A DNA stretch of 64,000 nucleotides from Alphaproteobacteria bacterium. GTDB taxonomy: Bacteria > Pseudomonadota > Alphaproteobacteria > Rhodobacterales > Rhodobacteraceae. The DNA is taken from positions 1 through 64,000 of the forward strand of contig JAUHWP010000003.1 in assembly GCA_030424645.1 (NCBI GenBank). Direction: 5' to 3'. A program made the position numbers and the translations under genes. The stretch's first letter is position 1, and each line of letters starts with the position of its first letter. The notes under the pieces are model-generated. The model searched no databases. It saw only the letters and a program-made list of their open reading frames with translations, and was not told where the DNA came from. This document shows positions 1 to 64,000 of this stretch, one piece after another.

Positions 1-7
1 ACCCATT

Positions 8-496
8 GTGATTGAGTTTCTGGAAAAACATCATGCGGAGTTTACAAGCGAGCTTGACGAGGCGTTCCAAAAATCTGTCGTAAGTATTGAGGCGGATGGC
101 GCAACCGAAGCACTCAGCACTTGGAGCTACAACGAAATGGCGACTGCTGGTGGTGCGGCTGTGGTGACGATTGCCCCCTTGGCTGCATTACCATTTTTGA
201 CAGGGGGCCTTGTTACATCCGGCACGGTTGTTCTTGGATTCACCCTTAGTTCACCAGCGCTGATCCCGACTGCGGCGGTAGCAGCTGCAACCGGTCTGGT
301 TGTGGTCGCTGCCGGTCCAACGGTTCGCAATAAGGCCCTCAAAAAACTGAAGTCTAGCTTTAAGGAAGCTACGTTCAACGAGGCCCGCACCCGTGTTGTT
401 GGCGACCCCCAGAAACCTGAGATTGGCTCATTGAAGGGCTCGCTCCTGAACGGCCTAACGAATGTTGCGTTGAGAAGACTAGAGGTGTTGGCGTGA
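8..496 (+). CDS. hypothetical membrane-associated protein (possibly the 3' part of a longer ORF cut by the window edge)
   Basis: 162-aa ORF with a long Ala/Val/Thr/Gly-rich hydrophobic segment (approx. aa 45-105) followed by a basic tail; GTG start at 8, frame open to the left edge. Confidence 0.55.
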   Translation: MIEFLEKHHAEFTSELDEAFQKSVVSIEADGATEALSTWSYNEMATAGGAAVVTIAPLAALPFLTGGLVTSGTVVLGFTLSSPALIPTAAVAAATGLVVVAAGPTVRNKALKKLKSSFKEATFNEARTRVVGDPQKPEIGSLKGSLLNGLTNVALRRLEVLA

Positions 497-1452
497 ACCC
501 ATTTACCATTCCGTTCTCCGTTGCCGCGGAACACATACCAGGTTTGCTGAGTGGCCAAGTGGTGCGATACGGAGCAATTCTGAAAGATGCGTCGACCGGT
601 CGAATTCTTGGCCACGTTCAGGAAACCGGCATTGCACAAAAGATAATTCAGTCGGGTTTGTCATTTGATCCAACTGGTGTGACAGGTTTAATCGGAGTGG
701 CACAGAACATCGCCATTGCGCGCAAGTTGGACGCAATGCAGCAAGCACTTGGTAGCTTGCAAGTCGTTCAGTATGCGTCGTTGTTTTCGTCTGTTGTTGG
801 CGTTGGAGTAACGGCGGCGTCTACGGCGATGATCCTCAAGCGCCTTAGCGCTGTAGATGATGCTCTTTCAACGATCGAAGCTTCTATCGGTGACCTGCCG
901 ACAAAATGGCGTGAGCTTTCTCTTAGATCCAGACTGGTCGATGTATCCACTTCAGTAGAGAGGCTGCACGAAGCTAGCCTTCGATCTGATGGCTCAAAAG
1001 TTGTCTTGCAAGTTGAGAAGGATCTTCAAAAAGGATTCAACCATGTCCACGACGGTCTGTGTTCTGTCGTCGTAGAAACAAAGGTCAATCCAGGCTTGCT
1101 CAGGGCCCTTCTGGCTGGCCTTTCCTTGTGTGGGGCATCAGAGTTCAAGGCACTGGTTTGGCTGGACGAGAAGGACGCGGCACAACACCGATCCCGGGTT
1201 CAGTTTGAAAAACTGCGGCAGCTCGCCTTTTTGATGCCAAGAAACCAGTTGGCGTCGAGGTTAGGGGGCGATGAGGAACTGAGCTTCGGAATCTCAAGAG
1301 AGTGTTCGGAAATCAGGTATCGGGTAGCCTCGCAACCTGCGCTGATACAAAGTCTGATAGGCAGTGATATCAATGGGCGGGCTTACATTGAACAGATACA
1401 ACAAGAAGAAAAGGAACCATTGCTGCTGCTTCCGACACCCGAGAATAACTGA
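493..1452 (+). CDS. hypothetical protein with a central hydrophobic segment
   Basis: 319-aa ORF; GTG start overlaps the preceding TGA stop (GTGA at 493-496), indicating translational coupling; no family recognised. Confidence 0.6.
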   Translation: MNPFTIPFSVAAEHIPGLLSGQVVRYGAILKDASTGRILGHVQETGIAQKIIQSGLSFDPTGVTGLIGVAQNIAIARKLDAMQQALGSLQVVQYASLFSSVVGVGVTAASTAMILKRLSAVDDALSTIEASIGDLPTKWRELSLRSRLVDVSTSVERLHEASLRSDGSKVVLQVEKDLQKGFNHVHDGLCSVVVETKVNPGLLRALLAGLSLCGASEFKALVWLDEKDAAQHRSRVQFEKLRQLAFLMPRNQLASRLGGDEELSFGISRECSEIRYRVASQPALIQSLIGSDINGRAYIEQIQQEEKEPLLLLPTPENN

Positions 1453-1592
1453 AACCGGTCACATTAGGCTCACAACAGGTCGAATTCAGTCGCCCTCTCC
1501 ATTTTCTCAAACGGATGGGGCTTCGATCTGATCTGATTTCCTGTATATCGCGCTGTCTACAATGGCAGCAAAGTCCGCAAAGCCGCCCCCAA

Positions 1593-1865
1593 TCACCCCA
1601 CCCGTCCTTTCCGTCCGCCGCGCCGCTTAGGCGCCGCAGCGTCCTCCAGCGCCAGTTTCATCACCCGCGTCATCGGGTGGTCCGGCGCATCGGTGCCATA
1701 ATGCGCAATCAAAGTTTTGATCCGGTCTGCCTGCGGCATCTGGTGGTCATCGAACAGCGCCCAGTCCAGGAAGATGGATCGGCATTCCTCGATCCGGATC
1801 CCCTCGATGCGGTAGCTTTCGCGGATCAGGCCGCGCGGATCGATGGCTTTGATGAGGTCTGTCAT
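1593..1865 (-). CDS. conserved hypothetical protein (90 aa)
   Basis: ORF just downstream of glnE on the same strand; plausible protein composition. Confidence 0.6.
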   Translation of the reverse strand: MTDLIKAIDPRGLIRESYRIEGIRIEECRSIFLDWALFDDHQMPQADRIKTLIAHYGTDAPDHPMTRVMKLALEDAAAPKRRGGRKGRVG

Positions 1866-1893
1866 GTTGCCCCTCCGGTGTGGCGATCCCGGA

Positions 1894-4695
1894 TCAATCC
1901 GGGGGTGACGCCAGCACCTCGTCTATGGCGCGGGCGGCGGCCCTTGCCCTGGTCTCCAGTTCCTTGACCAGCGCCGCCTCACTTTCGGCACCAGTCTCAC
2001 GCAAGAGCAAGTCCTGACCGCCCTTCCCCAGCGCGTCAAGGTCCAATGGACCTTCGGACAACAGTTTCGAGACCGCCTGCAACCGCCACATCAGGTCGTG
2101 ACTGTCCGCCATCGCCTGCCCCTGTGCGTCGGAAAACCAGCCAAGCGCCACCCCTTGCGCGATCTGCGCGGCGGGGGCGCGGGCGGTGTCATGGGACAGA
2201 AGGGCGGCAGCCTGCGCCACCAGCTCCACATCCTGCAAATGCCCGACGCCCAGCTTGGCATCCAGCGCACCACCGCCGGTTTTCGCCTCTGCGATCCGGC
2301 CCCGCATGTCGATCACATCGGCGACCACCTTCTTCGGGTCGCGATCAAACGCCATCACCTCGGCGCGTGCGGCGTCATAGGCGGCGGTCACATTGTCCGG
2401 GCCGGTTACGACGCGGGCGCGGGTCAGCGCCAGGTGTTCCCAGGTCCAAGCCTCGTCCCGTTGATAGGCGCGGAAGCTGCCGATCGAGGTTGCGACCGGC
2501 CCCTGCCGACCCGACGGGCGCAGGCGCATGTCGACCTCGTAAAGCCGCCCTTCGGCCATCGGCGCGGACAGGGCGGTCAGGAAGGCTTGCGTCAGGCGCG
2601 CGTAATAGGTGCGGGTGGCCAGCGGACGGCGGCCTTCGGATGTCTCTTCACCTTCGGGGTCATAAATCATGATCAGGTCAAGATCCGAGGTCGCCGTCAG
2701 GCTGCGCGCGCCCAGTGACCCCATCCCGATGATCGCCGCCCCTGCCCCCGGCGGGTCGCCATGTTTGGCGGCAAAGTTATCGACCACCACAGGCCAGATC
2801 GCCCGGATTACCGCGTCCGCCAGATCGCTGTATTGCGTGCCCGCCTCGCGCGCCGTGATCAGCCCGCGCAACAGATGCACCCCGATACGGAAATGCCATT
2901 CCTTCATCCAGCGTCGCGTGCCGTCCAGCCGCGCCTCGTAATCCGGCAGGGTGCGCAGGCGGCGGTCAAGCTGCGCCTGAAGCGCGTCGGCCCCGGGCCA
3001 ATCTTCGAAGAACCCACCACCGATCACCGCATCCAATACCTGTGCGTTATGTCCCAGATATGTCGCCAAAGCAGGTGCCGTGGCGGCGATATCGACAATC
3101 AAGTCTACCAATGTCGGGTTGGCTTCGAACAGCGAAAACAACTGCACACCGGCAGGCAGGCGCGACAGGAACCTGTCGAAATGGATCAGCGCCTCGTGCG
3201 GGCGCGGCGCATCCGCAAGCCGGGCCAGAAGGTCGGGCTTCAGGCGGTTGAAAATCTCGACCGCGCGGGCGGATCGCAGGCAGGGATAGCTTTCCCAGCG
3301 GCGCACGATCTCGACCTCGGTCTCGTCCAGCTCGGGCGTGTCCGCCGCCGACCCGTCCGGGGCAAAGAACCCTTCTGTGACGGTATGCACCTCGGACAAG
3401 GCATCGTGGATACGCGATTTCAGGGCATCGGTATCCCCTTCCCCCATCATGCGCGCCAAACGGTCGAACCCGTCTTCGGTCGACGGCAGCTTGTGCGTTT
3501 GCGCGTCGCGCATCATTTGCACCCTATGTTCGACCTCGCGATGAAAGCGGTAGTGATCGGTCAGCGTCTGCGCCACGTCACCGGGAATCCACCCCTTGCC
3601 CGCCAGTGCGGCCAGCCCGTCGACCGTGCCGCGCACCCGCAGGCTTTCATCGCGCCCGCCGGCGATGATCTGTCGGGTCTGGGTGAAAAACTCAATCTCG
3701 CGAATACCGCCGCGCCCCAGCTTCATATCGTGGTCGGGCAAGGTGATGTCGCCATGCAGCCCTTTGTGTTCGCGAATGCGCAGGCGCATGTCATGGGCGT
3801 CCTGGATGGCGGCGAAGTCCAGATGCTTGCGCCAGATGAACGGGCGCAACCGGGTCAGATAGGCATCCCCCGCCGCGATATCGCCGCCGCAAGGACGCGC
3901 CTTGATATGCGCCGCGCGTTCCCATGTGCGGCCAAGGCTTTCGTAATAGCGTTCGGCCGCCTCCATCGAGACACAAACCGGGGTGACGGCGGGATCGGGG
4001 CGCAGGCGCAGATCGGTGCGGAACACATAGCCATCGGCGGTCAGCTCTGAGAGCATCGCGCTCATCTTACGGGTGGCGCGGATATGGCTGGCGCGTGCCT
4101 CGTGAAAATCCGCGCCTTCGAAGCGGCTGTCATCGAACAGCATGATCAGGTCGATATCCGAGCTGTAGTTCAGCTCGTGCGCGCCCATCTTTCCCATCGC
4201 CAGCGCCACCATGCCGCCTGCCGTGGCAATGTCCTGATCGGTCATGCCGGGCAGCTTGCCGCGGCGGATTTCCTGTCCCACCTGGAATTGCATCGCGGTG
4301 TCGGTCGCGTGATCGGCCAGATCGGTCAGCGCGCCCGTCACCTGTTCCAGCACATAGACACCGGCCAGATCGGCAAGCCCCGCCAGCAGGGCAATGCGCT
4401 GCTTGGCAATGCGCAGGGTGGCGCGGAGGGCGCTGTCGCTGTCGGCCTCGGGTGACACCTCTGCCAGCACCGCGGCCATCGCGTCTTCGGGCGCACCGGC
4501 CAATGCTGTGCGCAACCATTCGGCCTGGCTTTCCATCAGCCCTTTCAGATAGGGCGAACACCCCGCCGTTCCGGCCAGCACCGCACGCAGCTCGGGCGGC
4601 AGGTCGGCAAACAGCGTGTCGATATCTTGGGCCGGTTCGGCCTCGAACGGAATCGGGCAACGGGTGACGCGGGCGGAAAAGGGCTTGTGGTTCAT
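1894..4695 (-). CDS. glnE: bifunctional glutamine synthetase adenylyltransferase/deadenylyltransferase
   Basis: 933 aa with two nucleotidyltransferase modules (MGKMGAHELNYSSDIDLIMLFD and GMGSLGARSLTATSDLDLIMIYD). Confidence 0.95.
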   Translation of the reverse strand: MNHKPFSARVTRCPIPFEAEPAQDIDTLFADLPPELRAVLAGTAGCSPYLKGLMESQAEWLRTALAGAPEDAMAAVLAEVSPEADSDSALRATLRIAKQRIALLAGLADLAGVYVLEQVTGALTDLADHATDTAMQFQVGQEIRRGKLPGMTDQDIATAGGMVALAMGKMGAHELNYSSDIDLIMLFDDSRFEGADFHEARASHIRATRKMSAMLSELTADGYVFRTDLRLRPDPAVTPVCVSMEAAERYYESLGRTWERAAHIKARPCGGDIAAGDAYLTRLRPFIWRKHLDFAAIQDAHDMRLRIREHKGLHGDITLPDHDMKLGRGGIREIEFFTQTRQIIAGGRDESLRVRGTVDGLAALAGKGWIPGDVAQTLTDHYRFHREVEHRVQMMRDAQTHKLPSTEDGFDRLARMMGEGDTDALKSRIHDALSEVHTVTEGFFAPDGSAADTPELDETEVEIVRRWESYPCLRSARAVEIFNRLKPDLLARLADAPRPHEALIHFDRFLSRLPAGVQLFSLFEANPTLVDLIVDIAATAPALATYLGHNAQVLDAVIGGGFFEDWPGADALQAQLDRRLRTLPDYEARLDGTRRWMKEWHFRIGVHLLRGLITAREAGTQYSDLADAVIRAIWPVVVDNFAAKHGDPPGAGAAIIGMGSLGARSLTATSDLDLIMIYDPEGEETSEGRRPLATRTYYARLTQAFLTALSAPMAEGRLYEVDMRLRPSGRQGPVATSIGSFRAYQRDEAWTWEHLALTRARVVTGPDNVTAAYDAARAEVMAFDRDPKKVVADVIDMRGRIAEAKTGGGALDAKLGVGHLQDVELVAQAAALLSHDTARAPAAQIAQGVALGWFSDAQGQAMADSHDLMWRLQAVSKLLSEGPLDLDALGKGGQDLLLRETGAESEAALVKELETRARAAARAIDEVLASPPD

Positions 4696-4826
4696 AGCCG
4701 CAAATTGCGCTTCTGCGCGGGTCGGGTCAACGGGCGACTGGGCTGTGCGGCAATAAGAACGGGTGCTTGTGCTTTAGCCGGTTTTGGATAACGTGGCCCG
4801 AAACCTGCACCAAAAGGAACACCCGC

Positions 4827-5300
4827 ATGTCGAAAAGCCTGAAACGCGTTGAAAAGGCCCTGGGCGATCTTGGGATCGACACCGAGATCCGCGAGATGTC
4901 CGAGGGCACGCGCACCGCTGCCGATGCGGCCCGCGCGGTCGGGTGCGAGATCGACCAGATCGCCAAATCCATCATCTTTCGGGGCGAAGACAGCGGGCAT
5001 GTGGTGCTGTTCCTGACCGCCGGCGGCAATCAGGTGGATGCGGACAAGGCGTCGGCCCTGGCGGGCGAGCCGTTGGGCAAGGCAGATGCCAGGCTGATCC
5101 GCACGGAAACCGGGTTTGCAATCGGCGGGGTCTCGCCCGTCGGGCTGACACAGCAAGTGCGTGCCTTTTATGACCCGCGCCTGATGGCGTTTGACACGGT
5201 CTGGGCCGCCGCAGGCACCCCGCGCCATGTCTTCCCTGCCCCGCCCGCGGCCCTGATCAACGCCGCGTCCGCGACACGCGGCGATTTCGTGGCGGCGTAA
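4827..5300 (+). CDS. YbaK/prolyl-tRNA-editing domain protein
   Basis: MSKSLKRVEKALGDLGIDTEIREM...; IAKSIIF / GFAIGGVSPVG motifs of the YbaK/ProX family; start trimmed to ATG 4827. Confidence 0.88.
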   Translation: MSKSLKRVEKALGDLGIDTEIREMSEGTRTAADAARAVGCEIDQIAKSIIFRGEDSGHVVLFLTAGGNQVDADKASALAGEPLGKADARLIRTETGFAIGGVSPVGLTQQVRAFYDPRLMAFDTVWAAAGTPRHVFPAPPAALINAASATRGDFVAA

Positions 5301-5415
5301 CCGGTTGGGTCGGTCGCACCTCACGCACCGTTAACTTGCAACTGCAAGCTTTTGCAGCTATCCTTTCGACGGATAGGATGCAACGCGACTCGCCATCGCC
5401 TCGGAGGCCACTTTC

Positions 5416-5946
5416 ATGACCCGCTATCATCCCGCCCTGGTCGCTTTGCACTGGATTCTTGCCGCTCTGGTCATCGGCGCCTTGTTCATGGGCAGCCAGG
5501 TGCTGGCCGCCCTGCCGAACGACAATCCCGACAAGATGTTCAGCCTGCGCGCCCATATGACGGTCGGGCTGGTGATCGGCGTCCTGATGCTGGTGCGTCT
5601 GGTCACACGGCTCAGAACCCCGCACCCGCCCAAGGCCGATGCCGGTCACGCCCTTCTGAACCTCGGCGCGCGCGCCGCGCATTGGGCGCTGTACGGGCTG
5701 GTTCTTCTGATGGTGGCAAGCGGGATCGGCATTGCAATCACCGCAGGCCTGCCCGCCATCGTGTTCGCAGGGGCAGACACCCCGCTGCCCGAGACCTTCG
5801 ACAACCTGACACCGCGCGCGGTGCATGGTCTCGTCGCCACCCTTCTGGTGCTGACGATCCTGGCCCATGTCGCGGGCTGGCTGTATCACCAATTCGTGCT
5901 GAAAGACGGGCTGATCCGCCGCATGTGGTTCGCACCGCGCCGCTGA
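5416..5946 (+). CDS. cytochrome b561-type (cytochrome b/b6) membrane protein
   Basis: MTRYHPALVALHWILAALVIGALFMG; conserved His in TM helices; HVAGWLYHQFVLKDGLIRRMW C-terminus. Confidence 0.9.
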   Translation: MTRYHPALVALHWILAALVIGALFMGSQVLAALPNDNPDKMFSLRAHMTVGLVIGVLMLVRLVTRLRTPHPPKADAGHALLNLGARAAHWALYGLVLLMVASGIGIAITAGLPAIVFAGADTPLPETFDNLTPRAVHGLVATLLVLTILAHVAGWLYHQFVLKDGLIRRMWFAPRR

Positions 5947-6124
5947 CACGCCCAGATCACGATGGAAAAGCCGCCGATTTCGGCGTTTTTTATCCTTTTA
6001 CATCAATGCCTTCGCAAAATAATGTAAAAAAGTTTCACATTACCCCTTGATGGTTGAGGGGAAATGCCCACATCCTAGTCATGTGAAAGACATTCACATT
6101 CAACGCCAAACACGGAGACCTACC

Positions 6125-6658
6125 ATGAACACCGCCGCTCAAACCGATTTCCCTGCCGCCCCGCGCGGTTGGTTTTCGCGAAGCGAAGCATGGCTGGACG
6201 AGCGCGGCAAAGGCGCCTGGATCGCCGCCATGGTCATCAGCTTCATCTTCTTCTGGCCCGTCGGGCTGGCCCTTCTTGCCTATATGATCTGGAGCAAACG
6301 CATGTTTTCGAAATGTAGCCACCGCCGATCAACCGAAACAACCGCGTGGAAAGACGCACATTATGCGCGCCGCCACGGGTTTTCGTCCTCGGGCAACACG
6401 GCCTTCGACGCCTATAAGGCCGAAACCCTGCGCCGTTTGATGAGCGAACAGGAAGCCTTCGAAGCCTTCCTTGAACGCCTGCGTGCCGCCAAGGATAAAT
6501 CCGAGTTCGACCAGTTCATGGAAGAACGCGCCAGTGCCGCCCAGGCCGCCCGCGCCGAAGCCGCCGAAGCCTATGACGACGATTATGCCGACGACGACGT
6601 GGACGATGTCGAGGTGCTGGACGAACCGGCCCGCGACAAGAAAAAGAAAAAGTCGTAA
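6125..6658 (+). CDS. DUF2852 domain-containing protein
   Basis: MNTAAQTDFPAAPRG..., one TM segment, FDAYKAETLRRLMSEQEAFEAFLERLRAAKDKSEFDQFM signature, acidic then Lys-rich tail. Confidence 0.8.
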   Translation: MNTAAQTDFPAAPRGWFSRSEAWLDERGKGAWIAAMVISFIFFWPVGLALLAYMIWSKRMFSKCSHRRSTETTAWKDAHYARRHGFSSSGNTAFDAYKAETLRRLMSEQEAFEAFLERLRAAKDKSEFDQFMEERASAAQAARAEAAEAYDDDYADDDVDDVEVLDEPARDKKKKKS

Positions 6659-6751
6659 TCCGACCGCTGGCACATATATAAATGACGACCCCGCCCGGCC
6701 CCCCAATCGGCCGGGCGCTCTGCGAAACAGCCCATGCACACAGGATCGACC

Positions 6752-7240
6752 ATGTCCGATTATCCTCATGCCTATCACAGTGACGCTCACGGTCGCCGCC
6801 CCTATTGGGGGCTGCCCGACCCCGACACACAGGCCGAGTTCTATGACGATGTCACGCTGAAGCGCCTGTTTGCCTGGATCGTCGACGTGATCCTGATCGC
6901 GGCGATTTGCGTTCTGATCAGCCTGCTGACCTTCGGGATCGGTTTCTTCCTCTGGGGTCTGATCTATCTGGCGGTCAGCTTCGTCTATCGCGTCACCACG
7001 ATAGCCAACGCCTCGGCCACGCTTGGAATGCGCCTGACGGCCATCGAACTGCGCAACCACCGTGGCGAACGGTTCGACCGCACCACCGCCGCCCTGCACA
7101 CGCTGGGCTATTTCGTGTCGATGTCGACCTTTGTCGTTCAGGTGATCTCGATCGTGATGATGTTCACCACGCCGCGCCGCCAGGGGCTTGTCGACATGAT
7201 GCTGGGCACCGCCGCCGTGAACCGCGCCGCCGGGCGCTGA
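6752..7240 (+). CDS. RDD family membrane protein
   Basis: LKRLFAWIVDVILIAAI...; TLGMRLTAIELRN; RQGLVDMMLGT typical of the RDD family. Confidence 0.85.
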   Translation: MSDYPHAYHSDAHGRRPYWGLPDPDTQAEFYDDVTLKRLFAWIVDVILIAAICVLISLLTFGIGFFLWGLIYLAVSFVYRVTTIANASATLGMRLTAIELRNHRGERFDRTTAALHTLGYFVSMSTFVVQVISIVMMFTTPRRQGLVDMMLGTAAVNRAAGR

Positions 7241-7361
7241 CCCCTGGCAAGCAACGCATGTGGCGCCGCTGCGCGCCACATTTACTCTAAGACCTTCGGG
7301 GACTTGCCCGATGTGACTGTCCGGGCTAGTTTTTGAGGGATTGAGCAACCTCGAAAGTGTC

Positions 7362-8210
7362 ATGCGCCATACATTACCGCTTGCACCCCAGTTCTATGTG
7401 ACTGCACCACAGGAATGCCCTTACCTGGATGGCCGGATGGAACGCAAACTGTTCACCGCCCTGCAAGGCGAACATGCAAGCACCCTGAATGACACCCTGT
7501 CCAAGCAAGGCTTCCGCCGGTCGCAGAACGTGCTGTATCGTCCATCCTGCGCCGAATGTTCGGCCTGCCTGTCCGCCCGCATCCGGGTGGCGGATTTCGT
7601 GCCGACAAAAGGCCAGCGCCGCACCATGCGGCGCAATGACGATCTGGAACGCCGCGCCCGCGCCCCATGGGCCAGCGAAGATCAGTATGACCTGTTCCGC
7701 CGCTATCTGGATACCCGGCACGCTGATGGCGGCATGGCGGATATGGACGTGTTCGAATTTGCCGCGATGATCGAGGAAACACCGATCAAAAGCCGGGTGA
7801 TTGAATATTCCGAACGCGGTGCGGGTCAGGATCCCGGCGACGAACCCACCGGCCCCCTGCGCGCGGTCTGCCTGACCGATGTGCTGGATGACGGATTGTC
7901 GATGGTCTATTCGTTTTACGACCCGGACCGGACCAAGACCTCGCTCGGCACGCATATGATCCTGGATCATGTCGAGATCGCCCGCGAGGCGGGCCTGCCC
8001 TATGTCTATCTTGGCTATTGGGTGCCGGGCAGCCCGAAAATGGATTACAAGGCCCGGTTCTCGGCGCTTGAGATTTATCGCGGCGGGGAATGGACCGCCC
8101 TGAACGGGGACGAGGATTATGCCTCGGAACTGCATCCGCTTTCCACCGATCCCATTGCGGAACAGGTCGCCGGGATCACCTTGCCGGACACCGTGAAATC
8201 GGGTGGGTGA
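7362..8210 (+). CDS. bpt: arginyltransferase-family protein (aspartate/glutamate leucyltransferase)
   Basis: [25 protein letters not shown]...[16 protein letters not shown]... and [22 protein letters not shown] motifs. Confidence 0.93.
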
Positions 8211-8461
8211 AATCGGGCGGAAGCTGAACTGCGCCCGCCCTTGGCCGATTTCTGAATCCCACCCCGGACCACCCCCGTCTTTTCATTAGTTGCGTCAGGC
8301 GGCGCAATAATCGTCCGAAAATTTCAATATTTTCGCAACTGCGACACTTTATTCGCCCATTTCCCTGTTGACGCCCCTTCCCCCCCCTCATAATGTCGCG
8401 CCACTATTGTCACAAAGCCCCACGGGCAAACCCGAAGGGCAAGGCCAAGGAACATGTTGCA

Positions 8462-8509
8462 ATGAGCGGCATCCTCGTACTTGTAAGGAAATGGCGCATG
8501 GGCCGGTAA
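8462..8509 (+). CDS. ilv leader peptide MSGILVLVRKWRMGR
   Basis: 15-codon ORF with consecutive Ile-Leu-Val-Leu-Val codons, followed by competing hairpins and a terminator before ilvI. Confidence 0.85.
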   Translation: MSGILVLVRKWRMGR

Positions 8510-8536
8510 CGGAACCATATTGGATCCCCATGCGCC
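8493..8536 (+). promoter_or_regulatory. candidate antiterminator of the ilvIH attenuator
   Basis: GGCGCATGGG (8493-8502, inside leader codons 11-14) is exactly complementary to CCCATGCGCC (8527-8536), which overlaps the terminator 5' arm. Confidence 0.8.
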
Positions 8537-8558
8537 CCCGAAAATCGGGGGCTTTTTT
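8534..8558 (+). terminator. ilvIH attenuator terminator
   Basis: GCCCCCG-AAAAT-CGGGGGC followed by six T. Confidence 0.88.
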
Positions 8559-8588
8559 GTGAAGAACGCACGTGGAACGGAGAGAGTG

Positions 8589-10343
8589 ATGACACGTCAG
8601 ATGACCGGAGCGAAAATGGTGGTGCAGGCCCTGAAGGATCAGGGTGTCGACACAGTATTCGGGTATCCGGGGGGCGCTGTCCTGCCGATCTATGACGAGA
8701 TTTTTCAGCAGAATGATATCCGGCACATACTGGTCCGCCACGAACAGGGCGCGGTGCATGCCGCCGAAGGCTATGCCCGCTCGACCGGCAAGCCCGGCGT
8801 TGTTCTTGTGACATCAGGCCCCGGCGCCACCAACGCGGTGACGGGCCTGACCGATGCGCTTCTGGATTCCATTCCCATCGTCGTGCTGACCGGACAGGTG
8901 CCGACCTTCATGATCGGCACTGACGGGTTTCAGGAAGCCGACACCGTGGGCATCACGCGCCCCTGCACCAAGCACAACTGGCTGGTGAAGGAAACCGACA
9001 AGCTGTCGGACGTGATCCATCAGGCCTTTCACGTGGCGACCACCGGCCGCCCCGGCCCGACACTTGTGGATATTCCCAAGGACGTGCAGTTCGCCACCGG
9101 CGACTATACCCCCCCCGCCAAGGCGGAAACCGGGCACTATGCCCCGCAGATCCGGGGGGATATCGACGCCATCACCGAGCTGGTGGCCGCGATGGAAACC
9201 GCGAAACGGCCGGTTTTCTATACCGGCGGCGGCGTGATCAACTCTGGCCCCGAGGCCTGCCAGTTGCTGCGCGAACTGGTGGATGCCACCGGCTTTCCCA
9301 TCACCTCGACCCTGATGGGGTTGGGCGCTTATCCGGCCAATGGCGACAACTGGCTGGGGATGCTGGGGATGCACGGGCTTTATGAAGCCAACATGGCGAT
9401 GCACGACTGCGACCTGATGATCTGTGTCGGCGCCCGGTTCGACGACCGGATCACCGGGCGCATCGACGCCTTCAGCCCGGGTTCGAAAAAGGCGCATATC
9501 GACATCGACCCCAGCTCGATCAACAAGGTCATTCATGTCGAGATCCCGATCATCGGCGATGTCGGACATGTGCTTGAAGACATGTTGAAAATCTGGAAAG
9601 CCCGCGGGCGCAAGACCGATGCTGACGCGTTGTCCGGCTGGGGCGCCAAGATCGACGAATGGCGCGCGCGCGATTGTCTGGCCTATCAACCGGACGACAA
9701 GGTCATCCAACCGCAATACGCGATGGAACGGCTTGAGGCGCTGACCAGGGACAAGGACCGCTATGTCGCGACCGAGGTCGGTCAGCACCAGATGTGGGCC
9801 GCGCAGCTCATGGGGTTCAACGACCCCAACCGTTGGCTGACCTCGGGAGGCCTTGGCACGATGGGATACGGCCTGCCCGCGTCGCTGGGCGCACAGATCG
9901 CACATCCCGACGCCTTGGTGATCAACGTGGCCGGCGATGCAAGCTGGCTGATGAACATGCAGGAAATGGGCACCGCCGTGCAGTTCCGTGCGCCGATCAA
10001 GCAGTTCATCCTGAACAACGAACGGCTGGGCATGGTGCGCCAGTGGCAAGAGCTGTTGCACGGCGAACGATACAGCCATAGCTGGTCGGAAAGCCTGCCC
10101 GATTTCGTGAAACTGGCGGAAGCCTTTGGCTGCAAGGGCCGGCAGGTGTCCGATCCGGCGGAACTGGACGACGCCATTCAGGAAATGCTGGATTATGACG
10201 GCCCGTTCATTCTGGACGTTCTGGTTGAAAAACACGCCAACTGCTTCCCGATGATCCCATCGGGCGAGCCGCATAACAAGATGCTTCTGGGCGAAGCCGA
10301 GACGCAGGGCGTCATCGGTTCCTCGGGCGCGACGCTGGTTTAA
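8589..10343 (+). CDS. ilvI: acetolactate synthase large subunit
   Basis: MTRQMTGAKMVVQALKDQGVDTVFGYPGGAVLPIYDE; ThDP enzyme motifs. Confidence 0.96.
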   Translation: MTRQMTGAKMVVQALKDQGVDTVFGYPGGAVLPIYDEIFQQNDIRHILVRHEQGAVHAAEGYARSTGKPGVVLVTSGPGATNAVTGLTDALLDSIPIVVLTGQVPTFMIGTDGFQEADTVGITRPCTKHNWLVKETDKLSDVIHQAFHVATTGRPGPTLVDIPKDVQFATGDYTPPAKAETGHYAPQIRGDIDAITELVAAMETAKRPVFYTGGGVINSGPEACQLLRELVDATGFPITSTLMGLGAYPANGDNWLGMLGMHGLYEANMAMHDCDLMICVGARFDDRITGRIDAFSPGSKKAHIDIDPSSINKVIHVEIPIIGDVGHVLEDMLKIWKARGRKTDADALSGWGAKIDEWRARDCLAYQPDDKVIQPQYAMERLEALTRDKDRYVATEVGQHQMWAAQLMGFNDPNRWLTSGGLGTMGYGLPASLGAQIAHPDALVINVAGDASWLMNMQEMGTAVQFRAPIKQFILNNERLGMVRQWQELLHGERYSHSWSESLPDFVKLAEAFGCKGRQVSDPAELDDAIQEMLDYDGPFILDVLVEKHANCFPMIPSGEPHNKMLLGEAETQGVIGSSGATLV

Positions 10344-10356
10344 GGAGGGTCTGTAA

Positions 10357-10923
10357 ATGTCTGCACTCAAGATCAAAAAAGGCTCTTCGCGCAAATCGGC
10401 CTATGACCTGCGCGATCCGAATGCCGATATCATCGAACGCCATACGCTGGCGATTGTCGTCGACAACGAGGCCGGTGTTCTGGCCCGTGTGATCGGCTTG
10501 TTCTCGGGACGCGGTTACAACATCGAAAGCCTGACCGTGGCCGAGGTCGACCACCTGGGCCACCTGTCGCGGATCACCATCGTGACCACCGGCACACCCG
10601 CCGTGATCGAACAGATCAAGGCACAGCTTGGCCGGATCGTTCCTGTGCATGACGTTCATGACCTGACCGTCGAAGGCCCCGCCGTGGAACGTGAACTGGC
10701 CCTGTTCAAGGTCGCAGGATCGGGCGACAAGCGGGTCGAAGCCCTGAGGCTGGCCGACATCTTCCGCGCCAATGTGGTCGATTCCACACTGGACAGCTTC
10801 GTTTTTGAAATCACGGGAACCACGGAAAAGATCTCGGCGTTTTCCGAACTGATGCGACCGCTTGGCCTGATCGAAGTCGCCCGCACCGGGGTCGCCGCCC
10901 TGTCGCGCGGCACGCCCGAGTAA
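10357..10923 (+). CDS. ilvH: acetolactate synthase small subunit
   Basis: ACT-domain protein (ERHTLAIVVDNEAGVLARVIGLFSGRGYNIESLTVAEVD) directly downstream of ilvI. Confidence 0.96.
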   Translation: MSALKIKKGSSRKSAYDLRDPNADIIERHTLAIVVDNEAGVLARVIGLFSGRGYNIESLTVAEVDHLGHLSRITIVTTGTPAVIEQIKAQLGRIVPVHDVHDLTVEGPAVERELALFKVAGSGDKRVEALRLADIFRANVVDSTLDSFVFEITGTTEKISAFSELMRPLGLIEVARTGVAALSRGTPE

Positions 10924-11006
10924 CGCTGGCGCTGTCCTGTGCCTGTCGGCCGTTACCGACGGGCACGGCGTGGCCGCATATGACAATGCCCCCGGCGGCT
11001 GTCCTT

Positions 11007-11330
11007 TCAGGCCACCACGCGCAACACGCTTCCGGACGACCGGTTGGATGAAGGCCGGTCAAATCCGGCCAGAACCTGCGCCGGGTCCACACCGCTCATC
11101 ACCACGGGCACGTCTTCGATCCGCACAACCTTGCGGAACCCGTTACTTTCTTCGCATTCGAACCAGATCTGCGCACCGCGCCCCAGGCCGCCTGTATTCT
11201 TGGGTGCCGCGACCTCGGGACCGACAAACGCCAGCGGCCCCTGGTCTTCGCACCACACCAGTCCAACGCCTTTTTGCGCGTTGTACCAGAGGATTATCCC
11301 CAACATCACCTTCTCCATTTTTTCTAACAT
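11007..11330 (-). CDS. divergent cold-shock-domain-like small protein
   Basis: MLGIILWYNAQKGVGLVWCEDQGPLAFVG... resembles the CSD pattern GxVKWFNxxKGFGFI...DVFVH; start uncertain (11330, 11318 or 11306). Confidence 0.55.
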   Translation of the reverse strand: MLEKMEKVMLGIILWYNAQKGVGLVWCEDQGPLAFVGPEVAAPKNTGGLGRGAQIWFECEESNGFRKVVRIEDVPVVMSGVDPAQVLAGFDRPSSNRSSGSVLRVVA

Positions 11331-11745
11331 TTTAATGGTTAGATGCGGCAGGAACAGGGCAATATTTCGCCTAAGACAAGAAGTCGCGATAGAAATCTGT
11401 CCGTCAGGTTGTTTTATCAAAACAATCGCGGCGCCACCGGAAAATTGATGCCGTTACGTCAACCTGCGAATGACATCGCGCGTGCCGCAAAGTGCCCCGA
11501 CAGAATCAGTTTACCAGCGACGAGCACTCCCAGCGCCCCGTCCCAAAAAGAATGGGGCGCCCGAAGGCACCCCAGTTTCGCTGATAAGGCTCGTGATTGA
11601 TACCGCCCGGTTGTTTTTGCCTGCGGCCTTATCCGCGTCGGGGACGAGCGCACCCGCCCCGTGTGAAGATGGGGGGCGGCAAGCGGACCCCCACCCCATT
11701 TCTGCCGGGCACATCCCTTGGGACGTGGACGCGCCCGGCGGTTCC

Positions 11746-14700
11746 TCAGCTACAGCCCGTGGTCGATCCGCAGGTGTTGCATTTCATGCAGGTGCCGTTG
11801 CGCACCAGCGTGTAGTTGCCGCATTCACCGCAAGGATCGCCCTCGTAGCCCTGCATCTTGGCCTTGGTCCGGGCGTCGATCTTGTTGATCGTGCCGGCGG
11901 ATACGGCGGTCTCGCTGACCAAGGTTTCCGTCACGGTGGTTTTCACCCCCGCGGTTTCCGGCACCAGCGTGTTCAGCGCGCCGACCGGATCGGTGCCCGT
12001 CAGGACCGCGCCTCCCAGATCGGCTCCACCCTGCAGCACCATCAGCTCTTGCGGCATCCGCTTGCGCAAATACCCGGTCGAACTGATTTGCTTCAACACT
12101 TCCAAGGACTTGGAGGCTGCTGTTTCCGTGATTTCCTGCACGTTCGACACGCCTTCCTCTTCGCCCCGGCCCAGATCGTCGAAGCTTGCGCCTTCGGGTT
12201 TCACATGGGCCAGATCGGTGCGGTCCAGATAGGACACGGCCAACTCGCGGAAGATGTAATCCAGGATCGACGTCGCGTTCTTGATCGAATCGTTGCCCTG
12301 CACCATCCCTGCCGGTTCGAACTTGGTGAAGGTGAAGGCATCGACGAATTCCTCAAGCGGTACACCGTATTGCAGGCCAACCGACACCGCGATGGCGAAA
12401 TTGTTCATCATCGCACGGAAGCCCGCGCCTTCCTTGTGCATGTCGATGAAGATCTCGCCCAGATTGCCGTCTTCATACTCGCCGGTGCGCAAATAGACCT
12501 TGTGCCCGCCGACGATGGCCTTCTGGGTATACCCCTTGCGACGCTCAGGCAGCTTTTCGCGGCCCCGCGCCACTTCCTTGATGACCACCTTTTCAATGAT
12601 CTTCTCGGCCAGTGTCACGGCTTTCTCATGCGGCGACCCCGAGGCAAGGATTTCTTCGGCCTCTTCGTCATCCTCGACCAAAGCAGCGGCCAGCGGCTGG
12701 CTGAGCTTCGAGCCGTCGCGATAGAGCGCGTTGGCCTTGATGCCCAGCGACCACGACAGTTCATAGGCTTTCTGGCAATCCTCGATCGTGGCGTCATTCG
12801 CCATGTTGATGGTTTTCGAGATCGCGCCCGAGATGAAGCTCTGCGCTGCGGCCATCATATAGATATGGCTGTCAACACTCAGGAAACGCTTGCCTTTCTT
12901 GCCGCACGGGTTGGCGCAGTCAAAGACGTTGTAGTGTTCTTCCTTCAGGTGCGGCGCCCCTTCCAGGGTCATCGTGCCGCAGACATGATCATTGGCGGTT
13001 TCGATGTCCTTGCGGGTGAAGCCCAGATGGCTCAGCAAGCTGAAATCGGGGTTGTTCAGCTTCTCTGCCGGGATGCCCAGCACGTTGGTGCAGAACTCCT
13101 CGCCCAGCGTCCACTGGTTGAACACGAACCGGATGTCGAAGGCCGACGGCAGCGCCGCTTCGATCTTGTTGATCTCGCTTTCGCCGAAGCCATGGCCGAT
13201 CAGGGTCGTGTGATTGATCCCCGGTGCATTGCCAAGGGTGCCGTGGCCCACGGCGTAGCTGATGATTTCCTCGATCTGCGACGAGGCATAGCCCAGCTTT
13301 TCAAGGGCTGCGGGAACCGAGCGGTTGATGATCTTGAAGTATCCGCCCCCGGCCAGTTTCTTGAACTTCACCAGCGCGAAGTCAGGCTCGATGCCCGTGG
13401 TGTCGCAATCCATCACCAGACCGATGGTGCCGGTAGGTGCAATCACGGACACCTGCGCGTTGCGATAGCCGTGCTTTTCACCCAGCGCCAGCGCCTCGTC
13501 CCACGCGCCCATCGCCAGATCGACCAGCTTCGCGTCAGGGCAATTGGCGTGATCCAGCGCCAGCGGTTTGATCTCAAGCCCCTCATAGCCCTCGGTCGCG
13601 CCGTAAGCCGCCGTGCGGTGGTTGCGGATAACGCGCAGCATGTGGTCCTTGTTGCGCTCGAACCCTTCGAACGCGCCCAACTCACCCGCCATTTCCGCAG
13701 ACGTGGCATAGGACACGCCCGACAGGATCGCGGTCAGCGCGCCACACATCGCCCGGCCTTCGGGCGAGTCGTAGCCAAAGCCCATATTCATCAGCAGACC
13801 GCCGATATTGGCATAGCCCAGCCCCAGCGTGCGGAAGACATAGCTGCGCTCGGCAATCTCTTTCGACGGGAACTGCGCCATCATCACCGAGATTTCCAGC
13901 GTGATCGTCCACAGGCGCGTGGCGTGCATGTAATCCTCGGCCTGGAACTCGCCATCCTTGAGGAAGGTCAGCAGGTTCATCGAGGCCAGGTTGCAGGCGG
14001 TGTCATCCAGGAACATGTATTCCGAACACGGGTTCGAGCCGCGAATCTCGCCGTCTTCCGGGCAGGTGTGCCAGGCGTTGACCGTGTCGTGATACTGGAT
14101 GCCGGGGTCCGCACAGGCCCATGCGGCGTGACCGATCTGGTCCCACAAGTCGCGCGCCTTGATGGTCTTGGCGACCGAACCATCGGTGCGGCGGATCAGT
14201 TCCCAGTCGGCATCGGCCTCGACCGCCTTCAGATAGGCATCGGTGACGCGCACCGAGTTGTTCGAGTTCTGGCCCGATACGGTCGCGTAGGCCTCTGAAT
14301 CCCAATCCGTGTCATAGGTCGGAAACTCGATCGAGCCGTAGCCCTGCTTGGCGTAATCCAGCACGCGCTTGACGTAAACCTCTGGAATTGCTACTTTTTT
14401 CGCGGCACGGATGGCCGCTTTCAGGGTGTCGTTGACCTTGGGGTCAAAGGCATCTTCCTCGGCGCCATCCCACGCGCGGATCGCGGCGAAGATGTGGTTC
14501 AGATGCTCTTCGTGCATCTTCGACCCGGCCACCAGCGAGGCGACTTTCTGCTCTTCCTTGACCTTCCAGTTGATGTATTCTTCGATATCTGGGTGGTCGC
14601 TGTCCACGATCACCATCTTGGCGGCGCGGCGCGTGGTGCCGCCCGACTTGATTGCGCCCGCCGCGCGGTCGCCAATTTTCAGAAATCCCATCAGGCCCGA

Positions 14701-15453
14701 GGATTTGCCACCGCCCGACAAGGGTTCGTTGGCCGCCCGCAGGGACGAGAAATTGGTGCCGGTGCCCGACCCGTATTTGAACAGGCGTGCCTCGCGGACC
14801 CACAGGTCCATGATGCCACCATCGCCCACCAGATCGTCGTCAATCGACTGGATAAAGCACGCGTGGGGCTGCGGATGCTCATAGCTCGACTTGGATTTGG
14901 TCAGCTTGCGGGTCTTGTGATCGACATAGTAATGGCCCTGCGCCGGACCGTCGATGCCATAAGCCCAATGCAGACCGGTGTTGAACCACTGGGGCGAGTT
15001 CGGTGCGGCGCGCTGGCTGGCCAGCATGTGGCGCATTTCATCGAAATAGGCCTTCGCATCGGCTTCGGTGGTGAAATAACCCCCCTTCCAGCCCCAATAG
15101 GTCCACGCCCCCGCCAGACGGTCAAACACCTGCTTGGCCGAGGTTTCACCGCCGAAGCGTTCTTCTTTGGGCAGATCGGCCAGCGCCTTTTCATCGGGAA
15201 CCGAGCGCCACAGGAATTCGGGAACGCCTTTTTCCTTCACCCGTTTCAGGGCGGCAGGCACACCGGCTTTGCGGAAATATTTCTGCGCGATCACGTCGGA
15301 TGCGACCTGGCTCCAATCCGCCGGCACCTCGCAATTGTCCAGCTTGAACACGATGGTCCCGTCCGGGTTGCGGATCTCGGACGAGGTCGAGATGAAATCC
15401 AGATCCAAATATGCGTCTTTGCCTGCCTTGGTGAATTTGCGTTCGATTTTCAT
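11746..15453 (-). CDS. nrdJ: vitamin B12-dependent (class II) ribonucleoside-diphosphate reductase
   Basis: [20 protein letters not shown]...; C-terminal [28 protein letters not shown] zinc-ribbon; start trimmed to 15453. Confidence 0.96.
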
Positions 15454-15663
15454 AGTGCCCCGTCGGTCCTTCGTACTCTGCGGTGTCGCCGTGTCCTGGC
15501 GTGGCGTCACCCTTCCCAAAAATCACGCTGATCACGAGGGCCCGAAACATGGCATAGAATATGACATGGAAAACCCTGCCCGAAGCGCGGTGTGAACCGC
15601 CCCGGTTAAGCCCAACCCATCAGGTTTGTCATATTTGTTTCACTGTCCCGCTGTAACCTGCCG

Positions 15664-15679
15664 CCACTATATGTTGTGG
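15664..15679 (-). promoter_or_regulatory. candidate NrdR box upstream of nrdJ
   Basis: CCACTATATGTTGTGG (reverse CCACAACATATAGTGG) resembles the NrdR consensus ACACwATATwTwGTGT; about 210 bp upstream of nrdJ. Confidence 0.58.
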
Positions 15680-16194
15680 CTTGATGACCAGCACGCACAA
15701 GGTGGCGTATCTGACCCCAACAGGTCAACAAAAACTTCCCACCTATCCACAACTCTTTTCCGTTGACCTTGCCAGGGGTTTAGGCAAGCGCGGGATTAAC
15801 CATTTGATTCCTGATCGCGGGGCCTCTGTGGATGGTTTCCGATTTATTTATGTGACCGACGGACTTACACCCGGAAGGGGAAGTGATACCTCAATCCACG
15901 ACCGGCAAAGATGTATCGCTCGGTGGCGCGACAGACCGGTCCGGCAAGGCAAATCGGCAAATTTCGGTGAAAAACCATCGGGAATCGGGTTCTGTGGCAA
16001 ATCCGGCGCCCACCCCCTTCGATGTGGCTTTCCGGTGCCACCCGAATGGCGGGTTCGTCCGCGTGATGCGCGACAAAAAAAGAATCACCTTTCGGTTGCC
16101 GCGCGGGCAAAACCATAGGCCGTCGCCGATCTATCAACCTGCGGGCGGACAGCATCGCACAAACCACGGCAAGACATCACAAGAGATGGATGGA

Positions 16195-16271
16195 TGGTCG
16201 GGACGGCAAGATTCGAACTTGCGACCTACGGTACCCAAAACCGTCGCGCTACCAGGCTGCGCTACGCCCCG
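16195..16271 (-). tRNA. tRNA-Pro (anticodon TGG)
   Basis: Reverse complement CGGGGCGTAGCGCAGCCTGGTAGCGCGACGGTTTTGGGTACCGTAGGTCGCAAGTTCGAATCTTGCCGTCCCGACCA folds as a cloverleaf with encoded CCA. Confidence 0.96.
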
Positions 16272-16352
16272 AACGCCCCTTCCTTAACGGGGGTTCCGGG
16301 TGAAGAAAAGGGCAAACTGACGACCCGCCGCAGCTTCAGTCCGACGACGGGC

Positions 16353-16853
16353 CTAGTCGGTCGCCGCACACGGCCATGCCGCGATCTTTTGATCCAGGCG
16401 CGGGTGGCGCAAAACGGTTCCTTCGACGATGCCAAACCGCTCGGCGATGCCGCCATTCACTTCAAGCACCGCAAGAATGTCGGACCCGCCGGGGATGGGC
16501 GACAGATCAAGCGGAACGGCGTTCCGGTGCACCCGCGCCACGGTCCCGTCCGCGGTCAGAAACAGCATGTCCAACGGGATCAGCGTGTTTTTCATCCAGA
16601 AGCTGACCGGCTGAGGGGCTTCGAACAGGAACAACATACCATGCGACATCGGCAGGGTTTCGCGATTCATCAAACCGGTGGCGCGTTCGCCGGGGTCGTC
16701 GGCAATCTCGACCGTGAAACGTGCCTGCCCCCAATCGCCGCGCAGGTCGACATGGGCGGGGTCGCAACCATCGGCCAGGGCCGGAGCACACAGCAAAAGG
16801 GCGCCCATGACAGACGCCCCGGTTCGAACTGCGATGTCCCGCACGCCTTTCAT
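16353..16853 (-). CDS. DUF192 family secreted protein
   Basis: Signal peptide; TGLMNRETLPMSHGMLFLFEAPQPVSFWMKNTLIPLDMLFL motif; start trimmed to 16853. Confidence 0.9.
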   Translation of the reverse strand: MKGVRDIAVRTGASVMGALLLCAPALADGCDPAHVDLRGDWGQARFTVEIADDPGERATGLMNRETLPMSHGMLFLFEAPQPVSFWMKNTLIPLDMLFLTADGTVARVHRNAVPLDLSPIPGGSDILAVLEVNGGIAERFGIVEGTVLRHPRLDQKIAAWPCAATD

Positions 16854-16854
16854 A

Positions 16855-17394
16855 TCAGTCCTTTTGGCTGATCGCGGCGTCCCACGAGGACACGCTGACC
16901 GCCATGCAGCCCCGTTTGCCTGCCGCCGACCGAATCCCGATGGCTTCCCCCGGTTGCAAATCGGCAAGCCCGGACCGGCGCAACACCTCGACATGGATGA
17001 ACACGTCTTCCGAACGCCCGAACACATTGGCAAATCCGAACCCCTTGGCCTTGTCGAACCATTTGACACGCGCCGGTTCCAGCGGGCCGACGCTGTCGGG
17101 GTCCACGATCCCTTCGGCAAGCTCTTCAAGCTGATGCTCGGCCTCGCCCACGGGCGGCTGGATGGACAACACGCTGACGGCCTGGCGTCCACGCTCGGTC
17201 GATTGCACCGAAATCTCGATCACCGAGCCATCGGCGACCGAGCTTTGGCCGAAATTCCGCAACACGTTGGCATGGAGCAGAATATCCGCGCCGCCTTCAT
17301 CTGCGATAACGAAACCAAACCCTTTATTCGGGTCAAACCATTTGACCTGGCCACGCAGCACGATTGGCTCATGCGCGTCTGTTTCTTGCGCCAT
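16855..17394 (-). CDS. double cold-shock-domain protein
   Basis: Two CSDs: GQVKWFDPNKGFGFVIADEGGADILLH and ARVKWFDKAKGFGFANVFGRSEDVFIH; start trimmed to 17394. Confidence 0.92.
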   Translation of the reverse strand: MAQETDAHEPIVLRGQVKWFDPNKGFGFVIADEGGADILLHANVLRNFGQSSVADGSVIEISVQSTERGRQAVSVLSIQPPVGEAEHQLEELAEGIVDPDSVGPLEPARVKWFDKAKGFGFANVFGRSEDVFIHVEVLRRSGLADLQPGEAIGIRSAAGKRGCMAVSVSSWDAAISQKD

Positions 17395-17506
17395 AGTTGT
17401 CCTCAAAACTTCGCATCCCCGCCATACTATTGGGGTGTTTAGAATCCGGGTGCAAGCCTCTAACACATATACTTTTAGGCAGGTATAGCACGGAAATCCA
17501 AAGTAT

Positions 17507-18112
17507 TTAAGGATTTAAGCGTATAACTGACCAAGAGTCACCGTTTTCGGTTCGGGTCCACCGGAACCGGTCGTGAAGGCGGAACGCGCCGTCGGCCCAG
17601 AACTCGATTTCGGTCGGTCGAATGCGGTATCCCCCCCAGAAAGGCGGGCGGGACGGGTTTGCACCATGGGCCGCTGTCACCTTTGCCACTTCGGCCATCA
17701 GGGCAGCGCGCGACGCCAACGGCTGGCTTTGATGGGACGCCCAGGCCCCCAGCCGGCTTTTCAGCGACCGCGAGGCATAGTAGGCATCCGCCTGTGACCC
17801 GTCTTCCCGCGCGATCACGCCGCGCACGCGAATCTGGCGGCGCAGGCTTTTCCAGTGCATGACAAAAGCCGCCTTGCCCGCGTGATCGAGTTCCCGCGCC
17901 TTCACGGAACCATAGTTTGTATAGAAGACGAATGCGTCATCCTCGATGTCCTTCAACAGCACCATCCGCGCATTCGGAAGGCCATCGGCGTCGACCGTGG
18001 ACAGCGCAATCGCGTTGGGATCGTTGGGTTCGGATTTCTCCGCCTCGGCCAGCCAGTCCCGCGCAATGACAAACGGGTCATCGCCTGCAAATATCCCGCC
18101 ACGTTCCGCCAT
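17507..18112 (-). CDS. pdxH: pyridoxamine 5'-phosphate oxidase
   Basis: [61 protein letters not shown]. Confidence 0.95.
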
Positions 18113-18268
18113 CCCGGCCTCCTTTTCGTTACTTTCCAAACATATGGCCTGCGCGGTTCCGTGCCAACTCTGTTACAATACCGTTGCAAGGCGCCCGGCA
18201 CAGGCTTGAAGAGACACGACCAATCGCCTAAACCGGCTTAACGGAGTATCTCGGGACGGGGAACCAGA

Positions 18269-19087
18269 ATGTCGACCGAATTGATGAAGGGCAAACGCGG
18301 CCTGATTATGGGACTTGCCAATGACAAGTCCATTGCTTGGGGAATCGCGAAAGCCTGTGCCGATGCTGGTGCCGAACTGGCCTTTTCCTATCAGGGGGAA
18401 GCGTTGAAAAAACGCGTCGATCCGCTGGCCGCCCAATTGGGTTCGGATCTGGTGGTCGAATGCGACGTGTCCGACCAGGGGTCGATCGACACGCTGTTCG
18501 ACACGCTGAAACAGCAATGGGGCAAGCTGGATTTCGTTGTCCATGCCATTGGTTTCTCGGACAAAAACGAACTTCGCGGACGTTATGTCGATACCAGCCC
18601 GGAAAATTTCCGCGTGACGATGGACATCTCGGTCTATTCCTTCACCGCGGTGGCACGTCGCGCCGCCGACGTGATGCCCGATGGCGGGTCGCTTCTGACG
18701 CTGACGTATTACGGGGCCGAACAGGTCATGCCGCATTACAACGTGATGGGCGTGGCCAAGGCGGCACTTGAAGCCTCGGTGCGTTACATGGCCGAAGATC
18801 TGGGCAGGGACGGGATCCGGGTCAACGCGATCTCGGCGGGACCGATCAAGACGCTGGCAGCCTCGGGCATCGGGGATTTCCGTTACATCCTGAAATGGAA
18901 CGAACTGAACTCACCGCTGCGCCGCAATGTCACCACCGAGGATGTCGGCAACTCAGCCCTGTATCTGCTGTCCGATCTCGGCGCTGGCGTGACCGGCGAA
19001 ACGCATCATGTGGACAGCGGCTATCACGTCGTCGGCATGAAGGCGGTGGACGCCCCCGACATCGACGTGGCCACGGGCCGCAAGTAA
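18269..19087 (+). CDS. fabI: enoyl-[acyl-carrier-protein] reductase (NADH)
   Basis: GKRGLIMGLANDKSIAWGIAKA; VNAISAGPIKTLAASGI; FabI-type SDR. Confidence 0.95.
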   Translation: MSTELMKGKRGLIMGLANDKSIAWGIAKACADAGAELAFSYQGEALKKRVDPLAAQLGSDLVVECDVSDQGSIDTLFDTLKQQWGKLDFVVHAIGFSDKNELRGRYVDTSPENFRVTMDISVYSFTAVARRAADVMPDGGSLLTLTYYGAEQVMPHYNVMGVAKAALEASVRYMAEDLGRDGIRVNAISAGPIKTLAASGIGDFRYILKWNELNSPLRRNVTTEDVGNSALYLLSDLGAGVTGETHHVDSGYHVVGMKAVDAPDIDVATGRK

Positions 19088-19099
19088 GGAGCATCCCAC

Positions 19100-19603
19100 A
19101 TGAGCGACCGCCTGCCCCACGAAAAAGGCTTTCACATCAGCTGGGACCAAATCCACCGCGACAGCCGGGCGCTGGCATGGCGGCTGGATGGCCAAGGCCC
19201 GAAAGATACCGGATGGCGGGCGGTGGTTGCGATCACGCGCGGCGGGCTGGCCCCGGCGATGATCGTCGCCCGTGAACTGGACATCCGCACCGTCGACACC
19301 GTGTCGGTCAAATCCTATCACCACCAGTCCCAAGGCGAAGCCGAGCTTCTGAAAGCCCCCGACGCCGAGATGATGGGCGATGGCGAAGGGGTATTGATCA
19401 TCGACGACCTGGTCGACACCGGCAAGACGCTGGAACTGGTGCGCAACATGTATCCCAAGGCGCATTTCGCAACCGTTTACGCCAAGCCCAAGGGGCGCCC
19501 CCTGGTCGATACCTTCATCACCGAGGTCAGCCAGGACACATGGATTTTCTTCCCCTGGGACATGGCCCTGCAATATGTCGAGCCGTATCGCGGCACCGAC
19601 TGA
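19100..19603 (+). CDS. gpt: xanthine phosphoribosyltransferase
   Basis: [19 protein letters not shown]...[42 protein letters not shown]. Confidence 0.93.
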
Positions 19604-19628
19604 CCATCGGCACGCGCTGCATTGAACA

Positions 19629-19655
19629 AGCCCCGCCCTTCCGGCGGGGCTTTTT
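19629..19655 (+). terminator. rho-independent terminator after gpt
   Basis: AGCCCCGCC-CTTCC-GGCGGGGCT followed by a T-run. Confidence 0.85.
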
Positions 19656-19697
19656 GTTGCGGGCGATCTGCTTTTTTGCGACCAATCGGCCGCATGA

Positions 19698-19730
19698 AAA
19701 ACCCGGCTCTGCGTTCGCAGGCCGGGTTTT
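19698..19730. terminator. hairpin terminator between gpt and the DUF4167 gene, usable from either strand
   Basis: AAAACCCGGC...GCCGGGTTTT inverted repeat. Confidence 0.7.
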
Positions 19731-19756
19731 AGCTCGGTATAGCTTCGACGCTTGCC

Positions 19757-20323
19757 TTACTCGGCGGCTTCGGGCGCGTCCGGCGTGCCACCTGCGCTGT
19801 TTGCCTCGTTGTCCGAGGTGTCGGACTTTGCGGATTTGCGCGGTTTGCGGGGGCGGGCGGGCGCTTTCTTCGGTTTGCTTTCCGGGGTTTCGACCAGACC
19901 GCTGTCTGTATCGTCATCCACCGCGTCCGATTGCGGCGCGATATCGGGCTGATCGCCCTCGCCTGCGGCGGCCTGCGATGATTTCCGTTCTGCCCGCGCC
20001 TCGCGCTCTTCTTTCTCGCGCTGCTGGCGTTCACGGTTCTGTTGCTCGGATTGCTGGCGCCGGGCTTCCATCTCACGCTGCGCTTCGCTTAGAAGCCGGG
20101 TGTAATGTTCGGCGTGTTGCTGGAAATTTTCCCCCGCAACCCGGTCATTCGACAGAAACGCATCGCGCGCCAGTTGGGTGTATTTGTCGATGATCTGCTG
20201 CGGCGTCCCGCGCACCTTGCCCTCGGGGCCCGAGCTGTCATAGACGCGATTGATGATGTTGCCCGGATTGTTCCGGTTACGGTTCGACTTGTTATTCCGC
20301 GAACGTGATTTCGGCGATCTCAT
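19757..20323 (-). CDS. DUF4167 domain-containing protein
   Basis: MRSPKSRSRNNKSNRNRNNPGNIINRVYDSSGPEGKVRGTPQQIIDKYTQLARDA; charged low-complexity C-terminus. Confidence 0.88.
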   Translation of the reverse strand: MRSPKSRSRNNKSNRNRNNPGNIINRVYDSSGPEGKVRGTPQQIIDKYTQLARDAFLSNDRVAGENFQQHAEHYTRLLSEAQREMEARRQQSEQQNRERQQREKEEREARAERKSSQAAAGEGDQPDIAPQSDAVDDDTDSGLVETPESKPKKAPARPRKPRKSAKSDTSDNEANSAGGTPDAPEAAE

Positions 20324-20583
20324 AAGCTTGTATTTCCAGCTTTGGCTTCCAACGCGCAGGGCAATTCCCGCGCTGTGTTTTCGAACAAGACACCAATCCG
20401 TGCCAAATCGTTCGAATTGTAGGGCTTACCAGCGGTGGCTGTCGCAAGGACTGCGACACCGCTGAAACCTGATTGTCATGTGGATCGCAGAAACACAAGT
20501 CTTATCTGGCAAAAACTGATCGAAACGGGGGATTTTGCCGGGACGTGGCGGCTTTCGCGGCTGATTTACACCGATTTGACCGG

Positions 20584-21435
20584 TCAAACCGGGGCGAACG
20601 GCCAGGTTGCGGTGATCACGCGATCATGCCCCGCCAGGTCTTTCAGAACCTGAATCCCGGTAAATCCCGCGTCTTGAAACAAGCCCTTGACTGCGGCGCC
20701 CTGCCCGGCGCCGATTTCGACCATCAGATGCCCACCCTGCGTCAGGTAACTGGGCGCCCGAGCGGTAATCTGACGATAGGCGGCAAGCCCGTCGCCACCG
20801 GGCGTCAGCGCCAGGTGCGGCTCCCAGTTTCGGACATCGGGGGCCAGGGCCGCCATCTCGTCGTCGGAAATATAAGGCGGGTTGGACACGATCAGGTCGA
20901 ACCGCGCATCATCTGCGATAGCATCGAACCATGACCCTTCCCGGAACACGGCACGATCCGCAACCTGCACCGCCCGCGCATTGGCCCCCGCAACTGTAAG
21001 CGCAGCCCGGGACAGATCGACCCCCTGCCCCCGCGTTCCGGGCCGTTCGGCCAGCAATGTCAACAGGATACAGCCCGATCCGGTGCCAAGATCCAACAGG
21101 GTTTCAAACGGAACGGACAGCGCGGTATCAACCAGAAGCTCGGTGTCCGGACGCGGGTCCAGCACGTCACCGGTGACGATGAAATCCCGGCCGTAGAAGG
21201 CACGCCTGCCGGTGATCTGCGCAACCGGTTGTCGGCTGGCACGGGCGGACACGGCGCGCTTGAAAGCCGCGACGGTATCCGGCCCGACCTCATCGGGCAG
21301 AACCAGCGTCAGGCGACTGCGATCAATGTCCAGCACATGCGCCAGCAACACGCGCGCATCGCGCGCCGCGTCATCGACGCCTGCCGCCCGCAGCGTCTGC
21401 GTGGCTGCAATCAGGAGCGCCGTGCCGGTGGTCAT
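20584..21435 (-). CDS. prmC: peptide chain release factor N(5)-glutamine methyltransferase
   Basis: [20 protein letters not shown] and NPPY ([11 protein letters not shown]) motifs; overlaps the prfA stop. Confidence 0.94.
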
Positions 21436-22487
21436 CCGTCCAGATCGGCCAGTTGCGCGGCCTGATCTTCGGCGATCAGGGCGTCGATCACCTCGTCCAG
21501 ATCACCCGCGATGATCTGGTCCAGCTTGTAAAGCGTCAGGTTGATCCGGTGATCGGTCATCCGGCCTTGCGGGAAGTTATAGGTGCGGATGCGTTCCGAC
21601 CGGTCGCCCGAGCCGACCTGCGCCTTGCGATCGGCGGCCCGCGCATCATCGACCCGCTGGCGTTCCAGATCGAAAAGCCGCGTTTTCAGAACCTGCATCG
21701 CAATCTCGCGGTTGCGGTGCTGACTTTTTTCCGAGCTTGTGACCATGATCCCCGTTGGCAGGTGGGTGATGCGCACCGCGCTGTCGGTGGTGTTCACGTG
21801 CTGACCGCCAGAGCCCGACGCCCGCATCGTGTCGATGCGGATGTCATTCGCATCAATCTGAATGTCCACGTCCTCGGCCTCGGGCAGGACGGCGACGGTG
21901 GCGGCCGATGTATGAATGCGCCCGCCGCTTTCGGTTTCCGGCACCCGCTGCACCCGATGCACACCGCTTTCATATTTCAGGCGGGCGAACACGCCCTCGC
22001 CCTTCACATGCGCAACCACTTCCTTGATGCCGCCCAACTCGGTCAGGGATTGCTCCATGATCTCGAACTTCCAGCCCCGCGCTTCGGCATAGCGTTGATA
22101 CATGCGCAGAAGATCGGCGGCGAACAATGAGGCCTCGTCGCCACCGGTGCCGGGGCGTATTTCGATCATCGCCGGGCGGGCATCGGCGGCGTCCTTGGGC
22201 AAAAGCACCAGCCGCATTGCCTGTTCGACCTCGGGCAGCCGTTCCTTCAGGGTGGGCAGCTCCTCCTCGGCAAGTTCGCGCATGTCGGGATCGTTCATCA
22301 TCGCCTCGGCCTCGGCGATGTCATCGAGCAGGCGGCGATAACCTGCAATTTCCTCGACCACCGGCTTCAGTTCGGCATATTCGCGCCCGACCCGCGCAAT
22401 TTCGTCGCCCGACAGGCCCTGGGCCATGCGGGCTTCCAGAAACTCGAACCGTTCCGTGATCGCCGAGAGTTTTTCCAAAGGAACCAT
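21432..22487 (-). CDS. prfA: peptide chain release factor 1
   Basis: [50 protein letters not shown]. Confidence 0.96.
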
Positions 22488-22548
22488 GGTGGCGGTGTCC
22501 CTTATCCCAGGGGTTTGGTCAAGAGGCTGGATTGTGCTAGGCTAAGCC

Positions 22549-22854
22549 ATGTTCAGAATTGCGCCCCTTTTGCTTGTCGCGGGCGGATTGTTCGCGGAAC
22601 CGGTGCTGGCGGATGTCACCACGCCGGGCGGAAAAGTCATCGACTGTTATTGCACGGATACAGCAGGCAGCCGGGTCGAACTGGGGGAAAGCATCTGCCT
22701 GTTCGTGAACGGCCGCGCCTTCATGGCCCGGTGCGAGATGAGCCTGAATGTGCCCATGTGGCGCGATACCGGCAAAGGGTGCGTGTCGGCACAGGTGGCA
22801 CATCCGGGGGCATTGCCCAAGAGCGACGCCCCAACCGAATGGCCCGCCCTTTAG
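22549..22854 (+). CDS. secreted hypothetical protein (101 aa)
   Basis: N-terminal signal peptide (MFRIAPLLLVAGGLFAEPVLA) and conserved-looking Cys residues. Confidence 0.7.
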   Translation: MFRIAPLLLVAGGLFAEPVLADVTTPGGKVIDCYCTDTAGSRVELGESICLFVNGRAFMARCEMSLNVPMWRDTGKGCVSAQVAHPGALPKSDAPTEWPAL

Positions 22855-23303
22855 AACTCATCGTCCATGTTGTCGTCGTCAAGATGCCTGAGCTGGTCAA
22901 GCCAGGCGTCCACGCGCGCCTCGTTCACACCCATATCGCTTTTGCCATAGACCAGATGAGCATGAATATGCAGCGCGTCGTCGGCCACCCAGGCCACGGT
23001 AATATCGGGAAAGCCGATCCGGCGCGACCGGGTGACCACGGCGAACAGGTCGTCCTCCTGATACTTCAAATGCGTCCGCGGGGCCTCCAGGGCAATCCAG
23101 GCCAGGTGATCCAGTGCACCCTCGGGCAGAATGCGCAGCGGGATCACGTATTTCACACCGCCCGGCAGCTTGTGCGTGCCCGGATTGTTCGGACCGGGCC
23201 GGGCCGAGAACCGGTCGGTTGGCAACGGGGCAAGACGCACCCAGCCAAGCGCCAGAACGGCCAGGAAAAGAAGCCCCAAAAATGCAGCGACAAGATAATT
23301 CAC
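22851..23303 (-). CDS. DUF1499 domain-containing protein
   Basis: One N-terminal TM; LEAPRTHLKYQEDDLFAVVTRSRRIGFPDITVAWV. Confidence 0.82.
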   Translation of the reverse strand: MNYLVAAFLGLLFLAVLALGWVRLAPLPTDRFSARPGPNNPGTHKLPGGVKYVIPLRILPEGALDHLAWIALEAPRTHLKYQEDDLFAVVTRSRRIGFPDITVAWVADDALHIHAHLVYGKSDMGVNEARVDAWLDQLRHLDDDNMDDEF

Positions 23304-23493
23304 ACACGCCCCCGAACCCTCCGCCCCCCAGCGGATCGTGACACATCAACTATTGGTAGCGATAGATGAGCCGGGCAAACGCCGCAAGCCTATTCCTGCA
23401 AGGGGATTGCGGTGGCCGACAGATATTGCAACATCGCGACGCAACGAAACAAGAGGGTCGGCCCCTGCCGCATCGGGGTCTTTCGGTCCGCAC

Positions 23494-24456
23494 TTAACCG
23501 CGCCGGGTCACGGCCCACAGGTTCAGGATTTCCATCGCCACATGCGCGCCCGCGATGGCCGTGGCGCCGGTGGTGTCAAACGGGGGTGAGACTTCGACCA
23601 CATCCCCGCCGACAAGGTTGATCCCGGCCAGATCGCGCAGGATCATCGACACCTGCGCCGAGGTCAGGCCGCCCCAGACCGGCGTGCCCGTGCCGGGCGC
23701 GAAGGCAGGGTCCAACGCGTCGATATCAAAGGTCAGATAGGTTTTGCGGTCGCCCAGGATCGACTTGATCTTGTCCACGACACCAGCGGGACCGGTTTCA
23801 TGCACTTCACGTGCGTCGATGATGTTCACGCCCATCGTGTCGGCGTTATGGGTGCGGATGCCCACCTGAACCGAGCGCGCCGGGTCGATCAGCCCCTCTT
23901 TCACCGCCTTATAGAACATCGTGCCGTGATCGACACGGGTCATGTCGTCATCCTGCCAGGTGTCCGTGTGCGCATCGAACTGCAACAGGCTGAGCGGCCC
24001 GTGCTTCTTCACATGCGCACGCAGGATCGGGAAGGTGATGTAATGATCGCCCCCCAGCGTCAGGCAGGCCGCACCCTGATCCAGAATGCCGCTGATATGC
24101 GCCTCGAGCGCTGCGGGAAACTGGTCGATATGGGCATAGTCAAACGGCATGTCGCCATAATCGGCGATGGCAAATTCGCTCATCACATCGAAATCCCAGC
24201 CATAGGCCTGATCGGGCGATTGCAGGCAGGAAGCCTCGCGGATGGCGCGGGGGCCAAGGCGGGTGCCGGGGCGGTTGGTAACGGCCTGATCGAAGGGAAT
24301 GCCGGTAACGGCAATATCAACGCCGGTCAGATTCTTCGAATAGGTGCGGCGCAGGAACGACAAGGCCCCGCCGAATGTGTTTTCAAAGGCCAGCCCTTTG
24401 AACCCGTCCCGTGTGAACGCCGTGTCCACCTGTGTTTTCGCGTCTTCCAAAGCCAT
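23494..24456 (-). CDS. speB: agmatinase (ureohydrolase family)
   Basis: GGDHYITFPILRAH; FDAHTDTW; TFDIDALDPAFAPGTGTPVWGGL metal-binding motifs. Confidence 0.93.
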   Translation of the reverse strand: MALEDAKTQVDTAFTRDGFKGLAFENTFGGALSFLRRTYSKNLTGVDIAVTGIPFDQAVTNRPGTRLGPRAIREASCLQSPDQAYGWDFDVMSEFAIADYGDMPFDYAHIDQFPAALEAHISGILDQGAACLTLGGDHYITFPILRAHVKKHGPLSLLQFDAHTDTWQDDDMTRVDHGTMFYKAVKEGLIDPARSVQVGIRTHNADTMGVNIIDAREVHETGPAGVVDKIKSILGDRKTYLTFDIDALDPAFAPGTGTPVWGGLTSAQVSMILRDLAGINLVGGDVVEVSPPFDTTGATAIAGAHVAMEILNLWAVTRRG

Positions 24457-24508
24457 TGGTGCCTCCCTGCTTTCACATCGGTTAGCACAGCGGGACGGAC
24501 CTGACCAG

Positions 24509-24526
24509 ATAATTTGATCAAATTAT
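24509..24526. promoter_or_regulatory. 18-bp perfect palindrome upstream of speB (candidate operator)
   Basis: ATAATTTGATCAAATTAT equals its own reverse complement; 53-70 bp upstream of the speB start. Confidence 0.65.
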
Positions 24527-24537
24527 GCGTTGCCGCA

Positions 24538-25701
24538 TTAAATGGGGTTCAACCGCTCGACCAACCGCGCGAAGAAACTGGCCCCGTATGGCGCGGCTTC
24601 GTCGTTGAAATCATAGGCCGGGTGATGAACACCTGCGCGCCCTTCGCCTTGCCCCAGGAACAGATAGGCGCCGGGGCGCTCTTCCAGCATATAGGCGAAA
24701 TCCTCGGCCCCCATCTCGCGCCCTTCATTGGCAAACACCCGGTCCGCGCCGCTGATTTCACGCGCCACGGCAGCGGCTTTTTCAACCGCCTCGGCATCGT
24801 TCACGGTCGGCGGATAACCCAGCTCATAGTCGATATCGGCGGTGACACCGAAACTGGCCGCCTGCCCCTCGATCACCTCACGCAGGCGTCGCTGCACCAT
24901 CTCGCGCACGTCTGGGGTGAAGGATCGGATCGTGGCAGCGAACCATGCGTCCTCGGGAATGATATTGTCCGCTGTGCCACCGCCGATCATCGTGACCGAG
25001 ACCACAAGGTTGTCCATCGGTGACAGGTTGCGGCTGACGATGGATTGCACCGCCTGCACCATCGACACCACCGCCATGATGGGATCGGCCGTATCCTGCG
25101 GATAGGCCGCATGACCACCCCGCCCCGTCACCTTGACCTTCAGCGTATCGACCGCGGCCATGATCGGGCCGGGCGTGGTATAGAACTTGCCCACCTCATG
25201 CCCCGGCATGTTGTGCAGGGCATAGACCTCGGTAATGCCGAAACGGTCCATCAAGCCTTCGTCGCACATGTATTTCGCGCCACCGTCGATTTCTTCGGCG
25301 GGCTGGAAAATCAGCGCCACACGTCCCTTGAAGTTCCGCGTTTCCGCCAGATAGCGCGCAGCCCCCAGCAACATCGTTGTATGACCATCATGGCCACAGG
25401 CGTGCATCCGCCCCGGCACGGTCGAGGCATAATCAAGCCCCGTCACCTCGTTCATCGGCAGGGCGTCCATATCGGCGCGCAGCCCGATGGTCGGCCCGTC
25501 GCCCTGCCCGTTGATGATGCCGACAACACCCGACACGCCGATCTTCTGGTGAATCTCGTCCACCCCGAAGTCACGCAGGTGTTTCACCACATAGGCCGCT
25601 GTGTCGTGACACTCCAACCCCAGTTCGGGATGCGCGTGCAGATGCCGCCGCCATGTTTTCATGTCGCCTGCAAATTCGCCAATGCGGTTGATGATCGCCA
25701 T
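24538..25701 (-). CDS. M20 family amidohydrolase (hippurate hydrolase-like)
   Basis: MHACGHDGHTTMLLGAARYLAE; ALIFQPAEEIDGGAKYM; GAEDFAYMLEERPGAYLFLG. Confidence 0.92.
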   Translation of the reverse strand: MAIINRIGEFAGDMKTWRRHLHAHPELGLECHDTAAYVVKHLRDFGVDEIHQKIGVSGVVGIINGQGDGPTIGLRADMDALPMNEVTGLDYASTVPGRMHACGHDGHTTMLLGAARYLAETRNFKGRVALIFQPAEEIDGGAKYMCDEGLMDRFGITEVYALHNMPGHEVGKFYTTPGPIMAAVDTLKVKVTGRGGHAAYPQDTADPIMAVVSMVQAVQSIVSRNLSPMDNLVVSVTMIGGGTADNIIPEDAWFAATIRSFTPDVREMVQRRLREVIEGQAASFGVTADIDYELGYPPTVNDAEAVEKAAAVAREISGADRVFANEGREMGAEDFAYMLEERPGAYLFLGQGEGRAGVHHPAYDFNDEAAPYGASFFARLVERLNPI

Positions 25702-25755
25702 GACTTCCTCCTATCAAGGGTGGGACGAAACAATCCTGATTTGGACCATGATGCA

Positions 25756-26601
25756 ATGAGCAAAACCCAAGATCTTTCCCCCTCTGACAGTCTGGTTCAT
25801 GATCCACAAGGGGGGATGGATCGCCTGCGCGAAATCATGCGTCGGTTGCGTGACCCGCAAAATGGTTGCCCTTGGGATGTCGAACAGAGTTTCGCCACCA
25901 TCGCCCCTTACACCATCGAGGAAGCCTATGAAGTGGCCGATGCGATCGAGCGTCAGGCCTGGGACGAGTTGAAGGGCGAGTTGGGAGATTTGCTGTTCCA
26001 ATCGGTCTTTCATGCCCAGATGGCGGAAGAGGCCGGGTTGTTCACCTTCGACGATGTGGCAGATACGATGTCCGACAAGATGGTCGCCCGTCATCCGCAT
26101 GTGTTCGGGGACGAATCCCGCGACAAATCCGCCGAGCAGCAAACCCGCGACTGGGAAACCATCAAGGCGGCCGAGCGGGCAGGCAAAGCCCAGAAGGGTG
26201 TGCTGGACGGTGTGGCCATCGGACTGCCTGCCCTGCTGCGGGCGGTGAAACTGCAAAAACGCGCGGCACGGGTGGGGTTCGACTGGCCGGATATCGGCCC
26301 GGTTCTGGACAAGATCACCGAAGAGGCCCGCGAACTGGCCGAGGCCCGCGACACGATGGGCCATGACGAGGTGCGCGAGGAACTGGGCGACCTTCTGTTC
26401 GTCATGGCCAATCTGGCCCGCCACCTTGACGTCGAACCGGAAGAGGCCCTGCGCCACGCCAATGCGAAATTCGAACGTCGTTTCAAGGGGATCGAACGTC
26501 GATTGGCCGCCGAGGGACGCGCGCCTGCCGACGCAACACTCGATGAAATGGACGCATATTGGGAGGCCGAGAAAAAAACGGAACGGAAACACAGCGCCTG
26601 A
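25756..26601 (+). CDS. mazG: nucleoside triphosphate pyrophosphohydrolase
   Basis: LRDPQNGCPWDVEQSFATIAPYTIEEAYEVADAIE plus second MazG domain; start trimmed to 25756. Confidence 0.94.
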   Translation: MSKTQDLSPSDSLVHDPQGGMDRLREIMRRLRDPQNGCPWDVEQSFATIAPYTIEEAYEVADAIERQAWDELKGELGDLLFQSVFHAQMAEEAGLFTFDDVADTMSDKMVARHPHVFGDESRDKSAEQQTRDWETIKAAERAGKAQKGVLDGVAIGLPALLRAVKLQKRAARVGFDWPDIGPVLDKITEEARELAEARDTMGHDEVREELGDLLFVMANLARHLDVEPEEALRHANAKFERRFKGIERRLAAEGRAPADATLDEMDAYWEAEKKTERKHSA

Positions 26602-26683
26602 TTTCCGATCAAAACAATCAGGTATTGACCAGAGCAAATTACTCGGGTTTAAGCGCTGTGCGATTACAAGGAGACTCAGCGCG

Positions 26684-27700
26684 ATGAAAACGATCCACAC
26701 CCTTGCAACGGCCCTGTTTGCCGCCACCGCCCTTACGCCCGTCGCGGCCAGCGCCGAGGAAGTAAACGTCTACTCCTACCGTCAACCGGAGCTGATCCAG
26801 CCCCTGACGGACGCCTTCACCGAAGAAACCGGCATCCCGGTCAATGTCGCATTCCTGAACCAAGGCATGATCGAACGGCTGGAGGCCGAGGGCCAACGCA
26901 GCCCCGCCGACCTGATCTTCACCGTCGATATCTCGCGTCTTGCAGGCGTGGTGGATGCCGGTCTGACCCAGCCGGTCGAAAACGACACGCTGACCGCCAA
27001 TATTCCGGCCGAATACCGCGACCCCGGCAACCAGTGGTTCGGCCTGACCACCCGCGCCCGCATCGTCTATGCCTCGAAAGAGCGCGTGGCCGACGGGGAG
27101 GTGACGACCTATGAAGACCTGGCCGACCCGAAATGGAAGGGCCGTATCTGCACCCGGTCGGGCACCCATGCCTATACGCTGGCGCTGGTCTCGGCCTATA
27201 TCCAACATCATGGCATTGAAGACGCCAAGACCTGGCTGGAAGGCGTGAAAGCCAACCTTGCCCGCAAACCGCAAGGCAACGACCGTGCTCAGGTCAAGGC
27301 CATCTGGGCCGGCGAATGCGATATCTCGATCGGCAACACCTATTACATGGGCCAGATGCTGAAAGACCCGGAACAGAAGGAATGGGCCGACAGCGTCAAC
27401 GTCGTCTTCCCCGTGTTCGAAGGGGCTGGCACCCATGTGAACGTGTCGGGCATGGCGCTGGCCAAACACGCCCCGAACAAGGACGCGGCGCTTAAGATGA
27501 TGGAGTTCCTGGCCTCACCGACAGCGCAGGAAATCTATGCCTCGCAAAACTATGAATACCCGATTGCCCCGGGCACCGAAGCAGATGATCTGGTGAAAAG
27601 CTGGGGGTCATTCACGCCGGACAGCGTGAACCTGATGGAAGTCGCCGGACATCGCGCCGAGGCTTTGAAACTGGTTCAGGAAGTCGATTTCGACGGTTGA
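26684..27700 (+). CDS. Fe(3+)-type ABC transporter substrate-binding protein
   Basis: Signal peptide; EEVNVYSYRQPELIQPLTDAFTEETGIPVNVAF; WFGLTTRARIVYAS. Confidence 0.9.
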   Translation: MKTIHTLATALFAATALTPVAASAEEVNVYSYRQPELIQPLTDAFTEETGIPVNVAFLNQGMIERLEAEGQRSPADLIFTVDISRLAGVVDAGLTQPVENDTLTANIPAEYRDPGNQWFGLTTRARIVYASKERVADGEVTTYEDLADPKWKGRICTRSGTHAYTLALVSAYIQHHGIEDAKTWLEGVKANLARKPQGNDRAQVKAIWAGECDISIGNTYYMGQMLKDPEQKEWADSVNVVFPVFEGAGTHVNVSGMALAKHAPNKDAALKMMEFLASPTAQEIYASQNYEYPIAPGTEADDLVKSWGSFTPDSVNLMEVAGHRAEALKLVQEVDFDG

Positions 27701-27722
27701 CCCCGGATCGACCGACCAAGGG

Positions 27723-27751
27723 AAAGCCCGGCCATGCTGCCGGGCTTTTTT
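27723..27751 (+). terminator. rho-independent terminator after the substrate-binding protein gene
   Basis: AAAGCCCGG-CCATGCTG-CCGGGCTTTTTT. Confidence 0.88.
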
Positions 27752-27754
27752 GCG

Positions 27755-30625
27755 TCATTCACCCGCTTCGCGCATGGGCGTCAGCATCTGTGCCAGATAC
27801 TGCCCGGTATAGCTTTCGCGAACCTGCGCCACCTCTTCGGGCGTGCCGGTGGCAACGATGCGCCCGCCCCCGTCGCCGCCCTCGGGTCCGATATCAATAA
27901 GGTGATCGGCGGTTTTCACCACGTCCAGGTTGTGTTCGATCACGATGACCGTATTGCCCTGGTCGACCAGTTCATGCAGCACCTCAAGCAGCTTGCGCAC
28001 GTCCTCGAAATGCAGGCCGGTGGTCGGCTCGTCGAGGATATAGAGCGTGCGTCCAGTGGACCGTTTGGACAGCTCTTTCGACAGCTTGACCCGCTGTGCC
28101 TCGCCCCCTGACAGGGTCGTGGCTTGTTGGCCCACCTTGATATAGCCCAGCCCGACCCGCATCAGCGCGTCCATCTTGTCACGGATCGACGGCACCGCCT
28201 GAAAGAAGGTCTGCGCATCCTCGACCGTCATGTCCAGCACATCTGCGATGGACTTGCCCTTGAACTGCACCTCAAGCGTTTCGCGGTTGTAACGTTTGCC
28301 CTTGCAGGTCTCGCAGGTGACATAGACGTCGGGCAGGAAATGCATCTCGATCTTGATGACCCCGTCGCCCTGACAGGCTTCGCACCGCCCGCCTTTCACG
28401 TTGAAGCTGAACCGCCCAGGCTTGTAGCCGCGCGTCTTGGCTTCGGGCAGCCCGGCGAACCATTCGCGAATGGGCGTAAAGGCCCCGGTATAGGTCGCAG
28501 GGTTCGACCGTGGCGTGCGCCCGATGGGGCGCTGGTCGATGTCGATCACCTTGTCCAGATGCTCCAACCCCTTGATGGTTTCGCAAGGCGCAGGCGTCTG
28601 GCGGGCACCGTTCAGGCGCATCGACGCCGTCTTGAACAACGTTTCAATGGTCAGCGTGGATTTGCCCCCGCCCGACACACCGGTGACGCAGACGAACTGC
28701 CCCAGTGGAAAATCGGCGGTGACGTCTTGCAGGTTGTTGCCCGTGGCCTTTACCACCCGCACCGATTTGCCATTGCCCTTGCGCCGCCGGGACGGCACCG
28801 CGATTTCCCGCGCCCCGGTCAGGTATTGCCCTGTGATCGACGCCGCGCAGGCCGCGATATCGGCGGGCGCACCATGGGCGATCACCTCGCCACCATGCAC
28901 CCCGGCCCCCGGCCCCATGTCAAAGACATAATCCGCCTCGCGGATGGCTTCTTCGTCATGTTCCACGACGATCACCGTGTTGCCCTGATCGCGCAGGTTC
29001 TTCAGCGTGGTCAGAAGCCGCCCGTTGTCGCGCTGGTGCAACCCGATGGATGGCTCGTCCAGCACGTAAAGCACCCCGGTCAGGCCCGACCCGATCTGGC
29101 TGGCCAGCCGGATCCGCTGGCTTTCCCCCCCCGACAAGGTGCCGGAGTTGCGGCTGAGCGTCAGGTATTCCAGCCCCACATTGTTCAGAAAACCAAGGCG
29201 TTCGCGGATTTCCTTCAGGATGGCACGGGCGATCTCGTTCTTCTGGGCGGACAGGTGGTTGGGCGCATCCTCGACCCAGGCCAGTGCCTCGCGGATCGAC
29301 ATTTCGACCACCTGACCCACATGCAAAAGCTGATCGCCCGACCCGATCTTCACGGCCAATGCCTCATTCCGCAGGCGATAGCCGCCGCAGGCCCCGCAGG
29401 GGCGGTTGTTCTGATAGCGTTCAAATTCCTCGCGAATCCAGTTCGAATCCGTTTCGCGATAGCGGCGTTCCATGTTGGGAATCACGCCTTCGAAGGGGCG
29501 CGTCACCTCATAGACCCGCCCGCCTTCGTCGAAGCGGAACTTGATCTCTTCCTCGCCCGAGCCATACAGGAACACCTGCTGGACATGCGGGGGCAGATCC
29601 TTCCACGGCGTGTTCTTGTCGAACTCGTAATGGCGCGCGATCGACTCGATGGTTTGCAGGAAGTAAGGCGACTTGCCCTTGCGCCACGGCGCCAAGGCCC
29701 CGTCATAGATTTGCAGCGTCGCGTCCGGCACCACAAGACGTTCGTCAAAGAACAGCTCTTTACCCAACCCGTCGCATTCCGGGCAGGCCCCGAAGGGGGC
29801 GTTGAAGGAAAACAGCCGCGGTTCGATCTCGGGGATGGTAAAACCCGAGACCGGGCAAGCGAAGTTTTCCGAGAAGGTGATGATCTCGCCGTCACCGTCT
29901 TTCGGGGCGGTTTCGAACAGGGCGATCCCGTCGGCCAGATCAAGTGCGGTGCGGAAGCTGTCGGCCAGCCGCTGCTCCATCCCTTCCCGCACGACGATAC
30001 GGTCGACCACCACGTCGATATTGTGCCGGAATTTCTTGTCCAGCGTCGGCGGGGCATCCAGTTCATACATCTCGCCATTGACCTTGACGCGCTGGAAGCC
30101 CTTCTTCTGAAGCTCTTGAAATTCCTTGCGATATTCACCTTTCCGGTCGCGCACGATGGGGGCGAGCAGATAGGCACGGGTGCCCTCCTCCATCGTCATG
30201 ACGCGGTCGACCATGTCCTGCACCTGCTGGGCTTCGATGGGCAGGCCGGTGGCGGGGGAATAAGGCGTGCCGGCGCGGGCAAACAGAAGCCGCAGATAGT
30301 CGTAAATCTCGGTCACGGTGCCGACGGTGGAACGCGGGTTTTTCGAGGTGGTTTTCTGCTCGATGGAAATCGCCGGAGACAGCCCCGCGATATGATCCAC
30401 ATCGGGCTTTTCCATCATGTCCAGGAACTGGCGTGCATAGGCTGACAGGCTTTCGACATAGCGCCGCTGCCCTTCCGCATAGATCGTGTCAAACGCCAGC
30501 GACGACTTGCCGGACCCGGACAGACCGGTGATCACCACCAACTGGTCGCGCGGAATGTCCACATCAATGGATTTTAGGTTGTGTTCACGCGCACCGCGGA
30601 CCTGTATTTCTTTCAACTCGGCCAT
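27755..30625 (-). CDS. uvrA: excinuclease ABC subunit A
   Basis: [35 protein letters not shown]; two ABC modules; zinc-finger CPECDG / CEACQG. Confidence 0.97.
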
Positions 30626-30692
30626 TCTGACCCCCAGTTCACCATTGCTTAACGGTTAGGCCAAACCGCGCGGCGGGACAATCGAAAAATTA

Positions 30693-30707
30693 GAACATTT
30701 GAAGAAC
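30693..30707 (-). promoter_or_regulatory. alphaproteobacterial LexA (SOS) box upstream of uvrA
   Basis: GAACATTTGAAGAAC, i.e. GTTC-N7-GTTC on the minus strand; 68-82 bp upstream of the uvrA start. Confidence 0.85.
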
Positions 30708-30835
30708 ACGCACAATCACGCCGCCTCGCCTGATACATTATATTCACTTTTTCGAATTTTTATTTACGATCCCATTGACCTGTATACGGCACCGTCTATA
30801 TCCCAGATCAAACCCCAACCGGGACAGGAGCAAAC

Positions 30836-31189
30836 ATGTTTGGTTTCATGATGGGTGGCGCAAAGATGGACCCGCGCGAGGCAGTTGCCAAGGCACGGGC
30901 CGGTGACATCACCGTGATCGACGTGCGCGACCACGGCGAGGTGCAGATGACCGGCAAGGCCAAGGGCGCGCTTGTCGTTCCGCTGACCGTCATGCCGTTC
31001 CAGTGCAACCCCAAGGGGCCGGATTTCAATGCGGATATCGACCCGGACAAGCCCGTTGCCCTGTATTGCGCCTCTGGCGCACGTTCGGCGCAGGGGGCGC
31101 AGGTATTGAAACGGCTGGGCTATGCCGAGGTTTACAATATCGGCGGGCTGGGCCATTGGCACCAGGCTGGCGGCGAGATCGAGCGTTAA
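30836..31189 (+). CDS. rhodanese-like domain protein
   Basis: TVIDVRDHGEVQMTGKAKGALVVPL; ALYCASGARSAQGAQVLKRLGY active-site Cys loop. Confidence 0.9.
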   Translation: MFGFMMGGAKMDPREAVAKARAGDITVIDVRDHGEVQMTGKAKGALVVPLTVMPFQCNPKGPDFNADIDPDKPVALYCASGARSAQGAQVLKRLGYAEVYNIGGLGHWHQAGGEIER

Positions 31190-31217
31190 CGCCGCCCAAC
31201 GCACACACGATATAAAG

Positions 31218-31242
31218 AAGGCCGGGGGGTTCCCGGCCTTTT
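31218..31242. terminator. terminator between convergent rhodanese and lpdA genes
   Basis: AAGGCCGGG-GGGTT-CCCGGCCTTTT. Confidence 0.82.
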
Positions 31243-31249
31243 CTGTTAC

Positions 31250-32659
<1,410 letters not shown>

Positions 32660-32813
32660 GGGAACTCCTCCTCATTTTCAAGATAGTTTGGCATTAAACT
32701 ATTTTGTTGAACGGATCAATGACCCTGGGGAAACCCCGCTAGTCGCTGAGCGAAACCCGGCAGGTCAGGAAGGTCATCGGACCACAGCTGCACAAGGCAG
32801 GCAACAGCCAAGA

Positions 32814-33401
32814 CTATCCGCCCTCTGCCTCGAATGTCTTGCGCAGCGCGGTATAGCCACCGTCTTCGATGAACGCGATCTCCTCGGGCGTGCTGTCGCG
32901 CCCCAGCGCCGCGTTCCGATAGGGAAACCGGCCAAAGCGCTCGATGATCGCCCGGTGGACGCGAGCGTGCAGGGTGTCGCCCTGCCCCGGCGTGTCGGCC
33001 ATCCGCTCGGCCATCAGGGCGATACAACGCTCCTGATCCTCCATCGCCTCGCTGTGCATGAAGGGCAGATAGAAGAACTGCCGGTCCGGCAGCGGGATCT
33101 TCATGTCGAGGCTACGCGCAATGGCATGGTCGGCACAGGCGCGGGCCGCCGGATCGGTCGCAAAGGACCGCGCGTCGCCGCGAAACATGTTGCGTGGGAA
33201 CTGGTCGGTCAGGATCAGGAAGGCCAGCGCGCCCTTGGGATCGTCGCGCCAGTCGGTTCGCGCGCCATCCCGTGCGGCCTCGTATTCCGCCATGAACCGG
33301 TCGCGGATGGTGTTGTCCAGCTTGTCTGATGCTTCGTACCAGCCCTGCGGTCCGACCTCGTCAATCCAGAAGGTGATAATCTCTTGCGGTGTGGTCATCA
33401 T
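32814..33401 (-). CDS. DUF924 family protein
   Basis: LAFLILTDQFPRNMFRGDARSFATDPAARACADHAI; FFYLPFMHSEAMEDQERC. Confidence 0.9.
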   Translation of the reverse strand: MMTTPQEIITFWIDEVGPQGWYEASDKLDNTIRDRFMAEYEAARDGARTDWRDDPKGALAFLILTDQFPRNMFRGDARSFATDPAARACADHAIARSLDMKIPLPDRQFFYLPFMHSEAMEDQERCIALMAERMADTPGQGDTLHARVHRAIIERFGRFPYRNAALGRDSTPEEIAFIEDGGYTALRKTFEAEGG

Positions 33402-33428
33402 CGTTCCCTTCCCTGTGTTCCTTCACCC

Positions 33429-33543
33429 TAAAGCGTTTCGCGAAAAACCTGAATCACAGATTTTCGCGAAACGCAGGTGACATATCAGCGTGGTGCGCGG
33501 TTCGCCTTTAGCTGATGTCTCAGGTCAAAGGCGAAACGCTTTA
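33429..33543. repeat. 115-bp two-hairpin intergenic repeat, copy 1
   Basis: TAAAGCGTTTCG...CGAAACGCTTTA 12-bp terminal inverted repeats; two internal stem-loops; same length and layout as 45096-45210. Confidence 0.82.
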
Positions 33544-33585
33544 ACGGGTGTTTGAAACTGTGCAAGGCAGGGGTGGCGCGCGGCG

Positions 33586-34839
33586 CTATTCTTCCTCTTC
33601 TTCTTCCGCCTCTTCGGCCCAGACCTCCTGCGCCATGTCCACGGCGACGGGCGATGCCGCCGGCGACATGGTCATATAGGCCCCGGTGTCCTTCGGCCCC
33701 GCTCCGGTCCGCTGCGTCATCCGCCACAGGCCATAGATCAGGAACCCGGCCAGCAGAAGCGCCATGTAGCCGAAGAACCCAAGCGGCCCCATGATCCCCA
33801 TGACCCAACCTGTCACCACCGGACCCGCAATCGCGCCCATCCCGTTGATGAAGATCAGCCCGGCCGACGCGGCCGGCATGTCATCGGGTTCCAGAAAGTC
33901 GTTCACATAGGCCAGAAGCAACGCATAGAGCGGGTTGGTCATCCCGCCCAGAAGGAAGGCCGCAACCAGCAAAAGCTCGTAACGCACGCCAAACACCACC
34001 GGCAACAGCGCCGACACTGCCGAGATCGCCGTCACGATCACGATCAGCAACCGCCGGTCCATGCGGTCGGATATCCAGCCGATGGGATATTGCAGCACCA
34101 GCCCCCCGATATACAGCGCCGAGACAAAGGCCGAGATCTGCCCGACCGACAGTCCGATCTGCTGACCGAACACCGATGCCATCCCGAACTGCGCGGAAAA
34201 CACCCCGCCCAGCAACATGAAGCCGACGCAGCCCAAGGGCGAGATATCAAACAGCTCGCGCAGGCTCATCCCCTTGGTGGTTTCAAAGGCCGGGGTCGGG
34301 TTGACGGACAGAAGAATCGGCGCAAAGGCAATGGACACAAGCACCGAGGGCAGGATGAACAGGATGAACCCACCGGGGTCGCCAATCACCATAAGACCCT
34401 GCGCCGCGATGATACCAATCATCTGCACGAACATATACAGCGACAATGCCTTGCCCCGGTTCTGGTTGTCGGCGGCATTGTTCAGCCAGCTTTCCGCCGT
34501 GACATACACGCCCGAGAAACTGAACCCCACGATCACGCGCAGCACCGTCCAGGCCCAGGGGTCGGTCAGCGCCGGATACAGGATCAGCACCGCCGAGATG
34601 AAGGACCCAAGCGCGGCAAAGACCCGCACATGCCCCACCCGCCGGATCATGATCGGCGCCATGCGCGACCCGATCAGGAAGCCCGCGAAATAGCCGGACA
34701 TGACCATGGACAGCTGGAAGGTGGAAAACCCTTCCAACCCGCCCCGGATCCCCAGCAGCGTGCCTTGCACGCCGTTGCCCACCATCAAAAGCATCATGCC
34801 AAGAAGCAGCGCCCAAGAGCTCGACAAGACCTGTAGCAT
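33586..34839 (-). CDS. MFS transporter (YcaD-like)
   Basis: About 12 hydrophobic segments; GSRMAPIMIRRVGHVRVFAALG; VTAESWLNNAADNQNRGKALSLYM; poly-Glu C-terminus. Confidence 0.9.
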   Translation of the reverse strand: MLQVLSSSWALLLGMMLLMVGNGVQGTLLGIRGGLEGFSTFQLSMVMSGYFAGFLIGSRMAPIMIRRVGHVRVFAALGSFISAVLILYPALTDPWAWTVLRVIVGFSFSGVYVTAESWLNNAADNQNRGKALSLYMFVQMIGIIAAQGLMVIGDPGGFILFILPSVLVSIAFAPILLSVNPTPAFETTKGMSLRELFDISPLGCVGFMLLGGVFSAQFGMASVFGQQIGLSVGQISAFVSALYIGGLVLQYPIGWISDRMDRRLLIVIVTAISAVSALLPVVFGVRYELLLVAAFLLGGMTNPLYALLLAYVNDFLEPDDMPAASAGLIFINGMGAIAGPVVTGWVMGIMGPLGFFGYMALLLAGFLIYGLWRMTQRTGAGPKDTGAYMTMSPAASPVAVDMAQEVWAEEAEEEEEE

Positions 34840-34933
34840 GGAGTTCTCCTGTTTGCGTCAATACCAGCCTATCAGGGCACCGTAACCGACAAACGACGGT
34901 TCACGACATCTGATCGCCTCTCACCGGCCCGGT

Positions 34934-36004
34934 TTATGCTTCATTCCGCTTATCGGGCAGAAGCAGCGAACTGTCACCATAGGAAAAGAACCGATAGCGC
35001 CCGGCGATGGCGTGATCATAGATCGCGCGCATCCGATCCGTTCCCATCAGCGCCGACACCAGCATCATGAGCGTCGATTTCGGCAGGTGGAAATTTGTCA
35101 TCAGCCCGTCGGTGATGTTGAAGCGAAAGCCGGGGGTGATGAAGATATCGGTGTCGCCCTGCCACGGGGCAATCCTGCCGGGCGCCGTGGCCGCGCTTTC
35201 GATCAGGCGCAGCGCCGTGGTGCCGACCGGGATGACCCGCCCCCCGGCGGCGATTGTCGCCTCGATCTGATCTGCCGCCGTGGCGCTGACATGCCCCCAT
35301 TCCGCGTGCATCTTGTGCTGCGCGATGTCATCGACCTTGACCGGCAGGAAGGTGCCCGCCCCGACATGCAGTGTGACATGGGTCAGCCCGACGCCCATCG
35401 CCGCGATCCGGTCCAGAAGCGCGGTATCGAAATGAAGCGAGGCCGTGGGTGCCGCCACCGCGCCGGAATAGCGGGCGAAAACGGTCTGATAATCCTCGTT
35501 GTCCTGCGCATCGGCGGCGCGTTTGGCGGCGATATAGGGCGGCAGGGGCATGTTGCCGACCGCGGCCAGCGCCGTGTCGAATGCGTCGCCTTCCAGATTG
35601 AAGCGGATCAGCGCCTGATCGTCATCGCGCCCCATAAACCGGGCGGACAGATCATCTGAGAAGACGATCTCATCGCCCTCGCGCAGCTTGCGCAGGGGTT
35701 TTGCCATCACATGCCATTGCCCTGCGCCATCCGGCGACAGCAACGTGAGCTCGATCCTGGCGACCCCTTCGCCGGGGGCCTGGCCCGCCCGTGAGCGGGT
35801 GCCGAACAGGCGGCCGGGAATGACCTTGGTGTCGTTCAGCACCAGCCGGTCGCCGGGGCGCAGCCAGCGGGTCAGGTCGCTGACCTGTGCATCGGTGATC
35901 CGGTCGGGTGTGGCCACCAACAGACGGCTTGACGTGCGCGGCCGCGCGGGGCGCGTCGCGATCAGGTCATCCGGTAGGTCGAAGTCGAAATCACTCAGTT
36001 TCAT
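34934..36004 (-). CDS. queA: S-adenosylmethionine:tRNA ribosyltransferase-isomerase
   Basis: [30 protein letters not shown]...; [16 protein letters not shown]. Confidence 0.96.
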
Positions 36005-36067
36005 GGCGGCGCGTGTAGGGGGCTTGCCTGCCCGCGTCAACGGGTTCCTGCGGATTGCGGGCCTTCT

Positions 36068-39000
36068 TCACTGGCCCTGCGGTCGTGGCAGCGGGTTGCG
36101 GCGGAAAATATCGCGGAAGAATCCGGGCGTGAAAAGCGATAGCGGATTGACCCCTACTTGCGGATCAGAGGCCGTGCCCTTGAGCGTATAGTTGAACCCC
36201 ACCAACCCCTCGCCCTTGCGCGCGAAGATGCGCCCGGCCGAGTTCACCACATAGAAAGGCGAGATCACCCCCTGCATATCCATCTGCCCGGACCCGAGGA
36301 AATAATACCCGTCCATCGAAATGCCCATGGAATGGCCTGTCGCGGCACCTTCATACACCGTGACCTTATCAGGATCGAGCCGGAAGCGCGCATCCACATC
36401 GGTGAAGGGAATGCCCTGCCCACCCAGTTGCTGCAACAGCCCCACCACCGAGATAGCCGACAGAAGCTCGGCCATGGCGGGGGCGTCATGCACGTCGATA
36501 TTCTTGATCTTCAGGCTGCCGTCATAGACACCCTTGCTGCCGCCGGGGGCCAGGATCAGTTCCAGATCGCCCTTGCGGGCCGATTTCAGCACGCCCGCCG
36601 CCCGCAAAACCCCACCCGCATCCTTGCTGGTCAGACGGAACGCCGTGCCCTTGGGTTGCGGCGCGGCGGTGCCACGGATGGCGGGTCCGCCGCCAATCTG
36701 TCCCCGGAACGTGCCGTTCAGCCCGCCACCCGCGCGGGTGAAATCGCCTTCGAACCCGGTGATCGAAATCCCTTGCGAGATGATGAGCCGGTCCAGCAGA
36801 AGCGAGATCGGCACAGCCTGTCCTGATCCGCCGCTGCCCCCCGACCCCAGCGTGGCCTTGCGCATGTCCACGGTGCCGCCCTTGACCGTGACCGAAACAG
36901 GCTGCCCCGGCCCGCGCCCGGTCAGGGTCACGGGCGCATCCAGCCACCCGCCCAGCGTCACCCGGTCGAACTGCGCGGCCACCAGCCCCCCGCCTTCGGC
37001 CAGAATGACACTGCCATTGGCATCAAGCCCGGGGGCCCGCAGGGTCAGGTTTTCGATCACCGGCACCGGCCCCAGCTTGCCGGTCACGGTCAGCTGTCCG
37101 TTGCTGCCCTGCGATTTCGACCAGCCCAGCGGTGGAATGCTCAGACCGATACCGTCCAGAGCTGCCTCCAACGCGATGCGCGGTGCCTCGCCACGTTCCA
37201 GCGTGATCTCGTAGGTGCTTCTTGTCGAACCGGTCACACTGCCCTCGGGCAACCCGATCGAGAAGGCGTCCAGAAACTCCTGGTTCAACGTCATTTCGCC
37301 GGTGACGGTCGATTGTCCCGTGGACTTGCCATCGTCGAATGCCTGCGCCCATTCCCCTGTCACCGGCACCCCGGACAAACGGCCCTGCCCGGTGATGCTG
37401 ACACCTTCCCGGCTGACCGCCAGATCTGCAAGCGGCAGCTCCAGAAGCCGCCCGTTCACGATGGTTTCGCTTCTGACGCTGCTCAGCGTGCCCGCCAGAC
37501 GGTAATCAATTGCGCTGCGCGGTGTTTTGGGCTGCATCGCGATGTCGATCCGCCCGCCAAGCGCGACGCGACCGCTGGCCATGTCGGGGCCAATGGCCCC
37601 CTCGGGCGCATCGCGGAAGATGCGAAACGGTTTGTCGTCCAACAGGTGCAGCGCCGCCTTCAATGGCCCCGACACCGACAGGTCCACCCAGGCGGGCACC
37701 GGCGGGCGGGGCGCATCCGGGTCTTCGGGACGCCGCGCCATTTGCGGAATGACAAAGCTGGTGCCCGAGGCGTCCAGCACACCGGCCACCTTCCCCTGAC
37801 GATCCAGCGGGCGCAACACGCCCCGATCCGCCGTCACCACGAGCCGCCGCCCGTCAATCGTGAACTGGCCCGACGCATTTTCGATCGGCACCATTTCTTT
37901 GACCGCACGCACGGTCACGCCCTGAAACGCGGCGCTCAGCGCCGTATGGGCAGGGTGTCCCTGGTCTTTGCGCCATGCCACAGTGACATCGGTAAACGAC
38001 CCCCTGGTCACGTTATCCCGCGCCCAGGCACGGGTGCGTATCCCGTTGGTCAAAGGCCAGAACGCCGTGACCTGATCAGGGCTGACATGATCGGCGGCAG
38101 CGTCGATGGCCACCGACCAGCCATCAGACCCGATGCCGATCCGCGCCGTGCCCGTGGCCAGCGCGTCATCATGGGTGATCGCAAACTGACCCACATCGAC
38201 CCGGAACGGGTTGAGGCTGAGCCGGAAATCGGCCGATCCCTGCCCCAGCACCAGCGGCTTTTCGAACATATCGGGCGGGCTGACACGCGCATGGGTCACA
38301 TTCAACTGGCCCAAAAGCTCGGTCGGCCAGCCGCCCGACCAGCCACGCAGATAGGAATGGCCATCGGCCTGTATCTCGCCCCAGTCCGATTGCACCGACG
38401 CCTGCGCGAAATTCATCCGCTCGCGTTCCGGGTCGTAATCCAGATAGACCTTGCCCCCGGTAAACTTGACCGGCTTGGCCGCCGGATCGGGCGACAGGCT
38501 GCCCGCGCCGAACTTCAGCGTGCCGGCCAGCCCCGACACTTGCCCGGTGTCGTCAATCACCGTCCGCAGCGCCCCCGAGATCGGCGCATCCACCAGCCCC
38601 AGAAAGGTCAGCAACGGGGTCTGGGCGGCGATGTCGCGCGCGCGCGCATTCTGAAACGTCGCGGTCAGACGCGCCGATGAACTGCCCTTGACCGAGCGGA
38701 AGCCCAGCACGGTCTCGGCCAGTTCCTCGGTCTGGTTGAACACGTCGAAAGACAGGGTCATGTCGACAGCGGTGTCGGTTTGCGTGACGCTCAGACCGCC
38801 ATCTGTCACCTGCCACAAACGGCCTGACCGTGCATCTTCCAGCGTGATGGTCAGGTTCGTGGCGTCGATGCTGTCGGTATTCGACAGGATGCCGGTCGTG
38901 AACACAGCGTCGATACGATCAAGGACCGAGGCCAGATCGCCGCTTGCCCCGACCCCTTGCCCCAGGCTCAGATCGAAAGATCCGTCCCGGCTGCGCCGGA

Positions 39001-39694
39001 TGGTGATCTGCGCGCCGCGCAGGGACAGGCTTGCCGGTTCGACCCGGCCAGACAGGACCGGCGCCAGCAACAGCGATCCTTCAACCGCGTTCAGCCGCCC
39101 GATCTCAAGCCCCGTTTCATCGCGCACCCCAAGATCGACCAGCCGCAAGCGGGGCAATCCCGTCCGCGTCAACCCCAGTTCGACCTGCGACAGTGACAGC
39201 TTCACCCGGTTTGTCCGGCTGTTGATCTGTTGCTCGATCTGTTCGGTCGCCCATTTCGGCAAGACGAAAACATGCCCCGTGACCGACATCGACAACAGCG
39301 CCAGAAACACCGCCGCAAGGGCAATCATCACGAAGGACCAGATGCCGAAATGCCATTTCAGCCGCTTGCGGCGGCGGGCGCGCAGTTCGGGTGGCACCTC
39401 GTGCTTTTCCAACCCGTTGGTTTTCTTCCGCCCCGGGAAGCGGGCCGTGGCGACAAGCGCGCTGGACGCTTCTGTTGCATCCTCTTCCGGCGGTATCGGG
39501 GCATCGTCGACCGCCGCCGCATCCCCGCCACCATCGTTCCTGGTATCGGAGTCCTTGAGGTCCACCTCGTCCTGCCCGGCGTGCTCTGGTGCCGGTTCGA
39601 CCCGTTCGTCAGACGCTGACGGCAGGTCGCCATCGCAGACAGGGCGCGCATCGTCTGCGTCCTCTTGTTCTGTTGGCTTGTCGTCTTTGGTCAT
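36068..39694 (-). CDS. large AsmA-like / DUF3971 (YhdP-type) membrane protein
   Basis: About 1208 aa; acidic N-terminus, single TM, long repetitive beta-rich body ending with an AsmA-like C-terminal domain. Confidence 0.82.
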   Translation of the reverse strand: MTKDDKPTEQEDADDARPVCDGDLPSASDERVEPAPEHAGQDEVDLKDSDTRNDGGGDAAAVDDAPIPPEEDATEASSALVATARFPGRKKTNGLEKHEVPPELRARRRKRLKWHFGIWSFVMIALAAVFLALLSMSVTGHVFVLPKWATEQIEQQINSRTNRVKLSLSQVELGLTRTGLPRLRLVDLGVRDETGLEIGRLNAVEGSLLLAPVLSGRVEPASLSLRGAQITIRRSRDGSFDLSLGQGVGASGDLASVLDRIDAVFTTGILSNTDSIDATNLTITLEDARSGRLWQVTDGGLSVTQTDTAVDMTLSFDVFNQTEELAETVLGFRSVKGSSSARLTATFQNARARDIAAQTPLLTFLGLVDAPISGALRTVIDDTGQVSGLAGTLKFGAGSLSPDPAAKPVKFTGGKVYLDYDPERERMNFAQASVQSDWGEIQADGHSYLRGWSGGWPTELLGQLNVTHARVSPPDMFEKPLVLGQGSADFRLSLNPFRVDVGQFAITHDDALATGTARIGIGSDGWSVAIDAAADHVSPDQVTAFWPLTNGIRTRAWARDNVTRGSFTDVTVAWRKDQGHPAHTALSAAFQGVTVRAVKEMVPIENASGQFTIDGRRLVVTADRGVLRPLDRQGKVAGVLDASGTSFVIPQMARRPEDPDAPRPPVPAWVDLSVSGPLKAALHLLDDKPFRIFRDAPEGAIGPDMASGRVALGGRIDIAMQPKTPRSAIDYRLAGTLSSVRSETIVNGRLLELPLADLAVSREGVSITGQGRLSGVPVTGEWAQAFDDGKSTGQSTVTGEMTLNQEFLDAFSIGLPEGSVTGSTRSTYEITLERGEAPRIALEAALDGIGLSIPPLGWSKSQGSNGQLTVTGKLGPVPVIENLTLRAPGLDANGSVILAEGGGLVAAQFDRVTLGGWLDAPVTLTGRGPGQPVSVTVKGGTVDMRKATLGSGGSGGSGQAVPISLLLDRLIISQGISITGFEGDFTRAGGGLNGTFRGQIGGGPAIRGTAAPQPKGTAFRLTSKDAGGVLRAAGVLKSARKGDLELILAPGGSKGVYDGSLKIKNIDVHDAPAMAELLSAISVVGLLQQLGGQGIPFTDVDARFRLDPDKVTVYEGAATGHSMGISMDGYYFLGSGQMDMQGVISPFYVVNSAGRIFARKGEGLVGFNYTLKGTASDPQVGVNPLSLFTPGFFRDIFRRNPLPRPQGQ

Positions 39695-39811
39695 ACAGAT
39701 CGCCCAGATGCCGATTGGCCGCGTGGCCTCGTGCCTTTCATCCTGCTGCGAAACGGCATAGAAGGAAAGTTCGGGAAACACTAGTGACTCAGCGCGGAGA
39801 ATGCCAAGACG

Positions 39812-40294
39812 ATGACCGATAACATGCTGAAGACAGGCGATAATGCGCCGGATTTCACCCTTCCGCAGGACGGTGGCGCACCGGTAACATTGTCCGGCCT
39901 CGCCCCGGCGCCGGTGGTGCTGTATTTCTATCCCAAGGACAACACGCCCGGTTGCACCACAGAAGCTTTGGATTTCTCGGCCCTGCTGCCGGAGTTTCGC
40001 GCCCTTGGCGCGCAGGTCTTCGGTATCTCAAAAGACAGCCTGAAGAAGCACGAGAACTTCCGCACCAAGCAAGACCTCAGCGTGCCGCTGCTGTCGGATG
40101 CAGAAGGCGATGTGTGCGAGCGTTACGGCGTGTGGGGCGAGAAAAAGAACTATGGCCGCACCTATATGGGGATCACCCGCGCCACGTTCCTGATCGGGCC
40201 GGATGGCAAGATCGCGCAGGTCTGGAACAAGGTGAAAGTGAAGGGCCACGCGGACGAGGTTCTGGCCGCCACCCGCGATCTGGCCGGTTCATGA
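39812..40294 (+). CDS. bcp: thioredoxin-dependent thiol peroxidase (BCP/PrxQ)
   Basis: APDFTLPQDGG; YFYPKDNTPGCTTEALDFS. Confidence 0.94.
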   Translation: MTDNMLKTGDNAPDFTLPQDGGAPVTLSGLAPAPVVLYFYPKDNTPGCTTEALDFSALLPEFRALGAQVFGISKDSLKKHENFRTKQDLSVPLLSDAEGDVCERYGVWGEKKNYGRTYMGITRATFLIGPDGKIAQVWNKVKVKGHADEVLAATRDLAGS

Positions 40295-41163
40295 CGGCCC
40301 TGTCGCGCCCTCTGTCACAGATGGCGGATGCGGTCCTGCGCACGGCCGATGGGCGTGCCAAGACCGCGTTGTCGCGCAGATACGCCGCCGAATGGGTCGC
40401 GGCGCGCGCGGACGGCGCCATTACCGCCCCGCTTGAGGATCGCGACCGGATCATCGGCACCGCCACCCCGCCCGACTTTCCCGCCCGGCCCGACCGGCCC
40501 GAACTGAAAGACCCCCGCGATGTGCCCCGCCGCCGCCCCGGCAGACGCGAGGGGCAGATCGCGCTTCTGCACGCCGTGGCGCATATCGAACTGAACGCCG
40601 TGGACCTGCACTGGGACATCATCGCGCGCTTCACCGACACGCCGATGCCGCTGGGCTTCTATGATGACTGGGTCAAGGCCGCAGACGAGGAATCAAAGCA
40701 TTTCAATCTGGTAAGCGACTGCCTTGAAGCGCTGGGCAGCCATTATGGTGCATTGGCCGCCCATGCGGGTATGTGGCGGGCGGCGGAAGATACGGCCAGC
40801 GATCTGCTGGGGCGGCTTGCCGTCGTGCCGATGGTGCTTGAGGCCCGCGGGCTGGACGTCACCCCCGGTATGATCGGGATCTTCCGCAAGGCAAAGCTTG
40901 ACGACACGGTGGCCGCGCTTGAAGTGATCTATGCCGAGGAAGTCGGGCATGTGGCCTATGGCTCAAAGTGGTTCCACTTCCTGTGCGGGCGGCACGAGCT
41001 TGATCCGAAAGAGACATTCCATGGTCTCGTGCGCCGCTATTTCCACGGTGCGCTGAAGCCCCCCTTCAACGAAGAAAAACGTGCCGAGGCCGGGTTGCCG
41101 CCGGATTTCTATTGGCCGCTGGCCGAAAAAACCCCGGCACAATCGCGCGGAACGCCAGAGTGA
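40291..41163 (+). CDS. DUF455 ferritin-like protein
   Basis: HAVAHIELNAVDLHWDI; DDWVKAADEESKHFNLV; ATGA overlap with the bcp stop. Confidence 0.9.
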   Translation: MTALSRPLSQMADAVLRTADGRAKTALSRRYAAEWVAARADGAITAPLEDRDRIIGTATPPDFPARPDRPELKDPRDVPRRRPGRREGQIALLHAVAHIELNAVDLHWDIIARFTDTPMPLGFYDDWVKAADEESKHFNLVSDCLEALGSHYGALAAHAGMWRAAEDTASDLLGRLAVVPMVLEARGLDVTPGMIGIFRKAKLDDTVAALEVIYAEEVGHVAYGSKWFHFLCGRHELDPKETFHGLVRRYFHGALKPPFNEEKRAEAGLPPDFYWPLAEKTPAQSRGTPE

Positions 41164-41376
41164 ACCCGAGGGAAACGGCGCGCTGCGACGGCACCCGTCG
41201 GCAGAAATTCGCTTGAAACCATGACAATTGTTAAGGAATTTCAAAATTCCTTGCGTGAATGTGTCACCCACGTTAAGGACCACGGGTCTGCGGGGGGTCG
41301 CCTTTAGAAGCCGGATAACCCAAGGACATGGGATCAAAGGGATGAATTCGGGGCGTTGGATTTGCATACCAGCTTG

Positions 41377-42681
41377 ATGAACAAGGTTAATCACCTTTTG
41401 GAACGTGTCTTCCCGGAACAGCGGCTTTTCCTGCGGTCGGAAACGGGCACACGGTTCATCCGACTGTCCCCCCTGACACAGGCGCTTGGCTGGACCGGTT
41501 CGGCGGCTTTCATCGCATGGTCGATCATCGCCACCGCCGTGCTGCTGATGGACTCGATCGGGTCGGGCAACATGCGCGACCAGGCACAGCGCGAGAAACT
41601 GCTTTACGAGCAGCGCCTGCAAACCCTGTCCGAAGAACGCGATGCCCGCGCCGCCGAAGCGGCCGCCGCGCAGGAACGCTTCAACCTTGCCCTCAGCGAG
41701 ATTTCCGAGATGCAAAGCGAATTGCTGGCATCCGAAGAACGCCGCAAGGAGTTTGAAACCGGCATCGGGGTGATCCAGTCCACGCTGCGCCGCACAATGG
41801 GCGAGCGTGACAAGGCCAAGGACAGCCTTGAAACAATGCAGGCCGCCGCTGAACAAGACCAAACCACCGGCGGATCGGGTGCTGCCCCCGCACAGGCCAA
41901 CGCGACGCTGGCCTTCCTGACATCCGAACTGTCGCGCACCGCCGCAGAACGCGATCTTGTGGCACAAAACGCGGTCGAGGCCGAACGCTTCGCGCAAGAC
42001 ATGATCTATGAAGCCCGCCTGCGCGACGAACGCAACGACCAGATTTTCCGCCAGCTTGAGGACGCGGTAACGATCTCTCTGGAACCCCTGGACAAGATGT
42101 TTGCCAAATCCGGCATGTCGGTCGATCACATCCTCGATCAGGTCCGTCGCGGCTATTCGGGTCAGGGTGGTCCGCTGACGCCGCTGATCCTGTCGACCCG
42201 CGGTCAGGCCCCCGACCCCGACGCGGAACGCGCCAACAATATCCTGAGCGAACTGGACAAGATGAACCTGTATCGCATCGCCGCCCAGAAAATGCCGTTC
42301 GGGATGCCGGTGAAGGACAGGTTCCGCTTCACCTCGGGCTTCGGGTCGCGCTGGGGCCGGATGCACAACGGCACTGATTTCGCCGCCCCGATCGGCACCG
42401 CTGTCTATGCCCCCGCCGATGGCGTTGTGATCAGCGCCTCGTGGAGCTCGGGCTATGGTCGGCTTATCAAGATCCAGCACGAATTCGGTATCGAAACGCG
42501 CTATGCCCATCTTTCGCGCATGAACGTGCAAAAGGGACAAAGGGTCTCGCGCGGGGATAGAATTGGTGATATTGGAAACTCCGGGCGGTCGACCGGACCG
42601 CATCTTCACTATGAGGTGCGCGTCGGCGGCAAGCCCATCAACCCGATGGTCTATATCAAGGCAGCAAAAGATGTTCTCTAA
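41377..42681 (+). CDS. M23 family metallopeptidase with coiled-coil (envelope biogenesis)
   Basis: RMHNGTDFAAPIGTAVYAPADGVVISASW; GPHLHYEVRVGGKPINP; coiled-coil after an N-terminal TM; possible TTG start at 41356. Confidence 0.92.
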   Translation: MNKVNHLLERVFPEQRLFLRSETGTRFIRLSPLTQALGWTGSAAFIAWSIIATAVLLMDSIGSGNMRDQAQREKLLYEQRLQTLSEERDARAAEAAAAQERFNLALSEISEMQSELLASEERRKEFETGIGVIQSTLRRTMGERDKAKDSLETMQAAAEQDQTTGGSGAAPAQANATLAFLTSELSRTAAERDLVAQNAVEAERFAQDMIYEARLRDERNDQIFRQLEDAVTISLEPLDKMFAKSGMSVDHILDQVRRGYSGQGGPLTPLILSTRGQAPDPDAERANNILSELDKMNLYRIAAQKMPFGMPVKDRFRFTSGFGSRWGRMHNGTDFAAPIGTAVYAPADGVVISASWSSGYGRLIKIQHEFGIETRYAHLSRMNVQKGQRVSRGDRIGDIGNSGRSTGPHLHYEVRVGGKPINPMVYIKAAKDVL

Positions 42682-43183
42682 AAGCAGGATCAATGAACCC
42701 GGCCCCAAAGCCGGTGACAAGGAAACCAAAACCGAGGCGAAGGCTGACAAGCCTGCATCCTCCGCCCCGGCCGTTCCGCCCGCACCGTCGTCGGCTGCCC
42801 CGAAGGTCAAGCCGCCCGCATCCACCCTGTCCTCGGACCTGGTGATCAAGGGCGACGTCAAGTCGACCGGCGACATCCTGGTCGAAGGCACGGTGGAAGG
42901 CGACATTCGCGCCCACCAGCTGACCATTGGCGAAACCGCCACCGTGAAGGGTGAGGTCGTCGGCGATGACGTTGTGATCAACGGTCGCATCATTGGCCGC
43001 CTGCGTGGTCTGAAGGTGCGCCTGACCTCGTCGGCCCGTGTGGAAGGCGACATCATCCACAAAACCATCGCCATCGAAAGCGGTGCGCATTTCGAAGGTT
43101 CTGTGCAGCGTCAGGATGACCCGCTGGGCGGTGCCAAACCCGCACCACAAGCCCCGGCCGCGCCGAAATCCGACAACGGCTGA
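42671..43183 (+). CDS. bactofilin family protein
   Basis: SDLVIKGDVKSTGDILVEGTVEGDIRAHQLTIGETATVKGEVVGDDVVINGRIIG; overlaps the M23 gene by 11 bp. Confidence 0.93.
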   Translation: MFSKSRINEPGPKAGDKETKTEAKADKPASSAPAVPPAPSSAAPKVKPPASTLSSDLVIKGDVKSTGDILVEGTVEGDIRAHQLTIGETATVKGEVVGDDVVINGRIIGRLRGLKVRLTSSARVEGDIIHKTIAIESGAHFEGSVQRQDDPLGGAKPAPQAPAAPKSDNG

Positions 43184-43207
43184 GCCGGATCGCAGCTTCG
43201 AACGAAC

Positions 43208-43230
43208 AAGGCCGCCCATCGGGCGGCCTT
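43208..43230 (+). terminator. terminator after bactofilin
   Basis: AAGGCCGCCC-ATC-GGGCGGCCTT perfect stem. Confidence 0.78.
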
Positions 43231-43275
43231 CTATTTTCAAGCATGGCGTAGGATCCCAATCCTTGCCGCATCTGC

Positions 43276-44064
43276 CTAATCTTCGAAGCTCATGACGCGG
43301 CGATACAGATGCCAAGTGGCGTGGCCCAGGATCGGCAGCACCACGAACAGGCCCAGAAAAAACGGCAGCATCCCGATCAGCATCAGGATCGCGATCACCA
43401 GCCCCCACCCCACCATCGGCACCAGGTTCTGCAAGACCGACTGGAACGAATAAATCATCGCCGTGATGAAATCCAATTCGCGATCCAAAAGCATCGGCAG
43501 GCTGGTGACGGTCAGCGAGAACAGGCAAAAGGCCAACACCGCCCCGACCGCCGTGCCCACGATCAGCATGGTGATCCCGTTCCGGTTCATGAGCGCATCC
43601 TGCCAGTTCGAGGTGATGTTGGTCAGCGGCTCTAGCCCCATGAAGATGGCAAAGACCAGATGGGCCACGAACACCCAGAACATGAAGATCATGATGATCA
43701 CCATGGCGATGGACGGGAACTGCCGATCCTTCTGGTTGAACACCACCCCCAACACCTGCGCCCAGTCCAGCGCCTCTCCGGCCTCAAGGCGTCGGCTGAC
43801 CTCGTAGAGGCCGACAGCGAGGAACGGGGCCAGCAACGGGAAGCCCAACGCGACGGGGATGATCCAGTAACTTTGATCCAGCACGTCAAGCTGCAGATAG
43901 ATCACGATCCCCATGATCACATAAAACCCGGCAAAGAACAGACCGAAGGCCGGCGCGCGCGTGAAATCATGAAGTCCTGCCTTCAACGCGGCGATGATAT
44001 CCGCAAAGCCGATGGTTTCGATGCTTGGGGGCGCAGAGGCCTCCAGGTGAGTTGAGTCAGACAT
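43276..44064 (-). CDS. DUF2189 domain-containing membrane protein
   Basis: DIIAALKAGLHDFTRAPAFGLFFAGFYVIMGIVIY; multiple TM; LGHATWHLYRRVM C-terminus. Confidence 0.85.
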   Translation of the reverse strand: MSDSTHLEASAPPSIETIGFADIIAALKAGLHDFTRAPAFGLFFAGFYVIMGIVIYLQLDVLDQSYWIIPVALGFPLLAPFLAVGLYEVSRRLEAGEALDWAQVLGVVFNQKDRQFPSIAMVIIMIFMFWVFVAHLVFAIFMGLEPLTNITSNWQDALMNRNGITMLIVGTAVGAVLAFCLFSLTVTSLPMLLDRELDFITAMIYSFQSVLQNLVPMVGWGLVIAILMLIGMLPFFLGLFVVLPILGHATWHLYRRVMSFED

Positions 44065-44289
44065 ATCTCCTCCGTCGCCTGTCGTTGCGGGTTCGCGCGC
44101 GTGACATGAGTTTTGCGGCTTGCACATGATCCGTCAAGTTAATGAATGTGTTAAAGTCTTTGCCGGGTCCATGCCCGGTTCATGATTGTCCCCGCACGGC
44201 AAAATTCGTGCTAAGATCGCAACCACACGACCTTTACGGTCGATACACAAGCCATATTATTCGTCACGCCGAACGAAGGAAGTTTCTTC

Positions 44290-45093
44290 ATGTCCGTATT
44301 CAGAACGCTCTCAGCGACGGGATTTATCTTTGCCCTGACCGTCGCGACCGCCACCGCAGCCCCCTGCGGCAACAATGCCAACGGGTTTGAAAGCTGGAAG
44401 GCCGCATTTGCCAAAGACGCAAAGGCCGCCGGGGTCGGCCAACGCGGATTGCAGGCGCTGGCCTCGGCGCGCTATTCGACCTCGACCATCCAGGCCGACC
44501 GCAACCAGAGGTCATTCAAATATTCCCTGTCCAAGTTCATGGCGGTGCGCGGGGCCGACACCATCGTGGCGCAGGGCCGCAAACGCAAGGCGGGCAATCC
44601 GGGGTTCTATCAATCGCTGGAAAAACATTTCGGCGTGCCCGCCGGTGTCCTGCTGGCCATCCACGGGATGGAGACCGGCTTTGGCGGCTTCATGGGCGAC
44701 ACGCCCGTGGTCTCGGCGATCACCACGCTGGCCTATGATTGCCGCCGCCCGCAGTTTTTCACCCCGCACGCCATCGGCGCGCTGAAACTGGTGGATCGCG
44801 GCACGATCACTGCCAACACGCGTGGCGCAAAGCACGGTGAATTGGGTCATACGCAGTTCCTGCCGGGCAATGCCTATACCTATGGCATAGATGCCTCAGG
44901 CGACGGGCGCGTGGACCTTTACAACCTTGCCGATGCGCTGGCCTCGACCGCCAATTTCCTGCGCAAGAAAGGCTGGAAACCCGGCAGGGGCTATCAGGAA
45001 GGTCAGACCAACTTCCGCGTGATCAAGGAATGGAACGCGGCCAGTGTCTATCAGCAGGCGATTGCGATCATGGGCGCGCGGATTGACGGCTGA
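44290..45093 (+). CDS. lytic murein transglycosylase (MltB-like)
   Basis: Signal peptide; GVPAGVLLAIHGMETGFGGFMGDTPVVSAITTLAYDCRR; ELGHTQFLPGNAYTYGID. Confidence 0.92.
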   Translation: MSVFRTLSATGFIFALTVATATAAPCGNNANGFESWKAAFAKDAKAAGVGQRGLQALASARYSTSTIQADRNQRSFKYSLSKFMAVRGADTIVAQGRKRKAGNPGFYQSLEKHFGVPAGVLLAIHGMETGFGGFMGDTPVVSAITTLAYDCRRPQFFTPHAIGALKLVDRGTITANTRGAKHGELGHTQFLPGNAYTYGIDASGDGRVDLYNLADALASTANFLRKKGWKPGRGYQEGQTNFRVIKEWNAASVYQQAIAIMGARIDG

Positions 45094-45095
45094 TA

Positions 45096-45210
45096 ACAGC
45101 GTTTCGAGATTAAGCTGGATCACAGCTTGATTTCGAAACGCCCACGACATCAATAGGGTCCGAGCGTTTCGAAGTATCGTTGTGCATAAACGACAAATCG
45201 AAACGCTTTA
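45096..45210. repeat. 115-bp two-hairpin intergenic repeat, copy 2
   Basis: GCGTTTCG..CGAAACGC hairpin followed by GCGTTTCGA..TCGAAACGCTTTA hairpin; same layout as 33429-33543. Confidence 0.8.
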
Positions 45211-45231
45211 GTCGTCGGCATTCGCCGCTTG

Positions 45232-46359
45232 TCAGTCGTCGGCATTCGCCTCGGCGCGCGACTTCCCGGCCACATCCTGCGCCAGAACGGCGGCCATGAA
45301 CGCGCCCAGATCGCCGTCCAGAACCCCCTTGGTGTCCGAGGTTTCATGCCCCGTGCGCAGGTCTTTCACCATCTGATAGGGTTGCAGCACGTAAGACCGG
45401 ATCTGGTTGCCCCACCCCGCGTCACCCTTGCTTTCATGGGCTTCATTGATCGCGGCGTTGCGGCGATCCAGTTCCATCTGATACAGCCGCGATTTCAGCG
45501 CCTTCATGGCGATGTCGCGGTTCTGGTGCTGGGACTTCTCGGAACTCGTGGTCACGATACCGGTCGGGATGTGGGTGATCCGCACCGCCGAGTCGGTCGT
45601 GTTCACGTGCTGACCACCGGCACCGGACGAGCGGTAGGTGTCGATGCGGATGTCCGCCGGGTTCACCTCGATCTCGATATTGTCGTCCACCACCGGATAG
45701 ACCCAGACCGAGCTGAAAGAGGTATGCCGCTTGGCAGCCGAGTCATAAGGCGAGATGCGCACCAGACGATGCACGCCGCTTTCCGATTTCAGCCAGCCAT
45801 ACGCATTGTGCCCGGAAATCTTGTAGGCTGCGGATTTGATCCCCGCCTCGTCGCCCGCGCTTTCCGACTGAAGTTCGACCTTATAGCCCTGCTTCTCCGC
45901 CCAGCGGACATACATGCGCGCCAGCATCGACGCCCAGTCGCAGCTTTCCGTGCCGCCCGCGCCAGCGTTGATTTCCAGAAACGTATCGTTCGAGTCCGCT
46001 TCGCCGTCCAGCAGCGCCTCCAACTCGGCGGCGGCGGCTTTTTCGACCAGCCGGGCAATCGCGGCTTCGGCATCCGCGACGACCTCATCATCTTCTTCCA
46101 TTTCACCCAGTTCGATCAGGTCGATATTATCCTGAAGGTCCTGCGCCATGGCCTTGTAACTGTTGACGGAATCCAAAAGCGCCTGACGTTCGCGCATCAG
46201 CTTCTGCGCCCGCTCGGGATCGTTCCACAGGTCCGGGTCTTCGGTCATCGCGTTGAATTCCTCCAACCGATGTTCCGCCGTGTCCCAACCGATCCGCTGA
46301 CGCAACAGCGCCAGAGATTTCTCGATTGCGTCAACGTTGTTCTGAGCCTCTGCCCGCAT
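45232..46359 (-). CDS. prfB: peptide chain release factor 2
   Basis: [56 protein letters not shown]; start trimmed to 46359. Confidence 0.95.
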
Positions 46360-46451
46360 GGGTGCGTCCCTTGTCCGAAAACCTGCCCCCCGCAATATCA
46401 ACAGGGGCGCGGATGGGCAAGACGTGGCCCTCGGGCCGAGACCCTAAAACG

Positions 46452-47561
46452 TCACCCCCGCATTGTCACCCCGTCATGGAAGATTTGCAGCTTGGCGGGG
46501 TCGGCGGTCAGCTTCACCACCTTGTTTTTCAGGTCATCATGGATGCCCGGCACCTTGGCGATCAGGTGGGTCTGGTTGGCGCTGTCCGCCCCCTCGCCCA
46601 CCGACATCTTCGAGGGGATGTAGAGCAGCGTGACCTCTCCCAGCGCTTCGACGATCTCGACCGTCCCGGTGAAGATCGCCTCGCCCTCGGTCTGCACGAA
46701 GTCCTCGGGCCGCACGCCAAGGTTCACGACCTTGCCCAACTCGGCGTCGGTGGTGGCAATATCGGTGCGCGCGACGCCGCCTGCATCCAGCGTCACCTCG
46801 GTCTGGGCGCCCGTTGCGGTGATCTTGCCGGGCAGCAGGTTCATGGCGGGCGAGCCGATGAACTGCGCCACAAACTCGGTGCGGGGGCGTTCGTAAAGCT
46901 CCAGCGGGCTGCCGACCTGCGCGATGCCCTTGTTGGCCAGCACCACGATCCGGTCGGCCAGCGTCATCGCCTCGACCTGATCATGGGTCACATAGATCAT
47001 CGTGCTGTCCGGCATTGCCTCTTTCAGTTGCGAAATCTCGATCCGGGTCGCGACACGCAGCGCGGCGTCGAGATTCGACAGCGGTTCATCGAACAGATAG
47101 ACCTTGGGGTCGCGCACGATGGCCCGCCCGATGGCAACCCGCTGCCGCTGCCCGCCGGACAGCGCCTTTGGCAGACGGTCCAGATAGGGCTCAAGCTGAA
47201 GCGCCTTGGCGGCCTTGTCGACGGCGGCGTCAATCTCGGCTTTCGGTTTCCTGGCGATGTTCAGGGCAAAGGCCATGTTGTCGCGCACGGTCATGTGCGG
47301 ATAAAGCGCATAGGACTGGAACACCATCGCGATCCCGCGCTGGCTGGGCGGCACGTCGTTCACCACCTGACCGTCGATTTCCAGCGTGCCATCGGTGAAC
47401 TTTTCCAGCCCTGCGATCATCCGCAACAGCGTGGACTTGCCACAGCCCGAGGGGCCGACGAACACGATCAACTCGCCGGTCGCGATGTCGAGGTTGATGT
47501 CACGCAGGACATTCACCTTGCCATAGGTCTTGACGACATCCGTCAGTTTCAGATCGGCCAT
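46452..47561 (-). CDS. aglK: sugar ABC transporter ATP-binding protein (alpha-glucoside)
   Basis: Walker A GPSGCGKSTLLRMIAGLE; LSGGQRQRVAIGRAIVRDPKVYLFDEPLSNLDA; last gene of agl cluster. Confidence 0.9.
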   Translation of the reverse strand: MADLKLTDVVKTYGKVNVLRDINLDIATGELIVFVGPSGCGKSTLLRMIAGLEKFTDGTLEIDGQVVNDVPPSQRGIAMVFQSYALYPHMTVRDNMAFALNIARKPKAEIDAAVDKAAKALQLEPYLDRLPKALSGGQRQRVAIGRAIVRDPKVYLFDEPLSNLDAALRVATRIEISQLKEAMPDSTMIYVTHDQVEAMTLADRIVVLANKGIAQVGSPLELYERPRTEFVAQFIGSPAMNLLPGKITATGAQTEVTLDAGGVARTDIATTDAELGKVVNLGVRPEDFVQTEGEAIFTGTVEIVEALGEVTLLYIPSKMSVGEGADSANQTHLIAKVPGIHDDLKNKVVKLTADPAKLQIFHDGVTMRG

Positions 47562-49220
47562 TTACGCGTCCCCCTTGGGTTTCATCACCAACGACTGCCA
47601 CGCCCCAAGGGCATGTGTCCCGCTACCAGACAACGTGATCTTTTCGTCTTCCACCGACACCCAGTCGCCGTCCGGCAAGGTGACGGTCTGGTCATCGGCA
47701 CCGATGTTGAACATGCACAGGTAGTGCGCATCGCCCAGACGTCGATGGAACATCAGCACGTCACCGTCCACGCGCATCTCCTCCATCCTGCCCTGCGCGA
47801 GCGCCGGGTGCGCCCGCCGAAGCGCAATGACATGCCGATAGTGATGCAACAGCGCCTGATCATCCTGTTCGGCCACGGCCACGGCGTTGCGCAAATGCTC
47901 GGACGCCACGGGAAGCCATGGTTTCGCCGCTGTCGTAAACCCGCCATTTGAGTTCGATGCGTCCCAAACCATTGGCGTGCGACATCCGTCACGACCCTTG
48001 AATTCCGGCCAGAACTCGATGCCATAGGGGTCTTGCAGGTCCTCGAATGACACATCCGCCTCGGTCAGGCCAAGCTCTTCGCCCTGATAGATGCAGGCCG
48101 ATCCGCGCAGGCACATCAGAAGCGTTGCAAACAGTTTCTGCGCCTCCTGCGTCAGGTTCCAGCGGGTCGCGTGGCGCATCACGTCATGGTTGGAATAGGC
48201 CCAGCAGGCCCAGCCATCCTTGGCCACGCGGGCCACATGCGCCATCAGGTCCGCGATGCTGGCGGCGTCGGGTTGGTCGCCGGACAACAGTTCGAACGCG
48301 TAACACATCTGCACCAGATCGTCGCCAGCGGTGTATTCGCCCATGATCTCAAGCCCGCGTTGGGCATCGCCCACTTCGCCCACGGCAGCCGCGCCATAGG
48401 GGTTCATTACGGCCCGCAGCTTGCGCAGGAACTCCAGCGTTTCCGGGCGGTTCTTGTCGTAAAGATGCTGTTGGTGGTTATACGGGTTCACCGCGGGGGC
48501 GATGGTGTTGTTGCGATCTTCGGGTGCCAGTGCCGGGTTGTCGCGCAACCGGGCGTCATGGGTATAGAAATTGATCGTATCCAGCCGGAACCCGTCAACG
48601 CCACGTTCCAGCCAGAACCGGGCGACATCCAGCAGCGCATCCTGCACCGCAGGTTCGTGGAAGTTCAGGTCCGGTTGCGACACAAGGAAATTGTGCAGGT
48701 AATACTGGCAGCGCCGCGCATCCCACGTCCAGGCCGACCCGCCGAAGATCGACAGCCAGTTGTTGGGCGGCGTGCCATCCGGTTTGGCATCGGCCCAGAC
48801 ATACCAGTTGGCCTTGTCATTATCCCGGTCGGCCCGGCTTTCGGCAAACCACGGGTGCTGGTCCGAACTGTGGCTCAGCACAAGGTCGATCATCACCTTC
48901 AGGCCCAGACCATGCGCCCCCCGCACCAGCGCATCGAAATCGGCCAGTGTCCCGAACATCGGGTCCACGTCGCAGTAATCGGCCACGTCATAGCCGAAAT
49001 CCTTCATCGGCGAGGTGAAGAAGGGCGAGATCCAGATCGCGTCCACCCCAAGGCTGGCAATATAGGGCAAACGCCGCGTGATCCCGCGCAAATCGCCGAT
49101 CCCGTCGCCGGTATCGTCCTGAAAGCTGCGCGGATAGATCTGATAGATCACCGCCCCGCGCCACCAGTCGGCGGGTTTTTCCAGATGGGTCAGATCACGT
49201 TTCGTGACAGTTGCGTTCAT
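47562..49220 (-). CDS. aglA: alpha-glucosidase (GH13)
   Basis: WWRGAVIYQIYPRSFQDDTGDGIGDLRGI; DGFRLDTINFY; GH13 motifs. Confidence 0.93.
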   Translation of the reverse strand: MNATVTKRDLTHLEKPADWWRGAVIYQIYPRSFQDDTGDGIGDLRGITRRLPYIASLGVDAIWISPFFTSPMKDFGYDVADYCDVDPMFGTLADFDALVRGAHGLGLKVMIDLVLSHSSDQHPWFAESRADRDNDKANWYVWADAKPDGTPPNNWLSIFGGSAWTWDARRCQYYLHNFLVSQPDLNFHEPAVQDALLDVARFWLERGVDGFRLDTINFYTHDARLRDNPALAPEDRNNTIAPAVNPYNHQQHLYDKNRPETLEFLRKLRAVMNPYGAAAVGEVGDAQRGLEIMGEYTAGDDLVQMCYAFELLSGDQPDAASIADLMAHVARVAKDGWACWAYSNHDVMRHATRWNLTQEAQKLFATLLMCLRGSACIYQGEELGLTEADVSFEDLQDPYGIEFWPEFKGRDGCRTPMVWDASNSNGGFTTAAKPWLPVASEHLRNAVAVAEQDDQALLHHYRHVIALRRAHPALAQGRMEEMRVDGDVLMFHRRLGDAHYLCMFNIGADDQTVTLPDGDWVSVEDEKITLSGSGTHALGAWQSLVMKPKGDA

Positions 49221-49223
49221 GTC

Positions 49224-50357
49224 TCAGCCCCCTTTGACCGAGCCGGCCAGAAGACCGCGCACAAGATAGCGTTGTAGTGAAAAGAAGACGGCGATCGGCA
49301 CCGCAATGGACACGAAGGCTGACGCCGCAAGGATTTCCCAATCCCCCCCGCGCGAGCCCAGAAGGTCGACGATACGACCGGTCATCACGACCTGATCCTC
49401 GCCGGTGCCAAGGAACACCTTGGCCACCAGAAGGTCGTTCCAGACCCACAGGAACTGGAAGATCGCAAACGACGCCAGCGCCGGGAAGCTGAGCGGCAGG
49501 ATGATCTTGCGGAAGATCGCGAAATCCGAGGCGCCATCAACACGGGCACTTTCGATGATCTCGCCCGGCAGTCCGACCATGTAGTTGCGTAACAGGAACA
49601 CCGCCAGTGGCAGGCCGAACCCCGTATGCGCCAGCCAGATGCCCAGATACCCCTTCCCGATGCCGATATTGTTGTGCAGTTTCAGAAGCGGGATGAAGGC
49701 GACCTGCAACGGCACGACCAGCAGGCCGACGATGCCCGCGATCAGAAGCGCACGACCCGGCATTTCCATCCACGCCAGCGCATAGGCGGCGAACGCGGCC
49801 ACAAGGATCGGGATGATCGTGGCAGGGATCGTCACCGTCAGCGTGTTCAGAAGCGCCTTGCCCATCCCTTCGGCAAACAGCACCTCGCGGTAATTGTCGA
49901 GCGTGAAACCGGGTGGACTCTCGGCCCGCACGAACAGGCGCTGGCCGCGGCTGCCCGACGGTTGTTCGCGATAGGTGATCTGGTAATCGCCGTTCTGGTC
50001 CACCGTGATTTCGTGACCCTGTGCATGGGTCGCGATCTCGCCCGGTGCGAACGCCTCTGGCTCGCGCGAGGTGATGCCGAAGGCGGTGACGGTGCCGTCG
50101 CCCGTGTCGAAAACATTGCCGGTAATGATCCAGTCGCTTCCGTTCTGCACCGCATTATCCGGGGCATCCGCCCGCACGATGACGTTTTGTTCGGACGCTG
50201 ACAGCGCGGTCCACCAGCCCGAGGTCGAAATCGCGTCGCGATCCCGGAACGAACTGACCAGAAGGCCGAAGGTCGGGATGATCCACAACAGGACCAGAAA
50301 CCCGACGGCCAGGTTGACCGCCCATGTCAGGCGGGATTTGGTGCCAGCCATTTCCAT
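49224..50357 (-). CDS. aglG: carbohydrate ABC transporter permease
   Basis: EIIESARVDGASDFAIFRKIILPLSFPALASFAIFQFLWVWND binding-protein-dependent permease loop. Confidence 0.9.
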   Translation of the reverse strand: MEMAGTKSRLTWAVNLAVGFLVLLWIIPTFGLLVSSFRDRDAISTSGWWTALSASEQNVIVRADAPDNAVQNGSDWIITGNVFDTGDGTVTAFGITSREPEAFAPGEIATHAQGHEITVDQNGDYQITYREQPSGSRGQRLFVRAESPPGFTLDNYREVLFAEGMGKALLNTLTVTIPATIIPILVAAFAAYALAWMEMPGRALLIAGIVGLLVVPLQVAFIPLLKLHNNIGIGKGYLGIWLAHTGFGLPLAVFLLRNYMVGLPGEIIESARVDGASDFAIFRKIILPLSFPALASFAIFQFLWVWNDLLVAKVFLGTGEDQVVMTGRIVDLLGSRGGDWEILAASAFVSIAVPIAVFFSLQRYLVRGLLAGSVKGG

Positions 50358-51352
50358 CAGCGGTTCTCCTTATGGGCATTCGAGATGTTCCAGATCATCA
50401 CCGGTGTCACCAGAAGCATGATCACCATGACAATGGCCGACCCGCGCCCGAAATCCGGCGATCCGCGAAACATCCAGTCATACATGAGGTTGGCCAGAAC
50501 CTGCGTGCCCCACTGGCCGTTGGTCATGGCAAACACGATGTCGAACACCTTCAACACCGTCACGGTAATGGTGGTCCAGACCACGGCGATCGTGCCCCAG
50601 ATCTGCGGAATCTTGATCTTGAAGAAGATCTGAAGCGGCGTCGCCCCGTCCAGATAGGCCGCTTCGATGGTTTCTTCGCTGATGCCCTTCAGGGCGGCAG
50701 ACAGGATCACCATGGCAAAGCCGGTCTGGATCCAGATCAGGATCACCATCAGGAACAGGTTGTTCCAGAATGGCACGGTGATCCAGGCCTGCGCATCGCC
50801 ACCTAAGCTTTCGACAACCGCGTTCAGAAGCCCGATCTGTTCGCCCTGGTTTTCACCGCGATAATCATAGATGAATTTCCAGATGACCGAGGCACCGACG
50901 AAGCTGATCGCCATCGGCATGAAGATCAGGCTTTGCGCGACCGATCCCCATTTGATCCGGTCCGTCAGCCCGGCTGAAATCAACCCGAAAAAGGTCGAGG
51001 CCGCAGGCACGATGACCAGCCACAGCAGGTTATTGCCAAGGCTTTCGCGAAACTTGTCGTCGCCCGCAAGCCAGACATAATTGTCCGCCCCGATGAAGTT
51101 CCCGCGCGTATCGCGCAGCGACAGGAAAAAGGTCGAGAACACCGGATAGACAAGATAGAGCGCCAGAACCAGAAGTGCAGGCAGCACGAACAGCCATGGC
51201 CGGATCGCGTTGGCCTTGTTGATATTGGCGCCCGCATTCGGGCCGCTGGCCGGAAGCATCCGGTCCAGGATGATATTCGAGAAATAGAAGTAGGCGACAC
51301 ATCCAAATACGCCCACGACGATCGTCGAAACCGCGAAAAGCAGCTGGTCCAT
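50357..51352 (-). CDS. aglF: carbohydrate ABC transporter permease
   Basis: EETIEAAYLDGATPLQIFFKIKIPQIWGTIAVVWTTITVTVLKVFDIVF permease loop; ATGA-type overlap with aglG. Confidence 0.9.
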   Translation of the reverse strand: MDQLLFAVSTIVVGVFGCVAYFYFSNIILDRMLPASGPNAGANINKANAIRPWLFVLPALLVLALYLVYPVFSTFFLSLRDTRGNFIGADNYVWLAGDDKFRESLGNNLLWLVIVPAASTFFGLISAGLTDRIKWGSVAQSLIFMPMAISFVGASVIWKFIYDYRGENQGEQIGLLNAVVESLGGDAQAWITVPFWNNLFLMVILIWIQTGFAMVILSAALKGISEETIEAAYLDGATPLQIFFKIKIPQIWGTIAVVWTTITVTVLKVFDIVFAMTNGQWGTQVLANLMYDWMFRGSPDFGRGSAIVMVIMLLVTPVMIWNISNAHKENR

Positions 51353-51443
51353 GACATCCCCCCATCACCGGCTAACGGTCAGTCGTTTCTGTCGGGATCC
51401 GGCCACCGACGGCGGCCGAACCCCATGGTGCAGTAAGAGGTTT

Positions 51444-52796
51444 CTATTTGATGCTGTCCCAGGTTGCCTGTATCGACGCGGCCACTTCGGCGGCATCTTT
51501 GCCCCCGGCATAATCGACCATGCCGGTCCAGAACGCACCGGTGCCGATGGCGCCGGGCATCAGGTCGGACCCGTCAAACCGGAACGTGTCCGCGTTCAGC
51601 AGGATATCGTTCATCTTGGCGACGGTGGGATCGGTGTAAACCTCGGTGTTCACGCCCTTATGCGGGGTCAGGAAGCCCTTTTGCGCCATCCATATTTCAT
51701 GCGCAATCGGGGATTTCAGGAACTCCATGAACGCCTGCGCCCCGGCGGAATCGCTGGTCACGCCCCAAACCGTGCCAGCGCCCAGAACGGGTTTGCCAAG
51801 GTCCTTTTCAGCGTAGGCCGGGAAATAGAAGAAATCCGCATCCACGCCCACTTCGGTCCCTTCCGGGAAGAAGGTCGGAATGAAGCTGGCCTGACGGTGC
51901 ATGTAACATTGCGGCGGCGAGGCGAACAGGCCTTGCGGACTGTCGCGGAAATCGGTGGTCGCAACCGCCCCCGCTCCACCCGAAACATAGGCGTCGTTGC
52001 GGGCAAAGGCACCGAACTCCTCGATCGCGGCAATCACTTTGGGGTCGTCGAATTTCAATTCGTTCGTCGTCCAGGCGTCATAGTCCTCGGGCGTATTGAT
52101 GCGCAGCATCATGTCTTCGACCCAGTCGGTCGCAGGCCAGCCGGTCGCACCGCCCGACCCCAAACCGATGCACCATGGCACTTCGCCATCGGCCACGATC
52201 TGATCGGTCAGCGCCTTCAGCTCTTCCATCGTCTGCGGCACCTCATATCCCGCATCCTCGAAGTTTTCGGGCACATACCAGACCAAGGATTTCACATCGA
52301 CCTTGTAGAAGAAACCATAAAGCGCCTCGGCCCCGTCAGCCCCGGCATAGGTGCCAAGATCGACCCAGCTTTGCCCGGCGGCGTAATTGTCGCGAATCCA
52401 GTCGCCGGTTTCTGCGGGCAACGGCGCCAATAGCCCCTTCGACGCCAGATCGGCCGCCAGACCCGGTTGCGGAAAGATCGCGATGTTGGGCGGGCTGCCA
52501 GCCTCGGCGTCGATAACGATCTGCTGTTCGAAACTGTCAGACCCGGCATATTCGACATCCGCACCGGTTGCGTCCTCGAAATAGGCGATGACGCTTTCAA
52601 TCAGCTCCTTGTCCGGGCCAAGCCACGGGCCAAGGATCGAAATGCTTTCGCCCGACAGGTCCACCGCCTTCAGGGCCTCGTAACTGTCCCAGCTGAACGC
52701 CCCCTCGCCGGGCGCGAACTTCAGTTGCGCCTGGGCTTGTGTCGTGCCCGCCACCAGCGCCAGCATTGCCGCACTTGCGTAAAATACGTGTTTCAT
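51444..52796 (-). CDS. aglE: alpha-glucoside ABC transporter substrate-binding protein
   Basis: MKHVFYASAAMLALVAGTTQAQAQ signal peptide; ESVIAYFEDATGADVEYAGSDSFEQQIVIDAEAGSPPNIAIFPQPG; start trimmed to 52796. Confidence 0.92.
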   Translation of the reverse strand: MKHVFYASAAMLALVAGTTQAQAQLKFAPGEGAFSWDSYEALKAVDLSGESISILGPWLGPDKELIESVIAYFEDATGADVEYAGSDSFEQQIVIDAEAGSPPNIAIFPQPGLAADLASKGLLAPLPAETGDWIRDNYAAGQSWVDLGTYAGADGAEALYGFFYKVDVKSLVWYVPENFEDAGYEVPQTMEELKALTDQIVADGEVPWCIGLGSGGATGWPATDWVEDMMLRINTPEDYDAWTTNELKFDDPKVIAAIEEFGAFARNDAYVSGGAGAVATTDFRDSPQGLFASPPQCYMHRQASFIPTFFPEGTEVGVDADFFYFPAYAEKDLGKPVLGAGTVWGVTSDSAGAQAFMEFLKSPIAHEIWMAQKGFLTPHKGVNTEVYTDPTVAKMNDILLNADTFRFDGSDLMPGAIGTGAFWTGMVDYAGGKDAAEVAASIQATWDSIK

Positions 52797-52914
52797 TGTT
52801 CCTCCCAATGGTCCGGCCGGACCTCCCAGGTTTTGAGGTCGACCAACCGACCCCGACGCCAGACGCGCCCGATGACTGCGCCAAAGAAAACAGGCGATAG
52901 ATTCGCCGCTTTTC

Positions 52915-52926
52915 CAAAGCGCTTTG
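52915..52926. promoter_or_regulatory. LacI-type operator 1 (aglE side)
   Basis: CAAAGCGCTTTG perfect palindrome within TCCAAAGCGCTTTGAA. Confidence 0.85.
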
Positions 52927-53071
52927 AATATCCCAAACTCGCGCAGAAACACCCACCTGTCAACAATGATGTTAGCGCAAACGTAAATCTCGCATATTTT
53001 TGTTATTTTCAATGTTAATTTCAATTCTTCCTTTGACGCTTCGACCAGCCCCCGGTAACGTCTATGCAATC

Positions 53072-53083
53072 CAAAGCGCTTTG
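53072..53083. promoter_or_regulatory. LacI-type operator 2 (aglR side)
   Basis: Same 16-mer TCCAAAGCGCTTTGAA, ending 16 bp before the aglR ATG. Confidence 0.85.
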
Positions 53084-53101
53084 AACGACAGCAGCACCAC
53101 C

Positions 53102-54142
53102 ATGACACTGAAAGAACTCTCGGATCTTCTGGGCCTGTCCCCGACCACCGTCAGCCGTGCGTTGAACGGCTATCCCGAAGTGTCCGAGGCAACGCGCAAA
53201 CGGGTGGTGGCTGCCGCGCGCGAACATGGCTATGCGCCCAACACCCGCGCCCGGTCGCTGGCCACGGGGCGCGCGATGGCGATCGGTCACGTGATTCCGA
53301 TCAGCGCGAAACACGAGATGGTGAACCCGGTCTTTGCCGATTTCATCGCGGGCGCGGGCGAGGTGTATTCCCGCAACGGGTATGACATGCTGCTGTCCGT
53401 CGTCCCCGATGATGACGAGGATGCCGCCTATCGCAGTTTCCTGACCAAGCGGAACGTGGATGGGATCATCCTGCACGCGCCCACCCTGAACGACCCGCGC
53501 ATCCCGCTTCTGAACACGCTGGGCTTGCCCTATGTGGTGCATGGGCGCAGTTCGGATACCGACGCGCCTTATTCTTGGGTGGACGTCAACAACAAGCGCG
53601 CCTTTCAGCGCGCCACCGATTTCCTTCTGGACCTGGGCCACCGGCGCATCGCGCTGGTCAACGGGCTGGAGCATATGGATTTCGCCATTCGCCGTCGCGC
53701 GGGATACGAGGCAGCGCTGACCGCCCGTGGCATCCCGCCCGATCCGACCCTGATGTATGCCGGCGAAATGACAGAAGCCCAGGGCCACGACCTGACCCGA
53801 AAGCTGCTGGCCAGACCCGACCCGCCCACCGCGCTGCTTGTCAGTTCGATGATCACCGCCATCGGCGTCCGCCGCGGGATCGAGGAACTGGGCCTGACAA
53901 TGGGGCGTGATGTGTCGCTGATCACCCATGATGACGACCTGAGCTATTTTCGCAACGGGGCCGACATCCCGGTCTACACCGCCACCCGATCTTCGGTGCG
54001 GGATGCCGGACGCAAAGCCGCAGAAATGCTGATCGACATCATGCAAGGGCGCGACACCCCCCATCACATTATGCTTGAGGCCGATTTGACCCTGGGCCTG
54101 TCCACTGGCCCCGCCACGCGGCTGGCCGCCGGAACCGGCTAG
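53102..54142 (+). CDS. aglR: LacI family transcriptional regulator
   Basis: MTLKELSDLLGLSPTTVSRALNGYPEVSEATRKRVVAAAREHGYAPN HTH; divergent to aglE. Confidence 0.92.
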   Translation: MTLKELSDLLGLSPTTVSRALNGYPEVSEATRKRVVAAAREHGYAPNTRARSLATGRAMAIGHVIPISAKHEMVNPVFADFIAGAGEVYSRNGYDMLLSVVPDDDEDAAYRSFLTKRNVDGIILHAPTLNDPRIPLLNTLGLPYVVHGRSSDTDAPYSWVDVNNKRAFQRATDFLLDLGHRRIALVNGLEHMDFAIRRRAGYEAALTARGIPPDPTLMYAGEMTEAQGHDLTRKLLARPDPPTALLVSSMITAIGVRRGIEELGLTMGRDVSLITHDDDLSYFRNGADIPVYTATRSSVRDAGRKAAEMLIDIMQGRDTPHHIMLEADLTLGLSTGPATRLAAGTG

Positions 54143-54197
54143 GAGCGCCCGGCCAATCGCCCAGCTGCCACCATAACCTGCGAGAAACGAGATCACG

Positions 54198-55532
54198 ATG
54201 CTGCCACATCGCAATGAATTCCCTGACGATTTCCTGTTCGGAACGGCCACGTCCGCCTATCAGATCGAAGGCCATGCCAAGGGGGGCGCCGGGCGCACCC
54301 ATTGGGACGATTTCGCCGCCACGCCGGGCAATGTCGCCGGGGCCGAAAACGGGGCCATTGCCTGCGGGCATCTGGACCGCTGGGCCGAGGATCTTGACCT
54401 TGTGCAGGGCGCCGGGTTTGACGTCTATCGTTTCTCGACCTCGTGGGCGCGGGTCCTGCCCGAGGGGCGCGGCACGCCCAATCCGAAGGGTCTGGATTTC
54501 TATGACCGCCTGGTCGACGGGATGCTGGAGCGCGGCATAAAGCCCGCCGCCACGCTGTATCACTGGGAGCTGCCCTCGCCGCTGGCCGATCTGGGGGGCT
54601 GGCGCAATCGTGACATTGCAAACTGGTTTGCCGATTTCACCGAGGTGATCATGTCACGTATCGGCGACCGCCTGTGGTCCGCCGCCCCGATCAACGAACC
54701 GTGGTGCGTGTCCTGGCTCAGCCATTTCGAAGGCCACCATGCGCCCGGTATCCGCGACATTCGCGCCACCGCCCGCGCCATGCACCACGTGTTATTGGCC
54801 CATGGCCGCACCACGCAGGTGATGCGCGGGTTGGGCATGTCGAATCTGGGCGCGGTCTGCAACATGGAATACGCAACCCCGGTGGATCACAGCCCGGCGG
54901 CGCAACGGGCCGCGCGGGTGCAGGACGCGATATACAACCGGTTCTTCCTGTCGGGCATCACGAAGGGCACCTATCCCACCGATGTCTTGGAGGGGATCGA
55001 ACCGTATCTGCCGCAGGGCTGGCAGGACGATTTCGCCACCATCACCACCTCTATCGACTGGATCGGGGTAAATTACTACACCCGCAAGATCCATGGCCCG
55101 GCAGACGACCCGTCCGCCCCCTGGCCCGCAACCCACGAACATGACGGCCCCCTGCCCAAGACCGCCATGGGGTGGGAGGTCTTTCCCGAGGGGTTGGGGC
55201 ATTTCCTGAAGATGGCGGCAACCGAATACACCGGCGACCTGCCCATCTATGTCACCGAAAACGGCATGGCCGGTCTGGTCGAACGCAAGGGCGATCCGAC
55301 CAACGACCCCGACCGCATTTCCTATCTGGCCGATCACATGCACGTGGTGCAGAACGCAATCGCAGATGGCATTCCGGTAAAAGGCTACTTTACCTGGTCG
55401 CTTCTGGACAATTATGAATGGGCCCTGGGTTACGCCCCGCGCTTCGGGCTGGTCCATGTCGATTTCGAAACCCTCACACGCACGCCAAAGGCGTCCTATC
55501 ACGCACTCAGAAAGGCCCTGACGCGCCCATGA
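54198..55532 (+). CDS. GH1 family beta-glucosidase
   Basis: DDFLFGTATSAYQIEG; YHWELPSPLADLGGW; INEPWCVSW; YVTENGMAG. Confidence 0.94.
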   Translation: MLPHRNEFPDDFLFGTATSAYQIEGHAKGGAGRTHWDDFAATPGNVAGAENGAIACGHLDRWAEDLDLVQGAGFDVYRFSTSWARVLPEGRGTPNPKGLDFYDRLVDGMLERGIKPAATLYHWELPSPLADLGGWRNRDIANWFADFTEVIMSRIGDRLWSAAPINEPWCVSWLSHFEGHHAPGIRDIRATARAMHHVLLAHGRTTQVMRGLGMSNLGAVCNMEYATPVDHSPAAQRAARVQDAIYNRFFLSGITKGTYPTDVLEGIEPYLPQGWQDDFATITTSIDWIGVNYYTRKIHGPADDPSAPWPATHEHDGPLPKTAMGWEVFPEGLGHFLKMAATEYTGDLPIYVTENGMAGLVERKGDPTNDPDRISYLADHMHVVQNAIADGIPVKGYFTWSLLDNYEWALGYAPRFGLVHVDFETLTRTPKASYHALRKALTRP

Positions 55533-56488
55533 CCACATATTCGCTTGTCGCCGATGTTGGCGGCACCAATACCCGTGTTGCGCTGGCAGAGGGCACGAAC
55601 CTTTTGTCCGACAGCATCATCAAGCACCGAAACAGCGATTATGCGGGGCTTGCCGAATTGCTGGCGGCCTATCTGAAGGGCCGGGGCAACCCTGCCTGTG
55701 ACCGCGCCGCAGTTGCGATAGCGGGGCCGGTGAAAGACGGTGCCGGACGCCTGACCAATCTGAACTGGGAATTCGACAAGGACACGCTGGCGCAGGTCTC
55801 GGGCGCAGGTCGCAGCGCGGTGATGAACGATTTGCAGGCCCAGGGGCACGCGCTGGGGCATATCGACCAGGCCAATCTGGTCACACTGAAACAGGGCGCG
55901 GACGAAAACCCGAACGCCGCAATGCTGGTCATCGGCGTGGGCACCGGGTTCAACTGCGCCCCGGTGTTCCAGACCGCCAAGGGCCGGTTCGTGCCCCCGT
56001 CCGAGGCCGGGCACCTGACCTTTGCCGCGCGCGGGGCGGACCAATGGGACCTGTCGCAATTTCTGGAAGCGAAGCTGGGCCATGTCGGGGTCGAGGACAT
56101 CCTGTCGGGACGCGGGATGGAGCGATGCTATGCCTGGGCGTCGGCCCGGACCGGGGCGAATGAAACGGCCACGGCCGCCGACATTTTCGCTGCCGCCGAC
56201 GCGGGCGACCCGACCGCGATCCGCGCCATCGGGGCCTTCGTCACCGCACTTGGCAACGTGACCGGCGATCTGGCCCTGACCCTTCTGCCCTTTGGCGGCA
56301 TCTATCTGATCGGCGGCATGTCCCGCGCTGTGGCCCCGTGGTTCGACCGCTGCGGCTTTGACGCCGCGATGACCGACAAGGGGCGGTTCGGCGAGTTCCT
56401 GAACGCCTTCTCGGTCCGGTTGGTGGAAGACGATTATGCCGCACTGTCGGGCTGCGCGCATTTTCTGGCACGTTCCGACAATCAGTAA
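55529..56488 (+). CDS. glk: glucokinase
   Basis: YSLVADVGGTNTRVALAEG; GVGTGFNCAPVF; PSEAGHLTFAARG; ATGA overlap with the GH1 gene. Confidence 0.93.
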   Translation: MTTYSLVADVGGTNTRVALAEGTNLLSDSIIKHRNSDYAGLAELLAAYLKGRGNPACDRAAVAIAGPVKDGAGRLTNLNWEFDKDTLAQVSGAGRSAVMNDLQAQGHALGHIDQANLVTLKQGADENPNAAMLVIGVGTGFNCAPVFQTAKGRFVPPSEAGHLTFAARGADQWDLSQFLEAKLGHVGVEDILSGRGMERCYAWASARTGANETATAADIFAAADAGDPTAIRAIGAFVTALGNVTGDLALTLLPFGGIYLIGGMSRAVAPWFDRCGFDAAMTDKGRFGEFLNAFSVRLVEDDYAALSGCAHFLARSDNQ

Positions 56489-56525
56489 TAGAAGCGCAGC
56501 GTAATCCCAGGAAACGGAGGCAACC

Positions 56526-57182
56526 ATGTCCGGGTGGATCGAGTATATTCTGGCGTTCGTTGCGTTTTTCCTGACGCATTCCATTCCGGTGCGCCCGGCG
56601 GTGAAGTCGCGGCTGGTGGCGATGCTGGGCGCGCGTGGGTTCACCATCGCCTATTCGTTCCTGTCCATCGCCGCCCTGACCTGGGTGATCGTCGCTGCCG
56701 GGCGCGCGCCCTATGTGGGGCTGTGGGATTGGGCACCGTGGCATAACCATGTGACACTGACCGTGATGTTCGTGGTCTGCGTGATTGCCGCCTTGGCCAT
56801 CGGTCGCCCCAACCCCCTGTCATTCGGCGGCGCTGGAAACGAACGCTTCGACCCCGACCATTCCGGCCTGATCGGCTGGATGCGCCACCCGCTGTTGGTC
56901 GCGCTGTTCCTGTGGGCCTTTGGGCATATGATCCCGAACGGAAACCTTGCCCATGTGATCCTGTTCGCGGTGTTCGGGGGATTTGCCCTGTTGGGGATGC
57001 GGATCATCGACCGGCGTCAGAAACGTATCATGGGGGCCAGCCAATGGGCACAACTGGCGAACACAACGCGCGAGATCACGGTGACGCGCAACGGCTTGAT
57101 CCGCCTTGCGATTGCGGTGGCGGTCTATGCGGTGCTGTTGTCTCTGCACGGCCCGGTCATCGGGGTTGAGCCGCTGCTCTGA
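56526..57182 (+). CDS. NnrU family membrane protein
   Basis: FVAFFLTHSIPVRPAVKSRLVAMLGARGFTIAYSFLSIAAL; MRHPLLVALFLWAFGHMIPNGNLAHVILF. Confidence 0.88.
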   Translation: MSGWIEYILAFVAFFLTHSIPVRPAVKSRLVAMLGARGFTIAYSFLSIAALTWVIVAAGRAPYVGLWDWAPWHNHVTLTVMFVVCVIAALAIGRPNPLSFGGAGNERFDPDHSGLIGWMRHPLLVALFLWAFGHMIPNGNLAHVILFAVFGGFALLGMRIIDRRQKRIMGASQWAQLANTTREITVTRNGLIRLAIAVAVYAVLLSLHGPVIGVEPLL

Positions 57183-58131
57183 CCGGCGCGTTGCGCGCGA
57201 TGTCGCGCGGGGTCAGGCCAAATTCCAACCGAAACGCACGGCTGAACGCACTGGCATCGCCATAGCCGGCCCGCAGCGCCACCTCGGCAATTGACAACCC
57301 GCCCGCCGCCAGCATCCGCCGCGCCGCATTCAGACGCAAACGGCGATAGACCTGCAGTGGCGACGCGCCGAATTGGCGTTCAAACCGTTGCTCCAGATCC
57401 CTCTGGCGACAGCCCGACCGACGCGCCAGTTCGGGGATTGGCAAGGGTGTTTCGATATGTGCATCCATCTCGCGCAGGCAGTGCTCGACCCGGCGGTCAC
57501 CACGCACTTGGGTCAATGCGTGCGGGGTGGCCATGCTGTCGGACATGAACAGTTGCGTGATCTCAAGCAGCAAGGCCGCGCCGTGATCTTCCTTGATCAG
57601 GTCACAGGTCAGTTCATAGGCCGCCATGCCGCCGCTACAGGTGATGCGGTTGCCATCGCGCACCCAGCGGGCACGCTCGACCTCGATACTCGGAAACCGT
57701 TCGGCAAAGGCATCCAGCAGGTCATGGTGGATCGTCGCACGACAGCCATCCAGAAGCCCCGCCGACGCCAGAAGCCAGCCGCCCGTATCGACCCCCGCCA
57801 TGATCCGGAACCGCCCCGCCAGCGCCCGCAGCCGCCTTGCATTGGTCAGCGTGGCATGGCTTGGGTGGTCATAGCTGGCCACGGCATACAAAAGATCGCC
57901 TTTTTCAAGATCGGACAGTCCGACCGTCGGCATCACCGGTAAGCCGCTGGAGGAATGCACGACCCCGTCATCCGGCGTGCATATCTGCCATTCATAGCCT
58001 TTGCGCCCCAACAGCATGTTGGCCGCGCGCAACGGCTCCAAAAGGTTGGCAAGGGCAAGGTTCGAAAACCGGTCAAACAGCAAAAAGCCGATGCGGTGGG
58101 GTTTCGTGCCGGATTTCGACCAAATCTGCAT
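57157..58131 (-). CDS. GlxA family transcriptional regulator (DJ-1/PfpI + AraC HTH)
   Basis: IGFLLFDRFSNLALANLLEPLRAAN N-domain and C-terminal AraC HTH (RSGCRQRDLEQRFERQFGASPLQVYRRLRLNAARRML). Confidence 0.92.
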   Translation of the reverse strand: MQIWSKSGTKPHRIGFLLFDRFSNLALANLLEPLRAANMLLGRKGYEWQICTPDDGVVHSSSGLPVMPTVGLSDLEKGDLLYAVASYDHPSHATLTNARRLRALAGRFRIMAGVDTGGWLLASAGLLDGCRATIHHDLLDAFAERFPSIEVERARWVRDGNRITCSGGMAAYELTCDLIKEDHGAALLLEITQLFMSDSMATPHALTQVRGDRRVEHCLREMDAHIETPLPIPELARRSGCRQRDLEQRFERQFGASPLQVYRRLRLNAARRMLAAGGLSIAEVALRAGYGDASAFSRAFRLEFGLTPRDIARNAPVRAAAQPR

Positions 58132-58150
58132 AGTTTTGATTAAATCTGCA
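58122..58150. promoter_or_regulatory. direct repeat AAATCTGCA x2 with 20-bp period (candidate AraC-type operator)
   Basis: AAATCTGCA at 58122-58130 and 58142-58150; first copy overlaps the GlxA-type gene start codon. Confidence 0.6.
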
Positions 58151-58210
58151 CAACAACGTCGTCAATCCCGGTGATCATGAATGAACGCTCATGACACATC
58201 CGAGGACCCC

Positions 58211-59122
58211 ATGCCGCTTTCCATGAACACCGACGTTTTCATCACCTGCGCCGTCACCGGATCAGGCAGCACGCAGGACCGATCCCCTCATGTGCCGCGC
58301 AGCCCGAAGCAGATCGCCGACAGCGCGATAGCCGCGGCAAAGGCAGGGGCCGCCGTGGTGCACTGCCACGTGCGCGACCCCGACACCGGCACACCATCGC
58401 GCGACCTGTCTTACTACCGCGAAGTGACCGAGCGTATTCGCGCCGCCGATGTGGACGTGGTTCTGAACCTGACCGCCGGCATGGGCGGTGACATCACCTT
58501 CGGCCCGACCGACGCCCCGATGCCGGTCAACGACGCGGGCACCGACATGATCGGCGCCGCCGACCGCGTGGCCCATATCGCCGACTGCCTGCCGGAAATC
58601 TGCACGCTGGATTGCGGCACGATGAATTTCGCCGAGGCGGATTATGTCATGACCAACACCCCCGGCATGTTGCGCGCCATGGGGCAGATGATGACCGATC
58701 TTGGCGTGAAACCCGAAATCGAAGCCTTCGATACCGGCCATCTGTGGTTCGCCAAGGAACTGGTGAAGGAAGGTGTGCTGGACAGCCCTGCCCTTGTGCA
58801 ACTGTGCATGGGCGTGCCGTGGGGCGCGCCGGACGACCTGAACACCTTCATGGCGATGGTGAACAACGTGCCGGACGACTGGACCTTTTCCGCCTTCGGG
58901 CTGGGGCGCAACCAGATGGCCTATGTCGCCGCCGCCGTGCTGGCAGGCGGCAATGTGCGCGTCGGGCTTGAGGATAACCTGTGGCTGGCCAAGGGCGAGC
59001 TTGCGACCAACGAACAGCTCGTCACCCGCGCGCGGGGCATCGTCGAAGGCATGGGCGCCCGTGTGATCGGCCCCGATGCGGTCCGCGAGAAACTCGGGCT
59101 TGTGAAAAGGGCCCCCAAATGA
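58211..59122 (+). CDS. beta-keto acid cleavage enzyme (BKACE, DUF849)
   Basis: VFITCAVTGSGSTQDRSPHVPRSPKQIADSAIAAAKAGAAVVHCHVRDPDTGTPSRD; VGLEDNLWLAKGELATNEQLV. Confidence 0.92.
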   Translation: MPLSMNTDVFITCAVTGSGSTQDRSPHVPRSPKQIADSAIAAAKAGAAVVHCHVRDPDTGTPSRDLSYYREVTERIRAADVDVVLNLTAGMGGDITFGPTDAPMPVNDAGTDMIGAADRVAHIADCLPEICTLDCGTMNFAEADYVMTNTPGMLRAMGQMMTDLGVKPEIEAFDTGHLWFAKELVKEGVLDSPALVQLCMGVPWGAPDDLNTFMAMVNNVPDDWTFSAFGLGRNQMAYVAAAVLAGGNVRVGLEDNLWLAKGELATNEQLVTRARGIVEGMGARVIGPDAVREKLGLVKRAPK

Positions 59123-60513
59123 AGGCCGCGATCATTGGCGGCGGTGTGATCGGCGGGGGATGGGCTGCCCGGTTCCTGCTGAACGGATGGGACGTGGCCG
59201 TGTTCGACCCCGACCCCGAGGCCGAACGCAAAATCGGCGAAGTGCTGATGAACGCCCGCCGCGCGCTGCCCGGCCTTTACGACACCGCGCTGCCGCCCGA
59301 GGGCAAGCTGACCTACCACAGCGATCTGGCCGAGGCCGTCACGGGCGCCGACTGGGTGCAGGAAAGCGTGCCGGAACGGTTGGACCTGAAGCACAAGGTG
59401 CTGGCCGACCTGATGGCACATGCGCCCGACGGGGCAGTCATAGGTTCCTCAACATCGGGCTTCAAACCCTCGGAACTGAACGAAAAAGGCGCGCGCGCCA
59501 TCGTCGCGCACCCGTTCAACCCGGTCTATCTTCTGCCACTGATCGAACTTGTGGGCGATGGCGACACCTGCGCCCGCGCCGCCGATATGCTCAGCCGCAT
59601 CGGCATGTTCCCCCTGACGGTGCGCAAGGAGATCGACGCCCATATCGCCGACCGTTTCCTTGAAGCCGTCTGGCGCGAGGCGCTGTGGCTGGTCAAGGAC
59701 GGCATCGCCACCACCGAGGAAATCGACGAGGCGATCCGCATGGGCTTCGGCCTTCGCTGGGCGCAGATGGGGCTGTTTGAAACCTATCGCGTGGCCGGTG
59801 GCGAAGCGGGCATGAAACACTTCATGGCCCAGTTCGGCCCCTGCCTCACCTCGCCCTGGACCAAGCTGATGGATGTGCCGGAGTTCACCGACGACCTGGT
59901 CGACCTGATCGCAGGCCAGTCCGATGCGCAGTCGGGTCACATGTCGATCCGGGAGCTGGAACGCCTGCGCGACAACAACCTTGTGTCGATGCTGCGCGCC
60001 TTGAAGGCGCGCGGGCCGGGATCCGGCGCAGGCCGCGTGATCCGTGACCACGAGGCCGGACTATGGCCCCCGATGGATGACACCGCCCCCTTGCGCACCG
60101 TGACGCGTGATGTGCCCATCGACTGGACGGACTACAACGGCCACATGAACGAAGGCCGCTATGGACAGGTCTTTTCCGACGCCGCCGACCGCGTGATGGC
60201 CCATGTGGGCGCGGATGCGGACTATGTCGCCTCCGGTCTCAGCTATTTCACCGCCGAAACCAACATCCGCTATCTGGATGAATGTCACGCGGGCGATGCC
60301 GTCTATGTGGACAGCACCGTGACGCTGGGCGACGGCAAGAAACTGCGGCTCTGGCATGAAATGCGTCGCGCCTCGGATGGCGACCTGCTGGCCACCTGCG
60401 ACCAGTTCCTGCTGCATGTCGACCTGACCACCCGCAAGTCATGTCCGCCGCGCGCAGACGTGGAAGCGAGAGTCGAGGCGCTAGCCGCCTTACACGCGAA
60501 AGGAGGCGTCTGA
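59119..60513 (+). CDS. L-carnitine dehydrogenase fused to a thioesterase (betainyl-CoA thioesterase-type) domain
   Basis: N-terminal Rossmann 3-hydroxyacyl-CoA-DH fold (AAIIGGGVIGGGWAARFLLNGWDVAVFDPD); C-terminal hot-dog domain (VPIDWTDYNGHMNEGRYGQVFSDAADRVM). Confidence 0.88.
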   Translation: MKAAIIGGGVIGGGWAARFLLNGWDVAVFDPDPEAERKIGEVLMNARRALPGLYDTALPPEGKLTYHSDLAEAVTGADWVQESVPERLDLKHKVLADLMAHAPDGAVIGSSTSGFKPSELNEKGARAIVAHPFNPVYLLPLIELVGDGDTCARAADMLSRIGMFPLTVRKEIDAHIADRFLEAVWREALWLVKDGIATTEEIDEAIRMGFGLRWAQMGLFETYRVAGGEAGMKHFMAQFGPCLTSPWTKLMDVPEFTDDLVDLIAGQSDAQSGHMSIRELERLRDNNLVSMLRALKARGPGSGAGRVIRDHEAGLWPPMDDTAPLRTVTRDVPIDWTDYNGHMNEGRYGQVFSDAADRVMAHVGADADYVASGLSYFTAETNIRYLDECHAGDAVYVDSTVTLGDGKKLRLWHEMRRASDGDLLATCDQFLLHVDLTTRKSCPPRADVEARVEALAALHAKGGV

Positions 60514-61673
60514 TGCATTTTGGTCTATCCGACGAACAAGAAATGATTGTCTCGACCGTGCGCAGCTTTGTCGAGAACGAGATCTATCCGCACGAGGATA
60601 TGGTCGAACTCACGGGCCAGGTGCCATACGAGCTTGGGCAGGAAATCAAGCAAAAGGTCATCGACCTGGGATTCTACGCCTGCAATTTCCCCGAAGAGGT
60701 GGGCGGCGCGGGGCTGAGCCACCTCGATTTTACGCTGGTCGAACGGGAACTTGGGCGCGGCTCCATGGCACTGACCCATTTCTTCGGGCGCCCACAGAAT
60801 ATCTTGATGGCCTGCACAGGCGACCAGCGCGACCGTTACCTTCTGCCCGCCGTGCGGGGCGCAAAGATGGATGCACTCGCCATGACCGAACCCGACGCCG
60901 GATCGGACGTGCGGGGTATGAAATGCTCGGCGGTGCGCGATGGTGGCGACTGGATTGTGAACGGCTCCAAGCACTTCATCTCTGGCGCGGAACACGCGGA
61001 TTTCTTTATCGTTTTCGTCGCCACCGGCGTGGATGACACGCCACGCGGCCCGAAGAAACGCATCACCTGTTTCCTGGTCGATCGTGGCACCCCGGGGTTT
61101 ACGGTGCGTGACGGTTACGCCTCGGTCAGTCACAAGGGGTACAGGAACTGCATCCTCGATTTCGACAATTGCCGCCTGCCCGACGCGCAGGTGCTGGGCG
61201 CGGTCGATGGCGGCTTTGCGGTGATGAACGACTGGCTCTATGCCACCCGGCTGACCGTGGCCGCCTTCTGTGTCGGGCGCGCACGGCGCTGTTTCGACTT
61301 GGCGCTGAACTACGCCGCCCAGCGCAAGCAGTTCGGCCAGCCCATCGCGAAGTTTCAGGGGGTCAGCTTCCAGGTCGCCGACATGATCACCGAAATCGAC
61401 GCCGCCGACTGGCTGACCCTGGCCGGTGCATGGCGGCTGGACCAAGACTTGTCTGCCAACCGCGAGATTGCGTCGGCCAAGCTCTACGCGTCCGAAATGC
61501 TGGCTCGTGTGACCGACACGACCCTCCAGATCTTTGGCGGCATGGGTTTGATGAACGACTTTCCCATCGAACGGTTCTGGCGCGATGCGCGGGTCGAACG
61601 GATCTGGGACGGTACATCCGAGATCCAGCGCCACATCATCAGCCGCGACCTGTTTCGCCCCCTGGGAGCATGA
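60513..61673 (+). CDS. acyl-CoA dehydrogenase
   Basis: MHFGLSDEQEMIVSTVRSFVENEIYP; MTEPDAGSDVRGMKCSA; IFGGMGLMNDFPIERFWRDARVERIWDGTSEIQR. Confidence 0.94.
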   Translation: MHFGLSDEQEMIVSTVRSFVENEIYPHEDMVELTGQVPYELGQEIKQKVIDLGFYACNFPEEVGGAGLSHLDFTLVERELGRGSMALTHFFGRPQNILMACTGDQRDRYLLPAVRGAKMDALAMTEPDAGSDVRGMKCSAVRDGGDWIVNGSKHFISGAEHADFFIVFVATGVDDTPRGPKKRITCFLVDRGTPGFTVRDGYASVSHKGYRNCILDFDNCRLPDAQVLGAVDGGFAVMNDWLYATRLTVAAFCVGRARRCFDLALNYAAQRKQFGQPIAKFQGVSFQVADMITEIDAADWLTLAGAWRLDQDLSANREIASAKLYASEMLARVTDTTLQIFGGMGLMNDFPIERFWRDARVERIWDGTSEIQRHIISRDLFRPLGA

Positions 61674-61692
61674 GATTCAATGCCTTCGGCGA

Positions 61693-61859
61693 GGATATTT
61701 TCAGCCAGAAGAAACGCAGGAGGATCACAGCGATCCCCCCGCGTTCTGAAACACCTGTTCGTGCTTCTCCTGGCGCGGTCATCGGCGTCCCCGCCTGTCC
61801 CGCCCCTCTTTCCTGACCGAACTTGGTTAAGAACTGGTTTCTTCTGGCAAAAAATATCC
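61693..61859. repeat. inverted-repeat element inside the operon (23-bp arms)
   Basis: GGATATTTTCAGCCAGAAGAAAC (61693-61715) versus GTTTCTTCTGGCAAAAAATATCC (61837-61859): 21/23 complementary. Confidence 0.7.
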
Positions 61860-61947
61860 CGGGGTGAATTGGCCAGAGGCCAAGAGGGGCAGCGCCCCTT
61901 CCTCTGCACCGTCCGGACGGGGATCACAGACACGGCAGGCGGTGATC

Positions 61948-63978
61948 ATGCCCCGTAACCTCGACCGGCTGTTCCGGCCCCGGTCCATCGCTGTCATCGG
62001 CGGCGGCGCCTGGTGTGCCGACGTGATAGCGCAGTGTCGGCGAATTGGGTTTTCGGGCGATATCTGGCCCGTTCATCGCACGCGGGCGACCGTCGAAGAC
62101 CTGCCTGCGTTCCCGTCGATCGAGGCCCTGCCGTCGGCCCCTGATGCCGCGTTTGTCGGCATTAACCGGCATGCCACGATCGAGGCCGTCGCCGCGTTGT
62201 CGGCACGCGGCGCGGGTGGTGCGATCTGTTTCGCGTCGGGCTTTGCCGAGGCAACGGCGGAAAGCAATGACGGAGCAGACATGCAGGGAAGGCTGCTGGC
62301 CGCCGCGGGGGACATGCCGATCATCGGCCCGAATTGCTATGGGTTTCTCAACTATCTCGACCGGGTGGTGTTGTGGCCCGACCAGCATGGTGGCCTGCCC
62401 TGCGACACCGGTGTGGCCCTGATCACCCAAAGCTCGAACATCGCGATCAACCTGACCATGCAGACCCGCGGTTTGCCGATTGCCTATGTGGTGACGGTGG
62501 GCAATCAGGCCCAGACCGGGCTGGCCGAGATCGGGGTAGCATTGCTGGAGGACGCGCGCGTGACCGCGCTGGGGCTTCATATCGAGGGGGTCGGAGATCT
62601 TCGCGCGCTCGAGGCCCTGGCCGCAAAGGCGCGCGCGCTTGGCAAGCCCATCGTCGCGCTGAAGGTGGGGCAATCCGATCACGCGCAGGCCGCCGCGATT
62701 TCCCACACCGCATCGCTTGCGGGCAGTGACGCGGGCGCACGGGCGCTGTTGGCGCGGTTGGGGATTGGGCAGCTTTCCACCCTGCCCGCCTTTCTGGAAG
62801 CGTTGAAGCTCTTGCATGTGGTGGGGCCGCTGACCTCGGACCGGATTGCGTCCATGTCCTGCTCGGGCGGCGAGGCAAGTCTTGTCGCCGATGCGGCGCA
62901 CGGTCGGGACATGTGTTTCCCGACGCTGAACCCAACCCAGTCCAACGCGCTGCGCGCTGCGCTCGGTCCGATGGTCGCGCTGGCCAACCCGTTGGATTAC
63001 CACACCTATATCTGGGGCAACCTTCAGGCGATGACGGATACATTCACCGCCATGATGTGCGCCGATCTGGGTTTTGGCATGGTGGTGCTGGACTTTCCGC
63101 GCCCCGACCGCTGCACCGCTCCGGCTTGGGAACTGGTGATCGAGGCGGTTGAACGGGCGGGTGATGCCAGCGGTGTTCCGATGGGCATCGTGTCCTCCCT
63201 TCCCGAGACGATGTCGGAAGGCGTCGCGACGCGCTTGCTGTCCAAGGGCATCGTGCCGCTGTGTGGGCTGGACCACGCGATTGACGCGATCGAGGTCGCC
63301 GCGACCCTTGGCCAGCCGTATGACAGCCCGGCGCCGATCTTTCTGGGTACGCCGCAGGGTCATGGCGTGCTGAGCGAACGGGACGCCAAGCAGGCGCTAT
63401 CGGCGCAGGGCGTGCGTGTTCCGCAGTCCCGACACGCGCAATCGCCCGAGGACGCCGTCGACATGGCCCGCGAGATCGGCTTCCCCGTGGTTTTGAAGGG
63501 CGAAGGCCACGCGCATAAGTCCGAGGCTGGGGCGGTTCGGTTGAACCTGACGAGCGGGACCGAGGTGCTGGACGCCGCGCGCGGCATGGGCTGCGATACG
63601 TTTCTGGTCGAGGAGATGATCACCGGCGGCATCGCCGAGTTGCTTGTCGGTGTGACGCGCGATCCGGGGCATGGCTATGTTCTGACGCTTGCAGCAGGCG
63701 GGGTGCTGACGGAAATCCTGCAAGACAGCCAGTCGCTTCTGGTGCCGTCCACCCGCGCGCAGGTGCGGGCGGCCCTGATGCGCCTGAAGATCGCGCCGGT
63801 GTTGCGCGGATATCGTGGTGCACCCGCCGGCGACATCGAGGCGCTACTTGACAACGTGATGGCGGTGCAGGCCCATGTGATGGCCGCCCCCGCCGACGAG
63901 GTCGAGATCAACCCGCTGATCGTCACCCCACATGGCGCGGTGGCCGCCGATGCGCTGATACGAACAGGAGACAAATGA
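61948..63978 (+). CDS. acetate--CoA ligase family protein (NDP-forming acyl-CoA synthetase)
   Basis: CoA-binding domain (RPRSIAVIGGGAWCADVIAQCRRIGF), Succ-CoA-ligase-like and ATP-grasp domains (GFPVVLKGEGHAHKSEAGAVRLNL; EVEINPLIV). Confidence 0.9.
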   Translation: MPRNLDRLFRPRSIAVIGGGAWCADVIAQCRRIGFSGDIWPVHRTRATVEDLPAFPSIEALPSAPDAAFVGINRHATIEAVAALSARGAGGAICFASGFAEATAESNDGADMQGRLLAAAGDMPIIGPNCYGFLNYLDRVVLWPDQHGGLPCDTGVALITQSSNIAINLTMQTRGLPIAYVVTVGNQAQTGLAEIGVALLEDARVTALGLHIEGVGDLRALEALAAKARALGKPIVALKVGQSDHAQAAAISHTASLAGSDAGARALLARLGIGQLSTLPAFLEALKLLHVVGPLTSDRIASMSCSGGEASLVADAAHGRDMCFPTLNPTQSNALRAALGPMVALANPLDYHTYIWGNLQAMTDTFTAMMCADLGFGMVVLDFPRPDRCTAPAWELVIEAVERAGDASGVPMGIVSSLPETMSEGVATRLLSKGIVPLCGLDHAIDAIEVAATLGQPYDSPAPIFLGTPQGHGVLSERDAKQALSAQGVRVPQSRHAQSPEDAVDMAREIGFPVVLKGEGHAHKSEAGAVRLNLTSGTEVLDAARGMGCDTFLVEEMITGGIAELLVGVTRDPGHGYVLTLAAGGVLTEILQDSQSLLVPSTRAQVRAALMRLKIAPVLRGYRGAPAGDIEALLDNVMAVQAHVMAAPADEVEINPLIVTPHGAVAADALIRTGDK

Positions 63979-64000
63979 ATGACCGACACCCCCATCAAGA
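63979..64000 (+). CDS. start of the next operon gene, truncated by the window
   Basis: ATG ACC GAC ACC CCC ATC AAG directly after the TGA of the acyl-CoA synthetase gene. Confidence 0.5.

Follow-up and report, generated by a model that had tools for sequence, protein, structure and literature searches.

Two-hairpin repeats of Aliiroseovarius are very probably MITEs built from the ends of IS630 elements

The stretch of DNA analysed here, 64,000 nucleotides in all and referred to as the window, carries two copies of a repeat, the second of which lies between the convergent genes of an MltB-like lytic transglycosylase and release factor 2, a setting that an earlier note on this DNA had described correctly. 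The features concerned are given below by window position and strand, with the hairpins assigned to the origins that are argued for further on.

33429..33543, no strand: copy 1, whole probable MITE, with TA target duplication and empty sites in G009, G007 and G014
33433..33474, + strand: copy 1 hairpin 1, probably from an IS630 left end (CCTGAATC)
33451..33455, no strand: copy 1 GAATC (GANTC, the CcrM site) in the loop of hairpin 1, at nt 23-27 from the TA as in IS630 left ends
33497..33539, - strand: copy 1 hairpin 2, probably from an IS630 right end (CCTGAGACAT, outward reading)
44290..45093, + strand: MltB-like lytic transglycosylase, upstream neighbour of copy 2
45094..45210, no strand: copy 2, whole probable MITE, bounded by TA at 45094-45095 and TA at 45209-45210
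45099..45141, + strand: copy 2 hairpin 1, 19 bp, loop GATCA, left-end-like core CTGGATCAC, alpha subfamily
45142..45163, + strand: copy 2 spacer of 22 nt, CCACGACATCAATAGGGTCCGA
45164..45206, - strand: copy 2 hairpin 2, beta-like, outward-reading on the - strand
45232..46401, - strand: prfB (release factor 2), convergent neighbour of copy 2

With the duplicated TA counted in, copy 2 measures ~115 bp; it comprises two hairpins, the second of them followed by TTTA. Its first hairpin, formed by arms GCGTTTCGAGATTAAGCTG and CAGCTTGATTTCGAAACGC around GATCA, is present with the 19 RNA pairs, two of them G-U, that had been claimed for it; the loop had been given as GAT and is instead of 5 nt. The fold of the 126-nt copy 2 region has z = -7.6 on the + strand and -6.2 on the - strand, with 0 of 200 shuffles equally stable, and the window holds three occurrences of the palindrome pattern where 0.01 would be expected. 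The repeat has no Rfam match at gathering score, the sole hit in the window being a tRNA. Beside the insertion, the 3' end of prfB shows TCAGTCGTCGGCATTCGCC in short tandem duplications (window 45211-45250 and L199).

The ~94 full elements extracted (one duplicate parse was dropped) share the layout TAAA, hairpin, spacer of 21-23 nt, hairpin, TTTA, with hairpins of 38-44 nt, mostly 41-43, and both hairpins facing outward around cores such as CTTGAGACACAAG or CCTGAATCAC. They measure ~112-115 bp, bear the TIR AAGCGTTTCG and contain no transposase gene, the features of a MITE. Several hairpin subfamilies exist and are joined in pairwise combinations, copy 2 being alpha plus beta and copy 1 a different pair, while the spacer of the A. 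crassostreae copies, CCGCAACATCAGTAGGTTTCGA, is related to that of copy 2. Single-hairpin copies exist too, and deletion between direct repeats CGAAACGC could explain them.

The palindrome is found in 16 Aliiroseovarius genomes, and copy number among 21 congeners varies from 0 to 122 hairpins per genome, the highest figure belonging to A. crassostreae (G019); the reversed control pattern has nearly no matches in the genus. In the wider family, 23 genomes out of 397 have the pattern, and several genera besides Aliiroseovarius contain clear elements; named matches come from plasmids of A. crassostreae, Roseovarius and Octadecabacter, and no feature is listed at any of the 12 best places. In a scan of named genomes chance hits predominate among the matches listed, and a strict two-end pattern applied to 385 Alphaproteobacteria matched in its own genome only. 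One insertion is common to four species (G002, G004, G015 and G018; L177, L175, L035 and L185) and differs little among them; two of its copies are identical across the whole element, and a local function is possible there. An apparent plasmid contig (L392, G281:C82) carries two complete MITEs in opposite orientation, at 1294-1404 and 3579-3689, flanking a 723-aa VirD4/TraG-like conjugation gene.

Comparison of related genomes reveals these elements as insertions. For copy 1, the empty site reads CCCTAACGGGTG (also given as CCCTAACGGG) in G009 and CCCTAGC in G007 and G014, while the occupied site in G000 reads CCCTA-element-TAACGGG; at this locus, and likewise at L018 and L235, the empty site has a single TA and the occupied site a double one. 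All 17 A. crassostreae copies have the form T|AAAGCG...CGCTTT|A and mostly YTA...TAR, the adjoining T and A being partly imposed by the search pattern, and the preferred target is YTAR. At the mltB/prfB junction the element is absent from G006, G007, G009 and G012 and common to G000 and G014, in whose ancestor copy 2 was inserted. The TA duplication of copy 2 itself is deduced from its relatives, since its left end has drifted (TAACAGCG as against TAAAGCG) and short tandem duplications have arisen at the junction. A 2-bp TA duplication is that of IS630/Tc1-mariner elements.

The ends of the MITEs indeed match, at up to 25 of 26 bases, those of a ~1,056-bp IS630-family (DDE_3) insertion sequence of other Rhodobacteraceae. 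Copies of this element (HTH_Tnp_IS630 plus DDE_3; NF033545), found by a search with the IS630 N-terminus of G317, bear ends of the form TAAAGCGTTTCGACATTAACCTGAGA, which agree with the MITE consensus at 25 of 26 positions; in the 13-copy element of G221 (L426), the left end TAAAGCGTTTCGGCTTGAACCTGAATC agrees with the MITE end consensus at 22 of 26 and the right end TAAAGCGTTTCGACATTAACCTGAGACA at 25 of 26. Proteins of the related L424 match HTH_Tnp_IS630 and DDE_3 / IS630 transposase, and among the relatives with a name is WP_127898215 of Paracoccus marcusii (L455). In L424 the transposase (1477-2458) occupies two overlapping frames (..SYKKRT / HIKKG..), which suggests programmed frameshifting. 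Degraded IS630 copies with such ends also occur in G317 and G133, which belong to other genera and contain the MITE: TAAAGCGTTTTGCG stands ahead of an IS630 N-terminus in G317 and GCGGAAACGCTTTA directly after an IS630 C-terminus in G133. One hairpin of copy 1 is left-end-derived and the other right-end-derived.

No intact IS630 with MITE ends occurs in the 21 Aliiroseovarius genomes, G019 with its 122 hairpins included. MITEs are known to outlive their partners, a transposase in the same genome being usual and not strictly required. The DDE_3 elements within Aliiroseovarius were rejected as partners on account of their non-matching ends. Neither of two widely spaced hairpin pairs proved to be an autonomous element: the pair 1.1 kb apart in G386:C11 has no transposase inside and a membrane-protein-like ORF, and the pair 2.4 kb apart in G281:C82 belongs to two complete MITEs with no transposase and the conjugation-like gene between them. 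The former (L393, 1037-2162), an outward hairpin pair with TA ends around its ORF, is possibly a cargo-carrying element.

Two inverted, outward-facing hairpins with a constant 5' tetranucleotide would also suit a REPIN/BIME moved by a Y1 transposase of the RAYT type, or ends derived from IS200/IS605, and A. crassostreae, the richest genome, has eight Y1_Tnp matches. Insertion of the present element duplicates TA, however, which Y1 enzymes are not known to do; Y1_Tnp is absent from 19 of the 21 congeners, most of which carry the pattern; and the Y1 copies of A. crassostreae resemble IS200 and bring their own hairpins, one of these copies lying inside a MITE. A search of the 21 congeners for a RAYT-type Y1 transposase returned only these IS200-like copies and one weak match in G006. 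Given TA duplication, IS630 end identity and the distinct ends of IS200, both REPIN/RAYT and IS200/IS605 ends were ruled out as sources, a reading that we regard as barely credible. IS200-like Y1 copies sit directly beside or inside MITEs at L191 and L193 of A. crassostreae, apparently more often than the density of the MITE would lead one to expect.

Copies 1 and 2 are very probably MITEs, non-autonomous transposons built from IS630 (Tc1/mariner-like) ends, and not RNA elements; transposition, one of three roles that the earlier note had listed, is strongly supported by TA duplication, the empty sites and the IS630 ends. The element is composed as TA-AAGCG[hairpin], a 22/23-nt spacer and [inverted hairpin]CGCTT-TA. 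The outer ~26 nt of a hairpin corresponds to an IS630 terminal repeat, either of left type (CTGAATC) or of right type (CTGAGACA), and the inner arm mirrors this repeat. IS630 ends have no such mirror arm, a putative copy of the outer one, and the hairpin therefore belongs to the MITE alone. An IS630 transposase acting in trans would presumably recognise both ends and cut out the element, which would then be pasted into YTAR with duplication of TA.

Whether the pairing itself is selected is a separate matter. That diverged arms still pair holds across subfamilies and species: inner positions are paired in 87% of cases among 98 distinct 43-nt hairpins, compared with 62% (67% at most) after arms have been exchanged at random among the hairpins, and within subfamilies pairing is kept in 52 of 56 double changes, counts that do not represent independent events because the copies share ancestry. 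Compensatory change from copy 1 to copy 2 had been proposed; the two copies belong to different subfamilies, so that what separates their arms is divergence between subfamilies rather than change within one copy lineage. Among single changes, G.U occurs 84 times and A.C 65 times, or 39 and 41 when counted as distinct states, and this equal frequency means that no strand is favoured. Transversions (CG to GC, AT to TA) account for many of the compensations, and these cannot pass through G.U. In five orthologous insertions with 184 stem pairs, 27 pairs changed on one side and only one on both, the latter to a non-Watson-Crick state, and variable positions are about equally common in stem (29/368) and spacer (10/112). 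Copy 2 itself, compared between G000 and G014, has three one-sided stem changes in hairpin 2 and one G.U/G-C change in hairpin 1.

Selection of the pairing at each locus, with the hairpins serving as RNA processing sites, terminators or sRNAs, would account for the 19-bp stem of z = -7.6 and for the covariation across subfamilies. We consider it very improbable, as G.U is not in excess of A.C among new changes, insertions common to several species decay on one side, stems vary about as much as spacers, elements are polymorphic for presence and absence, and no Rfam family applies. The earlier suggestion of selection for RNA structure is therefore not supported, given the lack of a G.U excess, the transversion compensations and the one-sided decay; uncompensated arm changes, named beforehand as the observation that would count against it, are what the common insertions contain, a result that speaks against function at a given locus. 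The pattern is consistent with pairing restored whenever elements are copied from well-paired sources, together with homogenisation of arms by template switching. Under the IS630-end origin preferred here, arm complementarity would be kept by such copying and by template switching during replication, a documented mechanism for homogenising arms (PMC8794818), rather than by selection on RNA at the locus. Compensatory changes of textbook appearance in a bacterial hairpin can thus arise without detectable RNA selection, in transposon ends.

A more restricted role is conceivable for copy 2 alone, namely that the MITE was later co-opted as a bidirectional terminator for mltB and prfB. In the sister species G002, G003, G005, G015 and G017, where the junction is intact and the element absent, a GC-rich hairpin of the ordinary terminator-like kind stands at this place; it is missing in G000 and G014, which have the MITE in its stead, and the stem of the MITE is long and stable on both strands. 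On the other hand, neither stem is followed by a U-tract (CGCTTTAG), G006, G007, G009 and G012 manage with neither element nor GC-rich hairpin, and hairpin 2 has accumulated the one-sided changes described above. A secondary terminator role is accordingly possible, though it seems unlikely.

The parental ends carry a further feature, a GANTC site for the CcrM methyltransferase. In the 15 IS630 relatives whose left end could be assigned, which leaves out the R. sullae and S. fredii copies, it starts at nt 23, counted from the terminal TA. It stands at the same offset in four more alphaproteobacterial plasmid copies, from Microvirga, Bosea, Hoeflea and Azospirillum brasilense, the sequence of the last having been read by eye. 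Its middle base may be A, T, G or C, the site compares with a background of 0.2% per position, and the right ends of IS630 have no GANTC at this offset. Loci with the left-end site include L424, L426, L428, L430, L433, L435, L441, L443, L449, L453, L455, L456, L460 and L461; often, a second GATTC follows 7-13 nt on and a third lies near the start codon. Among the MITEs, copy 1 keeps GAATC at nt 23-27 and copy 2 has GGATC, and GANTC survives in 11 of 188 hairpins of the collected set, most Aliiroseovarius subfamilies having lost it.

As a kind of element, the repeat is an ordinary MITE; a literature search, with most subscription papers outside its reach, found no account of this family, whose parent is nevertheless well supported. 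With REPIN/BIME and their RAYT (PMC3116915) it shares the inverted hairpin pair and many intergenic copies, and differs in its TA duplication, IS630 ends and want of a RAYT. ERIC and Correia/NEMIS are likewise MITEs of 100-160 bp with TA ends, whose transcripts are structured and are reported to affect the mRNA next to them (PMC2229807), but they form a single end-to-end stem instead of two hairpins and their terminal sequences are unrelated. RUP of Streptococcus pneumoniae is of 107 bp and thought to be mobilised by IS630-Spn1 (PMC2229807); like the present element it is non-autonomous, ~110 bp long, intergenic, present in high copy, inserted at TA and furnished with terminal repeats in common with an IS630. 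RUP has other sequence and hosts, however, and is not described as two separate hairpins, whereas the Aliiroseovarius MITE consists of two end-derived hairpins and a 22-23-nt spacer.

The architecture equals that of CIR1-4, the CcrM-associated intergenic repeats of Caulobacter and Brucella (Chen & Shapiro 2003). A summary of that work gives ~110 bp, two long stem-loops with a linker, TA ends and GANTC in one loop, and speaks of their mobility as needing more information (PMC2229807). The likeness extends to length, the two stem-loops and linker, TA ends, intergenic position and alphaproteobacterial hosts; GANTC in a loop is seen in copy 1 and not in copy 2, and most Aliiroseovarius subfamilies are without it. 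We hypothesise that CIR may have the same origin in IS630 ends. Beyond this, it is tentatively proposed, with the odds somewhat against it, that the alphaproteobacterial two-hairpin repeats, and by extension CIR, are MITEs of one IS630 lineage in which a left-end CcrM site is obligatory and transposition or transposase expression is coupled to the methylation state of GANTC, which depends on replication, much as Dam and its GATC sites gate IS10 and IS50. If true, the CcrM association of CIR would be inherited from transposon ends and would not be a regulatory device of the host. Whether an IS630 lineage is linked in this way to CcrM, a cell-cycle methyltransferase, can be tested and deserves follow-up, and IS630 ends with TA duplication offer a mechanism of mobility for a two-hairpin architecture whose movement had been called unexplained.
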